Shown: piece after piece, positions 1 through 64,000 of the stretch
How positions within the stretch are numbered: the stretch's first letter is position 1
Layout: every line of letters starts with the position of its first letter
From: Candidatus Didemnitutus mandela
GTDB taxonomy: Bacteria > Verrucomicrobiota > Verrucomicrobiia > Opitutales > Opitutaceae
Assembly: GCA_002591725.1 (NCBI GenBank)
Contig: NJAL01000002.1
Location: 248,001-312,000 of the forward strand
DNA: 64,000 bases
Direction of reading: 5' to 3'
Program-made: the position numbers and the translations under genes
Notes under the pieces: generated by a model
Database searches by the model: none
What the model was told of the DNA's origin: nothing
The model's input: only the letters and a program-made list of their open reading frames with translations

Positions 1-1015
1 CCGCAGCACAGCCTGGATGATCTAAGGAGAAAACGTACTGCGATTGCACAGCGGGAACACCAAGTTTCTGAAGTAGAGTAAAATCTAAAAAACCGTTTGG
101 CATCCTATCTCTAACCACCGCCAAGGAATGTGCCCTAATCAAACAAATGAGCGGCACATACAAAGTCGCCTGGATATGTGAAGTCCTGCTGGTCTTATTC
201 AGCGGTTACTACGGCTGGGTGCACCGGTATGTGGAGCCCCGGCCGTAAGCTGGTATCCCCCTCTTTTTTTCGCGCCAGCATTCGCGCGACCTTCGCCGAA
301 GTCCAGCAAACGTATGGAAGCTTGCATGTTTCCTAGGTGCTCATCGGTGCGGCCAGTCGCAATTGCGTTGTCCGATCCGTCCGCTTCGAGCCCCTCCTGG
401 CCAGCCAACATACCAAATAGCGTTCCCAGACCGCCGACAGTCGCCACCAATATCACGTCGCACCCCAATCGTCTGTCCAGATGGCAATTGCAGCACGTAA
501 ACAAAGCCTTAGCGACCGATGCCTACCTACCTCCAAACAGCGCAAAACTATATTTCATCGCCGTGCTTGATCTTTATCCGAAGCACATTGTAGAATGATT
601 GGTAGGTGGATCGCTCGATTCTGAAATTTGCTTCACTAATCTACTCGGGGCTCTGCACCACCACCGTGCCGCAGGCACCGCTTCTGTTTCATTCCGATCG
701 TGGCAACCAGTTTTCCGGACCAGAATATCGGCGCACCCTCGCCGCCAAATGGCAGCGATGAGCCATCGAAGAAGCTATTACGACACCGCCTGTCTCGAAT
801 GGCTTTGGAGCAGCCTAGAATTTTAAGTGATGCTCGACCGCCGTTTCGCTACCGGTGAGCAGGCCCGCACCACCATTTTTTCCTATATCGAACACTTCTA
901 CAACCGCTTTCAGCTCCACTCCAGCCTTAGCTGCTAAATGACCTTTGAGCCCTCCCGACCCAATACTAAACGGAACCCTCGCAAAAACGCTGCCAATTTT
1001 TTTGGAGCAAACCAA
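1..1015 (+). mobile_element. IS3-family insertion sequence remnant (orfA end + orfB transposase, dead)
   Basis: Pieces of an IS3-type transposase can be read in order through changing frames. The first 115 bases resemble the leucine-zipper end of OrfA (DDLRRKR, then a segment like ILKKTVGILS). From 149 the OrfB start reads SGTYKVAWICEVL followed by SGYYGWVHR, matching the usual SRSGYYAW. Near 541 comes LYFIAVLDLYPKHIVE, then a stop, then GGSLDSEICF. Near 681 the integrase core gives FHSDRGNQFSGPEY, and near 883-935 the C-terminus gives YIEHFYNRFQLHSSL. At least three in-frame stops and several frameshifts break it, so it cannot make transposase. The left end lies outside the window and no terminal repeats could be assigned. 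It is the only transposon trace I recognise here, which suits a late stage of reduction after IS activity has ceased. Confidence 0.88.
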
Positions 1016-3423
1016 AAGACACCTATCGTCTGTTGGTAGCGTTAGGCTAAGTCACTTTTTCAGATAGCCCAGTTGGACAACAAATCCGAAACATGAATCT
1101 GAACCAAATTACCGATCTCCGTCCTTGCACTTCTGGAGAACGATCGCCTTGAGTTTGTTCACGGATCGCCGAAAGCGTTTCGCACTGACCACCATAATAG
1201 CAGATTTTGTTTTGCAAGGTGTTCACCGTATTGATATAGGTTACAATCGATGGAATTATTGAGCTTTCTTAAGAGGAGTACCGTAAAGCCGTAGGATGAT
1301 CATCCGATTTCACCTCCAGTTTCCAGCAAGGTGTTTTGGCGTTCGCTGTACGGTAATGGAAAGATTTCTCTCAGACTTGGGACAAGATTTTGAATCAAGA
1401 TTGAAAGCGCTTTGTTCAAAATCAAAGCTAAACCGACTATAGTCCAGGGAATTTTCTATTTTCTAGACACCAGCTCGATCATTGTCACGCAATGTGCATC
1501 GCACGAAATCTCGTACCGTTTCCTTATTTTGCGCTTTACGATCAGCATGGTGAATTTGATGCTGCTATTCTCTATGGATTCTCACAATCCGTTCTAACCA
1601 AGCGCCAGACAAGACAAGATACGGCGTTTCACGAAACCAGTTTGAAGTAAAAACCTCCAAGGAGGCAGTTGGTTAGGGTGGTAAATTTACCTATAAGAGC
1701 GCCATGTTTAGCACTTTTCCGGCAGGAGTCGAAAAAGAAACAAGTGCCCCACGAGACAAAAATCGATTTCGTAATGGTTCATCGGCCCCACCACACTCGC
1801 TTCAGCGGATTGCGCTAATCTCTCTGCTCCTCAATCAAACCATGAAAAACAACTCAGCCTTGTTGCTCCAAATTACTGCTACGTTTATGGTACTGGAGCG
1901 CTTGCCTTCCTGTCTTGGGAACCTCATATTGAGAGCGAGAACACCCATGCCATGACCTTAGAGGTTTACCTTCACGCCCTCTTTTTTGCGTGCTCGATAA
2001 AGTTTTTCGTCGAGCTTTATCGAACATCCAGACTATTCGCAGACGTCAGGGAAAATCGTGTCTTCTTCCGGTAGATGTGGATAAGTCACGCGTCATCAAG
2101 CAGTATGAAGTCGTTATCATCGGGTTTGTAGCGCTAAGCGCCGCCCATCTTCTAAGCGGCGACAAAGATGATCGGCCGGCGGTATTTTTTATGAGCCTTG
2201 CTATCTCTCTCGCGGCAGGAACCGTCGCCTTCACAGAGCGACAGCGGTCCGCCAGGCACCTGAAAGATGTCTTAGAGGAGCCTAAAAGGGGCGGAGTGAC
2301 TGATCGGAAAACACCTGGGCTGGCTGTTGCCCGAAAGCAGGTCGTGCCGTGCCGCACAGACCTTGGACCAATATGCGCAAAATCCGGCTTCGTTTCCCGC
2401 CTCAGCTCCATTTTCTCAAGCAAGCCCACTCTCCGCTCGATCAGGAATAGTTCCAACAACAGACAAACTTCATTCTAATCGCTGCCGCTAAACCTCCTCG
2501 CTGAGTCTCTTCCGATAGAACAACGGAACCACCCTCTTCCGGGTCACACAGGAATCGTTCACAAATATCGCCTGTCATTCCGGACAGCAAAACGGCTTCC
2601 GTCGTTATCACGCACGACGTCCCCCGGGCTAACTCCCGAGGTTTCCTATCGCAGCTACGGCTTCGATACCAGCACGAAGCTCCGCATGACCGACCCTTTC
2701 CAGTATGCGCAAATACGTACGTCTTTCCGACAGCGAGTTCAACACCGTTTCTAAATCCAGCCAGGACACCCACATCGAAATCGAGCATCCGTTAACTCCA
2801 GTCCTTGCCGCGTCACAGCCATCGTTGTTCTCGCCAATAAACACGAGCTTGTCTCCAGGGCATGTGGACTGATCAACCTACTAGACGATTTCAAATCGTC
2901 GGTAAAGCTTCTCCGCTGTACAGCTTATGTTAGAAACAAAGCTGCGCTTTCCTTCGGTCTCAGCATACCGCGACTAGCACGGACTAAAATCGCTCAAGCA
3001 GATCCGCACGATAGCCAGAACACTAAAGCTATCGTCCTATAAACACATCACGACGAGCCTTACGTGATCAAGGGGTCGGCCGAGCAGCCTATTTATTGAA
3101 AGGCTCCGAACCGAACTAGGTCCAGAGGTCCAAATCGTCCTCCATGAGCTACTGGCCGGCCACCGCTACCTGAACGCGCTGTTCTCCAAGTGGGCGTCAA
3201 AACACTGACTACGAAGATCGCCAACGCCATTGGTTCGTTCGACGCGCTACCGCGGACATGAAAAACCAGGAAATCGCCAAAAGTTTTTCATCAGCCCGCG
3301 CACCGCTGAACCCACTAGACGAACTTTATGTTCAAACTTACCCCCCACACAACAACCGACCTCGTACATTATACAATCTGCAGAGGACTCATTCCAACCT
3401 AAGCAGGAAGATCCGTATGCCGT
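1016..3423. other. long stretch without an intact gene; unrecognised remnants
   Basis: No intact gene is visible. Around 1930-2470 there are hydrophobic segments on the plus strand (for example EVYLHALFFACSIKFFVELY near 1963 and VVIIGFVALSAAHLL near 2110) that look like a broken membrane protein, but I cannot name the family. A 9-bp inverted repeat (1994-2002 with 2015-2023) lies inside this. The 2440-2870 and 3070-3420 parts hold short open frames on both strands without recognisable motifs. Confidence 0.5.
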
Positions 3424-6400
3424 TCAGATCGGCAGCGTAAACGTCTCGAATGTACGCTTCAAATCGTGCATGAACGCCGCCGCGGTCGCGCCGTTAACTA
3501 CTTTGTGGTCAAAAGTGAGGGAAAGCGTGATGACCTGCGTCGGATAAACGGCACCGCCATCGTTGATCATCTTCTCGTGCGCCGTGCCGATAAAGAGCGT
3601 GCTCGTCGCAGGCGGCACCACGATCGGCGTAGCGCTTTCTATACCGAAAGCGCCGAAGCTCGTGATGTTGAGTGGCGCCTGCACTTCGAAGATTTTTCCG
3701 GCCCGCGTCTCTTGAACTTCGCGGTTGTAAACGGCCACAAAATCCACCCACGAAAGACTGTTGGCGGCGGGAATCGCAGCGGTAGCCAGCTGGTTTCCTT
3801 CCAGCGCCACGGCCACCCCCATTTCGAATTCGGTCTGTTCCAGAATAACACCAGAGTGCACAATCCGGCGAAACGTCGCGTGGCGGTCGATCACGCGAAC
3901 CACACACCATGCCATCATCGCGGAAGGTGACGCTGCAGCCTTGCCGTAGCGCACTTTCGCCATCTCGCGGGCTTTGCAAAGCGCTTCCCAGCGGCAGTCG
4001 AGCAACATATTTGCCGGAACGACAGCATTAAGCCGCTTTATGATCGAAGGAACAAGGGCAGGCTGGCAAGTTTTTCCGAGCGGAGATGTCTTGGGCACAA
4101 GCTCCTTTACAGCTACAGGGACCGCGCATTTCGGAGCACTCGACACAGGCTTGGTCTCGGTCTCCGCCGCACTCTCGATCAGCAGATTTTTCACGCTAGC
4201 TGCATCACCGGTCACCAAGGCGATCTCCTGGCCGATCAACACCGTGTCATCGATCTTTATTTTCCACGCTTTGAATTCGCCCGCAAAGGACGATTCGAGG
4301 GGATAAACCGCTTTATCGGTTTCGAGTTCGCACAGAACCTCATCTTGTTTCACAGGATCGCCAGACTTTTTGTTCAACGTAACCACGCGGGCTGAGCGCA
4401 ACCCTTCGCCCATAGCCGGCACGCGTACAACGATATCGTTTGTGTCTGCCACGACTGTGTTCCGCGGAGCATGAGCTTTTTGTATGGAAAGAGACAGCTC
4501 CGACGCTAATTCCACGGGCCCGTCGATTTCAACTTCGACCGCCTCCGATGGCAGTTTTTCAGTACGCGCGGGATTGCTCCGTGCCGCCGCGCGAATCGCC
4601 TTGCTTATACGCTCCACATCGGGCAACGCAGCATATTCGTAGATCGGATTGTAACCGATCATCACATTGCCCTTCGTCACAAGGATCGGCGGCGCTTTAA
4701 GGATCGACCAGATTTCCGGGCGACTGGTAATATGAGTGATAACCATCTGGCCAACCGAACAAGCTTCGGTGTCTTCCTGTGCCACAACAAGCCGGCCGGT
4801 CTTCAGTACCGAAGTTTCGACGGCAGCCTTATCCCACGGCAAGATCGAGCGCAAATCGATCAGCTCCACGCTAACTTCGTCGCCAACCACGGCAATCGCT
4901 TCTTGCGACTTCTCAATCGTGTTTCCCCAAGCGACGACGGTGAGATCGCTGCCTTTCGTGCACAGAAGCGCCTGGCCGAAGGGAATCGCGGTCACTGTCT
5001 CTGTCGTTTCGATTTCCGCCCAAAGCATATGTTTCGGAATCAGGAAAATTGTGGGATCTTCCCCATGCATAGCCGTCCACAACAAGCCGGCGGCATCCTT
5101 CGGCGTAGATGGAACAACAATGTTGAGTCCCGGGAAATGCGCGTAAGCCGCCTCGTTTGCCTGCGAATGCCACATCGAGCCACCTGGGAGATAGGCTCCG
5201 TAAGACGCATAGAACACCGCTGGGACCTTCCACTCGCCATTCGAACGCCAGCGCAGATTCGCAAGGTTTGAGGCGATCTGGTTAAACCCCTGAAAGCTGA
5301 AATCGATAAATTGCAGTTCAAACACCGGCTTGCGCCCATAAAGCGCAAGGCCACCACCGACGCCGAAAATTGTCGATTCGGCCAGCGGCGAATTAAAAAC
5401 TTGCTGAGGAAAATCCGTCGACAGCTTCTGCGTCAATCGAAACACGCCGCCTTTCGGGTCCTCCACGTCTTCGCCAAAAATCATGCGCGCCGGGTCGGCA
5501 TCGAGTCCCGCTCGCAGCGTCCGATTTATAAGGTCGCCCATCCGGTATTTTCCGGGGTTGAACAGGGCCGTGTTTAGCTTGGGCGTCGGCCCGTTCACTT
5601 CGAAAAAAAGCTCATCCGCGCGCGGATCGGCTGCTTTTTCTGCCGCGTTGTATTCGGCACGGACGCGCTTCTTAATTTCCTCCTCGAGATGTGTGAGTTC
5701 GCACTGGGAAATTTCGCCCGACTCCAGCATCGCGTCACCCAACACCCGAATGGGATCGCTTTTCTCCATCGCCGCAATATCTTTCTTCGTCCGGTAGATC
5801 GTATGATCGTCAGAGCTCGTGTGGGCAGAAAGGCGCTCGACCTTAGCCCATATAAAGACAGGCCCATTGTCTGCGCGCAGTCGTTCGATAGCCTGTTTCG
5901 CCGTTGCATACACTTCCTCGACGTCGGAGCCGTTAATACGAATCCACTGCGTCGCATTCAACACCGCGATAGCCAGCGGGTTGGTGTCGCGCGTAGGCGT
6001 CGAAATGCCGTAAGCATTGTCTTCGACGATAAACAGCATCGGAAGCTTCCGCTCGAGCGCGAAGCTGATTGCCTCGTAAAAATCACCTTGGCGTGTTGTA
6101 GCATCACCCAAGGTCGTCACGACCACGCTATCCTTGCCATCCAGCTTCATTCCCCAAGCCACACCACAGGCCGGTAGCAGTTGAACACCGAGCGGCGTCG
6201 GCACGCTCACAATGTTCATCTTGTACAATGAGTAGTGCGAGGGCAGCATGCGACCGCACGATGCTGAGTCGCGCTTCGCAAAGTACTCCAGCGCTAGATG
6301 CTTGGTTGTAACTCCGCGGCCAAGACACATCCCTCGGTCGCGATAGTAGGGCAGCAGGAAATCGCTAGCTCGAAGCTGTTCGCCTACAGCCACCATAGCC

Positions 6401-6567
6401 TCGTGTCCACGGCTCGATACATGGAAGTGCCCCTTCCCTTGGCGGGTCAGGCTTTCTTCCCGTAAATCGCCAAAACGGCTTTCCAGCATGATCCGCAATA
6501 GCTGGTGTCGTTGCTCTTTTGACAAAACTGGTTTCGCGGGTACAAGTGTCTGTCCAACAGGGATCAT
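3424..6567 (-). CDS. 2-oxo acid dehydrogenase, fused E1-alpha / E1-beta / lipoyl-E2
   Basis: A single polypeptide of about 1047 residues carries all parts of a thiamine-dependent 2-oxo acid dehydrogenase except E3. Residues about 20-330 are E1-alpha, with the thiamine-pyrophosphate motif GDATTRQGDFYE followed by the conserved Asn of EDNAYGIS. Residues about 340-670 are E1-beta (FGEDVEDPKGGVFRLT, HSQANEAAYAHFPGL). About 725-795 is a lipoyl domain with the lipoyl-lysine signature ETDKAVY. The C-terminal 200 residues are the acyltransferase domain with FDHKVVNGATAAAF, where the usual DHRxxDG has Asn for Asp. Substrate (pyruvate or branched-chain 2-oxo acids) cannot be settled by eye. I chose the ATG at 6567; the open frame continues to a TTG at 6615 with no better ribosome site. 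Neighbours on both sides are decayed, so it stands alone. Its long intact frame in this background implies selection. Confidence 0.93.
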   Translation of the reverse strand: MIPVGQTLVPAKPVLSKEQRHQLLRIMLESRFGDLREESLTRQGKGHFHVSSRGHEAMVAVGEQLRASDFLLPYYRDRGMCLGRGVTTKHLALEYFAKRDSASCGRMLPSHYSLYKMNIVSVPTPLGVQLLPACGVAWGMKLDGKDSVVVTTLGDATTRQGDFYEAISFALERKLPMLFIVEDNAYGISTPTRDTNPLAIAVLNATQWIRINGSDVEEVYATAKQAIERLRADNGPVFIWAKVERLSAHTSSDDHTIYRTKKDIAAMEKSDPIRVLGDAMLESGEISQCELTHLEEEIKKRVRAEYNAAEKAADPRADELFFEVNGPTPKLNTALFNPGKYRMGDLINRTLRAGLDADPARMIFGEDVEDPKGGVFRLTQKLSTDFPQQVFNSPLAESTIFGVGGGLALYGRKPVFELQFIDFSFQGFNQIASNLANLRWRSNGEWKVPAVFYASYGAYLPGGSMWHSQANEAAYAHFPGLNIVVPSTPKDAAGLLWTAMHGEDPTIFLIPKHMLWAEIETTETVTAIPFGQALLCTKGSDLTVVAWGNTIEKSQEAIAVVGDEVSVELIDLRSILPWDKAAVETSVLKTGRLVVAQEDTEACSVGQMVITHITSRPEIWSILKAPPILVTKGNVMIGYNPIYEYAALPDVERISKAIRAAARSNPARTEKLPSEAVEVEIDGPVELASELSLSIQKAHAPRNTVVADTNDIVVRVPAMGEGLRSARVVTLNKKSGDPVKQDEVLCELETDKAVYPLESSFAGEFKAWKIKIDDTVLIGQEIALVTGDAASVKNLLIESAAETETKPVSSAPKCAVPVAVKELVPKTSPLGKTCQPALVPSIIKRLNAVVPANMLLDCRWEALCKAREMAKVRYGKAAASPSAMMAWCVVRVIDRHATFRRIVHSGVILEQTEFEMGVAVALEGNQLATAAIPAANSLSWVDFVAVYNREVQETRAGKIFEVQAPLNITSFGAFGIESATPIVVPPATSTLFIGTAHEKMINDGGAVYPTQVITLSLTFDHKVVNGATAAAFMHDLKRTFETFTLPI

Positions 6568-6699
6568 CACTTCATTTAAATAAAGCCCCCCATCCGTCGC
6601 AACAGATTTTATCAAATACTATAGCAGTTTTATCAGGGCTTTAAAAAAATTATTATAGTAAAGCCACTTGTAGGTCAAAGGTCAAAATGAATTTATAAT

Positions 6700-7160
6700 C
6701 GTCCGCTTTCGTGCGGCAGTCCCCCTCTTTTTTCGCCAAAATCTACATGATAGACCATGATCAGCGATTTGTTGTCTCCGCGTTTTGGTGCGAAAAAAAG
6801 CATCGATACGTTGGCTTCGGCAGCAGGCACCAACGCCAGCAATAGCAATGCTCAAATACATCGATGACCGCTTTGGAGGGCAAGAGTTCCGGCGGGTTGT
6901 CGCACAGCGCGCGGCGTCCCCACCCTGGGATAAATCCAATAGCCACCTCGGACATTCTGAGGGTCGTTTCCGACACGTCGACCTCTACACGATGCCACAC
7001 CCCACCTCGACTCCTTCTTGAGCGCACCTACCGCCAGCGCAACTGCCCAGAATACGTTCGCCAGCAACTTTCGATAGTCAGTTGCGAGCCAGAAACGTCA
7101 TCCGCACCGAAGGGAAAAGTTACCAAATTTTCCGCGCCAAATACGCGCTCAGTCCTTTGG
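6700..7160 (-). pseudogene. enoyl-CoA hydratase/isomerase family remnant
   Basis: On the minus strand, frames 7070-7010 and then 6970-6880 give YRKLLANVFWAVALA and, after frameshifts, VSETTLRMSEVAIGFIPGWG. These match the crotonase-fold order in which an alternating helix precedes SETA-RMPE-x-GxIPGWGGTQ. The following Gly-Thr-Gln and the active-site region are scrambled by frameshifts, and the N-terminal third is not readable. The enzyme would have hydrated trans-enoyl-CoA in fatty-acid or amino-acid breakdown. The diagnostic stretch is short, so other crotonase relatives are possible. Any loss would fit a host-dependent organism that no longer degrades lipids. Confidence 0.45.
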
Positions 7161-7169
7161 TAAAGGGCC

Positions 7170-9070
7170 ATACGGCCCGGGCTCGAGCTAACACTGGTCA
7201 AACAGTGCATGTCGCTGGTCTCCGCACCTGTTTTAGCGTAACTTAAAATTTTGGTAGCAGAGCTTTCAAAGTGACGCTCTCACTCAAGAGTGGATGTGCA
7301 AGTGTCAGTGCATGCACACTGCAACGCCGCCCCGTCTTCTGCCAATAGCTGAGCAAAGTGAGCTTCCCAAAACGTTCCAGCACTTCGAAATCGAGGCTCC
7401 AATACTTCCCAGTGCTTTTTACGACGCGCATCAAACCGGTTTCGGTATTATAATAATATAGTATAAATAATCCGTCGCCTTGTGTCAACCAAAAGGAAAA
7501 GGTATTGCTTTATAGCCATTTTTGAATCAAGTTGTTTGCTTACGAAATCCAACCTCCCGGCTTCGTCCTCGCTTAAAGCAGAATTTCGCTCCTATCCGTA
7601 TCAAGCCAGTGCACGTTCGAAACACCGTGGCCAAGCGCAGCGTACGCGAAACCCATGAGGTTTTCTTTCTTTTTTACCTTAATAATCTGGCGGTAAATAG
7701 GGCGAGCAGCTCGTTCGGTTTGTCAAAAGCAATTAAAATGTCGTCCTAGAAAATAGCCAGCAGCATGGGCTATTGCCCGAGCAAGTATGCCATTCGCGCA
7801 ACTATGCTACATACGAACCGCTACATTAAGTGGCTTTTGGCAAGGCTAGCTCGCACACACTACAGCAGCCAGAACGAATTTTCCAAGCGATAATTCTGTA
7901 GCGTACCTTCGCCGCCGCTTCCCGCTGCGCCATTTCGATCAATTCGCGCCCACGTTGCGCGGACGTTCGATGGCAAAGCGCATGTTTCGTTTCTCTGGCG
8001 TGGCCGGTGCAGCTTTTTGTCGAGACCGCGCGGCACCAACCGCGCAGGGCTGGGCTTCAGGCCACGCTTCCCCTCTAGGCTGCCCGAGCGGGAAGATAGC
8101 TCGAGATGTCGAAAGTCTATCTCGGTAGCTTCAACGCAACCGCCTGTCTCGCGCCTCAGAAAGCTCTTTTAGGGAATGTAAAAAAAGACAATTCGTAGCC
8201 CAGAACAGGTACAGGCTGGGGCGTCGACTACGAGCTCGTTTCCACCACGTCCGTCGCCCTCTGTCGCTGCGTGGTTTTCGACGCTGTGCGATTCCTATCG
8301 TTCGATCCGCTTCGCCTACAATTCTTCAGTCGCAGCCAGCTCTCCTTCCAGATATTTTGGTGAATAAATTGATAAAAAATGTTAAACTGAAACGCTGCTG
8401 TAAGTCTACAGAGAAAATCAATGTTCAACAGTATGTTTTTGTGTCTTATTTTATATTTTTTTTCATTTTACCCCACGCTCTGCCAGCGTATGGTTGCCGC
8501 TAATAGCGGATAGGTTTGCATCCCGACATCGTTAAAGTACCGACAGCCGCAGTGCTCGCGCCGAAACTCGATAAAGCACTCTGTCAGCGCGATTGCGATT
8601 ACGCGCAACGATGCCAACTGAGCTCTCGAACTCCACACCGCCTGGCTGGCCATATCGGTTTTTCATGCGTGGACGCGCCACTTCGCTTCAGGCAACGGTA
8701 TCGACAAGCTGCCGACCAACTCATAACTCATGTCAATCGCCCGTTCCCATCCCAACTCCGACTCCATACCGTGGTTCGGCGGCAACCTATTGAGAGGCCG
8801 CCAAACATCGCGAAAAACCGCGATGGTTATTTCTCGATTTTCTTTCGCGACGGGGACGCCAGCCAGTAGCTTTGGCGTTGAGCTAGGTCTCGCCGCACAA
8901 ATTTTTGTTCAACCAAAAAAATTCGTAGCTACTCTCGCCGAAAGCCGGCTTCGTGTTCTCATCGTCCGGGAAAATATGTTGGATTCCGCCAGCAGCTCTT
9001 CTTCGGAGCGGCAGAACTGGGCCGCGAGATCGCAGCAATTTCGCTGCAACGCAACCACTACCTTTCTTGG
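7170..9070. other. no intact gene; unrecognised decayed sequence
   Basis: Only short antisense-overlapping frames occur. On the minus strand near 7980 a fragment reads MRFAIERPRNVGAN and near 8770-8880 other short coherent stretches appear, but I could not assign a family. No repeat or RNA gene was recognised. Confidence 0.4.
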
Positions 9071-9313
9071 CTAAAGCAAAAGACGCACGGCACCAAGTGT
9101 GTCGAAAGGCTCCATTGCTAGCGCGGGGCTGCTAACCACAGCCATGTCCGCACCCGTACCAGGAGCGGAAGACACATCGGCTGGCAACGCACCGGTGACA
9201 GTGGGTGTTTCTGGATCTGCAGAAGCGCCAAGATCCGTTTCAGTTTTCATCGCTGCCAGAGTCTCGGCGAGACGCACTGGGGCAACGCCGTCTGCTAGAT
9301 CGCGTCGTTTTTT
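9071..9313 (-). other. probable out-of-frame C-terminal tail of the DUF4177 protein
   Basis: Directly after the homopolymer T7/A7 the alternative minus frame stays open from 9325 to 9071 and encodes a compositionally smooth tail (ADGVAPVRLAETLAAMKTET, then Pro/Ala/Thr-rich). By contrast the annotated in-frame end is an abrupt Arg/Ser-rich run. This suggests a one-base change in the homopolymer, either real decay, a sequencing error, or tolerated slippage. Confidence 0.45.
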
Positions 9314-10529
9314 TCGTCGTACCACGTTCTACAGTGACCGGTAACGCCTCGGCAGATCCCGCCATTTCGCCGCCGCCATTTCGCTCGCCGCGATTCTTGC
9401 GGGCGTTGATCCAGATCTCGCCTCGTTGGTTGCGGCTTATCCAGTAGACGAACTCACCGAATTTGTGATATGATGGCTTCTTGCTGCCCTCAGGCGCGAG
9501 CAACAAGCCAAGCTCCTCGAGCTGGGTAAGCAGAGTGGTTTGATCGCTCTTCAGTGCCTTGGTTAGGAAAGGAAAACTGCCCGACCAGCTGTGGCCGTGC
9601 TGGTTGCGGCGCATCAGGCTGCGAATCTTGTCGAGCAACGTATCAGCCGCAACCGGAGGAGTCGGGTCTGGGGAAATAGGCTGCCGAGAAGCAATAAGCG
9701 AAATGTCGCCCACATAGGCGGGATCCATAGGAACGCGTGTAGACTTCGTAACCAGCGCAGCAACATCGTCAGCAGCAGCCTCTTCTTCGATCACGCGCTT
9801 CGCCTGCACAACGCGGAAAACCGGCTGCAGCTTCTCGCGAACGTTTATCCAGATTTCGCCCCGGTGATTGATGTTCACCCAATAAAGGTCGCCGTCGTAT
9901 TCGGCGTAAACAGGCTTGGCATTTTCGTCCACGGGAATCTGAAGGCCACATTCGACGAGCGCGTTCTTGACATCTTCCTCAGCAAGGCGCCATTTCTTCG
10001 CCAGGAGATCGACGCCCACGCTCTGGCCCTGACCGCGCTGGTTACGGCGCATGCACGGCTTGATCGCATCGAAGAAGGTCGGCAACTCGTCCTCTTCGTC
10101 GAGTTTATCCCACTCGCCCTTCGGCCCTTCTTCGTCAGCGGCTAGAGCATCTGGGTCGGCATCGCGCGAAGTATCGGCCAGGCAGCTCAGACCGTAGTCT
10201 ATCCTTTCCTCAGCGAGAAAACTTTCGGCCTTTTCTTCAAGCACATCGGCAGTTTGGGAGGTAGCGCTGCGGAATTTCGCCTCAAACTCCGCGCGGAGTT
10301 TGTCAGTCTCCGCGCGCGCAGCAGCGGCTGCAGTGTCTTCCAGCGTCCAATCGCGTTGTGTGGGCCGGCGAGCGAGGCCGTTAAACGCAAACGGATTATC
10401 GGGCACGGTGTGGAAGTGGATGATTTCCCAATGTTCTTGTCCTAGATCGTTTAGAAATTTTTCCATCAGCATTGGCGACGCAAAACCGCCCTTGCCACTG
10501 CTGATGATTTTGTATTCCCAATTTGCCAT
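9240..10529 (-). CDS. DUF4177-type protein with two tandem GEIWIN modules
   Basis: The 429-residue product begins ATG with MANWEYKIISSGKGG, the start of a DUF4177-like domain (residues 1-50). A charged Ala/Glu-rich linker with coiled-coil character follows (60-150). Two copies of the same roughly 78-residue module then occur at about 153-231 and 299-377. Each starts RRNQ-G and ends Y-W-x-x-x-x-RGEIWIN-R, with a helical winged-helix-like middle. Function is unknown; the repeated module could bind nucleic acid or a partner, but that is a guess. It stands alone between two decayed regions. The frame ends soon after a run of seven A (9308-9314 on the plus strand read as T). The -/+1 frame continues to 9074 with a normal-looking acidic, Thr/Ala-rich tail, so the natural protein may be about 80 residues longer (see findings). 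Confidence 0.8.
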   Translation of the reverse strand: MANWEYKIISSGKGGFASPMLMEKFLNDLGQEHWEIIHFHTVPDNPFAFNGLARRPTQRDWTLEDTAAAAARAETDKLRAEFEAKFRSATSQTADVLEEKAESFLAEERIDYGLSCLADTSRDADPDALAADEEGPKGEWDKLDEEDELPTFFDAIKPCMRRNQRGQGQSVGVDLLAKKWRLAEEDVKNALVECGLQIPVDENAKPVYAEYDGDLYWVNINHRGEIWINVREKLQPVFRVVQAKRVIEEEAAADDVAALVTKSTRVPMDPAYVGDISLIASRQPISPDPTPPVAADTLLDKIRSLMRRNQHGHSWSGSFPFLTKALKSDQTTLLTQLEELGLLLAPEGSKKPSYHKFGEFVYWISRNQRGEIWINARKNRGERNGGGEMAGSAEALPVTVERGTTKKTTRSSRRRCPSASRRDSGSDEN

Positions 10530-10769
10530 ATGTAAGACCTATTATATTGTATTTATCTTGTATCGGCCGTTTTTAAGCGAGAAAAAATTGTGAGTAGGAA
10601 TTCTTTCACTTTTTCTTTCCGCAGTATCCGATGGTGGTTAAACATTTGGTGTTTTATCCCCTTGGGGGAGTGGGGGAGTACCCGGGACTGATCACCCTCG
10701 AGTGATTACTCGGAATTCCAACTCCAGCTTGGATTGTAACCACCGCGTCTGTTATCCTCCCCATTGATA
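10530..10769. other. intergenic region
   Basis: AT-rich leader upstream of the DUF4177 gene, followed by a G-rich stretch (cttgggggagtgggggag near 10660). No gene, RNA or convincing promoter could be identified. Confidence 0.4.
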
Positions 10770-12160
10770 GCGACATCAGCCTACCCCCCGATTTTTATGC
10801 TTCCACTTTTGACGACAACCTGATCGTGGACCGCAACGTCGACAGTCAGACCAACGGTAGCCGTCGCGTCCCAATAGCCACGTTTATGCCAAAGCAAAAC
10901 ACAGCGTGCTGCTCCCCTCGCACGCAGTACCGAGAGCGATGGTCATGACAACGTCGTAAAGTAATTCGGCAAGGACAGCGGATCTAGTTCAGGATTCCGC
11001 AACAACTGGCTCTACAAATCGACCGGCAAAGGCGTTTATCACTATAAATACTAAATACATACCCGGAGAACTAGTGCCAGCCGAATAACCTGAATAGATT
11101 GTGCGTAATTTACCCAATCAGCGATAGCACGAAAAAAAGCCTTTTTTCGACGATCTGGACCGCCTCTACGTCGAAAGCGGTTCGCTTTCGACGTTCCTTC
11201 GACAGCGCAAAGGGTAGCAACGCGACACAACCGAGCTTCTCTCGATCCACGGCGACTTCTAGCGTTTCGAAGTCCAACAAGCAAGATCAGCACCTGGAGG
11301 ATAGTTACCGTTTCCATACCGGTCATCCCCACGTAGTCGACATCGCTTTGGATTTGCTCTCGAAATAGGCCTTCTTCGCCACGAGTAGCCGCGACAAAGT
11401 CCACGGCATCGGATCCGGCCGGCTGCTCGATCGAAGTCAGCAGCCAAGCCGCGAGATCCCCAGCTAAAGAAAGGTCTGAAGGTCGGTTGGTCTTAAATGC
11501 GTATTTTGCCCAGGTCTAGCACTCTCGCATGATCGCACCAGAATATGGTAGGGATCGCAAAGTCTGGTAAGATATTTTGATCCGCTCATCGTTTTCCCTG
11601 CGCATTGGGTACCATTCCAACGAGCCTGCTATACTGTCAGGAAATTCCCAGAAAAATACAGCAGCAGCATGTTCATCTCCTTCCATGGCTCGCAGAACCG
11701 CACCTCCCTGCCGCAGCATTGGTATACAATATCTGCTTCGTTTTATTCGACGCCTCTGACTAGCCGACGGGGAACTACGAAATTTTCCCCAGCAAAGCCG
11801 TGGGCAAAATTTCACGTCGCTCCGCAATACACGATTTCGCCCCTGCGGAATCGCCGTCGGACCCAATAGTTTGCTCTACACTCGCGACACCAAAAAAGAC
11901 TAATCGGGCAGGTCTTCTACACCAGTTCGCCCGCGAAGCGCAGCTCCAGCCGTCGTCTCCACCGCCGTTCCAGCAACCGACTCAGCTTCGGCGTTTACCT
12001 ATGCCACTGCTCCTGCGCCACATGGGGGAACGGCGCACCCAGCACCGACCCCCTGCTCGTTGATAGAGCCGTGCTGCTCCGTCACTTTCAATACTGTATT
12101 CCCGGCCGAAATATTCTAGCACTACGCGACCACAGCTCGGCGCGTTGCAAAACGATAGCG
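10770..12160 (+). pseudogene. PQQ-dependent sugar (sorbosone-type) dehydrogenase remnant with cytochrome c tail
   Basis: Coherent pieces appear in the expected order on the plus strand. Near 10780 LPPDFYASTFDDNLIV resembles the LPPGFxIxxYA start of these beta-propeller enzymes. At 11610-11720 FPEKYSSSMFISFHGSQNR matches the family signature FP-Y---F---HGSWNR. At 11830-11890 RPCGIAVGPNSLLYTRDT matches the last blade (RP-GVAVGPDGSLYISD). Near 11990-12060 GNGAPSTDPLLVD follows a degraded Cys-x-x-x-His-like region, as in a fused cytochrome c. Multiple frameshifts and stops disable it. It would have oxidised sugars in the periplasm. A perfect 12-bp inverted repeat sits inside at 11168-11194. Exact family (sorbosone versus glucose dehydrogenase) is uncertain. 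Confidence 0.58.
11168..11194. repeat. perfect 12-bp inverted repeat, 3-nt loop
   Basis: The arms acgtcgaaagcg and cgctttcgacgt are exact complements around the loop gtt. It lies within the dehydrogenase remnant and has no T-run, so it is not an obvious terminator. Confidence 0.6.
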
Positions 12161-13100
12161 GTGCCACGTGTTCGTAAGCTACGTTCGCAAGATCTGCGAC
12201 AGTAAGGTTTACGCTTCACGACCACTGAGACCTACGTAGCTCGAAAATAAATCCGCGAAACGCGTTCCAGTGGGTAGCAACAACCTAATCGAAAAACAGT
12301 ATCGCCGCATATTAGCTCAGTCCGCCATGGCTACAGTCTAAGAAATATGTCGCCCCATACCAGCGACAAAAAGGTGTTGCTTGCGCCAAACCCCGCCAGC
12401 TGTTCGCTGTGTCGGTGCTACACGAGTGCGTCCATACCGCCATAAATGAACAGCGTCAGCAAAAAACCGTGTAGAGTTAGCTCCTACACGCTTGCTGAAT
12501 CGTAAAACACGACTGTTCAGGCGCCATCAAGCACCCCGCCGAGAAGCTACCGCATGGGCCTCACAAAATTCAAGGCATTATCCGCACACGCGATTGATCA
12601 GATAAATTTCATTTTGTCGGTCGTATAGATAGCCAATGTCCTCCTAGCAATGGCAGGATCGAGTGCCGTAGCCGGCCGCCACCGAAAATTGTCCTCCGGA
12701 AGAACATCAAAACAAAATAAACCGGAACAGATCGACACCAAGCTCCGCCGCCTTGCTCCAGCGAGGGAAATTCCAACACGAGCTGATAGTCGACCGTCGT
12801 CACGGTACAGCCACGCGATATAAAGCGGCTGTTTCGCTCCGCGAACGCCATCCAAGCCGACGTGAATTACAATGATGCAAGTGTGACGTTGGGCTTTTCT
12901 GAACCAGATAATAATAAATCTAGCCGCAGCTTCCATCCTGCCAAATGGAAATACGAAATATGGATAGACGTGTTTAACAAAAGAAACACGTACTTCACGG
13001 GAATGGAAATAAAAATGCGACCACAAAAATGTTCGGCATACGTTCATCATTTCATTAAATCGCCTAAGCAGGGCCTCCTAAAAACGTCTACAGCCTCCCG
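12161..13100. other. no intact gene; one possible cysteine synthase scrap
   Basis: Nothing intact. Near 12521-12585 (plus) the frame reads HPAEKLPHGPHKIQGI, and GPHKIQG is the strongly conserved cysteine synthase loop normally preceded by EPA-S. The flanks do not align convincingly, so this may be a heavily eroded second cysK copy or chance. The rest (12600-13100) shows no family. Confidence 0.3.
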
Positions 13101-13104
13101 CCAC

Positions 13105-13530
13105 CGCGCTAGCAGCGACGCAACCCGACCGTGACCAAGATCGGGCGGCTCGACAAGGATACAGTAATTTGTTGCCCATCTGTTACCCTTGACCGACCAG
13201 AGCAAACCAGTGTATTGTCTCGCTTCACAAAATAAAAGTCCCGAAAAATTACAGCGCCACGGACAACGTCGATCTGCGACCGAAAAAGGCCAAGCGCTTC
13301 GACAGCAAAAAATTGCTGTTCATGGGCGAGAACAGACAGGGCACGCCAGAAAAGTTGCAATTTGAAATCGCGCTGACCGAAAGCCGCTGCCACCAGATAC
13401 GCCGCACGTCTCCCATGCCAAAGCTGTAAAAGCAATCACGCTCCACCACGACCCGCCCAGGCCACCTCGCTCCTGGCCAGCAGTACAATCTTCCTCTAGA
13501 CCAATTTTCCGCATGAATTCCCTCCGCTCC
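13105..13530 (+). pseudogene. rRNA small-subunit-type pseudouridine synthase (RsuA/RluB family) remnant
   Basis: Reading through three frames gives the catalytic motif TKIGRLDKDT near 13127 (family: GRLDxDTSGLLLLT), with the catalytic Asp preserved. Then come KIKVPKNYSATDNVDL near 13228 (KYKVPKxY), KKLLFMGENRQG, and IALTESRCHQIRR near 13370 (LTEGRYHQVRRM). A tail follows like the GL-LGDLAPGQYR end. The N-terminal S4 domain is not readable. Frameshifts occur between each segment. The enzyme would have isomerised a uridine in ribosomal RNA. Loss of non-essential rRNA modification enzymes is common in reduced genomes. I judge this identification strong because three ordered motifs agree. Confidence 0.78.
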
Positions 13531-14884
13531 CACCGGAGTCCACGAACCCCCCCTCAGTCTCGGCCAGGAGCAACCCGACTCCGCCTGTGCCAGAAACGGC
13601 AGTCTAAACGAAGTCCTTTTCCCGCAAATTCAACCGCCAGCTCGATACGCTCGAGCTCGTGAAACTCCGTTTCACATCCTGACAGGACCACCCTGTGATC
13701 GCCGATCTCTGCGATCAGATCGGCGCCCCAGCGACAACTGATCGAAACTGCTCCCAGCCTAGGCCAGTTTAGTAACTCCAGAAAAAGCAACGCTGCGCCC
13801 ACCAGCCTCCGTTAGAACGCTGTTTCATATAACGCTCGCCTATCTCGGCTGAAACGATGTCTTCATAACGTTCTAGCTTAAAGGCTTTAGGATTTTCAAA
13901 GCTATCGGCCAAGGCAGCGCGAAGCTCGACGAAGTGCAGCGGAAAATTTTTCAACGCCACGCACACCCCGGAAAGTTTTCCCGCCATTGGCAACTGGGTC
14001 GCCGCCACGCCTAGGCCCGGCAACAATACCAAGACTGCGATTCAAACAGTGTTGACGCGCCATACAAAAATTTTCCGAAAAAGCCGCTAAAAAATAGACA
14101 TGTGGAGCTAGTGGCCACCGTCAATATCGATATTCCCTCCCTCGTAAGCGCGCTCGGCTCCAAATCAAAATACAACTAGCTTCGTATCGAACACTGCTTT
14201 GCAGATCGCGTGGGCGAGCAGCGCGCACTCACATCGATGTTTTTTACGATGCCGGTAGGACATTGTAAGCATGCAAACACAACACATGTCTCAAGGCACT
14301 CGCTCCATATTCGCAACCGTACCGCATACGCGCGTTGTACGCTCTTTTTTGTCAACAAATAATTATTTATCAATTATTTAAAATTTCTTACATAACACAC
14401 AGAAGATGCACAAAAGATGAACAAGACCGACAGCAAGGGGACGGAACACCACGGCGATTTTAGAACTATTCGTGGCGACAGCAGGTTCGATTGTCATAGG
14501 AACCGCCAGTATGCACGAGCTAAAATCTTAAAAAACGCTTAATCACGTGCAAAAGGTATTTAAATATCGCACTATATAGTACCATTTTCGCCATTGGAGC
14601 CACACGGACAAATCGGACTTTGCAATACTGGTGGTATTAAAGGAAGAGCCGATTTCTCCCGAGCGTTGAGAATTTACCTAACGGTTCGTGGTTGCGACGA
14701 TTAACACCACAGCAGCCATCGACCGCGCCGAAGGGTTCTCTTAGCGCACAAAACTGAAGAAGCAAACCAAACAATTGTGCCCAGCTGTGCCAGCGCGCCA
14801 CCAAATACAGCCAAGACACTGAGTAAGGCGTTTTTCGGTGAAGAAGGCGTTGACGGTCTATTAGAACTGGAGAAAACATGTTCC
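13531..14884. other. no intact gene; unrecognised remnants
   Basis: The minus strand at 13554-14032 contains coherent-looking fragments (MVLLPGLGVAAT, FERYxDIVSAEIGERY-like) but no family could be fixed. 14040-14884 is AT-rich and shows no gene, apart from the likely ribosome site just before 14885. Confidence 0.4.
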
Positions 14885-15577
14885 ATGTTCATAATTCTCG
14901 GAACCGACGGAAAGGAGTACGGACCAGTCGAAACCTATCGCGTGCATGAGTGGATCGCCGACAGCCGGGCCAATCTGGAAACGAGAGCGCGCCGGGACAG
15001 CGAGACAGAATGGAAGACCTTGGGCAATTTTCCCGAATTTAAGGCCCCCCCCGCCGCAGCCACCTCAGCCGTCATGCCGGACGTGGCGAAGCCGTCGCCA
15101 GCTGTAAAGCTGGAGCCAGCCGATCACATCATTCGTCTCACTGCGGCTCTTTTTGATTTGACTTTTAGTGTGCTGTGCATCGCCCCGAGCTGGCTTATGG
15201 TCGGCACGAACACGCTGTTAGCAATCCTGCAAGGCAAAGAGCAATTTGACAAGCTGGGGACCGCGCAATCAGGCGCTGGATTGGTATTAGTGGGCGTCGA
15301 TATCCTACTGGTGATTACCGTTCAAACGATTCTTCTCACGATGCGCGGACAGAGCCTTGGTAAACTTTGTCTTAAGATCCGCATCGTGCGTTTGATCGAC
15401 GAAGGCCCCCCAGGCTTCATTCACGCAGTTCTCCTCCGCTGGTGGCTGATTTCGCTGTTGAGCGTAGTGCCATTTGTCGGTCGGTTCTTCCCAATCGTAA
15501 ACGTCTGTTTCATCTTCCGCACCGACCGCCGCTGTATTCACGACCTGATTGCGGGAACGAAGGTCGTGAAAGCCTAA
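14885..15577 (+). CDS. GYF_2 / RDD-domain membrane protein
   Basis: The 230-residue protein opens with a GYF_2-like domain (MFIILGTDGKEYGPVETYRV, residues 1-55), then a Pro/Ala linker. An RDD family membrane domain occupies about 80-230, with hydrophobic segments near 90-115, 125-150 and 190-215. The RDD-type Asp occurs in TAALFDLTFSV and the loop signature in LGKLCLKIRIV. The ATG at 14885 is preceded at a slightly long spacing by ggag (14869-14872); the upstream open frame to 14777 lacks homology. RDD proteins are integral inner-membrane proteins of mostly unknown transport or accessory function. The gene converges on the decayed DoxX gene to its right. Confidence 0.85.
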   Translation: MFIILGTDGKEYGPVETYRVHEWIADSRANLETRARRDSETEWKTLGNFPEFKAPPAAATSAVMPDVAKPSPAVKLEPADHIIRLTAALFDLTFSVLCIAPSWLMVGTNTLLAILQGKEQFDKLGTAQSGAGLVLVGVDILLVITVQTILLTMRGQSLGKLCLKIRIVRLIDEGPPGFIHAVLLRWWLISLLSVVPFVGRFFPIVNVCFIFRTDRRCIHDLIAGTKVVKA

Positions 15578-15607
15578 ACGGGCCGATACTGAGCCAGAGC
15601 TAGATCT

Positions 15608-16058
15608 TCACCGATTTACCAACCAACACGGCATCAAGCAGGGATTTCCTGGGCTCAACGTAAGAACCAGCGCAGCAACCGGAAGAAAAAACGGTGCCAC
15701 ATCGGTGAATTTGTCAGTGCTGCTGAGAATCGTGTACAACAGTTCGTTTTTCGCAATTACGTATGCCACGGTCATTGTAAAAGTGATCCGATAGAGGGGC
15801 GAGGCGTACCATAGAGCCCGAGCCGCAAGAGCGGCGCCGCCCAGACACTCAGCAGAACCGGCCGCGATCGCATTCAGTCTTGGCACCGGCAGGTTGAAGC
15901 TCGTAAAGAAGGCCATAGTATTTTTGAGGTATCTGAGCTTTCCCCAGCTGGACTGCATTAAGGACCAACCACACCAGAAATGAAACGCAAAAAGAAACGG
16001 CTACTGGCAGATACAAGGCAAACGGATCGAATTTATCGAGCAATACGGAAAGTTTCAT
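15608..16058 (-). pseudogene. DoxX-family membrane protein remnant (fourth gene of the RiPP operon)
   Basis: The ATG at 16058 starts MKLSVLLDKFDPFALYL with a hydrophobic helix. A frameshift near 15930 moves the rest into another frame, which reads FFTSFNLPVPRLNAIAAGSA then ECLGGAALAARAL and ends FLPVAALVLTLSPGN. These match DoxX helices (FFASLGIPFPELNAYLAGATEL; PF-LLAAL-L--GPG). DoxX proteins are four-helix membrane proteins. In hvfABCD, gigABCD and bufferin operons a DoxX protein follows the DUF692 and DUF2063 genes. The same order here, on the same strand and directly downstream of them, marks it as the membrane component of that pathway. It is disabled by at least one frameshift. Confidence 0.8.
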
Positions 16059-16149
16059 GGGAGATGTGAGGAGCAGAAAACGGGGTTCGTCCGGTTTTTT
16101 TGCACCGAAAAAACCAGCCCAAGACCCATCGATATTACAAAACTAACTT

Positions 16150-16770
16150 TTAGCTTTTTCGGACCAGCTCTTGCACGAACGGAGAAATGGCAGCGACCCG
16201 CTTATAACAAATTGTATTGCCGATCGTGTACATGATAGAATTGTAGAGTAGGTATATGCGATTGCAAAAAGCAAAACTTTTCTCTCGCCGCAGATTTCAG
16301 GCCGCCATTCGGCATATTTCTAGCATCAGCGCAAAGCGCGCTGCGTTTCATCGCCACATTGAAACCGCCGAACGCGCAATCGAGATCGAACAACGCAAAG
16401 TAGGGTTCAAACCAGATCCAAAGGTTCGCTAGATTGGTGCTTTTTAGTTTCTCCGCAGTTAATATCGTTTGCTTCTATCTATCGAAGACGACGATCTGCA
16501 CCCAATCGAACAACATCATCTGGCATACTTCGTGTGCACCTCAGTCCTTCGCAGATGAAGCGCCTGAAGTGCGCCAAGAAACTGAGCAGCGTGTAAGACA
16601 CCGACTGGTATTTCGTGAGATAAATCTCGGCCAGCTGCATGAATTTCCGTTCGCAAATTCAGCGCACAGGTCGGGACAATCGTAGTAAACGTCTTCAAAC
16701 ACACGAAATCAGTAACACCGCTAGTAAGTCTCGACCAGCTCAAGCGTCGTAAAACGGTTGTTTGGCTTCA
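16150..16770 (-). pseudogene. DUF2063 (HvfC/BufC-type RiPP partner) remnant
   Basis: On the minus strand, frames near 16720-16560 give FRVFEDVYYDCPDLCAEF, then FMQLAEIYLTKYQSVSYTL and FLAHFRRFI. These fit the DUF2063 pattern (ED-P-L---LG--F--LA-AYL--HPS-SFTLR-LG--F--FL). Near 16393 the C-terminal domain reads FDLDCAFGGFNVAMKRSA, then FYHVHDRQYNLL, corresponding to FDLDYAV-AF-VAMK---- and the YYRP-D--EY-LL end. Stops and frame changes separate the pieces. In related RiPP systems (MbnC, HvfC, BufC) this protein binds the precursor and works with the DUF692 iron oxidase. It lies between that gene and the DoxX gene, as expected. Confidence 0.68.
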
Positions 16771-16849
16771 CGAGCTGTGCAGCCACATCAGCGGTGCAGC
16801 AACCGCTGCATCCATATAAATATGCAGTGTGCGCGAGGCGGCACTAAGC

Positions 16850-17686
16850 GGACATAAAACCACAGTTCAAAACACATGCTGCAGTCCCTTCAGGCGCCTC
16901 AACCGAAGCCGGTCTAGTCGGGCCGCAAGCTTCCTCCTTTTCGCAGCTCGGCTCGTTTAGTTGGTGCATGGAGCCTACTTTGGGCTTTTGTTTTTCGCTT
17001 CGAAAGGATAGGAGTTTTTCGTCCAATTCGAGGAGGGTAGAATACGCATAAAGTTTCCACACCGAATTAAGCCCAAAGCGGTCGTGCATGTTCCCCAGAT
17101 GTGTTTCTGAACCTTCGTGTATCTGGCGAATACGCATCTGCGCGACGAAGCGATGCTGGATGTTTCTCACATCGAAAAGAACTCCGCAGCCAGAGCTTCT
17201 GACACCCCCTTGAGGAATTTCCGCTCTATCTATTTTCGGAAGCGTAAAACTTGACGGAGTTACTAACGTTTTCGAAGCAGATGGTGATTTCGAAGGAATC
17301 GCGAACCTGGCAGGTTTTTTCGGCAGTGCGCTTTCGCCGCCGCAAACGTATAAGGCATCCGCAGGAGGTCGCGAAAAAACGTTCCATTTACGTTGCCTCA
17401 ACAAATATGACAGGAAAACATAGGATATGTTCGCACACGCCAGCCAACGCAAGTGGTCGCAACCGAGCGAATCGGCGGAGTCGATACGCCACGCTGGACT
17501 ACGCGATATTGCTCGAGTATTTGATCCAGCATATCAAGCGGGCGGCTAGGGTCGAGCATGAAGTTCTCGGAAATGATATCGAACCATCCGCAACGGTCTT
17601 CTTCGAGAGAATATGCTGATAATCGAGAACCAGGAGGCCGATCACCATGCCACAGTTGGTCTGGACGTTGAAGGTGTTAACAGCCA
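16850..17686 (-). pseudogene. DUF692 multinuclear non-haem iron oxidase (MbnB/HvfB/BufB-type) remnant
   Basis: An ATG at 17686 starts a frame with GMVIGLLVLDYQHILSKK (family: GIGLR--HY--IL---P). Then frames shift to WFDIISENFMLDPSRPLDML and LDQILEQYRVVQ, the DUF692 signature WFEVISENFM---G-P---LD-I-E-YPVVLHG. Further on come LRMPYTFAAAKAH, CGVLFDVRNIQ (CG-LLDVNN), IRQIHEGSETH (IGQIHLAGH) and VWKLYAYSTLLELDEKLLSF (VW-LYA---------LLEWD--IPSF). The metal-binding pattern is partly retained: E of ISENF, D and N of the DVNN motif (N lost), and H of QIH. These TIM-barrel enzymes use two or three irons to convert peptide cysteines into oxazolone/thioamide, thiooxazole and related groups. At least four frameshifts make the gene dead. 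Confidence 0.85.
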
Positions 17687-17741
17687 TAATAAGATAAGAG
17701 AATTGAGCTGAAGCCTTTGTAAACGCAAAACTAATGAGAGC

Positions 17742-17775
17742 GAAAAGATGGCCGGCTCTTGAAGCGCTGGCCATC
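17742..17775 (-). terminator. hairpin plus T-run between precursor and DUF692 gene (attenuator-like)
   Basis: On the minus strand gatggcc and ggccatc (7-bp perfect arms; 17769-17775 and 17747-17753) are followed by tttt. It sits in the 140-bp gap after the precursor stop and before the DUF692 start. That is where a partial terminator would let the precursor be made in excess of its enzymes. Confidence 0.6.
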
Positions 17776-17825
17776 CTCAAAACAAAACGACTGTATTTGG
17801 AGAGGTAGTCGGGGACGGATCAACT

Positions 17826-18013
17826 ACTTCTTGTCGTCCTTTTTCTTGCCCATCGCCGCGTAGCCACCCTTGCATTTGCAGCCGTGCTTCGTGTCTTTTT
17901 TTTACCATCGCGCACAGCGGCCTGGCCAACGTTGATGGCAGCGGACGTCTTCGAAACCAGGGTGGCCGGCAAGCGCAACGACGGTGAGGAGGGCTCTGGA
18001 TTGATTTATTCAT
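17826..18013 (-). pseudogene. small secreted Cys/Lys-rich peptide, putative RiPP precursor (frameshifted)
   Basis: From the ATG at 18013 the frame reads MNKS. One frame over it continues ALLTVVALAG, and the third frame gives PATLVSKTSAAINVGQAAV. After a run of eight A (17897-17904 on the plus strand as T) the sequence reads KDTKHGCKCKGGYAAMG and KKKDDKK before a stop at 17826. Together this is a roughly 60-residue peptide with a signal peptide (KxxLLTVVALAGxLVSxTSA) and a short Lys-rich core holding two cysteines (GCKCKGG). Position directly upstream of a DUF692 gene, size and export signal are those of HvfA/BufA-type precursors. The core is unlike the EGKCG repeats or four-Cys bufferins I know, so it may be a distinct subclass. 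Three frame changes are needed, so the reconstruction is an inference. Confidence 0.5.
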
Positions 18014-18199
18014 AAAGATTATGTTTTTTCCAAGACAGCAGCACCATACCACAAGTCGCTGGGAAAGATAAGAAAAGTACGTTACGGTCGGTAGCAGCCG
18101 AAAAAAAGCGAGTTATTCAAGTGCTGATAGCCAGCATAGGGAAAACTAAGCCAAACACGAGCCGAATACCAGCAAGTTGAATCGAGAGTGCATTGCTTC

Positions 18200-19000
18200 T
18201 CCTCGCCACTCTCACTAATCGAACATAACGACTCAGCACCGGACTAGCAGCAAAAACATAGACTTTCTTCTCCGTTCAAACGATTCTATCTACCATCAAC
18301 TCGCCGCCGTCGAAGCAGCAGAGGTTATCGAGACACTAGCGCCCACCAGATCGGAATACGCAGTGTCGAGCCAATAAAGCTCGACCTGTCGAGAGCGAGT
18401 TAAGCAATAGGTTAACAACGCGATTCGCAGCCGCAAAGGCGCCTGGCAACGCGGGATCATTCACAGTCGCAATTTCCTCATCGCCACACATCGTGCACTG
18501 GTTATACCGTCACTTCAGAGTCAAATGGCGACAAAAACTCCACCATCCCCCGCCCAACCGCACCAATTCCTAGTAGAAACACGCCTTGCCCAATTTCGTG
18601 AAGCGATCGTTCAGGTAGCGCCAACTCCGTGCAGACTGTCCTTGTTGCGCAATTGCAAATGCAAGCTGCGCGTCAGCACAAGCATGCTAGCAATCATCTG
18701 ATGGGTGATCAGACACACGGGTCGGCGAATACCTGCGAAGCAATTGTAGCAACGACACCGCGCACTTTAATCGCCTCCCAAAAATTGTCGTAGTCGTAAG
18801 TTTTGTAACCAGCCGTCGGCAGCGAAACACAGTGGAGTTTATCGAAACGCATGACATCGGCCACGTCTAGCTAACCATAGGAAACACAGAATCCACAGCA
18901 CTCTGCATCAAAACCGACAGGGTCAAAAACTGGACTAGACGAGGTTATATCCAATTTTTTAACTCGCGTTGCAACAGCTCGAGTACATCGGGAAAGGAGT
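18200..19000 (-). pseudogene. D-isomer-specific 2-hydroxyacid dehydrogenase remnant
   Basis: Minus-strand frames give HCVSLPTAGYKTYDYDNFWE near 18830, then VRGVVATI and SQVFADP. These fit V-LPTAGYD--D---F--RGV-ATN-S-VFAEP. Near 18600 LPERSLHEIG then FLLGIGAVGRGMVEFLSPFD follow, giving the NAD-binding GxGxxG motif. The C-terminal catalytic Arg/Glu/His region is not readable. Stops and frame changes are frequent. The enzyme would reduce 2-keto acids or oxidise D-2-hydroxy acids; exact substrate is unknown. It lies just upstream of the RiPP operon on the same strand but belongs to a different module. Confidence 0.68.
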
Positions 19001-19189
19001 TCTTAATTGCTTCAGATCGTCTTCACAGACGCAGTGTCTGGCTCGCTTCCTTCAGCTAAAACGAAAAGCCCTCAAAGCAGAGTCGCAAGTAGAATAAATC
19101 GGAAATTTCCTGGGCAACGCTTACCAGATTTTTGTGCAATCCGCCGGTTTTTGACACATAGGGCCGCCTTTCCTAGATACCAAAAGAAT

Positions 19190-20830
19190 CTTAGAACTCA
19201 TGCACACTCACGAGCGCCCCGATAGCCCGGAAGGCGCCATCGGGCACACGCCGACCTGTAGTCCACACGGAGGCGAGCCTCGTTGTCACGAATATTTGTC
19301 TGCCATACTTGGGACAAAAAATTAAGGAACACTGTTCCGGTGTACACCTTGCACTTCTTGCCTTGCAACGACCGTCCAAAGGTCTCTTAGGCCACGATCC
19401 AAGCTTCCGAAATCAGCGGTGTTCTCGCTGAGCATCAGATTACCGTTTACGTGTGCACTCCGGGCAGCACATCGTAGGAGCTAAACTTGTCGGCCACTTT
19501 CTGGGCGTACGTAATAAGTTCAGCAGCGTCCTACCCAGTCCGTCAATCGAACAGATTCCAATTTGAATCGTAGTGACGGCCTTGGTATCGAAGCTGTGCA
19601 TAGATCCCATGTCAGATGACAGCGCGGATGCAAAATGCCAGCAGGGAAATTGATATTGTTCTGCGTGGGATCGAAGTAGGCGCTTACCATCCGGTGGCAT
19701 CATCACTCATTCGCTCTTGTCGACGAGCTGGCTGAGTTTCGCGAGGCAGGAACAGACATCAAAATCGGTCGGCACACGCACATTGGCGAAATACGAATCG
19801 AGTCGGCGATCGACCACCAAATTCGCTGCGCTGCCAGCGCAGCTTCACACGGGCGTACGACTGCAATACAATGCCGTAGAAACGGAAGACTTTGTTCTCA
19901 AACAGAGCTGCAAGATGCAGATCGAAAATGCATAACACTTATTATAACGCAAATTTGGTTTTCTATTCCACGATGGAATGAAACTTCAGCTGCTACTGCA
20001 ACCCTGAGAAAAATGCCGGCTGCCCGACGATGATTTCTTCCACCGTCGCATCGCCAATACAGTGACTCAGAAGGTGGAGGATAAGCGGAAAGTCCGGAAA
20101 CATCCCAACGATGCTTTCCCGACCGGAATCTTGTTGTACTTAAAGGAGAAAAACGTGCAGCTTGATGAAATACTTTTGGCCCTGCGGCCAGCGCTTTTCA
20201 GTGGCGAACACCGTCTCAGCCTCGGCCTGAACATCTACCAGCTTGTCGCCCGCGAGGGCAAACAGCTTCGCCACGTGCACGAGAAGCACGGCACGTTCTT
20301 TTTTATAACGGTTTGAAAAGTAATAACCTTTAGTCGAAAGATTCAACCCGCCTTTGCACGCACTGAATGCGTTCACCATTTTCCCGGAAACATCAACATA
20401 TAGTCAAAAAAAATAGCAGCAACGCTCCTGTTGCTCAACTGAGCAAGTGTTCACGCAAGACTCTCAGGCAAGTTGAAAGCTGCCATCTGATCGAGATCCG
20501 TCCGTACCAGATTAAAGACCGGCTGCATCGATCGGCCGGCCTTCTGGTCAACAAACCCGACTCGTACGAGCAGGCAGCGGCTGTCTTAAACGCGCTTTTG
20601 AGGGCCATCTGGCTATGTTGCTCGAGTTTGTTTAAAGCTCCATAGCGAGACCTGTCGGCAGGAACCGGGTTTCTTATCTGCCAGTTGCCGAAAACGCAGC
20701 GCGCAAAGCCGGTATCCAGGGGGATAGACCGGTCTTTACAGTGGACGTTGAGGCGTAGCCGGCTGCAGCGCTGGCTAATCGCACCCGCAACAACAGGTTG
20801 GCACCAGCCATTCAAAGACATACTCAAAAG
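19190..20830 (-). pseudogene. M13-family zinc metallopeptidase (PepO/neprilysin-like) remnant
   Basis: Long ordered matches run across this span. They begin with the N-terminal DTGFARCVFGNWQIRNPVPA (family: DDFFRYANGNWL-R-PIPAD) and RYGALNKLEQHS, then GGLNLSTKGYYF and VHVAKLFALAGD. VEEIIVGQPAFFSGL and VSAYFDPTQNNINFPAGIL (family VNAYYDP--N-I-FPAGIL) follow, then VNGNLMLSENTADFGSL (VNG-LTLGENIAD-GGL) and FLNFLSQVWQTNI (FFL-WAQVWR). The zinc motif HExxH region is eroded: the frame reads MGSMHSFD where GHExTHxFD is expected, so the first His and Glu are gone. Several frameshifts and stops confirm loss of function. These enzymes cut short peptides outside the cytoplasm. Confidence 0.88.
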
Positions 20831-20977
20831 AACAGGGAAGAGGTATTTCAGCCTTTCGCGAAAACCGCTCCGCTATCCTCTGGCAGGCTCGCCCAAGGAC
20901 GGACGAACGGTCGTTATGGCCCAGCAAAACAATCCAAACGAAGCAACACATCTACTCCCAAAAGACGTTAACAACGA

Positions 20978-21583
20978 TCAAGCCGGTCGATCCATTGCAA
21001 AAACTTCGCGTGTATGAGTGTAAAAATCGCCGCCGAGCCGGCCGATTGCATCAAGCTTGTGCGGGTCGATCCTGCCATCAGTCAACACGGTTTCGTTCAC
21101 ATACGCGAGCAAGATGCGGCCGAAGACGGCATTACCCGCGAGCGGGCCATCGCCGATTTGGATAATCCGGTCCAACCGGCATTCGAAAGACACAGGGGCA
21201 GCAGCGACGCGCGGCGGACGCACTTTCCCCGAAGGTGCAGCCGCAATCCCAAATCGTTCGAACTCGCTTTCTCCACGCGGCAGCGAGGACGCGGTCTGAT
21301 TCATCAGATCGCGCATCGCATCCGGCACGATGTTGACAACGAACTCCGACACCTCACGCACATTTATAATCGTGTTCTTCGGGTTTCCAGTGCAATCGTT
21401 CGCTCCGACAAAGAGCAGAGTCGGCGGATTAGCACAGACTCCCTGGAAAAAGGAAAAAGGTGCCAAGTTGGTTTGGCCAGCAGCAGAGATCGTCGACACC
21501 CAGGCAATGGGCCGCGGAGTGATAGCGCACACCATCCACTGATAAACGTCGCGGACAGGAAGTGTTTCTAAATCGAGAACCAT
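20978..21583 (-). CDS. flavin reductase family protein (FMN-binding)
   Basis: An intact 201-residue protein starting ATG with MVLDLETLPVRDVYQWMVCA. It carries the flavin-reductase/DIM6-NTAB signature TPRPIAWVSTISAAGQTNLA followed by PFSFFQGVCANPPTLLF (residues about 22-60), and NTIINVREVSEFVVNIV in the second half. Length is normal for the family. Such split-barrel proteins bind FMN and reduce it or act as oxygen-tolerant flavin partners. The substrate or partner is not evident. It is flanked on both sides by minus-strand pseudogenes (ridA upstream, M13 peptidase downstream), so an old operon has collapsed around it. No clear Shine-Dalgarno is visible; the leader is AT-rich. Confidence 0.9.
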   Translation of the reverse strand: MVLDLETLPVRDVYQWMVCAITPRPIAWVSTISAAGQTNLAPFSFFQGVCANPPTLLFVGANDCTGNPKNTIINVREVSEFVVNIVPDAMRDLMNQTASSLPRGESEFERFGIAAAPSGKVRPPRVAAAPVSFECRLDRIIQIGDGPLAGNAVFGRILLAYVNETVLTDGRIDPHKLDAIGRLGGDFYTHTREVFAMDRPA

Positions 21584-21589
21584 ATTCTT

Positions 21590-21960
21590 TTATAAAAAAC
21601 CAAAATTTTCCGAAAACGCCAGCAGTAGAGGGGGATCGCAACGGACCGGGCCACCTGTTTCACAACTACCCTACAATCACCATAAAGTCTGTAAGCCGCT
21701 TGGCTCCGGAAAAGTCGATTAGCTCATACCCAGTCCAAGTCGCTGCGCCACGCGCTGCCATTGCTTGAAAACATTCCGTGTTGACTTGCGCCTGCTCGAC
21801 AACGATTTCCGAGCATTTTGGAACAACGACAAAGCTGCCACGGTTCCCAAAATCCGCCCAACGAAAACAAACGAAGGTCCCACGGCCACGCCGCCCCAAT
21901 GTGAAGCGGGTGGTGCCTTTGCCTTTCCCTTTTGCATCCAACTCGATTACTGATACCAGC
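21590..21960 (-). pseudogene. RidA/YjgF-family deaminase remnant
   Basis: Minus-strand pieces in order: KAPPASHWGGVAVGPSFVFV (family: P--HY--AV-VGDLVFVSG), then in the next frame FVVVPKCSEIVVEQAQVNTE and CFQAMAARGAATWT (like IAEQTRQVLENI-A-L---G). FMVIVG and VARSVAIP follow near the end (DFA--N-VY-------P-AR-AIPV-LP). RidA hydrolyses reactive enamine/imine intermediates released by PLP enzymes. Frameshifts around 21800 and 21690 inactivate it. It lies directly upstream of the intact flavin reductase. Confidence 0.68.
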
Positions 21961-24245
21961 CCAGCCGATGTCGACCGACACCTTCGCTCTGCTCACCTTC
22001 CTGTCAGAGCTAGAACGAAAAATGACTGTTTTTGTCCAAAAAAGATTTCGCACGGAGGAAATTTTCGCAAAGTTCTACCGCAGTTCGCTCATCGTGAATA
22101 TGTAGCTAGCCTCCGTTTTCAAACAAACCGGGCGTGTGCAGTCTCGCCAATGTGGTAGCATTGTTAATTATTGAACACGAAAAATGACATCGACCGCGCG
22201 AACCTATCTAACTAGCGCACATAAATTGCCCATTCCCGAATTCACGACCAACGCAGCATCGTCTTCCTGGTACTAGGGATCGCTGGCGTGTTTTTCTTCC
22301 GGATCAAAGTCTAGAGCCACGCCAACTGCCAGATCACCTACGCAATATCCAGTCGACCTTGTGCTCACGTTCGCAAGCATGCTATGCGGAGGCGGACAAA
22401 GTTTACGTCTGCTCTTGTTTACAGAACTTTTCAACATCACCGCCGCGGCAAACGAACTCCAGGGCGACTACGAAAAATTTGTCCGGATTAACGGTGACAC
22501 GCCAACTTCACCGGCTACGAAGCCGGGACAACCGTATAACGCTCGCCACTAATCACTATCGCACGGTTAAGGCCCGTCCGAAAAAACGCACGCCACATCG
22601 TGACGATAAGTCTTCAGCCTATCCGATGCCTTAATCAACACCGTGAGAGGCATCGTTGTGGGCGGTATCGCTAGGATACCTGTTTTACTTCCACCGTGTT
22701 CGCGCTCTATGATGCCGCAGCCTGGAAATCGCAGGGACCAGAACGTTAATGGTTGAAAATTCTGATTTGACCCTGGCAAGCAAGTTCGCTGGTCTAGCCC
22801 GCAACTTTATTCATGTCTTCCAGCGCCGCGTTTTCTGGTGGTGTTACAACCAACATGTTCGCGATCGCATTTCTCACCACGCTACTGTTTCTCTTTCTCG
22901 CGGAAAAATCCAGCTGATACTTATCAAAAAGCATGGTACTGAAAAAACCTCCGTCAAAATCATGGGGCAGCATCAAACGCCGCAAAAGGTGTCCGTGCAG
23001 CTCTGGCTGCCAACAGATACCACGTCCAGTGTACTCTCTCTGTTACGGATTCGGGATTACAGGGCAGGTTTTTTCAGAAAATTTATCGTCAATAGTCCGG
23101 TCGCCTGCGTGGCCACGTGGCCGGACTCCATCTCCTATGCATCCCATGCTAAAATGTCGGTGCGGCCAAAACACGCGATCTATCTCGAGGTTCACTTCAT
23201 GCACCAAGCCCATCACCCCGAGGAAGACACATCCCACCTGGTTGCACGTAGGCGCATCGCCACAGGGAGAGCAGCGGCGTCGTTCAGAAACCCATCGGGA
23301 AGCTCTAAGAGCTGGCCATTCGTACCGCGCAATCGTTGCAGCGCCAGCGCCCACGTCAAAATGGTACGTTCCCCTTCGCCCACCCCGCCTACCAGCGTGA
23401 CAAAATTGCCGTAATTAAGAGCCGGCTCGGCTGGCCTGACAGTGATGTCGTGCAACATCAGGTAAGGCGGCCAGCGACCCCCAAAAACTCCGCCAACATT
23501 TTGTTGGCAGCAGCAACGTCATAGATTGAGGTCCGGCAGTTAAAGTCAACCGTCCGCCACCTAAGGCGGTTACTCGACCGGCCGCGAGTTCAACGTAGAC
23601 GATCCAAACCGACAAGTTAAGCGATACCCTGAAACTAAAGAGCACTCCCTCTTCCCTCTTCAGCTACACCGTCCGAAAATACGCTCAAGTTCCTATTTAC
23701 TACCTAGGAGTCATCGATCCTTCCTACTTAGTCGAGAGCCACGCCGAACTTACCTTCAAGCTCCCGAAATTCAGCACCCGATACCGACCTCAGTGACCTC
23801 AGTCTATGTTATCAGCGCACGAAAGCCTACGATGACTACTTTTCCCATCCCGACAACGTCTTCTGGAACTTCACAAAGCAACGCGCCTACATGAACGTCT
23901 ATAAATCTCCCGCGCTGTACGGGGCTGCTTCATCGGCCAGTCTGCCCCCGACTGATATACTATGATACCCAGCACATCACCAACGGCAGCTACACCTACA
24001 CCGTCGCCCCCCTTCGTCAAGCCACACACAGGTCTACCGATCACCTTAATCTCGTTTCCGGCAGTCCTTTATCTTCAAGTCCGCCGATTACCCTCCAGAA
24101 TCTATTTCACCTATAATTACAGCCCCAAAACCTCCGGCAACATCGCCGTCAGGCCGAGTTTTGCACAAACGAAATATTCGAACACCGCTTGGTTGTTGCC
24201 GCCGATCGGTGCGCTTCGTCGCTGGCTCTAAGCTGTAAATCTTCC
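21961..24245. other. about 2.3 kb of unrecognised decayed sequence
   Basis: No intact gene. Fragments that look protein-coding include plus-strand LLFTELFNITAAANELQGDY near 22421, plus-strand hydrophobic GGVTTNMFAIAFLTTLLFLF near 22840, minus-strand NFVTLVGGVGEGERTILTWA near 23400 and plus-strand VFWNFTKQRAYMNVYKSPAL near 23855. None could be assigned to a family, and strands conflict. The part nearest 24245 might include the eroded rest of the HsdR gene. Confidence 0.35.
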
Positions 24246-24249
24246 TAGA

Positions 24250-25023
24250 GTAAACTCGGTAAAAATCGACTCTACTCTACACTGCCAGGATCTGGGCCGT
24301 CGTTGCAGCCATCTGTGCACACTCCCAACTCCACACTTTTACTTATAGATGACCGTAGCAATATCCTTAACCCAAAAGTAAGTTAGTAAAATTCTTTTCG
24401 GCCTAACGCTCCAGCTAGAAACGGTTGAAGAGGAAGAGTGTTCGAGTCGCGTTCTCAGTGTGCAAGCTTGGCAATTCGCCGCCCTCATAAGGGTCTTGCC
24501 CGTCGCCATATCAAACAGCAATCGACGTTTCCCTAGCAACGCTATTTATTGTAACGCCACCACAGCAGCAAACCGATAGTCGCGTACCCAGCCGATTTTT
24601 AATCGCCACTTCGAGAGGCTCCGCTTCACCATAGCTCAGATATTTTTCGCTCTACGAAAGGCACGATCTAGTTTTTGCCACCAACCGGGGTCGAATCCTG
24701 TTTACACTCCGCAGCCTGCCCAAATTCTCCAGCGTCAGAAACCGCGAAACACGAACCGAATTCCCCTGATTAAGACTCCAGTAGTAATAAGTAACGAGTC
24801 CGTTGCTAAGAAAAGCATGACCCGAACCCAACTCGGGCCAGAAGGCTGCGCCTGCTATTCCAACGCTAGCGGCTCGATACTCTCGCGATTCGCCTACCAC
24901 CGCGACCGGACGTCCGTCGATGTTAAGCAGAACATAGTCGACGAAGCCATCCGACGAGCGTTCGAAGTCCCTGTCAAAGTCTTCGTTCGGCACGAACACC
25001 CTTCGCTTTACTGATCCTAACAA
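24250..25023 (-). pseudogene. hsdR: type I restriction enzyme R subunit (HsdR) remnant
   Basis: The frame from 25023 reads FVDYVLLNIDGRPVAVV, then ELGSGHAFLSNGLVTYYY and VRVSRFLTLENLG. These match the HsdR nuclease domain (DYVLxNxxGxPLAVIEAK; HIFLSNGxxTYFWD). Downstream, at 24530-24340, GKRRLLFDMATGKTLM and RVLFL..., then ER*AEKNFTNLL, match the helicase start MATGTGKT with two residues missing from the Walker A loop. Frameshifts occur in between, and the motor domain beyond is unreadable. HsdR cuts unmodified foreign DNA; no hsdM or hsdS partner is visible in the window. Loss of restriction fits an organism little exposed to phage. Confidence 0.75.
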
Positions 25024-27237
25024 AATATATTTTCTCTCTGCACCAATTTGGAGAAAATCGCTAGCCAGCGTCCTGCAACTTACTGATTACCACGTAGGAT
25101 TGGGCTTCCAAAGGCCTAAGGCTAGGCACAAGCATACAAATACTTATACTTGGCAATTTTTCTTTGGATTTGTTTTTTGGATCTGCCGGCCTGGCCAGCT
25201 TCCAATCCACGGGCCTCCTAGATAAACGCTGAAACCACTGACCGTTGTTTACCCAGAAGCTTGAACCGCTCGCGCAAAAATTAATTCGTAGGAAAATGTT
25301 TCAGTACCGCGCTGGTATCAGACCAGACATTGAGAGACTCCTGCTGGAACATCTATGCAAACGTTTTCGGACCGAACAGGGCGGCCTTGGAATGGGGGCC
25401 GGACCCGGTCCAAAACTTAATTGGGGCAGCCCACAAAGCTCAACCTACAAGCCAACCTTTAGCTAGCCCGAGCCTCGATCTTCGTAGATTTTGTAGCAAA
25501 TAAACGCCTGGGAGAATAATTCATTTCTCGATTTCAGTTACGTGCCGATCACACCGATACAACCGTTTCGATGACAGCAAGCCTCTTTTGCTGTAGACTT
25601 AGACGCGATAACCGAAGATCGTAATTAAGCAGCCCTGCGTCCAAAATGGGGAAAACTCTGATTGGTCAGTGCATTCGCGATAATTCCATCGCAGGGCGAT
25701 TTCGGGATAAACCGTTCGTATCACACGCAATCTCTTTTAGAGATTGCTTCACTCTGGAACAGAAGTAAAGTAACAAACTGGAACCATAAAAACTAATAGT
25801 ACACCCTATGATGCTTTCGCGCTCTCGTTTTGTTTTTCTTTGTTCAGACACCGTCGCAAGCGACGATGCGAGTCGCCTTGCGGCTGAGACCGCGAAAATA
25901 CGCGAGCTTTCTAAGCGAAAAAGTCGCGCCCAACTTCGTAATAGACTAGCTACCATCTGAGGTTGTCGCAACAAAGCGCTAGCCTTGCATCCATCCGAGC
26001 AACTCGGCACTGTTCGAATACGCAGAACATTCGAGCATCTCTAAAAGCGATTCCGCTTTTAAGGCTCTTAGGTAATTATTGGCCCGTCTCCAGGAACGAG
26101 TAGTTCAATTCTCCCCAAGGCTGTGCAGCATCATTTTTTCCGACTTCCTTGCGCGACTTCAATACATTTAGTGCCACCTGAGCGGAGAAAACCATCGTCT
26201 TTAGCTTTCACTCGTAGGTGACGCTGGGTTCACCAGTAACTCGAGCATGTATCACCAAGCAACCGAACCCCGGAATGCTTTAGCTCCCATGGTTCATTGC
26301 AAGCTGCTGTTCAATGGCTTCCCAACCAAAGTTCACGAGTCGGTTGGCCACCTTTTAGCACTCGCCTTGTTCGATTCCCCGCAGGCTAACCGGATCCCCC
26401 CAACAAAGAACAAAACCACCCACGATTCGGTAAATTGGCTAAAGTCGAGAAACGTTCAGTCAGCCTTTTCTCCGCCCGGGAGCAGCGCAGCCTCCCAATG
26501 AGTTCGTTTAACTTGCATTTTAGCCATCAACGCTCTCATTCTGCTATTTTAAAAAACTAAAAACCCTAGTACTTATATAGTTAAACCGATTTTGGCTTAA
26601 ATAAATGCCACATTTGAGTATAAAATCGGAGCACCCTGATAACTGCCAGCTTGAGCTTGGCAGGTATAACTAGTAGCTAGCCTCATGGACAGGCTTCGGA
26701 GGTAGAGCGTCCGCCCCAAGGGTACACTACTAGAGATTCTGGCCTCGTAGAAGGAAATCAGACCGCACACAGCTTCCTCCTTCGCCGCCTCGCTCCTACT
26801 CGGGCTTTGTGAACAGTGGGACTTCGACGGACCCAAGAATCTCGATATCGATATTCTTCTGCTCAATCCGATCGAGCTCCTCGTTTTTGCCACGTATCGC
26901 CAGTTCGAGATACAGCGCGATCATCCCCGGCGACAACGGAACCCTGGAAGTAATCCTGGTAGATAAGGATGTAAGGAGTAAGGATGCCAACTTTCCCGAT
27001 ATTTTTTGGAATCGTAAAAAACACCACTAGCGACTGGAAAAGCCTACTTGCTATCATTTTTCTCGTTCAACGTTTGCATGTGCGAAACTTCTCTGCCTTT
27101 CGATCGTACTACGTCTCAGATTTGGATGAACGGATGTTTCCCCATTGTAGGAATGGAGATCGTTTCGCTAGCGATGCGAGAAACGCCAGCGTTTTCTTTT
27201 TTCAGTCTCCGCCAAGCGGAACTATCGAAACGCGGAA
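25024..27237. other. no intact gene; unrecognised remnants
   Basis: Coding-like fragments remain: plus strand near 25245 (QKLEPLAQKLIRRKMFQYRA), minus strand near 26100 (NYLRALKAESLLEMLECSAY) and minus strand 26800-27050 (RGKNEELDRIEQKN, EILGSVEVPLFTKPE). I could not name them. An 8-bp hairpin lies at 26042-26061. Confidence 0.35.
26042..26061. repeat. 8-bp inverted repeat (taaaagcg / cgctttta), 4-nt loop
   Basis: Perfect arms around attc. No adjoining T-run long enough to call a terminator. Function unknown. Confidence 0.4.
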
Positions 27238-27474
27238 TCAATCGTTTATTGGAGATTCCAGACAGCGATGATTTGGCGGGTGCCTCTTGCAGTTTCCAAC
27301 CTCCGCCACGATCAGTCGCTGTTTTTCCAGCAGTATGGGGAAGGTTTCAATATCTGCAATTTGTTCCAGCCGAAGCGATAGATAACCGTCGTTGTTACTC
27401 AATTTTCTAGCATCAACGGTCGTGAGCAGCCAAAATAAGAAAAAACAAGAGCAAAAGTAGTGCTTTAGTTTCAT
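27238..27474 (-). pseudogene. short exported protein remnant with signal peptide
   Basis: The frame starts ATG with MKLKHYFCSCFFLFWLLTTV, then DARKLSNNDGYLSLRLEQIA, i.e. a signal peptide followed by a segment like the small RxWxxxDGRxxxA domains (SHD1-like) common in Planctomycetes-Verrucomicrobia-Chlamydiae bacteria. The 78-residue frame ends early and the rest is unreadable, so I regard it as a fragment. Assignment to that domain is weak. Confidence 0.3.
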
Positions 27475-29959
27475 CCGGAGCGATGCATGCGAGATGGCTC
27501 GAAACGTAGCCTGCCCGTGCTAAGCGCGCGATGACTGAGAAACATGGAGACGCCGCTCTTAGAGTAGAATAGAATCATGTTCTTGGGGAGACAGACGCAG
27601 ACGATAGTAATTTAGGTAGTGTTCGTTAATTCAGGTCACATGCGTCTATTAGGCTGATTTAGGCCTTAATTAATTCCACACATCAGTAAAAAAGAACGGA
27701 ATAGCTACCTACGGCGAAATGTTGGTCACCTTACCGTGCAGGATTTCCCGCGACAGTTTCTGCTACATCATCAAGACGGAAAATTTCTAGCTCCTAGCCT
27801 ACGAAGTCTCGACTAAGAAATAGCTCGCATCAAAGAAAAATCATTTGGTCTTTGATAAGTTTTTACTCAAATAACTTCCACGGCAGTTGGGTTAGTAAAG
27901 TCCGCTCCGAATTTGCCCACCAGCCCCACACAGCCACATACGGACAATCCGTTCGGCTTCGGGAAGGTCGTTGACTTCGATATGCGTGTGCTTGTCACCC
28001 AGACCTAAGCCGCCGACAAAGACTTTAACGGAGAAAATTTCGTCCGTTATGCGGGCAAGTTTCTTGCTCGAGAAGCAGGATTACCCTCTTCACATCGCTG
28101 TAGAGCTTCAAGCAGCCAGCGGGCAATCTGACTACAGCCACGGTGGTCTCTTCCACGAGGAAGCAGAGCAAGCTTCACGTGTGCAGTCTGCGTGGTGGCG
28201 ACAATGCCGGCGAGACCACCAGGCATGAGGTGAGGTGCTTGACGATGTAGCCGAGCTAAGAAAATTTCAGGTTTCTTCACCAACACCCGAAAGCGTGTGT
28301 TGGGCCCGACATCGGGGGCCTTCAGCGTCAATGAGAGGTAGGCTGGCAAGAATACAGTACAGTAGAATTCCTCTGGCGAGCGAACGTCATTGATAAGTGT
28401 GTCGCAGATGTGGAATATACGTCGTAGCGAACCTATGTATGGAGAAAGAAGTTAGGGAAGCTGATTTTCACCGATCTCATAGCCTGTAGAAGCAGTGTAA
28501 AGCGCCTTGCGCTACGTCTGGATGAAGCAGTCGACGAGAAACGTTGAGCAGAGCGATATTTTTTCTGGGAATGTTCCGGAAGGCGGAAACGAAGGTGCCA
28601 TCTGTGCTGCAGGCGGGATCGAACGCTGCCTTGTCCTGTGAGCTACGGGTCGAGACAAGCAACCATTAGCTCGATGAAGTGGCAGGAGTACGCGAAACTG
28701 GCCGTTGGAGGAAAATATCTGATTAGCTCGCGCTTAGCGGTAGGGCACAAATGAGCGTGTAAATAATGACCGCCGTGTCCACCGATCGCAACGTACTCCT
28801 TCGTCCGAATTCTGTAGATCATGGACGGGGAACAATGAACCCGATCTGGTCGGTAAAAAAGGAGCAGGGGCTTAGAAACTTGTCGACGATAATATCATAG
28901 CAGTAGCCGATACGGCACATGGTGTCGAAAGTCAATATGCAGACAGCGGAACCGTTTCCAGAAAGAAGTAAGCACAACCCAGCAGACACAACGGTGCAGC
29001 CATCAAGGATCAACGTTGAAAAACCGCACCTATCTGTGTTGCGGTAGCCGCGAAATTATTCACGAACGAGCCGTAACCACTGGCAAATTCCGTCCAAACG
29101 AGATGTCTTCGAAGTTTTCGACAGCGGGCGCTCCTCGATAAAATAAAATTCGACAAGAGCCGTTTGACGAGCTGGCCGAAACGATCGAATTGTGTGAGGC
29201 GGAAGAATGCTATGTAGCGTAGTGTCCAGCACCAGACTGTCCTCGTGAAGCGGCGCCCTCCATCGCGGCCCAAAAAGCTTTGACTTCCAGCGGGAAAACC
29301 CAGGCCTTCAAAGGTCAGGCTATTGCTCACACCTTTCTCTCTGTCGATGTGGACCTGAAACTTCGTTAACAGTGGCAGCTCGCATATAAAGGTTCTATGC
29401 CTTCGATGCCTTCGTAAGCGAAGGTATCGAGAGTCAGCCCTCAGTCACTCTTAGCTCGTACGCCAAATTATGCAAATTGCACCGCCGGCCTGACCAACTA
29501 AAGATGGGATACAACGCCACCATGTTTGGCAAATATATTTTTGTCGAGGTAAAGCGTGCCATCGGGTTGACAGAGCAGCGCCACTTTCTCCACGAAAACG
29601 GCAGCAAAGTTCTTTTGTCGTAATCGAGCCACAGCGCGTAGTAACACGCTCAGCTCAGCTCATCTCATCTCGGATCAGCCGTCGTTGCCCCTGATCCAGC
29701 AGCCGGCCAAAGCATCGTAGTCGATTCAGGAAAGGCGGCCCAGAATTATATCGCAAACCTTCTCGTAGTGCAGCAGCACCTGCACGCTGATAAGATACAA
29801 GTTACCCACGGTGCTATCGGTCGTATCGCCGCCGTAAGGTCCGCCACAAACGCCACTACCAAGGCCAACAAGCCGACAGATCAAAAAAAGCAAGGCCCAT
29901 GCCCGGAGCGCCGCTCACGTTTTTGAACGAAAAGGATATAAGGCCGCTCGATTTGCTCT
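27475..29959 (-). other. long decayed coding region, family not identified
   Basis: Between about 27900 and 29880 the minus strand gives many coherent stretches in alternating frames: SLTFEGLGFPAGSQSFLGRD, RKLRRHLVWTEFASGYGSFV, VCILTFDTMCRIGYCYDIIV, SFFTDQIGFIVPRP, DKAAFDPACSTDGTFVSAF and HLTSCLVVSPALSP. Order and strand are consistent, suggesting one or two large genes (up to about 650 codons) downstream of thrA. A large glycosidase is conceivable from the last motif, but nothing here supports naming it. 27475-27900 is AT-rich with nothing recognised. Confidence 0.4.
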
Positions 29960-32443
29960 TCACATGCAATAGCCGCGGATGTTTTGTGCAAGGCGCAGAA
30001 TGTCCGCGAACACACCCGAAGCTGTGACGTCACCGCCGGCTCCGGAGCCGCGGACGACCAGCGGGTATTCTTTGTAGCGATTCGAGTAGAACTCGACAAA
30101 GTTCTCCGCGCCGCGCAGCGTCGAGGCAAGCACTCCGATATCGACGCCAACGGGTGCGACCCGAATCTTTGGGCCGTCCACGTCGGCCTCGATCTGTGCA
30201 AGGTAGCGTAGCACCTTTTTTTCACCTCTGAGTGCAGCAACGCGTTTCGCAAAATCGTCATCAGCACTCGTCAGCGAATCGAGAAATTTTTCTGTATCGT
30301 TTTCTGCAAGAAATACCGACGGTTCGAACACCTCGAGCGCCACATCCGAAAGATCGAGGCGCAGGCCAAGCTCGCGAGCGAGGATCAGCGCCTTTTGAGC
30401 GACGTCGATACCGGAAAAGTCGTCACGCGGATTCGGCTCAGTATAGCCGAGTTCCTTCGCGCGGCGCACCGCCTGAGAAAGCGGAACACCGTTAGTGACC
30501 TGTTCGCAGAGATAGCCGAACGTGCTAGAAAACGCACCCTCGATCTTCCATACGTGATCGCCAGTGCGAAGAAGGTTTTTCAACGTCTCAATGACAGGCA
30601 GCGCAGCGCCTACGGTAGTCTCGTAATGGTAAATGCAGTAGTGCCGGCGCGCAGCAGTAATGAGTGCATCGTATTTTTCCAACGGCAGCACGAGCGGCTG
30701 TTTATTGGCGGATACGACGTTTATGCCATGTGTAAACGCCGCGTCGTAAAGCTCCTCCATACCGCCCACGCCAGTGCAATCGACAAGCACAGGGTTCGGT
30801 AAGCGCGCGAGCTCGGGAAGAACTTCGACTACGCTCCGGAGCGCGGAGCAGTCCACCGACGTTCCTTCGAGCAGCGAGACAGATTGGTCAGTAGGTATGC
30901 CCTTGGCGGAGAAAAGCACGCTCTTACTTCCGCCAAATCCAGCAAGCCGCACCTGTACGTCGTAATTACCGCAGAGTTTGGCGCTCTGCGCTGCAAGCTG
31001 GCGCAGCAAACTGCTGCCGACGATACCTTTTCCAAGCAAGAGAATATTAAGCTCGGTATGCGCGATGCTGAAGGCGGAGTGCGCGGCGTTCACCGCGAGT
31101 GCAGTGTCGACCGCGTCAACCACGCATGAAACACTGCGGGCCAACGCACCCTGCGCCATCGCACGCACGGGGATACCGACGCTGCCAATGGAATTGAGCA
31201 TGCGACCGGAAGCGTTAGATCGGCAGCCCATCGACTCGGCTACAAGCGTCACTGGCGAAAAAACCGGTCCGAGCGTGAGATCGCCGTGGAGAAACTCGGG
31301 CGCAAGCGCCTTTTGCAAAACAGTACGCATACGTTCCTCTTCGGCCTGAGGCACGACGAAAGAAAAGGTCTGACCGAGAGTCGACTCGGTAGTCATCAAC
31401 ACGGGTATAGCCGCTCCGTAGAGCGGAGCGAGGATACGGCTGGCAATCGGTCGGCCAGGGCCGGTGCAGCGTGACTGCACACTGATGAGCGAAAGATTTT
31501 CCAGACTCGTAACGCAAGTCGGGCGGCCCTTATCGAGGTTTCCCGTCGCATCAATACGGGTGCCAGGTGCATCCGGTTGCATGGTGCTGCGGATGACGAG
31601 CACCGCGCCGCAACTACGCAACGGAATGACTGTATGAGGGTGAAACATGCGCATGCCGAAGTAGGCGAGTTCCAGCGCCTCGTCGTAGGACAAACGGTCG
31701 ACCGGCTTCGCTTCGGGTACTAGTTTCGGATCGGCAGTCATTACGCCGAGCACGTCGGTCCACACGGTAACGGCCTCAGCGTGCAACAGTAAAGCGAGCA
31801 GCGTAGCGGTGTAGTCAGAGCCGTTGCGGCCGAGCGTGGTGGTGTGACCGTTCTTCGTACGGCCGATGAAACCAGTAACGATCGGAACGGATTCCGCAAA
31901 CGAAGGCAGCAGTTGCTTGAATTTTTCTTCGGTCGGAGCGAGCTCGACCGCGGCGGCGCTGAAGTTGGAGTCGGTCACAACGAAGTCGCGCGCATCAATC
32001 GCTTTGCTGGTGACCTCGCGTTCGCGCAAGGCGCGCGAGACAAGGGCGGCCGAGACGCGTTCGCCCACGTGAATCACCGTAGCGAGCGAGCGAGGCGAAC
32101 ATTCGCGCGTAAGCTCAATGCCGGAGAGCATACGCTCGACGGGTTGGAGGATCTTGTCGACATCGACCTCGAAGGCACGCAGACCGTGGGAGGAAAGCAC
32201 CGGACGCGCAACGGTAGAAACGAGTTCGTGCATGCGATTGAGCTGGCCACGAGTCTGAGTGGACTCGCCGTCTGCCGCCGACCTGGCGGCCAGCAGCAGC
32301 CAGTCCGTCGTTTCACCCAGCGCGGAAACCACGACCGCCAGGGGGCGTGCCCCGCTAGAAATCAGATCGAGCACTCGGCTCAGCCGCCCAGTTGTACCAA
32401 GGGACGAGCCACCGAATTTATAAACCTGCCACTTTTCGTTCAT
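29960..32443 (-). CDS. thrA: bifunctional aspartokinase / homoserine dehydrogenase I
   Basis: The 827-residue protein starts ATG with MNEKWQVYKFGGSSLGT, the aspartokinase signature KFGGSS. The kinase domain fills residues 1-290 (GFIGRTKNGHTTTLGRNGSD at about 205). Two ACT regulatory domains follow, about 300-450 (SLISVQSRCTG, AQGALARSVSCVV). The homoserine dehydrogenase begins near 465 with NILLLGKGIVGSSLLRQL (GxGxxG), then SANKQPL, whose Lys is the usual catalytic region. EGAFSSTFGYL and the C-terminal GSGAGGDVTASGVFADI follow. It phosphorylates aspartate and reduces aspartate semialdehyde to homoserine, feeding threonine and methionine. The ACT pair implies threonine feedback. An upstream in-frame GTG at 32470 adds nine residues without homology. 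All flanking genes are decayed, so its integrity shows selection. Confidence 0.95.
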   Translation of the reverse strand: MNEKWQVYKFGGSSLGTTGRLSRVLDLISSGARPLAVVVSALGETTDWLLLAARSAADGESTQTRGQLNRMHELVSTVARPVLSSHGLRAFEVDVDKILQPVERMLSGIELTRECSPRSLATVIHVGERVSAALVSRALREREVTSKAIDARDFVVTDSNFSAAAVELAPTEEKFKQLLPSFAESVPIVTGFIGRTKNGHTTTLGRNGSDYTATLLALLLHAEAVTVWTDVLGVMTADPKLVPEAKPVDRLSYDEALELAYFGMRMFHPHTVIPLRSCGAVLVIRSTMQPDAPGTRIDATGNLDKGRPTCVTSLENLSLISVQSRCTGPGRPIASRILAPLYGAAIPVLMTTESTLGQTFSFVVPQAEEERMRTVLQKALAPEFLHGDLTLGPVFSPVTLVAESMGCRSNASGRMLNSIGSVGIPVRAMAQGALARSVSCVVDAVDTALAVNAAHSAFSIAHTELNILLLGKGIVGSSLLRQLAAQSAKLCGNYDVQVRLAGFGGSKSVLFSAKGIPTDQSVSLLEGTSVDCSALRSVVEVLPELARLPNPVLVDCTGVGGMEELYDAAFTHGINVVSANKQPLVLPLEKYDALITAARRHYCIYHYETTVGAALPVIETLKNLLRTGDHVWKIEGAFSSTFGYLCEQVTNGVPLSQAVRRAKELGYTEPNPRDDFSGIDVAQKALILARELGLRLDLSDVALEVFEPSVFLAENDTEKFLDSLTSADDDFAKRVAALRGEKKVLRYLAQIEADVDGPKIRVAPVGVDIGVLASTLRGAENFVEFYSNRYKEYPLVVRGSGAGGDVTASGVFADILRLAQNIRGYCM

Positions 32444-33735
32444 ACGGATTGAACGGAAGGTACAGCGCACGGGTTACAAAGGGTGCAAACTGGTCACATT
32501 CCAGTAAAAAGACATCGTAGCCGTTCTGACTTTTGAGCATGGAGCGTTCAATATAGACTGGCCATTGGCCAAGAGCTGGCGCGCAAAGCTGTTGCTTTGC
32601 GCTAGCAGGGAAAGTTGGCCACTGTCCACGTCAAGCACAAGCACAGAGGACGTGGCGGCCAGTGGCGCGAGCCGCTTTTTCCAGACGAGCAGCAGGAGCA
32701 GGTCACAATCAACTATCAAATTGAGCCGAAATTCGTAGCAAGAGGCGGAAAATTGTCTGTCTATACAGCTTCCAACTGTAATGCTCGAGATAGTTCTGGA
32801 TGCTCCGTCCCTCGCCTTGCTGCTTCGTCTCGAGCACGGGTTCGGCGCGGTAGGTGAGCATCTCGAGCTGCCGCACAATCTCGAGGCCGCAGGTCACGTG
32901 ATGCGGGGATACCCAGGATCAAGTTTCAGGATGCTGATGGCGACATGATTCCAGCCAATAACCAAAGAAATGGAAGCTGCGGTCGTGGCAACTGGAACAA
33001 TCCGCTAAAACCGTCTCGGAGCTATCGTCGCCAGTGTTAGCATAGCTGTGCGCCCCCGAGCGATCCACCGGCACGAGGCCCCATGCACTGGATCCCAAAC
33101 GCATTCCAGCCCCAGTCCGAACAAGATAGCCCGGTGAAAATCAAAGTAACTGAGCGTCACTTTTTTAACTCGGGGAAAACTAAACAAAGCCGGGTGCACT
33201 TCTTTCGCAGAACGAGTCAATATTATTGAAGAAAAATAGCTGGTGTTTTGCCAAATCGAACGACCGGCCGGACCCTGTCATTTCTTCCCAGCACCCATCT
33301 TGCCAGCCCGCTTGGGCACCGCCTGTAAACGCATGCGCGAAAAACATTGTGGGCGAATCTGCCTGCGGCTCCTCAGGAGAATCGCCAGCGTAGCTCCACC
33401 ACCAGCAGTTCGCCCGGTATCTTTTTAGATCCCCGCCCTGTTCGAGAGCGGAATATCCGAAAAAGTAAAGGTAAATAACTGATACATAGAGTAGAGGGGT
33501 AGCTGGAACGAATAGACATGTAAAAGAAGAAGCGACAAAAGTAATCACTCTGCCAACCGCGGACCAAACAGCCGGTTTTAGCCACTAAAAACGGGACTCA
33601 TTACACAGGAAAATAAAAGAATTGAAAGTCATACTGGGCATTTCTGTGGAAAACATCCAAACGCTCCGGAGACAACCTTCTCAATCCACCCGTCCAAAAC
33701 CAAGCGCGTTATTGTGTTGGAGTAGCTAGGTTAAC
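32444..33735. other. no intact gene; unrecognised minus-strand remnants
   Basis: Minus-strand fragments such as GLEIVRQLEMLTYRAEPVLE (near 32870) and YLYFFGYSALEQGGDLKRYR (near 33460) look coding but no family could be named. The frames alternate, so these are pseudogene pieces. Confidence 0.4.
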
Positions 33736-33739
33736 AAGT

Positions 33740-34189
33740 TTAAAGGCAGTGCCGCATTGGCACCGCTGGAATCAATGCCGCAGCGAACGCCACAAGGGTG
33801 CGACGAACAAGCGTCGGGAAACTGCGCTGCTTTGTATCAAGAATGCACATCGATCCTACCGGCTGGCCATCAGAGCAGCGTGCACGGACGCACCGGAAAT
33901 AGAAACGCAACTGGCGGCCACAAACGAAGGAGTTGTTGGTAAAACGGCAATCGCGCAGAAGATCCTCGATCATCAATGCGCATGTTCTCCGCCACAATGT
34001 ACTTACAGATCGATCACTCAGGATTTGCCATCGTTTCACCAAATCGGCAGAAAAACCAGTTTGTACCTTGAATCTCTGCCCCGTCCACTCGAATAGAAAA
34101 GCGTAGGCAATCACCACCTCGAAAATTCCTCGCAAAATCGCACACTGAGCACTCAAAAACTGGCACCGGTTCGTCCCAATTTCAATCAA
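33740..34189 (-). pseudogene. GAF-domain sensor fragment
   Basis: The 149-residue frame contains FEVVIAYAFLFEWTGQRFKV, then LLRDCRFTNNSFVCG and RFYFRCVRARCSDGQPVGSM leading to CILDTKQR. This is the GAF pattern (D--FA-NP-V-G--LRFYAG-PL----G-P-GTLCVID--PR). No histidine kinase or cyclase output domain is readable on either side, so this is a lone remnant of a signalling protein or of a short GAF-only protein. It directly follows the decayed AI-2E transporter on the same strand. Confidence 0.55.
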
Positions 34190-35960
34190 TGGAAGCCAAT
34201 GTTTCTAGCCGGTGTTGCTTGTACTCTGGCAGCCGCCACCACAAGCATCGGATCTTCGATATGAGCCACTAAGTTTTCGAAAACTTCCACCGTTTTAGTG
34301 AGCGGATGCACCACCTGAATCAGGCCATGTTCGTGAAATTCGCAAATCAGTTCTGAATTTTCATCGTTTTTCCAAAGGCCGACCATAATCGGAAATTGCA
34401 GAAAACGTTCGCACAATTACATATACAGTCGCCACACGTGTACGAGGGGCGAGGGTAGACGACAAGTCGACGGGGATACACACCACATCATATTCCATCT
34501 CCACCTCGAACTAGGCAAGGATATGGCTTAGACTTATTACCTGTTTCTTTCTATGGCGATACAATGCTGCAATAGTATATGCTGCAAGCACCGGCCCCGC
34601 AACCAGCAACGTGTAGCCACGCTACCCCAAATTCCGGCAGCACGATGACCAGCGAATAGATGTCTGCAAATGGTAACGTCGAAGCCTGGCGCCTAATCCA
34701 TTCTTCCACTAGATTGCACATTTATCCGAATCGTCGATCACCAGGCAACGCACGCTGTAATCAGCCTCTAGAACATCGGAATCAACACGCGATTATCAGC
34801 GCGCCGTAAACTTAGCGCGCACGCACATAACTTGTCGCCAGCCTATCGCTTATAACACTCCTCGGCCAGAAAAAGCCATTTCTCGTTACCGAGCAGGATG
34901 CAAAACAACTCCAGGTACGACACATACCGGCCAAGCACCACGAGAGCCAAGCAACAGGCCACAGCAGCCACGTCCAAAACATCGTCGCGAGCAACGACAC
35001 CAGTAGCGACATCCGAATGCTCGCGCGAAACAGCAGCGGCTCAATGAAGTTTGTCAGCATGAAATCGATCGCTACGTAGAGACCGATCACTTCGAACAGC
35101 AGCGTTCGGTCAGGCGACCTTGCCAGCAAAAAAATCTTTTGGAAAGCCACCGCAATTCCGATACTAACCTAACATATAAATATAACACGAAGCGTAGCAT
35201 TGTCCTTAAAATTCTCCACAATATCGCGTCCGGCACGCCCACCACCACCGCTCCGCCGAAACCCAGGATCACAATCAGATGCGTAAGCAAATAAGTGCGA
35301 AGTGCGACACTCGTTGTCCTGCGTCATCAACCGCCCATACCATCTAGACAGACAATGCAACCATAGCCGATGATTAGCATGATGCGGCTTTTCAGATCCT
35401 CGCGCTACATCAGCATGAAAAAACGAGGGTCGCGATAGATACACTTTCTTCCGCTAGGTGCAGCATCTGCGTGGTCTGCTTTACCAAGCCTTCCCCGAAC
35501 CGTGCAGGCAATAGAAACAACTGTAGGTGCTTTTGGACTGTCGAGGCAGATCTCCGCTAGCTCGGAAGCCGGTTTTTCGACGGGCGATTCCTGCTCAAAT
35601 TTCTCCACCACACGCGATAGACACCGAATTTTCGACAAATCTCCAGATTTCAGAGTCTGCGGCTCGCACGCGATGTTGGTTTCATAGTTTGGCAACTCGC
35701 CCGCAAGCTGCACCAAATGCCTGGCCACCATCCAGACGATGACAAACAGTAGCAGCGAACTAATCCTTCTCACTGCTGGCTCAGGAAAAAACGATAGTAA
35801 AATCTCCAGTAAGCTTGGAATAAGCAGTTGCTGCGCGAGGTAGAGGAGCGCCCACAGCAAAAAGGAGCACGAGAAAGACAAACCTGGTGTAAGTGGTCGC
35901 GACAATAGCTTGGCTGCAGCGCCATCTCTCCACCTAAAAAATAGTCCAGCGTCTCCCATT
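34190..35960 (-). pseudogene. AI-2E/PerM-family transporter remnant with extra C-terminal domain
   Basis: The frame from 35959 holds hydrophobic segments and ARHLVQLAGELPNYETNI, the usual region after TM2-3 of AI-2E family exporters. Next come LIVILGFGGAVVVGVPDAIL and, after a frameshift, IDFMLTNFIEPLLF (family: LE-LTNNVLEPLLYG), then LLVSLLATMFWTWLLWPVAW (L-ILVAA-FWTWLWGP-G), near 35100-34950. Beyond the membrane part, YDVVCIPVD then MCERFLQFPIMVGLWKNDEN correspond to a soluble B12-binding-like tail (DVVCISALPP...LC-RLR--FP-LPI-VGLW) ending at about 34190. Many stops disable it. These proteins export small molecules or ions; the substrate is unknown. Confidence 0.82.
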
Positions 35961-35996
35961 TGGCTCTAAGGGAATTCGCTGGCCCCAATCGTTGTC

Positions 35997-38123
35997 CTAC
36001 CGAAGAAGCGACCGCCCATCAGCGCCAGCTTGGGAAAACGCGTCAAGCACCTTGCCAGGCGTCAAAAGCTCGGGAAGCACCAACGGATCCTTTTTCCCCG
36101 GAGCATAAATCAAATTAAAGGGCACCGCCGACCGATTCCAGCGGGCCAACTCCGCAGTAATTGCGGGGTTGCGATTCGTCCAGTCACCGCGAAACAACAC
36201 CACACTTTTCTTTTTCAACTCCTCGAGCACATCGTCGGAATGAAAAACAATCGCTTTGTTTGTTTGGCAAGTCGCGCACCAACGCGCCGTAAAGTCGACA
36301 TAGATAAATTTTCCGGCCGCCCGTGCAGCCTGCACAGCCTCGGGACTCCATTTTTCCCAAACAACCTGATAACGGCCTGCATCGAGCGTCGCCGTCGGCG
36401 CCGTTTTAGGCCAACCGACCGCCAGTCCAGCACCGAGCAACAGCAGCGCAGCCACACGGCCGAAAAGCCGCCAACCTTTTTTGCCATAAGTCTGGCCAAA
36501 GCGGTCATAAGCCCACGCCGCCATCGCGATCAGCACAAAACCGAAAGTGATCCGCAACAGCGCATAGTCATCACCCGAGGTCTGCCCAGCTAGCACCCAC
36601 AGGAGCCAGCCAACGGTGCCGTAAAGAGGGAATGCCATAAATTGCTTGAACATTTCCATCCACGAACCGGGCTTCGGCAGAAACTTGACACCGCTGGGAA
36701 AAATCGAAAGCAGCAAGTACGGCACCGAGAGACCGAGGGCGATAGCCGTAAAGACCAACACCGACTTAAGCGGCGGAAGCACGAAGGCCGCGCCCAACGC
36801 TGGTGCGAGGAAAGGCGCACTGCACGGCGTGGCCACGAGGGTAGCTAACGCACCTGTAAAAAATGGGCCGGCCAGCCCCTCCTTCATCTGGAGACTAGCT
36901 CCCGCACCCGTGGTAGCGAGGCCAACCTCAAACAGGCCGCTCATGTTAAGCGCGAAAATCAGCAGGAACACCGCCACACCGAAAACGAAAGATGGTGACT
37001 GCAATTGGAACCCCCACCCCAGCTGCGCGCCGCCCGCGCGCAGTACGAGCACCCCCCCCGCAAGAGCCCAGAACGACAGAAGCACACCAGCCGCAAACAC
37101 GAATCCGTGCGCGACAATCTTTCCGCGCTCGTAACCCGACTGTTTGACAAAGCTAAGGATCTTAATGCCAAGCACGGGAAACACACATGGCATCAGATTG
37201 AGAATTAGACCACCAATAAAAGCGAGCGCCAGCATGCCGATGAAGCTCGCTGACGAGCCTGTGCTCGTTGCAGTTTCCGTCGCGATAGTAGGAGCAACAA
37301 CGATACCACAGTAGCTTTGATCAGCACCCCAGCCATCCTCCGACGACACAATTCCTGGAACTAAAGCCGCATCCGGCTTTGCGCCAGCGGAGAGTTTAGC
37401 GGTAATTAAAACCACGCCATTGTCGATTTTTACTTCCTGTGGCGCTGCATAATCGAGCAAGCCGTCGTCGTCAAAAAAATGGGGGTTTTTCGGCAAGTGC
37501 ACCTGCGCGTTTTTCGATGTAAGCTTGAGAGTGATGCTTTTCTTATTTCGGATTGCGGAAGCTGTCCAATCGCCGGAAGGTGCCGGCAAAGCGGCAAGCG
37601 ATGCCTTGATTTCGTCAGCGTCCGGACTTTCCGCTGCTAATTCAGATTTCACCGGCAACAAAAAATCGACCTTCGCATCGCCCGGAATGCAAACCTTCTT
37701 ACAGGCAAGCCATTTGACTCGAGCCGCGATTTTTACAGTCGCCGTAGTAGGCAAGTTTTCCGGCGGCGTGATCTTCATAAGCAACACGGAAGTTTTTTCA
37801 TAACCGTAGCCAGTCGCTGTGCCCATCGTGTCGTGCACCACGTACGGCGTCGGCCACTGGATGTCTTCCGCTGTGAAGCCGAAAGGCAGCTCCCAAGTAA
37901 CGGAAGTAGTGTAGCCGATGCCAGGGTTTTTCCAGTAGCTGTGCCACTGGGGCTGATGCGTCATCTTCACCGCCACCCAAAACGGGATCCCGGACTGAAT
38001 CGAGGCAGGAAACACCTTCAATTCCACGGCCACGCCCCCCTTAACATGGCTCGGCGCTGCAGAAACGGCTGAAACCGCGATCAAAAACAGGTATGTCAAC
38101 AGGGGCAAGGATTGGAACCTCAT
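35997..38123 (-). CDS. dsbD: thiol:disulfide interchange protein DsbD
   Basis: From the ATG at 38123 the 708-residue product begins with a signal peptide (MRFQSLPLLTYLFLIAVSAV, cut near SAA). An N-terminal periplasmic DsbD-alpha domain follows, with the cysteine pair CKKVC. Then comes a polytopic membrane domain (about 290-570) with the redox cysteines in LNLMPCVFPVLG and VATPCSAPFLAPALG, and last a thioredoxin-like domain with WCATC (about residue 615). All six redox cysteines of a working DsbD are present. It carries electrons from cytoplasmic thioredoxin to periplasmic thiol proteins. The open frame runs 100 codons further upstream, but that extension is the decayed cysteine synthase described next, not part of DsbD. 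No clear Shine-Dalgarno. Confidence 0.94.
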   Translation of the reverse strand: MRFQSLPLLTYLFLIAVSAVSAAPSHVKGGVAVELKVFPASIQSGIPFWVAVKMTHQPQWHSYWKNPGIGYTTSVTWELPFGFTAEDIQWPTPYVVHDTMGTATGYGYEKTSVLLMKITPPENLPTTATVKIAARVKWLACKKVCIPGDAKVDFLLPVKSELAAESPDADEIKASLAALPAPSGDWTASAIRNKKSITLKLTSKNAQVHLPKNPHFFDDDGLLDYAAPQEVKIDNGVVLITAKLSAGAKPDAALVPGIVSSEDGWGADQSYCGIVVAPTIATETATSTGSSASFIGMLALAFIGGLILNLMPCVFPVLGIKILSFVKQSGYERGKIVAHGFVFAAGVLLSFWALAGGVLVLRAGGAQLGWGFQLQSPSFVFGVAVFLLIFALNMSGLFEVGLATTGAGASLQMKEGLAGPFFTGALATLVATPCSAPFLAPALGAAFVLPPLKSVLVFTAIALGLSVPYLLLSIFPSGVKFLPKPGSWMEMFKQFMAFPLYGTVGWLLWVLAGQTSGDDYALLRITFGFVLIAMAAWAYDRFGQTYGKKGWRLFGRVAALLLLGAGLAVGWPKTAPTATLDAGRYQVVWEKWSPEAVQAARAAGKFIYVDFTARWCATCQTNKAIVFHSDDVLEELKKKSVVLFRGDWTNRNPAITAELARWNRSAVPFNLIYAPGKKDPLVLPELLTPGKVLDAFSQAGADGRSLLR

Positions 38124-38800
38124 AATGGGCAAACTGTAGCTCAAAAGAAAATTGCTTCCACTGTGGCATAAAATCAGGGAACGACAGCAAGAATTTAGTG
38201 GAATAATAGCATTCGGCACAGCCACACGGAATAGTGATGTGATGGCGCGCGACCCCGGCTCAAATTTCCCGAAAGTACGAAGGACAGCAACCACGTTGTC
38301 GCCACTGGAGGTTCCGATAAACAAGCCGAGCTTCGGACTCAACAGCTTTATCATCGCAATCGCCTCGGGGCTTTTCACTTTCACGACTTTATCGATCCGC
38401 GCCTCGCGGAGCAGCAGCGGCACGTAGCCACCAGCAACACCTTCGATGGCTTGGTAGGCCAGAGATCATCGCCATTGAAGCGGGCTCCATCGTCACGACA
38501 CACGACGGCGGATTAGCAAGGCGCAGCTGAGAAGCCGGAACGGAGCAGCGTATCTTAGATCTCGTGGCCAGCAACGAATGCGTCGGGCAAACCCACCGAG
38601 TTGCTAGAAAATTTTCTAGCCGGTGTGCATTCGTGATCACACGCACGTTGAACAGATTTTCGAACTGTCGCGTAAGAAAAATCCACACGTTCTTCGTCCG
38701 TCATCCGACGCGCAAGCTTGATACCTACTCCATAGTCGCCCGTCGTTCGTAAGAGAAGAGCTACACTTCTATTCTGAATATACTCTATCAGATAGCAGCA
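38124..38800 (-). pseudogene. cysteine synthase (CysK/CBS family) remnant
   Basis: Minus-strand pieces in order: FFLTRQFENLFNV-like (38690; family: P-QFENP-N), LPDAFVAG (38580), VVTMEPASMAMISG (38500; VVAVEPA-S---SG) and YQAIEGVAGGYVPLLL (38445; IQGIGAGFVP). RIDKVVKVKSPEAIAM then LFIGTSSGDNVVAVL (38395-38280; G--GISSGA-V-A) follow. The N-terminal half with the PLP lysine (SxKDR) is not recognised. Frameshifts occur near 38440 and 38620. The last part happens to be in frame with dsbD, producing a misleading long ORF. Together with the decayed cystathionine-synthase-type gene at the right end, this implies loss of cysteine/transsulfuration capacity. Confidence 0.84.
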
Positions 38801-40742
38801 CTACACACTAGCTAATTTGGTGATTAGGATAAAAATTTTGTAAAAATTTTCAGCACAAAACATTGCTACCAATGTTTCCACTGATTCACTCAGGTATGGG
38901 TATAGTAAAGCGCTGGTCGCAATCCACCACGGTTTCAGGCGCCCTCGATCGCCGTAAGCGCCAAGCGATCCTTGGCCAAACCCGACTAGGCAACAAATTC
39001 CGCATTCACATAGAATGCGTATAGCTCATTTCCAAAAAAAACCAGAAACGATACTTCAATGATCAAGGCCAGGATCAGCCAGCTGGAGAATGATACAAAA
39101 AATTAAGACAAATTATAGAAAAATAATCCTGGCCGTACAATAGCAAAACCAATGATATTATAGGTTGAAGGCTGATATCCTTTTAGAATTTTCGCTTCTT
39201 CTTAACACCATCTTGGAAAAGATGGTACAATAGTAATATGCTTTTCTATCAGCAGAAAAACCAATCGCCTTGCGCGGAAGCTATGGCACAATCGATAGCA
39301 GGATCGTGTCTAATCCTGTCCTCAGCTGCTCCATCGCCCTTTGTTCGCACAGCGCTTTACTCTTTACTAGAACCATGGCGGGTGTTGTTTTTAAGTCAAT
39401 TGACTAGCCACGGCTAGTCCACTCGGATTGATTTTTATAGCGTTTTTCGTTGTAGTGCGCAAGCGCCGGTTGCCGACTTTACTAAGTCGGCCATGCAGCT
39501 TTGCTGATGCCAAGCCTACACCATCCTACCCCAATACATAGCGTCTGTCTAGGTGACACCGTTAAGCTTCTGAATGCTTCATGAGCGGGCACAGCAGACC
39601 GATTGATGCCGAAAGTGTGGCCTCGCTTGTAATCCTAGGCCTGTTTCTCTACGATAAATTTCAGCTGCGGGGGGCTGCCCCTGCCGAGCATCACGGTAGA
39701 ACTGCTAAGCGGCCTGGGAACCGCAACGATAGCCCTGCTTTTACAGATGGAAGAAACGCTTCGCCCATAACTAAAATCCATCATCTTGGACAACTTTCTC
39801 GGCTTTCTCGCCGGTCTTACGGCCATGCTCTCGGCCGGACACATACCAACTTTCACGGCTGGCTGACCTTCGGACTGTTCGGCAGTATCCAATTTGGACT
39901 ACCCTACCTCTTCCATTTAAGGCAATCAAGTATGTGGCCGCCTTGGAAGCAGCCGTTAATTCCTGTCATCAAACCGATTTTGAATACACCATTGACCATA
40001 ATTTTCGTCAGCAAAAAAAGTCTACTTTCCGCATTTGGTAGGGTAATCGTCCTGACTGCCGTCAATCACAGCCATCGCTTCTGTCCGCACCGCCGTATAA
40101 GCGCCCCCCGACCGGGAGGCAGGCCAATCGAACCAGAGATCACCAATTTTCCTATACGGTTTCCTGCTTTCGTGCTTGGCGATGAAACAATTGGAGAATA
40201 AGGGTACTGCGGTCCGATGGTTATTGCATCATCAATGTCGCGTATCTGTCTCGCTAACTGCCCGTGAAAAAATCCCCACAGACTTCCTACCGGCGTGTCT
40301 GACGAGCCCCAGCCTCGGGAAAACGCCGACACAGAGGTCGATATAAAATAAATTACAGGCCGTTGTCTTAAAGCCATGTATTCATGGCCGGGAAATAGGA
40401 CCAGCTTCATTCCCTGGCGGAGCTCGCAGCGCGCGAGAAATATAACCAGCCAGCGTGCTGAGCAGGAAGCACGGCGCAACGGCCATCGTCTCTAAAAACC
40501 AGTTGGTACTTGCCAGCAGAAACTGTTGGTACGAAAATATAACGGCCTTTGATTACCAAAAGGTTGAGCTCCCAGGCGAAGTTCTCGCCGGTCATGGGGA
40601 TAAGGGCTTTAGGATTTTGCAATCACGCAGGCCACTATTATGAATGGACCAATTTATCCAACCGCTTTGCCACGCCAAGCTCGAAGTGGCATAGAGGACC
40701 CAGACAGCCGGTCGAGCGACTCCACATTCACCACCTGAGAAA
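38801..40742. other. about 1.9 kb without an intact gene
   Basis: AT-rich 38801-39280 shows nothing. 39580-40650 contains several open frames on both strands, e.g. minus-strand PKALIPMTGENFAWELNLLV near 40610, but none is recognisable and the frames are broken. Confidence 0.4.
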
Positions 40743-40756
40743 GCCGCCGCGGCGGC
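40743..40756 (-). terminator. GC-rich palindrome with T-run after the SWIB gene
   Basis: gccgccgcggcggc is a perfect 14-base palindrome. On the minus strand it is followed by tttct and sits 23 bases after the SWIB stop codon, fitting an intrinsic terminator. Confidence 0.6.
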
Positions 40757-40778
40757 GGGAATGGGTGTGTTGTTTTGA

Positions 40779-41054
40779 TTAGGACAGGTGCTTGCTGACC
40801 AGCTTGGTCATGTCGAACATGCTGATTTGCGCCTTGCCGCCAAGCACAGGCTTCAGCTTGTCGTCGGCATTGATCATGCGCTTGTTTTTCTTGTCTTGAA
40901 GGCCTTTTGTCTTGATATAGGCCCACAGCTTCTTGGTAAGCTCAGTACGCGGAACGGGAGTAGGACCAACAACGGCAGAGAGCACGGCGTCGGGGGTTAC
41001 CGGCTTCATAAAAGCAGTGCTTGGTTTGCGAACTGAGGTTTTAACTTTAGCCAT
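40779..41054 (-). CDS. SWIB/MDM2-domain protein
   Basis: The 91-residue protein (MAKVKTSVRKPSTAFMKPVT...) has a Lys/Arg-rich N-terminus of about 15 residues. A complete SWIB domain follows (VPRTELTKKLWAYIKTKGLQ, then NADDKLKPVLGGKAQISMFD), at the usual length. In bacteria this domain is characteristic of Chlamydiae, Verrucomicrobia and relatives. It is thought to act with chromatin- or topoisomerase-like partners, so a DNA-binding or compaction role is likely but unproven. I chose the ATG at 41054 because ggag lies eight bases upstream; the longer frame to 41078 adds eight residues without homology. A GC-rich terminator follows the stop. Confidence 0.92.
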   Translation of the reverse strand: MAKVKTSVRKPSTAFMKPVTPDAVLSAVVGPTPVPRTELTKKLWAYIKTKGLQDKKNKRMINADDKLKPVLGGKAQISMFDMTKLVSKHLS

Positions 41055-41179
41055 AGTGGTCTCCATACAAGAACCCATAAGGGATGTTGCAATGGTTTTC
41101 TATAGGGGGAAATACAAATCTTCGATAGGAGGTGATGGCTTAACGTTGTTTCGCAGAAAAGTCGCACATGAACTGCGCG

Positions 41180-42300
41180 ATGGAGCCTCGCGGAAGTGCT
41201 ATTCAACGTAAGTAGCTCCCCATTCTTGGCGTGCTCGGTGGTACAGCCGTCATTGAGCACAAAAATGAGGTCGGCAGTGCTGCAGCAGTACAGATCGTGC
41301 TCAAACAAGGCGCAACGACAAAGCTGCTGCAGCCTTTCAATAGCACCGATAACACCCACTGTAGTCGCAAGGCACACCTACTAATATAAATATAATAAAC
41401 AAAAGTTAGCGCTGGCTGAACCAGAGCTGGCCGCTTTTTAGCCGAGGCCGCATTACGAGTCAGTAGTGCAGCGCGCCTTGAATTTTTTGAGACAATAGAG
41501 TTTACTGAACGCGACACGCACCTTCGCCCTCAGTCGCCGCCGGGAAGACAAAGCGGACTTCCCCAACACGAAATCGGTAAATAAAATTTATTCTACGTGA
41601 CGACGCCCATTTGGCGATAAAGCGATTCGGCCACGATCATGAAAATCTGATGTCAGTCAACCAGGGGTTCCTCAGCAGTGGGAAAATAAAGCTTGGCCAC
41701 GAGATTCGTGAGTGTAATTCTTTCCGCTTCCGGTGTGCTAAACAAAATAATACTTTGGCTCTGTTCCACGCTTAAGCTGGAACCATCGAGCACCTTGACG
41801 ATAGAGCTACAGCCAAATGGAACGTAGCGAATATCCATTGTCTTGTGTTGCACCATTGGCACGTGAATTGGCCAACAACACGGAAGCCGGATCGCTGCTC
41901 CAGTCAAATTTCGCATGGAGAAGTTTGAAACAAGTGTTCCGCGCCCGTAATCGACACGAGAGCTTGATTGTATTGGTTGACGGAAATCTGGAGCGATATG
42001 AAAAACTGGTTAAAAAAAGAAAAAATATATGAACCGGACGAGGTCTGTATCGCTGTGAAATGTCGGCCAGCAGCCAAACAGCAGCGGTATGATGATCGCT
42101 AAGGTGGGGGGCAGCGGCAGCAGCTGTACTGAGTAGTGCAAGCAGTACGGCAGCAGCCGGTGAAACAGTTTTAGGTCGGCCTTGGTTGGTCTTCTTTCGG
42201 CTGAATCCCTAGGCAACCTGCATGCCGCTAGCCGATTCCGCCAGCGCCGTGGTCGCGAGGCTGAAGCTTTCCGGAAATAATTGGTTGAAACCAATAGAAT
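41180..42300 (-). pseudogene. ABC exporter (MsbA-type half transporter) remnant with internal deletion
   Basis: The start region near 42240 reads KADLKLFHRLLPYCLHYSVQ (family: DL-LYRRLLGY--PY). Near 42010 VNQYNQALVSITGAEHLFQT is the end of the membrane domain (YNQALTAMAGAERVF). From 41820 the ATPase gives VLDGSSLSVEQSQSIILF, then TLTNLVAKLYFPTAEE (GKSTL-NL--R-Y-PT-G) and LYRQMGVVT. ADLIFVLNDGCTTEHAKNGE near 41290 (AD-I-VL-DG-I-E-GTH-ELL) ends the domain. The Walker A Gly-Lys-Ser is destroyed and the signature and Walker B region is unreadable. Roughly 250 residues of membrane domain are missing between the first two pieces, pointing to a large internal deletion. Substrate (lipid, polysaccharide or drug) is unknown. 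Confidence 0.8.
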
Positions 42301-43371
42301 AATAGGAGCAATCACGACCATGTCGCTGTATGGTTGCAGCATGGAAGCATCTGTTCTGCTTGAGTCGTTGTAGAAAAAACGCACCTTGAATGCCGATTCC
42401 AACCGGCTCTACATCGAGCATCGCGCTAGCTTATGGTGCGCTCGACTTTCGTGCGATGAAAAAATATAAGAGTGTATCGTCAAAGACATAAGCTAGATGC
42501 TGAGCGCTTGAAAGCATTCTGCCAAGTAGCTCCAGGAAAACCTAGTCAGTCGCTGGATAGTAGCCCAATTGGATCCAAACAGTGGACTAGAAGGTTCGGA
42601 AGTCATGGCATAAAAACAAGCGGACCATCATTAGACGCGGTCTTGCCCATTTCCGACAACAACTATCCCCTTTCGTGCCACGCCGTTAGAGAATAATTCG
42701 ATGAAATTTCCATCGGAACTTCCGGTTTTGTTGACGAAGCACCCCTGCCCGCGACCTTTCTCGCTAAGAAACGCCGCCGAAGTGTGGATCGGCACGTATG
42801 CCTCCGCTGGCGGGATCAGCGCACAGAACTCGACTACTGTATAAAAGTTCTTTTCTGGAGATACAGCTACGCTACGCCACGGAAGCGGGAACCGCACTGA
42901 TCCCCTACGCTTTTCGCGAGACAAAAATCCAACGGTTGCAGGCGCCTCATTTTCCCCAGAATCCCGTTTCGATCCGGGTGATAGCAAAAATCGTGTTTTC
43001 CCCAGAAAGCACTAATCCCCCTAGAGAAGAGCAGCCTCCTCGAAAACGTCGTTTTTTACGTTTTCTACGTGGTGAAACGGTCGGGCTAGCGCAGGCAAGG
43101 CAATTCTGTGTGGGACTTTAGCCAAAGCTTCGGCTGTCCTTGTTTAGGTATTTGGTATTTGGTATTTGGTATTTGCCCAATAAATTTCCGGCCAGTCTGC
43201 ACTTGCTCTGACACAATATCATTGCACCTTGCTATATTTTAAATTAGTTTCCTGTAAATTCACTGCTATGGGAAAATTATCAGGTGAGCCTGCCAGTGTT
43301 CGATGGTGATTTATATCGTATCCCGGCAGTCGGGAGCGAACGGTAGGCAACACCACCATAAAATCCTCAAA
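42301..43371. other. no intact gene; unrecognised remnants and a short tandem repeat
   Basis: A minus-strand fragment 42640-42990 (FCALIPPAEAYVPIHTSAAF) looks coding but is not recognised. An 8-bp inverted repeat occurs at 43042-43065. The tandem repeat at 43147 is listed separately. The region just before 43372 is the leader of the RNA-binding protein gene. Confidence 0.4.
43147..43174. repeat. four tandem copies of ggtattt
   Basis: The 7-base unit is repeated exactly four times about 200 bases upstream of the RNA-binding protein gene. It could be a slippage product; no role can be assigned. Confidence 0.9.
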
Positions 43372-43668
43372 ATGTCCGACCATTCCAAGCTCTACGTAGG
43401 AAATCTTCCTTTCACCGTCACTGCTCAAGATCTCGAAACTCTATTTGGTCAAGCCGGAACGGTCAGAATCGTCGAAATTATCTTCGACAAATTCACGGGC
43501 CGCTCGCGCGGTTTCGCCTTTGTTTCCATGGCAACAAACGAGGAGACCCAAAAAGCTGTCGAACGATTCCATAATTACTCTATGGACGGTCGGCTGCTCA
43601 CAGTTAGCATCGCCCGCTCGCGCGAAGAACACAGCGGTGGTGGCTATCGGCGGCAGTTGAGATCGTAG
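43372..43668 (+). CDS. single-RRM RNA-binding protein
   Basis: The 98-residue protein starts MSDHSKLYVGNLPFTVTAQD and consists of one RNA recognition motif. RNP2 is LYVGNL (residues 6-11) and RNP1 is RGFAFVSM (about 46-53). It ends in a short Gly/Arg tail (EEHSGGGYRRQLRS), the layout of small cyanobacterial/verrucomicrobial cold-inducible RNA-binding proteins. It likely binds single-stranded RNA as a chaperone. The ATG at 43372 is preceded by an A-rich leader without a Shine-Dalgarno; the open frame upstream to 43303 has no homology. It lies alone between two pseudogenes, so it is probably monocistronic. Confidence 0.93.
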   Translation: MSDHSKLYVGNLPFTVTAQDLETLFGQAGTVRIVEIIFDKFTGRSRGFAFVSMATNEETQKAVERFHNYSMDGRLLTVSIARSREEHSGGGYRRQLRS

Positions 43669-43791
43669 CAATCGCGTTTTTTGGGTCACAAAGAAGGTCG
43701 GCGGCGGCTAGGGCCGCAAATAAATGCAATTTGCAACTATCCATTTTTTATAAATGGCGAAGTTCGCAGATGGTCTTTTTTGTTACCCGTT

Positions 43792-45225
43792 TCAGAGCAG
43801 CGTGCCGAACAGAATCAAGTAAGTGACGACAAAACAAATAGCCCCCCAATCACATCCATTAGCCGCCGTGGCAAGCGGTGCGCTCGACAGCGCGGGGTCG
43901 AGCCCGGAGCACCTGGGTGCAAACGGTAGTATCGAGCCTCACATCACGATACCAACGGGGCCAATTCCCATTGTTTCCGCCAGAAACAGCCAGTACGATC
44001 CGAGTGTAGTGAAAAACCACCACGCTTTGATGCGCAGAAAGCCGATAGAGCCGATAACCACGCCAAACATACGCCAATAAAAAGATCCGGTCTGAATTTC
44101 TTGTTTTAGCACTTTCCAACAGCCAGACAGTTGCACTATCAACCAGCGCTTTAGCGCTGGTTGATAAACATCAATGCCGTCTGCTAGCCGGAATTTGCGG
44201 CGCTGAAAACCACCAGCAATACTAACACCGCCAGTACCGCTGGCTTTTCGACTTTACTCTCGAAGTGCCCCATCGCAGTCGCCGTGAGAATCTCGATACA
44301 AAACAGCATCACAAGCCAACTCGTGCTCCTTGACTATGCGCGACAACGCGATCGTCGTGTAAGACACATCGAAGACCTCGGCTACCGCCGAGTGTTATAA
44401 ATACTATTGGCTGCCTCCACAGCGGCAACGTCGAGCACGTCGTTGGCTGTTACGACATCAGTAAGCTTGCTATGATAACCAACAACAGTATAGTGGTGTT
44501 GAATTTGTTGAAACCCTGGCGCGCCGTCTCTTGGTTGTCAGTCGGCGAAAAAGTAGCGTTGGTTACCATTTATGAGCGTGTTCATCGGCGTATACGAGCT
44601 CTCGAACAGGAAACGCCGCACATACATGCCATCGAGCAAGCCCGCCGTTCCTATCAGCAACATAGATCATGCCCATTGTCTCGCAATAATAACCGTGCTG
44701 ACGAATATAATCGATCGCCTAGCTCACCGTCCATTCGAGCGCCACATAGGCCACACGTCGAGGGTAGTCACGCGCCCGACGCTATGCTCGGGATAGGAGG
44801 AGAAGAAGCCCTATGCGATCTTTCCCATTTCTCCAAGCTGAGCAGGCAGAGCATCTGCATCGCAGGGCCGAGCATCAATTCTCTGAGAAGCGCAGCTGCT
44901 GCAGCTCAGCAAAGTACAGTTCGTGGCCAACATCCCTGAAGACTCCTCGCAAAAGCTGATTCTCGGCAAAAAACGACCGTATTTGATTACGGTTCCACTG
45001 GTTCGCTTTCTTCGCTGCGCGCGAAAGTGGGTCCGATCATTTTTAGATTCACGCGGGCTACAAGCCCGAAAAACATCACGCAATACAACGTCGTGCCAAG
45101 ATTCATAGGAATGGTGTTGTCGACAACCATCGCCGTGACCCGCCGCGCTAGCCATCACCCACAAACGCGAACGCGGAACGATAAAAAACCTGTTCGTCCC
45201 ATTCACTATCCTTCAGGCTGATAAG
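43792..45225 (-). pseudogene. mgtE: magnesium transporter MgtE remnant
   Basis: Minus-strand motifs in order: the CBS region EWTVS*AIDYIRQHG then MIYVADRNG (family: EWTV-EAL-YIR-----ETI--IYVVD--G) near 44740. VTANDVLDVAAVEA near 44450 (VT-DDVLDVAEEEA) comes next. The membrane domain gives GCWKVLKQEIQTGSFYWRMF and VVIGSIGFLRIKAWW near 44110. The C-terminus is GSILPFAPRCSGLDPALSSA, ending at a stop at 43792 (GS-LPFLLKRLGLDPA-ASAPF). MgtE is a Mg2+ channel gated by its CBS domain. Stops, frameshifts and a 30-base perfect palindrome at 44137-44166 interrupt it. Identification is secure from the C-terminal membrane signature. Confidence 0.9.
44137..44166. repeat. perfect 14-bp inverted repeat with 2-nt loop inside mgtE remnant
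   Basis: tatcaaccagcgct and agcgctggttgata are exact complements separated by tt. The mgtE reading on either side suggests extra sequence here, so this may be a small hairpin insertion rather than part of the old gene. Confidence 0.75.
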
Positions 45226-45228
45226 AAA

Positions 45229-45670
45229 ATTGCCCCTTATCGTCATCGGCTATATTCAGCAAACGATGACCATACTCGCTGCGCGTTTTATTTTCTACGT
45301 GCCGACGGTCCGACAACCTCACTAGCTTGTCTACACAGTCGTGTTTGCCTTTATCGCCGCGAACCTGGCAATGGGTATCGTCCGTGCAAAACCATTTGCA
45401 GACCGTGTAGGTGGCACTTTCCCTCCTGCCGTCGATTTTGCCCTCGGGTTTGATGTTTTACGTTTGCCAGCATGTCCCCCTAAGCGGATATAGACGATGG
45501 GCACGCATCTGCCAATCACCCATTTTCTGTACATCGTATACAGAATCTCTCCTAAAGGACAATTGCGTTTCATGGAAATTGTGCTGGAATTTTGGCTGAT
45601 TTTTCTTTTCCTAATCGTTGTCGATGGAAGTCGCCGTAAAACGCTTGCCGCCAGAAGCTAGACTGAGGCC
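45229..45670 (+). pseudogene. ABC-2 type transporter permease, C-terminal remnant
   Basis: The plus strand reads GYIQQTMTILAARFIFYVPT, then VYTVVFAFIAANLAMGIV. LLPSILPSGLMFYVC follows in a second frame (family: LPSILLSGFMFP), then LPITHFLYIVYRISPKG and EIVLEFWLIFLFLIVV (LPLTHFLRIVRGILLKG; W-----LIV). This is the last three helices of a YhhJ/YadH-like ABC-2 permease. The N-terminal half is missing: the remnant begins right at the start of the oppositely oriented mgtE remnant, so a deletion or rearrangement joined them. No ATPase partner is visible. Confidence 0.78.
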
Positions 45671-47082
45671 AATTGCTCAGCAGGTGGATTCGCCCGGGCT
45701 TCCAGCAAACCATCTGGGTCCCGGGCAGTTTAGGCTGCCTGGAGCCCACGGTCTGCGTTTGGAAGAGAAGGCGAGCAAAAACTCACGGATTCCCACGGTT
45801 TTCATAAACGCTCCGCTCAGGCCCTTAGTTCAGCCATATGTGTTTTTGGAAATCTGGGTCGATCATCACGCAGATAAACCCAGGTATATTGCGACAACGC
45901 ACTGTAGTTGTGGGAAGGCACAGGCACCATCACTGAAGCTACATCTATTTCATTTTCGACAACAATCAGACGGAGAAATTCTTCCACCGCTTCGCTCGCC
46001 TGGTTGTGTATCATAGGTAATAACAAATCATAGGTAATCAACAATCGACCCAAGCTAAAAATAAAATGACATTATATTCATAATTGTTTCGGGCCGGGCA
46101 TAACGTTCTTTTTTTGGACTTCTGCTAAGGATTTGTCGACCGCGCAGAGCGCAGGCCAATGCCATCCACCATTCCGATGTTGCCTCCAATCTTAATCTTC
46201 TCGCCGAAGACGGTAATAGGTAGTCGGCCGCCACAACGACCGAACCGAAAAATTCTGGGTTGTGCCCTGCGCAGCCAGGACGAATGGACGAATGCCAAGC
46301 TCGCCGATGCAGAGACCGGAAAACAGTATTTTTTCATTTTCGCCGTAGTCCAAATTTTGGATCACCAGCAGCGCACCAAAAACAACAAAAAATATGATAG
46401 ACGATTTTTGATCCACGGCATGAATGTATGCCATGCCAAGCTGTTGCACATTAGCCATATTAGCATGGCAGCGTGATCGAACATGGTATCAGTTCGCAAA
46501 AAAGGGCCAAAAAATCATCAACGAGAACACGGCCGGTGGAGCCGATTGAAGTCGGTGTGATTCGTCTCGGGCGAAAGCCTCAACGCCTTCAACACGGAGA
46601 AGATTCCTGTGGCCATCACACGGACACTTCTTCAGGAACTTCGAATGCAGGGGGGAAGAGTTTACCGTCGAGCGTCGTCGTGCGTGTCGCCACCCGCTTT
46701 AACAGCTTAGACACGATCACAACCCATCATGCGACGAACCAGCACCTCGAAGATCAGAAGTGCGCCTGTAACTATAAAGTACGTGGCCGTGTTGCCTTTG
46801 CTTGCTAACCTTGAAAATAAAAAGCGAGAGTAAAAAGAGAGAGCTTGCTGTTGGCCGACGTGATCCAAGAACCCCTATGCGTAGCTGAGCCACAGCTTCG
46901 CTTTTGACCGCAGCCACGCTGTTGGCATGCGTCTTGTCGATATCGTTGGCGAGTCTCGGTTGGGCAGAGCCGGTTTCGTCCGTTTTCGCAAGGATCAGAC
47001 GGGAAGACGCAACCAAAAGATTTCCAGCATAAGAAAAAAAAGGCGGTGGCGCGAAAAACTGACAATACTCCGATACAAAAGT
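45671..47082. other. no intact gene; unrecognised remnants
   Basis: Plus-strand frame 45618-46016 (INAPLRPLVQPYVFLEIWVD) and minus-strand 46200-46460 (IIFFVVFGALLVIQNLDYG, hydrophobic) look like pieces of genes, the latter a membrane protein, but no family was recognised. Confidence 0.4.
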
Positions 47083-47814
47083 TTAAGTCTTGGGTTCTAT
47101 TTTTGATTTATTCTCTCGGTTTCTGGAAATCACCGGCACGAGTAACAGAAGCGCTCCAAACGCGATACGAACGGCGTGCTGCACCCAGCACGCCGGCTGC
47201 AGGTGATCTAAAACAAATTTATCGGTAATGACCATGCCGCTGCCAACATGGCCCAGAATCGCGCCGCCAATGTAGATAACAAGCGGGTAACGATCCATCA
47301 TCGATACGAGCAAATGGCTTATGAAAACAACCATAGAAATACTGAGCGCCTGTCCGAAAATCAGCAAGCCAAAACTACCATGCGAAGCTGCAGCGATTGC
47401 GAGAACGTTGTCCAGCGACATAGTTAGGTCGGCGAGGGTAATGAGCCCGATAGCCTGCCAAAGCGAACTCGCTTCGCGTGTTCTCGCCTCCCTGCTACCC
47501 GAATTTTTTCGCACTAATTTTGCAGCGATCCACAGGATCATCACGCCGCCGATAGATTTTGCCCAAGCGACCGCTAGCAAATGGGCCGCAATGGATGTCA
47601 GCGCAATACGCAGAGCCACCGCCGCCAGCGTCCCTAAAGTCATCCCAATCAGGCGTCGTTTGCTGCCAAGTTTTCGGACAGCGAACGCGACCGCCACGGC
47701 ATTGTCGGCCGCGAGCACAATGTCGATCAGCACAATACTTACCACAGCGAGCAACCAATGCCAGGTTGTCGGCAAGGTGGCAGTTGCTGCGAAAGCGGCG
47801 AAAAACACGATCAC
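47083..47814 (-). CDS. TerC-family (YjbE-type) integral membrane protein
   Basis: From a GTG at 47814 the product has 243 residues and about seven membrane helices. The paired acidic motifs of TerC proteins are present: IVLIDIVLAADNAVAVAFAV in the first helix and LADLTMSLDNVLAIAAASHG in the middle. TerC/YjbE/Alx relatives export Mn2+ or take part in metal loading of exported enzymes. The metal here is inferred only from family knowledge. The open frame reaches 47988, but residues before the GTG have no membrane-protein character and resemble decayed sequence. ggaag lies at suitable distance before the GTG. The first helix may be short at the N-terminus, so slight 5' damage cannot be excluded. 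Confidence 0.82.
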   Translation of the reverse strand: MIVFFAAFAATATLPTTWHWLLAVVSIVLIDIVLAADNAVAVAFAVRKLGSKRRLIGMTLGTLAAVALRIALTSIAAHLLAVAWAKSIGGVMILWIAAKLVRKNSGSREARTREASSLWQAIGLITLADLTMSLDNVLAIAAASHGSFGLLIFGQALSISMVVFISHLLVSMMDRYPLVIYIGGAILGHVGSGMVITDKFVLDHLQPACWVQHAVRIAFGALLLLVPVISRNRENKSKIEPKT

Positions 47815-48145
47815 GCCACCATGACTTCCAACCCCAGCCGGATCTTCAACGGAATGAACGCCAAGGTGCCGGTAAAGGCGTAACGAGCATTGCTTCGAAC
47901 ATCGTCTCTCTCCAGAAGGGCATACACTTGTAACCCGCCAAAAATAAAACTGCCGAGATCCATAAGCGGGATCACCGGCAGCTATCATTGCAAGAAAATT
48001 CTTAAACAGCCATCCCCTCCATTGGTCGCAGCTTGGCGAACTTTGGTTTGCCGCTCAAAGCGGACCCTCTGCCAAGTTTTGACATCGGCACGGATTTTCT
48101 TTAAAAAATAAAAATTAAATTCCTACGAAGTTTGATTGGCCCAGG
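47815..48145. other. intergenic, decayed sequence
   Basis: No gene seen. Upstream part is AT-rich near 48100. Confidence 0.4.
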
Positions 48146-48556
48146 TCAATTGACCGCGATTTTCCGGGGCTTGAGCGTTTCAGCTTTCGGCAGATTGATC
48201 TCAAGCATGCCATTTTTCAGCTCCGCACCGATCTTGTTGGAGTCGACGGTATTTTCGTGTTCCAAAACGAGCTCATAGGGAGCATCCACAGTTTCGCGAT
48301 GCAGGACATTCCACATTTCCGGCTTTTGCCAAGTGCGGCAACCGCGAATGGTAACTTGATTGGCTTCGGCCGAAATTTCCACAGCTTCCTTAGTCACGCC
48401 GGGCATTTGAACCATTAGTTGCCAGCCATCACCGCTTTCGCGAAGCCCATAAGCTGGCTTAACCGTAAACTCGGATTCGTTGGTTTGGTCGGTCGTTTGG
48501 GTGTTGCGCCCAAAAACACGGGGAAGGCGAGGAGCAATTTGATTAAAAGCGTTCAT
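48146..48556 (-). CDS. Hsp20 / alpha-crystallin small heat-shock protein (downstream copy)
   Basis: 136 residues, starting MNAFNQIAPRLPRVFGRNTQ. The alpha-crystallin domain runs from about residue 35 to 128, with GWQLMVQMPGVTKEAVEISA at its start. The conserved AxxxGxL-type strand is present as LKNGMLEINLPKAE, and the short tail ends KPRKIAVN, an I-x-I/V-like end. Small heat-shock proteins hold unfolding proteins for refolding. It lies 33 bases downstream of the other Hsp20 gene on the same strand, so the two are surely co-transcribed and may form mixed oligomers. No clear Shine-Dalgarno precedes it. Confidence 0.93.
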   Translation of the reverse strand: MNAFNQIAPRLPRVFGRNTQTTDQTNESEFTVKPAYGLRESGDGWQLMVQMPGVTKEAVEISAEANQVTIRGCRTWQKPEMWNVLHRETVDAPYELVLEHENTVDSNKIGAELKNGMLEINLPKAETLKPRKIAVN

Positions 48557-48589
48557 AATTAGATAGATGGTTTTGATAGCGGTTTTAAC

Positions 48590-49045
48590 TTAGCTGATCG
48601 CGATAGTAACTTTCTTTGGTTTCGATTCTTCGCATTTCGGAAGCGTAACAAGCAAAATACCGTTTTCGTAAGAAGCGATCACTTTGTCGTTTTGCACCGC
48701 TTCCGGGAGAGCAACGGATCGTTGAATTTGGATTTGTTCACTAGCCGCACCTTCTCCCTTTCTGGTGGCGCTCAAGTTCAGGTAGCCTTCAATGATCTCG
48801 ATGGCAATGGCCTCTCGATTAAATCCAGAAAGCTCCACGCGGACGAAAATATTGTTCTCTTCCTCATAAAGGTCGACCGGGGCCTGGCGCTGGAAAGCGG
48901 GCGCTCTACAATTCGAAAACGCTGCTTCGAAGAGACGGTCGATATCGCTCTCCAAAACAGCCCACGGTGCGCGGCGGCCGGAAAAGTTTGCCGACGGAAA
49001 TAGGGTCGAAAGACAGGGATATTGGTGACCAACGATGTTGCTCAT
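48590..49045 (-). CDS. Hsp20 / alpha-crystallin small heat-shock protein (upstream copy)
   Basis: 151 residues, starting MSNIVGHQYPCLSTLFPSAN. A longer N-terminal arm with LESDIDRLFEAAFSN precedes the alpha-crystallin domain (about 58-148: VDLYEEENNIFVRVELSGFN; YENGILLVTLPKCEE), and it ends KKVTIAIS. The ATG is preceded by aaggagag at good spacing, the best Shine-Dalgarno in the window, consistent with strong expression. It is the first gene of a two-gene hsp20 operon. The 300-base region before it is AT-rich, but no CIRCE-type inverted repeat or clear heat-shock promoter was seen. Confidence 0.94.
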   Translation of the reverse strand: MSNIVGHQYPCLSTLFPSANFSGRRAPWAVLESDIDRLFEAAFSNCRAPAFQRQAPVDLYEEENNIFVRVELSGFNREAIAIEIIEGYLNLSATRKGEGAASEQIQIQRSVALPEAVQNDKVIASYENGILLVTLPKCEESKPKKVTIAIS

Positions 49046-49365
49046 AGCTCTCCTTGATTAAAGTTGTGTTTGGGTCTTTTTGTATCTTGAAAAATTGCAC
49101 CAAGAAACCTCTTATTTTCAATTTTATATTCTACTGATTTTACTGATAAAAGAATAAATGCGCTATGTAAAAGAGTAATAAATAGATAGACAGACAGTGT
49201 TAAAATCTGACCAAGCCTTGTCGCTTACCTCATGCTACCCCGTCATACACGAGCAGATCTTTAACGTTGTGCTTGTACCGAAGTTTTTTCAATGGCCTTT
49301 GGCCTTCTCGCCAAAATTTCGTTCACTTCACTACCTCATACTATCTCACTTTCTCCTACTCTCCC
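49046..49365. other. divergent intergenic region between hsp20 operon and malY-type gene
   Basis: AT-rich, must contain promoters for both directions. No convincing -35/-10 pair, operator or terminator could be fixed by eye. Confidence 0.5.
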
Positions 49366-50514
49366 ATGCAATTCAACTTTGATATCGTCCTTGATCGCCG
49401 CTTCTTTGGCAGTCGAAAATGGAGCAAGTATCCACCGGAAATCATCCCGATGTGGATCGCTGATATGGATTTTCCCACCGCGCCAGTCATCGTCGAGGCG
49501 CTCCACCGTCGGGTCGATCACCCCGTTTTCGGTTATGGGGTTGTAACCAATTCGACCAACGCAGCCGTGGTCGATTACTGTGCCCGTCGCTATGGTTGGG
49601 CGATTGAAGCCAGCTGGATCGTGTGGCTTCCAGGCCTCGTCACCGGTCTGAACGTGTCCGCCGCCACCTTAAGCTCCCCTGGAGACTCCATTGTCATTCA
49701 TACGCCAGTTTACCCGCCATTCATGAGCGCCCCGCGCAACCAAGGCCGCGAAACCATTGAAGTACCGCTCACCGTAGCCGAAGACGGTCGCTACCAAATC
49801 GATTTCCCCGCCTTCGAACGTGCGCTCACGCCACGCACCACCCAGGTTTTCCTTTGCAATCCCCACAATCCCGTAAGCCGTGTCTTTTCCCGCATCGAGC
49901 TTACGCAGCTCGCCGAGTTTTGCCTGCACCACAATCTAATCGTCACGTCCGACGAAATCCACTGCGACCTCATTCTTGAGAAAATCCCTCACGTACCGTT
50001 CGCTTCACTCGCCACCGAAGTCGCCGCCCGCACCATCACGCTGATGGCGCCAAGCAAAACCTACAACATCCCCGGTCTCTGCTGCTCATTTGCCATCATT
50101 CCCGATTTAAAGCTGCGCAATACCTACCGCGCGGGTTTTACCGGCCTCGTACCTGAAGTCAACGTTCTCGGCTATCCTGTCTGCGAAGCGGCCTTTCGCG
50201 ATGGCGAACCCTGGCGCCAAGCTCTCGTCTCCTATCTCCGCGCTAACCGCGATTTCATCGCCAGCTTTCTAGCCAAGCACCTGCCCGAGACCAAGATGAC
50301 GCCCTGCGAAGCCACCTATCTCGCCTGGCTCGACGTCTCCGCTTACAGCCTCGAAAATCCAGGACAGTTCTTCGAGCAACACGGTGTCGGGCTCGTCGAC
50401 GGCGGACAATATAGTGCCACACCCGGTCATTTCGTGCGGCTCAACTTCGGCTGTCCACGCAGACTTCTAGAGGAAGCTCTCCAGCGTATGACTAGAGCCC
50501 TTGCCGGACGCTGA
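49366..50514 (+). CDS. PLP-dependent C-S lyase / aminotransferase (MalY/PatB family)
   Basis: 382 residues, starting MQFNFDIVLDRRFFGSRKWS followed by PPEIIPMWIADMDF, the MalY/PatB N-terminal signature. NPHNPVSRVFSRIEL (substrate/PLP loop), VTSDEIHCDLIL (PLP Asp) and APSKTYNIPGL with the Schiff-base lysine are all intact, as is the C-terminal Arg region HFVRLNFGCPR. Fold-type I enzymes of this group cleave cystathionine to homocysteine or act as cysteine-S-conjugate lyases. A cystathionine-lyase role in methionine synthesis is plausible but not proven. The ATG at 49366 fits the conserved start; a longer frame to 49267 has no homology. It is monocistronic, divergent from the hsp20 genes. Confidence 0.93.
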   Translation: MQFNFDIVLDRRFFGSRKWSKYPPEIIPMWIADMDFPTAPVIVEALHRRVDHPVFGYGVVTNSTNAAVVDYCARRYGWAIEASWIVWLPGLVTGLNVSAATLSSPGDSIVIHTPVYPPFMSAPRNQGRETIEVPLTVAEDGRYQIDFPAFERALTPRTTQVFLCNPHNPVSRVFSRIELTQLAEFCLHHNLIVTSDEIHCDLILEKIPHVPFASLATEVAARTITLMAPSKTYNIPGLCCSFAIIPDLKLRNTYRAGFTGLVPEVNVLGYPVCEAAFRDGEPWRQALVSYLRANRDFIASFLAKHLPETKMTPCEATYLAWLDVSAYSLENPGQFFEQHGVGLVDGGQYSATPGHFVRLNFGCPRRLLEEALQRMTRALAGR

Positions 50515-50739
50515 TTCAACCGCGCATACAATTTCTCGGCATTGCGCGTACAATTGCCGCTTTGGTAACTTTTAGTAAGCTAGCAATCTCAACCTAGTAA
50601 TCTATTAGTTTTTGCGCATCGCGCCTCTATCAGGCTCGGCGCGATTTTTATCTCGCCGCTAACTGATATGTCAATCTGCCTTTCTGTGTTCACTGTGTGC
50701 GAAATCGGCGGGCTTGATTGAGTTTCGACCGACCTGATA
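50515..50739. other. intergenic
   Basis: Short region after the MalY-type gene; nothing recognised. Confidence 0.4.
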
Positions 50740-51380
50740 AATGCCCACTCGCTCATCGAACGCAACGCGAAAGCTTTTCGGCTCGCAAAAACCGCCTCCA
50801 GTCAAAAACTCCTTTTCATCCAGTTCTTCGGCAGCGTACCAGATGAGATGCGCGATACACCGCCGCCCACGTCAAATCGCTCGGCATCACCACCATACAC
50901 ATCAACATGGGCTGTCCCGCGAAAAGAGCCGTCGGCGTGGCCGCATTTTTTGTCCACGGCCGCCCGCCTCAAAAGGCTTCAGCAGCACCGCCAGTCTCGT
51001 CTCACTGGCATCCGCACCGCTGTACAGGCGATAAAAGACATCTCCGTCATCAGCAACGGCTGACGTAACACGTCCGAAATCGAGAAACACATGCTCATAA
51101 GGTTGAACTAAGCCAGCGTAAACATCGGCCACGGAGCCGTCTACAACCCCTGGATATTTCAGAAAAAGCTCGCCCACCTCCACGCCGGCATCGTTCCCAC
51201 AGATCCGACCTACTCCAAACACAAGCGGTCATGTAACATGTAACAACATCTCGACCTCAAGTTAAAACCTTAAGCAAGAGACTTGGCTGCCGTCTCTTCC
51301 ACAAATCAGCCGTTTGGTATGCGAAGCACCTCGGTTCCGCCCCGCAAGTTAAAAAAGTCGTCGTCAATTTTCGCACGCGA
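50740..51380 (+). pseudogene. tRNA-dihydrouridine synthase (DusB-like) remnant
   Basis: Plus-strand pieces in order: LLFIQFFGSVPDEM near 50810 (family: P--VQLFGS-P--M), then LGITTIHINMGCPAKRAVG near 50880 (ID-NMGCP-RKV), which contains the FMN/tRNA region Cys-Pro. FVHGRPP (IHGRTR), VQAIKDISVISNG near 51025 and GHGAVYNPWIFQK near 51135 (IGRGALGNPWIF) follow. A tail SAVWYAKHLGSAPQVKK resembles the RRHI-WY-KG-PG-A-LR end. Frameshifts near 50870 and 51000 and a stop after SNG inactivate it. Dus enzymes reduce uridine in tRNA D-loops; loss of this non-essential modification parallels the loss of RsuA. Confidence 0.85.
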
Positions 51381-54300
51381 ACAAAGTTTGATGCTGTCTT
51401 CGCAAACTACCGAACGATAGTGCGCTGTTGTTCTGCAACTAACATAACAGGGGAAATTGCTCCCGTAGTTCTGGCTCGACCCAATAACCGCATCTTTCAT
51501 GCGCGATCCCGCCCGACCCTGTAAGCGTCCAGCACATTCTTCATTCCCGTGCCACAAAGCCCTAGTCGGCGTCTGGTAAAAGGACTCGTCAATGCGCCCA
51601 ACTCCCCGCCATCATCACATGCTAGGCTTGTCCCACCTCTAGGCAACTTTCTTCGGAACCTTATTCGGCCTGTCCCCGATCACCACCTCTTCGTCCGCTG
51701 CCTCCTACCTTTTCTCCGGTCACAAAGGGTAACAACAACAAACCATACTGAAAACAGACCCACAAGGGCTGCCGCTGCCCGGCCTATTTATAGGCGGGGG
51801 GTGCTAATTGAAATCAAAAAACTGTTCAATAATAATTTACACAATTTCTGAACCCGGACAACGATAAGCAGCCAGACGCAAGACCAGCATCTCACTATCT
51901 CCATTCGCCATTGCAGATGTTAAGCGGACCCGGCTCCATCGACGTCACGCTCAGCATCGCTTCATTAAAAACAAGCTGGCTCGACTATCTCGCTAGAATC
52001 GCCGGCATCCCAACAATCGCATTGATTACTTACTATTACTTACTTACTGTTACGATTTTTCTGGCCCACTCGTTCATACTTGCATCTCATTGATGCCTGC
52101 TGGCATAAGCGCCTTGACAAAAACCATAGGGTTTTCGTCAAGGCCATGCATAGGCATCCAATTCGTCGTAAACTGTGTTATCGCTTATCGCATTTGTGCT
52201 AGCGCGGACTTAAAACCGCAAGGTCGCGCTCGAAGCGCTTTTAAAAGTCAGCTATCGTTTCCCGCCATCGAGACCCGCGAAGGAAATGGCGAGCGCCGGA
52301 TGAATCATGTCTCTGACCCTATTAGAACACGTTCCCGATAAGCACACGCGGGGATGATCCGAACAGGGCGCTGCCGAACCACAAGGCACCCAACCAAGTA
52401 CAGTACGGAAGTCCGGGGATTGAGAAAGCACCGTTTCCGTCGACGCAGGCAGTGTGGAAACTCCAACAGTGGAATCCGCTGCAAACACTTAAACTAAAGG
52501 CGCCAAGGTTCCCTGGTTTTCCCACATCGATCAGTCTTCAGCATCGCTCGACTCCGCTCCAGCGAAGTTGAGCCGCAGTGAAACTAACGAATGTACGTCA
52601 AGTATCGATGAAAGTGTGGCAACCAAAAATTTTATATAGAAAAGTCCGAATAAACCAGTAAAACTGGGAAAATTTTGCTTCGCTGTTGAAGGACAAACGA
52701 ATCAGCCCCTGGAAAACTCAAAAAAGGCAGCAAAAAACGTTCCCTCGTTTTATCCACTGGCCAAGATGGTAAGAGAAAAACTCACAGGACCGACGAGGAT
52801 GGTGAAAGCAGAACGGATACCTGTGCTGCTTGTCAATGTCGCCATTGGTTCAGGGACAGGTTCGCGCGGTTTCAGGGGGGGTTGTTCGGATATCCGCCGA
52901 CAGCGCGACAGGCAACTAGGGTGAAGCCGCGTCCGGTTGTTCCAAAGGCTTAGTTAGATCGGTCGGAAACTTAGGCTTCAACAACAATTGGGCAGCCGCC
53001 TGGTCGTTCACGGAATTTCGGTACTATGTCTCCTTCCCATCTGGAAATGGAAATAAAAATATTCTCTCGGTCTAAAGAACCAAGTTTTTACATCATCTTG
53101 ACTATTCCCGTTGGTAGCCCGCCGGATTTGAAGGGATTCTTCGCTCGCTAATCCCCGCTCTGTTGTTTGTCTTATGTACAGTATGTGCATCCGTCTCACC
53201 GCCCCCCATGCCCGTCTGCCGTCCCCTTATCTTTCTCTCATAACAAACCACGTTGGCCACACTGAACGGCATCGCCTCTGACAGAGTAAAAGGCAGCAGA
53301 ACGTACTTCGATGAATGGACGGAGTTCCTCATCAAAGCTAGTATAAAACTCTGGTCGTAAGTCGAAATTGCCCTCTGGTTGAGCAAAAAACATAAGGTTA
53401 CAGACGTTTGGCATTCCCGCCAGAGCTGCGGCTACTCCGAGACATTCAGGCCCCGCTTAAGGACTTTCGCCACCAGAAGCTTCGAAATAAGCGCCAGCAA
53501 AGCCGTTGTCGTCTTCGCTTTCAACGCTTTGGGGAAATGCCACATACAGCGCGAGGAGTAGCTGCCAGCCACATCAGCCGCGATCCGCAAAGCCATCCGT
53601 AAGACTCCATCCACATCTTCTGGGGCCAAGCGGATCGACTCTCTAAATAAATTAGCTTTCAATTAACTTCTGACCCAAAAGCCATCAACGTCAGCATAGG
53701 CTCGTTAGCCACCATAACATGCCATGTCACGTTGCTCGACGAAGCACTCCGCATTGGACCTCGGGCCCCAGCGTTAGGCCGGCGAAGATATAGCCACACT
53801 TTCATCGCTGCACGCCGCGATTGTTGTGATCGGCAGCGAAAGCCACAGACTTCGAGAGACGATAAAACTGCTCTTTGCGCTCTACATTACGATCCTTAAG
53901 AACGACAGTGCTAAGTTGCTCAACGCTGCTGTCGTCAGCGGTATCGCGTACGCGCAGCTGCGTCGCGCGGCCAACAGCTGAGCAAAAGAATCGTTTTATT
54001 TTTTCGGTTGGTAATCCAGGAACTCATGTTTTTCTCGAGTAAATCTACTGGCAACGCGCTGGTTTTAGATCCACATCGTGGCAATCGCAGATCCAGAATC
54101 TACCCAAAGCTCTTTTCCTCACAAGTGCGCACAGCTTGGGATTTTTTAGCATGCAGATACTGTAGTATTGTAATATATAGCTGTGGCTAAGCAACAACTA
54201 TACAAGGTAGTAGCTACTTTGGATTCGGCTGTATTCTGGCGAAAAATAATCTACCACCTATTCGCGCGTTTCTTTTTTCGCGTGCACACCGGTATCAGCC

Positions 54301-54389
54301 ATGATACCGCACCGCGCACAAAAGTTCATGCTGGAATCAGAAAAATCCACTTATGTTCTTCTGATAAGAACCATACTACTTCGAAAAAT
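51381..54389. other. 3 kb without an intact or recognisable gene
   Basis: Several short frames occur on both strands (e.g. minus 53432-53662, APEDVDGVLRMALRIAADVA; minus 52322-52525). Low-complexity tact/ttact repeats occur at about 52025-52050. Nothing could be assigned to a family, and no RNA gene, repeat array or attachment site is evident. Confidence 0.45.
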
Positions 54390-55100
54390 ATTCCGCATTA
54401 GAGTGTCAAACTCTTTAATGAAATTCCTGTTGCCGCCAAGCCCTTAGTTTAGGGACGCCGACCAGTCCCTGTGCAATCGCGATCTGCAAATAGTCGCCAA
54501 GTCTCGTTCATGGCGAGCGGGCATCTCCATCTCAAAAATAGGCACGCAATACATGTCGATCGTATTCACGTAATACACACCCGAACTCGAGCCGCCGGGG
54601 CGCGGCTCCTCGTAGAAAGCTGTCATCGCACCCTTCTCGCAAAATCATTTCACATCGTGCACGACGAGTTGCACCTTCAGCAACGTGTCGAAAAACCCCA
54701 GCAGTTGAACGCGCATGTCGTCTAGACGCTCATGTAACAGCCGTAACAAGCTAGCCCATCGGCAGCTTCCAGACGCAATCGTGTCGGCTATCGCTATTTT
54801 CACTACGTCTCCAGAACGGTCTTAAACTGCTCGTAAGCGGACTTCATCAGCTCAGCTAGCGCCGCCCACGTATCGGCCGAACGACACATCTTTAGCCGAG
54901 CTATCGACAGTCGACAACGCCTCCACTTTCTCCGTAAAATTTTGTTATAGTATTCTTGGATTTTTTGGAGTTATTGAACGGTTACCCTATCAGAACTTGG
55001 CGACACAATTCGATCACTAACAGGAACACGAATTTCGGAATCAGGATTCACCTTCCGTTTCCGCACTTCAGTTGATCGAGAACGTCGGCGCCTCGGAATC
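54390..55100 (-). pseudogene. DUF885 metallopeptidase-like protein, C-terminal half remnant
   Basis: The minus strand reads YYEEPRPGGSSSGVYYVNTI, then DMYCVPIFEMEMPARHE, matching the DUF885 core (G---G-YYVNTYDLKSRP-YEMEALTLHE). In the intact family AVPGHH follows, but here the frame breaks at that zinc-like motif. HRDWSASLN and LGGNRNFI correspond to the continuing Q-ELEGLP-FR----GGNTAFVEGW. Upstream (54900-54780) ELMKSAYEQFKTVLE and VVKIAIADTIASGSCRW fit the linker before it. The N-terminal half is not recognisable. Such proteins are periplasmic peptidases of unclear substrate. Confidence 0.72.
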
Positions 55101-55859
55101 CAGACCGGATATTTAGATTAGATAACAGGATAACCATGATAGCACCAGCCATCAACCGCGCATTCAGCTCTGTAAATAAAGGGGCGATAGCTTGTGTTTC
55201 TCTACTCATTCGAGCTCAGTGAAGTTGATTCTGCGTTCCAGTTCACCGAGGTATTCAACCTTCAGCGAAAAGCCTCGCAAGGCGTGTGCTTTCGAAAAGA
55301 TCGTCCCACTTGTCGTAATTTTTCAGACCGAGCTACGTGTTGTATTGCGGACTCTTACGCGATCTCCTCGTCAAAAGCGCAACCAAAAATACGTTGGTTT
55401 TGGCCGGATCGGCGGCTATCTGCTACGCGATTCAGGTGATCAGGACAAGTGGCCAGACCATCCTGGTACGCAGCCTTGTTTCTCGTTCAGCAGATACTTC
55501 TGCCAAAATCGAGATTAAGATGATGCTCTGGCCCATCCAGCCGCCGCCAGTATTCCCCTACTCGTCACAGTTCCAAAGCGCACACCAATATAACTGATAA
55601 ACTAACCAGGAACCAGCAATGCGAAGCTCCGAGAAAGGATAACCAAGACGATAAAAGTGATCCCCAAGCCAAGTATTGGCAACAAACCGAAACGGATCTC
55701 AAAAAATCGATCCGCCAATGCCAACCAGCCGATCGTCAAAAAATAGCTCCGGCCGACCGCCGGAACCATTCTTCCTTAAAAAAGGATCCTCTATTTTTAT
55801 GTCACAGTTTCGCAGAAAAACAGGTTCCCATCATTCTCCAGAAATTATAGCCAATGTGA
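55101..55859. other. no intact gene
   Basis: Could include the eroded N-terminal half of the DUF885 gene, but no motif is readable. Plus-strand frames 55192-55518 and 55676-55930 show no homology. Confidence 0.35.
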
Positions 55860-57010
55860 TGCCTCTCTATAGCCAGCCCTGCGTAGTTTCAGGTCGTCCA
55901 GGGCGCCTGGAAATTGAAGCCGGCCCGTGACGCGGTCGATATCGAGCACCTCCCCTACAAAATACAGCCCCGGAGCAAGCTGGCTCTTTATGGTTTTGAA
56001 ATCGATTTCGCTCAGCCGCACGACGCCGGAAGTGACAAACGGCACCCACGTGGTCACCTACTTGCGCAAGCTCGCCGCCTTCACCTTTCCTAATTCGCAA
56101 CAAAACGACCCATCATTGATGGGCGGCGCCCAGTTCACCATCAACGTAAATCCATAGTTCCGCTCGTGCAGCAACCGCGCGTCCCAGGAGCAAAGCTTCA
56201 AGATCGTCGGCCCGCTCAATCCCAAATGCGTAAACAAGAGCGGGCCGTGTTTTCACAACGATGTGCCGGTCACAGGCAGCCGCCGCGTCCATCGCCTCGG
56301 AGCGCAGAAACAGGTATCTTGAGCAAAACAGAAAGTCGCCAAGCAAACTAGCAGCGCGGCAGCGAAAAATTTTGTGTAGGCTCTAATTGATGAACGTTCG
56401 CGATTGCGAGGAACAGTTGGCGCGCACATCAAGGAGCGTTTTTCAGAAAGTTTCCACAAATAAAATTGAGCACGTTTACGGTCGGTCAGCCACGACGCGT
56501 CGACAGCGCAAAATCGCCGTTCGTCCAAGCTAGACCTTGCTTTTCCCCGTTCACCGCAAAATAAATACTAAGCGATAATCGAAGTCTCTTCCTTCAACAG
56601 GAACTACCATAATTTTCAGATAATGAGAGACCTGTCTTTCTCGGTATAGGGCGAGCGAGGTCATGAGGCTCGCTGGCCACAATAGTGCAGTGAAAAACGC
56701 CTCGCTGCGCTGCGTCACTGGCATTATTCTAGCCACTTCCGGCTGTACAAGAATCGGGACTATTGAAATAGAAACCGACCCCGGTGCACACGAAACGGAA
56801 ACTCGCGTTCCTGACCAACGAACCACGTTTGTTGAGCCATCTAAACGTCAAGCAACATCTGCAACTTTGTAGCCAATCTCTACAGCATGTCTGGCTGACG
56901 CTAATACCAAACGCCGATTTTCGAGGAGCTCGAGATTGACTATAAAACGCCGCTCCCCTGCCGCTGGATAAGCTCTCGCGCAGCATGAAAAACCCCGCCA
57001 TTGCGTGCGG
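55860..57010 (-). pseudogene. BaiN/HI0933-family FAD-dependent oxidoreductase remnant
   Basis: The C-terminal part is clear. The frame at 56057-55880 reads FVTSGVVRLSEIDFKTIKSQ, then LAPGLYFVGEVLDIDRVTG, matching the family's V-AGGV-L-EID--TMESK--PGLYFAGE-LDIDG-TG-FN. Upstream NGGVFHAARELI near 57000 (like GAAG--AA----), LLGDFLFCSRYLFLRSEAMD then AAAACDR near 56340 (LLFTH-GLSGPA-LD), and MVNWAPP near 56140 keep the right order. Several frameshifts separate the pieces. The family are flavoproteins (some reduce bile-acid-like enones; most are uncharacterised). Confidence 0.76.
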
Positions 57011-58866
57011 TGCTAACTAGCACTCCGAAGGTGATCTTTTTCGACGAGCCGCTGCTTAAGCGGCCGCGCAGCGCTACAATTTTGAATCGGGTTGCAGCAT
57101 TTCTTTTTTCCACACCCATTCCACTCCGCTTTCTCGTCAGCACGGAACTGCTGCTGCTCACAACTCACAAATTTCGTCTCCGCTTTTTCTTCACCATCAT
57201 TTTCCGGAGTAGCAGCACGCTTGGGAAAAGCCCGCTTACGCATGCAACAGCTGGTGGCTGGCTTTCCCACGTCCAATCTTCATACCCTCCGCCGAATCAT
57301 TTACGCACGAACACCTTCTTTCACTCAGTCTGTATCCATGCCGCCAGCGACCCTTTGGTGTTATGCTGATAATCGGACTGGTAGCCGCATGTTGCTTCGA
57401 ACTAGACAAAAAAATCACCGGACTGACACAAGACTATGTCGCTTCGTTTATAAGCATGATCGCTTACACTGGCGGAGCCCCCTGGCCCTGCCCACGCGGC
57501 TGACTTCGTGGATGCTCGCGCTCTGGCCAGCACTAGTACTGCTAACCGCACATAATTTCTGTGTGGTGCGGTCGCCAGTTTCGTTCGAGCAGACAACCAT
57601 CGAGTCACCGCACAGCCGGTCGAGCAACAGGCGGCTGTGCCGTGCCAGTCGTTGGTGCCCCCAAAAAAGGCGCGGCCGAAACAGTTCCAGTTCACACCAA
57701 CTGGTTGGAACACGCTGGCCTTCTTATGGGGGAAATATTTCGCGATCGGACAGCTCGGCGAATCCCAACACATTTTTCATCATCGGAGCAGTCGCAACCA
57801 CCGTGGTCCACTTTGTTGCGCAATGCTAGGTCGCACGGTGCTGTTAAAAATCGTCGATTCCTTGGACATTATAATCGGTAACTGGGCTGCTGGTCGCGGT
57901 CAATGTTCCTACCGCAAGAAATCTAGCAGACGTTGACATAGCTCAACATCACGAAATCGTGTTCGGTAGCTGGGTGTACGTTGGTGTTCGGCCAGATTTT
58001 GACGCCGCTTGTGCTCATCGATTCGATACACTCTCCTTTTTGTCCCGAAGGGCAAACAAGCTCACGCTGCTGCTCGGCTCCAACGGCATCTTCGGTGGGG
58101 GGGTGTTGCTGCTGCCATTACGTCAGCGTGCTCTATTTTGCCGCGTGGATGCAAAACTGAGAAGGGCCACGCAGCATCAGCGGAATTGAAATGATAGGCC
58201 AGCAATTGATGTTTTCCCCAGCTACCTAATCGTGTCCCCGCCGGAGGGGACTTATTCTTCTTCACCTCAAATGCTCTATTGCGAAATGGTCGCTGCAGTA
58301 ACTTTTTCCACACTCGTGTGGCAGCACAGGTCTCAATGGCAGGCAATAGCAAAGTGATCAGCGTGGGTCTGGTAGCTCGACGCAAAGCTGGGAAACCTCG
58401 ATTTTTCCAGAAAAATGCCAAGCTAGACATGAAGAACACAATAAAATTTTATCGTCTGTCGCAGATCGCCAAGGAAGTCATAGATAGCTGCAAGTACCAA
58501 CTGCCATCAAAAATCCGCTTCTTCGCGACTTTGCCTACCGGTCAACCTATAGCCCTTCCGCAATAACGAAGTCGTCACTGAAAGCTGGGAACCGGACAAC
58601 TTCGAGTTTTTCGTCGACGCTCCGGGTGTACGAAAAAATCGCTGGCGTGTATCCCGTTGTCCGCTAAAATCATTCTTTTTCTGGAGGATGCCTGGAATCT
58701 AGAGAAAGGCAACGAAGCCTTTTACCGCTGTGAAGTTTATCTCATCTATTTTCACGAAAAATCGAACGTTATATACTTGGACAAAGAAGGATTTTAGTTT
58801 CATCTATAAATCTATTTTTAGCATGTCCGACTCACTCCCGTTTGGGAGCCAGCCAAACCAACCATT
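57011..58866 (+). other. decayed region, probable membrane-protein remnant, unidentified
   Basis: The plus strand near 57360-57560 gives VAACCFELDKKITGLTQDYV and, in another frame, TSWMLALWPALVLLTAHNF. NTFFIIGAVATTVVHFVAQC near 57770 and RRANKLTLLLGSNGIFGGGV near 58045 follow. At 58575-58780 VVTESWEPDNFEFFVDAPGV, then LEDAWNLEKGNEAFYRCEVY. The strand and hydrophobicity are consistent with one or two broken genes, but I recognise no family. A strong leader for the next gene is not evident. Confidence 0.35.
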
Positions 58867-59568
58867 ATGAAAAAGTTATTTGTCGCCATTTCTTTATTCA
58901 CCGCATTTTTGGGAGCGACATTTGGACATGCCAAGAACACGTTTAGCCTTAGCCGTTCGACCATCGTTAATCAGCTCGATACCTGCGAGGCGATCCTGCA
59001 AGATCTCCAATCAAGCGCTAAAACGGCGATTCCTTCGGCAGTTTTTCGGCAGGCTAAAGCTATTGTTATCATTAATCAATTTGAGGTCGGTTTATTACTC
59101 GGTGTGAAGGATGGCTACGCGATCGCTTTCGTGCGTCGCAAAGATGACCAATGGTCCCCCCCAGCTTTCTTTAACGTCGGCGAAGGCAGCCTCGGCCTCC
59201 AAGTTGGGGCAAAAGCGATAAAAACCGTTGTGGTCATAGTCGACGATTCGACCGCTCACCTTCTCGTCAAACGTCGCTTCAACTTGGGCGCTGAAATCAA
59301 GGTCGCCGCCGGCATGCACGCTGTCACAACTGAAGCAGCCACAAAGCCAATCGTCGGCGACACCAACGCCTATGTCTACTTACTGCAGGAAGGGTACTAC
59401 CTCGGCCTCTCCATTAATACCAGCTATCTTACTCCGGATAACATCGCCAACCACATCTTCTACAACACCAGCTATACAACGTCGAAAATCCTCTATAGCA
59501 AGAAAGTCAAGGCTCCGGGCGAGATGCTCTGGCTGCGCGACTACATTACACATCTGAGTAATAGGTAA
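58867..59568 (+). CDS. SYLF/YSC84-type lipid-binding protein, exported
   Basis: 233 residues with an N-terminal signal peptide (MKKLFVAISLFTAFLGATFG, cut near HAK). A SYLF domain follows over residues about 40-225: IPSAVFRQAKAIVIINQFEV (usual: IP--LL--A-AI-I-P), LGVKDGYAIAFVRRKDDQWS (G-G-G-GVL-VR---G-WS-P-F), GSLGLQVGAKAIKTVVVIVD, and a C-terminal GYYLGLSINTSYLTPDNIAN. Family members bind phospholipids or phosphoinositides; bacterial versions sit in the envelope and their role is unknown. The protein is uninterrupted. Start chosen at the ATG giving the signal peptide; no Shine-Dalgarno. Flanks are decayed. Confidence 0.92.
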   Translation: MKKLFVAISLFTAFLGATFGHAKNTFSLSRSTIVNQLDTCEAILQDLQSSAKTAIPSAVFRQAKAIVIINQFEVGLLLGVKDGYAIAFVRRKDDQWSPPAFFNVGEGSLGLQVGAKAIKTVVVIVDDSTAHLLVKRRFNLGAEIKVAAGMHAVTTEAATKPIVGDTNAYVYLLQEGYYLGLSINTSYLTPDNIANHIFYNTSYTTSKILYSKKVKAPGEMLWLRDYITHLSNR

Positions 59569-59639
59569 ACTTATTACGCTATTTAGCTCCTCTCACCTAT
59601 CGTATATCGCAGCGGTTTTTTATTTAACTTAGAGAATAT

Positions 59640-60170
59640 TTGCGCATCGAACATGTACATCTCCTGCACGGCTACCTCAGCCACGCGTCCCTGCACGTCG
59701 ACCCTCCCACTCCTCGGAAACGCAACTTTTCAGGCCCGCAGCGAAAAACTCCCTAACTCCAGTACCGACGTTTTCCACCAAGCCATTGGCGTAAAATGTC
59801 ATGCTCCGGCAACGGTTCTTTATAACCTATCGTTGTCACCGCCACATCCACGCTAAACAGCTCACAGGCTCCGCTGGCCATTTGCTCTGCCACGCCGCGC
59901 CATGCACAATTCACCGCTACCGCTTCAGCCCGGACCACGCCCAGCAACCGCACTTTCTGATCGAGCGTGTAAACGGTCACTCCGCCACGGAACGTAGGCC
60001 AACGCCCCCCGGTTGCAACGCGACCTCTGCCTGCGTATATCCAACCGTCAAAGCTTTCCGCTACAGCCAGCAACCAACCGGGGTGCGATGTGCGCTGAGA
60101 AATGGCTTTGTTTCCTCCGCCGCTTTCATAGACAAAAGGGCTAATTTGGAAAAATCGTATCAGCCACAAA
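59640..60170 (-). pseudogene. CinA/PncC-family nicotinamide-nucleotide amidase remnant
   Basis: The minus frame from 60169 reads LLAVAESFDGWIYAGR (family: LA-AESCTGG), then FRGGVTVYTLDQKVRLLGVV (F-GGVVAYSNE-K--LLGV). GVAEQMASGACELFSVDVAV and TTIGYKEPLPEH follow (AL-MAEGAR--FG-DVA---TGIAGP). After a frameshift PRSGRVDVQGRVAEVAV ends the domain near 59670. The active-site Ser-Cys of AESCTGG has become Ser-Phe, and the TGIAGP loop is lost, so it would be inactive even without the frameshift. PncC recycles nicotinamide mononucleotide to nicotinate mononucleotide for NAD. Confidence 0.84.
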
Positions 60171-60727
60171 AATTTTACTATTTTCCGGGCTGACCGTCCA
60201 AGCTATTTTCAAAAAACTCAAGGCCGGGAAAATGACCTACACGCTTAAACTCGCGATATCGGTTCGGGTTTTTCTGTTTCTGGATTTCGCTCGCCACCAC
60301 CGATGCTAGCCTTGTCGCACATTACCAGCTTAATGTCTTAGCAACGAAAAACAGTACAAGCTATTTTTACGCTTTCGACGGCGGCAGTCAAGCTACGTAT
60401 TCGTAGCTTTCGATATGAGCTCCAGCAAGACAACCAACTTTATTCCCAGAATCATACAACCTTTTCAAATATCTAAAAGCATGCCTGGGATCGGTCAGAC
60501 CTTCTTCTTGCCACAAAATGCGCAAATACTAGGGTAGTATCCTGCTTGCCAGTGAATCAGGCATTTTTTCGATCACTTTACGGGGAAAAAAGACCAACTG
60601 ACCGCAATTTTTCTCGGCAGCAAAGACGTCAATCGCCGCGATCAAGTTTGTCACGCCCAAGCAGTAATTAAGCGGATTCTTTTGCGCCATAAAGCAAGTT
60701 TTTCTGGCTGTTCAGCAGCGCCACCGA
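60171..60727. other. no gene recognised
   Basis: Mixed short frames on both strands; nothing identifiable. Confidence 0.4.
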
Positions 60728-61480
60728 TCACTTAACTTCCAAACCAACCGGACAGTGGTCGCTGCCCATGACCTGCGACTCGATCCAGGCGCGTTTCAGT
60801 TTGGAGCGCAGTTTTTCTGCCGCCACGAAGTAATCGACACGCCACCCGATGTTCCTCGCACGGCAATTCATCATCCCGCTCCACCATGTGTAGTGCCCAG
60901 GGCCTTTTTCGAACTCGCGAAATGTATCAACGAATCCGCTAGCGAGCAATGTAGAGAAATTCGTCCGCTCCTCGCCGGTAAAGCCCGCGTTACGGCAATT
61001 GGGATTGGCCAAATCGATCTCGGTATGCGCGACATTCAGATCTCCGCAAAAGATCACCGGTTTCTTTTTCCCCAACTCCTTGAGGTACGAGAGAAACGCT
61101 AGGTCCCACTCCTTTGTGCGATAGTCAAGCCGTGTGAGCCAACGCTGCGAGTTGGGTTGATAGACATTCAAGAGGTAGAAACCCGGATATTCCGCCGTAA
61201 TCACGCGTCCCTCGCTATCGTGGCCGGGAATGCCGATGCCAAAGGTCACGGAGAGGGTTGGCGCCCGGGAAAAGAGCGCCGTACCAGAGTAGCCTTTTTT
61301 CACAGCTGCACACCAGTGCAGCGTATAGCCAGCGGCCCAGGCCACATGCTGCACGTCGCCAGGGCGCGCCTTTATCTCCTGGAGGCAAATCACGTCGGCA
61401 TCGGTTTTCTCCATCCACTCGAGAAAACCTTTTTTTAACACCGCGCGGATTCCGTTCACATTCCAGGAAAGGAGTTTCAT
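60728..61480 (-). CDS. xth: exodeoxyribonuclease III (AP endonuclease)
   Basis: 250 residues, complete. It starts MKLLSWNVNGIRAVLKKGFL, the ExoIII/EEP-fold signature. Catalytic regions follow in order: ICLQEIKARPGDVQHV (metal-binding Glu), VYQPNS, FCGDLNVAHTEIDLANP (Asp-Leu-Asn), RNIGWRVDYFVAAEKL (Asp) and VMGSDHCPVGLEV (catalytic His near the C-terminus). The enzyme nicks DNA at abasic sites and trims 3' blocked ends in base-excision repair. Retention of a repair enzyme amid decay is notable, since many reduced genomes lose them. It is monocistronic; a clear Shine-Dalgarno is not seen. Confidence 0.96.
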   Translation of the reverse strand: MKLLSWNVNGIRAVLKKGFLEWMEKTDADVICLQEIKARPGDVQHVAWAAGYTLHWCAAVKKGYSGTALFSRAPTLSVTFGIGIPGHDSEGRVITAEYPGFYLLNVYQPNSQRWLTRLDYRTKEWDLAFLSYLKELGKKKPVIFCGDLNVAHTEIDLANPNCRNAGFTGEERTNFSTLLASGFVDTFREFEKGPGHYTWWSGMMNCRARNIGWRVDYFVAAEKLRSKLKRAWIESQVMGSDHCPVGLEVK

Positions 61481-62489
61481 CGTATAGAATTTTGCGCAAA
61501 TCGTGCGCTATTCGCAATTCGTTTTCCGCGGGATAGCGGTACGGCTCGACTCGTATTGGCTCGCCCGGAAAAATTTCCAGCAGGGAAGAAGAGCGCAACT
61601 CTGGGGAAGGGAAGCACCTTGAAAGTGAGCGTTTATTGCATCCAGAAGTTCATCGAAGCAGACATACCGTCGACGATTACAAACGGTAGGACAGCTTTCG
61701 TCACCGCGACCTAGTCGTCGGACTTTATGGGAGAAAATTCCCGCTTCTTGGATACGGCAACTTTGCGCGTGTCGACCAATTCAACCTTAGTATTGATGTG
61801 GGGAGCTACGATGTCCCCTGCGGTTTCACCGCAGGCTTTTCATCGAAAAGGTTTGTTTCAGTCTTGATCCGGCATATTCAGATTTCACGCTAAGCCCCCA
61901 TAGGGGACACTTGGCATATCAGTGCGGCCACGATAGAACTTAGATCTGTTTTGTGGAATTCTCGCAAGGGGCGGACTCAGAAATTATAAAATAATTGATT
62001 ATGAACAATTGCATAATTTTTATAATAAGACTCCACTAAAATCAAAGCGTCTGGTTGTTTATATTAACAATAAACATGATTATTTCAGTTCGGAAGGCCT
62101 TATAATCTTTCCAGAGCGCCAAATTTACGTTTTGGGGAAGCTAGGTAGCTTCCATGTGTCACCAAAAATTGACTAAGGGGGAAAGAACCCTTGGCGCGTA
62201 CAAGCCGCGCTCAAGAGAAAACAGATGCAGCCGTCATTCTAAGTAATCAAACTCATTGTGTATAATCCATCACCAAATCGCCTATAAATTTGCTCTGGAA
62301 TCTTTATAACTTCATATATTATCAGGTTATTTACCCATCTAATACTTCCTTTGTGGCATCTTTTAAAATAATATTAAAAAAAAACCTGACCTCAAATATT
62401 TTCTATAGTGACTGTTTCATTAACGCATCATCCTTAAAAATCAGTTCCTTTTGTGAGAAATCCAGTCGTTGTCATTGGCCAATTATCGC
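61481..62489. other. intergenic, AT-rich, with a hairpin
   Basis: No gene recognised. It contains the hairpin at 61817-61835 and a ccccatagggg palindrome near 61894. AT content rises strongly at 61980-62420. Confidence 0.45.
61817..61835 (+). terminator. 8-bp perfect hairpin followed by ctttt
   Basis: cctgcggt and accgcagg pair exactly around ttc, with ctttt just after on the plus strand. It looks like an intrinsic terminator, but no intact plus-strand gene precedes it, so it may be a leftover. Confidence 0.45.
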
Positions 62490-63960
62490 ACGATTTTTCT
62501 TCGTGTCCTCTTACTTTTTCCAACGCTCTTCTCTTGGCACACCGATTCCAGCAAGCGCCGCATGCCGTCTGAAGCTATTAGGAAATAAATCCCGCCATCA
62601 CCAGCGGCCTCACGACCGGTTATTTTGGCTCTTTTTTATGCATCCGTTTGCGCGAAAAGTCGTCGAGCATTTCGCTGTAGCTCTCCAAACGCTCGGCAGC
62701 CATATATTATTATAATATTATTATATATACTTTAATTCCCCCTAGTCCGAACCGATGGTCGGCGCATTAGTTACTTACATAGCCGGCACGCCAGAAGCGC
62801 AACACTTCTCCCGCGAGATTGCTTGCACGGCATCGTTTACCCCACCATCGACACTACCACGCCCGCTAAAGTTTTTCTCTAGAACCTCTAGCGGGCTTCC
62901 TTGTGCCCGCAAAGTCAAGGATCATCTCACACGTATCGGACTCATCGTTTCAGTTTATCTTGGAAAGCTTTCCGGGTAACGCTTCCGACAAATTTTCCCG
63001 ATCTCAACTGTGCCGTGCCCTTCCAATTGCCGGCGTCGACGACCTGGTTGTCGCCAACTGCGGCATGAGTGCGATTCACGCCGCCCTCCGAGAAACGTCC
63101 TGGTTACAGACCCCGCGCGGCAGCACCGGTTGGCTTTAACTTGGCTAGCTCTACCTCAACACGATCGCGATCCTCAGAAATTTTACCACCTCGACCGCCG
63201 ATTACGTTTACGTGCACAATGTCACAAATCTCACCGTAATCGAACGCACTTTGCTGTTCACGGTGCACGCATCGCCGAAGTCCCCACCAACCAGCTGGTC
63301 GAAAACGCCCAATTCCAAAAAATTTGCCAAGCTCTGTCGCCTTCACGATATTGGGTCTACTTCTCGATCCATCGGTCGTCTCTGTCTTCTGTTTCGATGT
63401 TTTCACGCACGTCACCGTCGTTGGATTCCAGCCTCACAAAATGCACAGATAGCAGCGGTAGTCTGACCGCCAGCCTCTGGGCAATCAAACCTATCCATCC
63501 AGACACCGTTGAACTCTGTGTCGACATCCGTGCACGCATCGGGCCATTTTGATCGCACGATGCCAGCCGCAAGCACCTCAAACGGCTGACCAAAACAGCG
63601 CAACAACGAAGCTAGCGCTAACAAGCCCACGATAAACACCACGCTAAGCTCGACAGCCAAGACCAGCCAGTAACGCAGATACTCCGCGCACTCCTACAAC
63701 TGTTTCGCTCCGCGCTCCAAACACCGAAACCGGCAACAGCACATCGACCAAAGCCACGTAACAAAAGTTAAAATCGTGCCTCCGGGTTCCGAAACCGTCA
63801 GAGGTACACGGTCCGCTCGACCGATCATCAGCCTGTCGATGGCGCCGACCAGGACCTGGAATATCTATCACACCACAACCGGGAAGACGAACTCCAGCGT
63901 AAGACGCAATTAGCGAACGATAGAGAGGAGCGTGGAAACGCGCGGAAGAAAGAAAAATTT
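62490..63960 (+). pseudogene. Cys/Met-metabolism PLP enzyme (cystathionine gamma-synthase-like) remnant
   Basis: Plus-strand pieces follow one gene of about 470 codons: SLGTPIPASAACRL (62538), the LTTGYF and MHPFARKVVEHFAVALQTLG region (62620-62695), then VTYIAGTPEAQHFSR. Further on, VVANCGMSAIHAALRETSWL (63045; family: ---GMSAI-A-L--), WLYLNTIAILRNFTT, VYVHNV and a degraded PTNPL come as EVPTNQLVENAQF. HDIGSTSRSIGRLC follows, then SSLTKCTDSSGSLTAS near 63430, the SLTKY-GSGD-MAG loop carrying the PLP lysine. Frames change many times. This long variant of the transsulfuration family would join activated homoserine with cysteine. An inverted repeat (62861-62868 with 62889-62896) lies inside. 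Confidence 0.72.
62861..62896. repeat. 8-bp inverted repeat gcccgcta / tagcgggc, 20-nt loop
   Basis: Perfect arms within the PLP-enzyme remnant, followed by ttcctt. Could be a weak terminator-like element or chance. Confidence 0.35.
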
Positions 63961-64000
63961 TTATGCAACACAGTGTATTTTGGTTTGGAGAACAGAACAG

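Follow-up and report, generated by a model that had tools for sequence, protein, structure and literature searches.

The minus strand of the window, by which we mean the whole 64,000-nucleotide stretch of DNA that was analysed, carries from position 18013 to about 15606 the eroded remnants of a four-gene operon, in the order Cys/Lys-rich peptide, MNIO (formerly DUF692), DUF2063 partner, and DoxX. The presence of this relic operon, noted in a preliminary description of the sequence, is confirmed. It is very likely that the locus is a dead operon of the bufferin type, inherited from a free-living Opitutaceae ancestor, and its intact form probably works like the published bufferin clusters; the gene content, the gene order, the damage, and the intact relatives with the same neighbours are direct observations. 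The locus is plainly a fossil pathway of known type and not a new system, and it represents ordinary genome reduction acting on a stress-response cluster. The case documents how an Opitutaceae symbiont lost a probable periplasmic metal-buffering RiPP, with intact copies from the same genus as the yardstick.

Table 1. Features of the relic operon and its immediate neighbours in the window
Feature	Coordinates	Strand	Evidence and state
RDD-family gene	14885..15577	+	Pfam RDD 3.9e-15; weak GYF_2 match; open
DoxX relic	15606..16147	-	Pfam, profile; C-terminal part still an open frame, 15608-15958
DUF2063 partner relic	16181..16941	-	tblastn, profile; stops and frame changes
MNIO (DUF692, PF05114) relic	16874..17687	-	PF05114, tblastn, profile; several frames and a stop
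Precursor peptide relic	17824..18013	-	Profile alignment, seven family and six same-genus precursors
D-2-hydroxyacid dehydrogenase relic	18339..19020	-	tblastn pieces

Identification of the Relic Operon

All open reading frames of at least 70 amino acids from seven intact Opitutaceae loci (L010-L016) were used as tblastn queries against the window. On the minus strand they recover, in order, pieces of the MNIO in three frames (17699-16874), the DUF2063 partner (16810-16181), and DoxX (16039-15635). Frame-tolerant alignment to profiles of the seven relatives gives scores of 426, 172, and 235 for the MNIO, DUF2063, and DoxX relics, respectively, compared with maxima of 47, 35, and 33 obtained with the same aligner on 20 dinucleotide shuffles each, and with 33, 24, and 25 on the opposite strand. 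Shuffles and opposite strand together rule out chance similarity as the source of these matches. The two methods agree on the order of these three genes on one strand and on the families proposed in the preliminary description, and the similarity to DUF692, DUF2063, and DoxX that it had predicted is found for all three, in that order.

The MNIO score covers 17687-17003, and a PF05114 search of the whole symbiont genome returns one match, at 17604-17317 of the window (E 1.7e-8), which lies above the curated cut-off and has a stop inside. The DUF2063 relic, placed at 16941-16304 by the same-genus profile, is identified by alignment to relatives, because PF09836 (DUF2063) has no match in the symbiont genome (0/1 genome). 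Judged by that alignment (172 vs 35), a DUF2063 partner (PME type 1) follows the MNIO; in the relatives, Pfam confirms PF09836 in both loci examined for it and DoxX in the single locus examined. The DoxX relic is the least damaged of the four genes: its open piece matches the Pfam DoxX model above the cut-off (E 2.5e-6), while the profile score covers 16058-15612 and the same-genus profile extends over 16147-15606.

The number of frame changes varies with the penalty, for which four settings were used; several in each gene is the appropriate reading, and DoxX is the least certain case. The MNIO relic has 3-10 frame changes and one stop, the DUF2063 relic 2-5 frame changes and 3-4 stops, and the DoxX relic five frame changes at three penalties and none at the harshest, where the alignment is shortened to residues 20-137.

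The Precursor Relic

The putative peptide gene is identified more weakly than the other three, yet above chance, through two short ends, namely the start with the signal-peptide region (18013-17965) and a C-terminal Lys/Cys-rich piece (17889-17827). The start coincides with position 18013, where the preliminary description had placed the end of the feature. With the seven family precursors, the score of the full profile is reached by 1, 0, and 0 of 100 shuffles for three reference rows, and that of a profile of the first 30 residues by 0 of 200 for each of the three rows. With the six same-genus precursors, none of 200 shuffles reaches the scores of the full, first-30, or last-40 profiles for any of the three reference rows; the best full score is 64.3, and no shuffle exceeds 42.7.

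A precursor gene with Cys codons is thus recognizable in the relic immediately ahead of the MNIO, its ends beating 200 of 200 shuffles, and an intact precursor occupies this place in all seven family loci and all six same-genus loci. Whereas 13 intact relatives have 6-11 Cys, the C-terminal piece of the relic holds two Cys codons, and the greater part of the Cys core is therefore gone. The operon had been called complete, which is right solely for its gene content.

Decay and the Possibility of Sequencing Error

Conservation was scored at aligned positions where all seven relatives share one residue. There the MNIO relic retains 92 of 154 (177 invariant overall), the DUF2063 relic 23 of 41 (69 overall), and the DoxX relic 30 of 45 (45 overall). 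Leaving out the intact relatives one at a time gives 93-99%, 87-99%, and 82-100% kept for the three proteins, respectively. At two positions where all seven MNIO relatives have histidine, the relic has another residue; these histidines are presumably iron ligands, as in MbnB-type enzymes.

It is highly improbable that the operon works and seems broken through errors in sequencing or assembly. Indel errors would yield frame changes like those seen, and DoxX is nearly open; such errors do not, however, produce substitutions, and 62 of the 154 aligned invariant residues of the MNIO relic are substituted. Furthermore, the peptide gene is without most of its repeat, the published assembly was built from Illumina reads (PMC5698493), and the symbiont's COX1 gene is open, with 274 of 281 invariant residues retained. 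For this control, ten COX1 copies from seven relatives were reduced by three, keeping for each relative the copy nearest that of the symbiont. On the COX1 result, sequencing error was rejected as the cause of the damage.

A second working copy of the operon in the symbiont assembly was likewise rejected: PF05114 finds the relic alone, PF09836 finds nothing, and BufA2 gives one chance-level match (E 0.16) and none at the place of the peptide relic. The decay of the locus and its location in a reduced verrucomicrobial symbiont, both stated in the preliminary description, are borne out. The claim that the ancestor had the pathway is supported; that the lineage is still losing it is not, because these searches make the pathway look already lost. 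With all four genes damaged and no second copy found, the pathway should no longer operate in the symbiont.

Intact Relatives and Origin

The intact operons anticipated in related Opitutales genomes do exist. Among 177 genomes of the order, PF05114 has matches in nine, the symbiont included. The eight others were taken, and the profiles use the seven loci of the same family; the remaining genome (G018, locus L017), which belongs to another family and is divergent, was left out of them. The match of the L010 enzyme to PF05114 has an E value of 2.6e-109. MNIO genes are common in the Opitutaceae, with a match in 58 of 200 family genomes, near full length in 55. Within the genus, six of the nine other genomes have an MNIO match and three have none, so that its presence there is patchy. 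All six same-genus loci contain the MNIO, the DUF2063 partner, and a Cys-repeat precursor, and three have an adjoining DoxX.

The surroundings of the operon recur in several relatives. The dehydrogenase relic adjoins it upstream, and the same neighbour (Pfam PF02826 in the L016 relative) occurs in four of the six same-genus loci, in two of them about 4 kb off. The RDD gene flanks it downstream in convergent orientation and is common to L013-L016 and to three of the six same-genus loci. The same-genus locus L120 reads dehydrogenase, precursor, MNIO, DUF2063, DoxX, RDD, which is the order of the window, and L013 has both neighbours too. In single-sequence alignments the MNIO relic is closest to L013, L014, and L012 and not to the same-genus enzymes; the case for descent therefore relies on genomic position instead of a tree. 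In this ranking, the L116 entry for DUF2063 was disregarded as an artefact, because the reading frame taken starts upstream of the MNIO gene.

More eroded genes surround the operon, as matches to L016 proteins reveal: an RNA pseudouridine synthase (13071-13513), an RsgA-type GTPase (13836-14777), and an M13 peptidase (19237-20755).

Precursor Type and Comparison with Known Systems

An NCBIfam scan of 13 distinct intact precursors (L011, L014, L117, and L121 were left out) gives BufA2 as the best meaningful match for most family precursors. None of the 13 reaches the BufA2 cut-off of 60 bits; the best scores 48.6 bits, and one has no match of any kind. For two array precursors, collagen-like models outscore BufA2. 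Since such models score as high or higher, the weak precursor matches may stem from low complexity.

The same-genus precursors comprise four uninterrupted CKGK(D/E) hexapeptide arrays and two interrupted ones with 6-10 Cys. Upstream of the MNIO in L116-L119, the precursors are uninterrupted arrays of CKGKDG type that score, where scanned, far under the BufA2 cut-off. A six-Cys pattern of our own fits one of the six same-genus precursors. No description of hexapeptide arrays was found in the sections of PMC12452194 covered, and its supplementary tables may list them. The arrays offer a tangible starting point for RiPP mining, and the intact Opitutaceae operons are more interesting than the relic itself.

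The preliminary description had compared the architecture with the hvfABCD, gigABCD, and bufferin loci. The gene set and order are indeed of bufferin type, but the precursors of the relatives resemble BufA2 and not HvfA. We take HvfABCD to be the Oxazolin/Buf_EGKCG cluster; its EGKCG motif is absent from all 13 intact precursors, and an HvfA/oxazolin identity was rejected on this count, although that cluster has the same four-gene core (PMC12452194). The closest published counterpart, Buf2/BufA2 (Buf_6/12Cys; PMC12452194), shares the gene set and order precursor, MNIO, DUF2063, DoxX, and the precursors of many intact relatives likewise have Cys at six-residue steps; it differs in that the relatives' precursors fall under its cut-off and the window genes are all damaged. 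The GIG operon (gold-induced genes) of Legionella and Cupriavidus is metal-responsive and of related make-up, a likeness drawn purely from published descriptions (PMC5413113, PMC12452194), and GIG-type operons are counted among the bufferin clusters (PMC12452194).

The enzymes MbnB (methanobactin) and TglH (pearlin) belong to the same Pfam family, PF05114. Among solved structures, the intact L010 enzyme matches chains of MbnB together with a DUF692 protein, which we assume to be TglH (8hci, 8hi7, 8hi8). Its best solved match is 3bww, with E 7.8e-50 compared with 1.8e-7 for MbnB, and a methanobactin identity was rejected on this comparison. The precursors of the MbnB and TglH systems are described as being without Sec signal peptides (PMC12452194).

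Proposed Function of the Intact Cluster

Bufferins are MNIO-modified, Sec-exported peptides that bind copper where tested (PMC12452194). By analogy, the relatives would make a Cys-repeat peptide, whose signal peptides we judged by eye and which would be exported through Sec. The DUF2063 partner would present the peptide to the MNIO, and this multi-iron enzyme would oxidize its cysteines, as in the published bufferins. On the same model, the exported product would act in the periplasm by binding copper or a comparable metal, and DoxX may act as an accessory membrane protein.

It is also conceivable, though unlikely, that the intact cluster is related not to copper but to another metal or to oxidative or sulphur stress. 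Other metals and, for DoxX, other stresses are allowed in the survey of the MNIO landscape (PMC12452194), and a related operon responds to gold as well as copper (PMC5413113). The nearest named precursor family, on the other hand, is BufA2, annotated as a copper-type metallophore, though the match is under its cut-off.

Loss of the Operon and a Possible Link to Copper Defence

'Candidatus Didemnitutus mandela' is the mandelalide-making symbiont of a Lissoclinum ascidian and is described as losing genes (PMC5698493). The genome searched here has 2,171,216 bases in 10 contigs, and the published assembly is given as 2.17 Mbp, 10 contigs, and 51.93% G+C (PMC5698493). This genome is already published as strongly eroded (PMC5698493), and losing a widespread stress-response cluster is no surprise there. 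Life inside the host may have relaxed the need for the pathway.

A somewhat doubtful extension of this reading is that losing the operon belongs to a broader abandonment of copper defence, with the host shielding the symbiont from free copper. The copper-ATPase model has no match in the symbiont genome, while seven of seven comparators match, six of them above the cut-off. Nor does the general P-type ATPase domain have a match there, though it is found in 192 of the 200 family genomes and in each of the 14 control genomes. The RND exporters are reduced to one piece with five stops (G000:C3:113928-114461) and one match under the cut-off; two open COX1-family genes are retained. General gene loss, however, explains these absences equally well: Opitutus sp. 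GAS368 has homologs for just 780 of the 2,864 predicted genes (PMC5698493), which makes the loss of any dispensable gene set the default. Moreover, seven other family genomes are equally without a P-type ATPase match, and the completeness of the symbiont genome is 74.5% as computed here and 94.2% in PMC5698493. The absent exporters and the kept COX1 agree with a life free of copper stress, but are weak evidence of any specific cause in view of the heavy overall gene loss. If the absence of metal exporters holds in a closed genome, the symbiont would offer a natural experiment in living without copper defence.

A bolder proposal, which we put forward tentatively, is that the intact Opitutaceae operons are an undescribed sub-type of MNIO metallophore, in which a signal peptide is followed by a variable CKGKDG-like hexapeptide array instead of a Buf1, Buf2, or EGKCG core, forming a copper sponge of adjustable length, and that the symbiont discarded this sponge along with its P-type ATPases and RND exporters but retained a copper-dependent respiratory enzyme. 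Were this true, the host would be shielding the symbiont from free copper.

The main text of PMC5698493 never mentions copper, DUF692, RiPP, ATPase, efflux, or methanobactin. Our literature search found nothing that joins Verrucomicrobia with MNIO, or MNIO with symbiont pseudogenes; the discussion of DUF692 in PMC8692599 concerns a gammaproteobacterial order.

Loci Retrieved with an Opitutaceae MNIO

A search with a single Opitutaceae MNIO confirmed 564 loci, of which 80 named ones were kept; these reveal close relatives in Verrucomicrobiota and Acidobacteriota. Of these 80, among which six end early downstream and three upstream, 75 have a precursor candidate by our pattern, 78 a DUF2063 gene, 49 a DoxX gene, and 47 all four. 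The six-Cys pattern fits 62 of the 75 candidates and is loose enough there to accept plain arrays.

Sigma factors are reported in Buf1 and not in Buf2 clusters (PMC12452194); a sigma-factor match lies near four of the 80 named loci. A sigma-70 type gene follows DoxX in the BufA2-like operon of L010, and such genes are also seen at L030, L037, L038, and L092.

Five loci (L059, L067, L082, L087, and L096) have four-Cys precursor candidates that apparently lack the two central Cys of the usual six-Cys pattern; the titled records among them are from Acidobacteriota, such as Granulicella and Edaphobacter.
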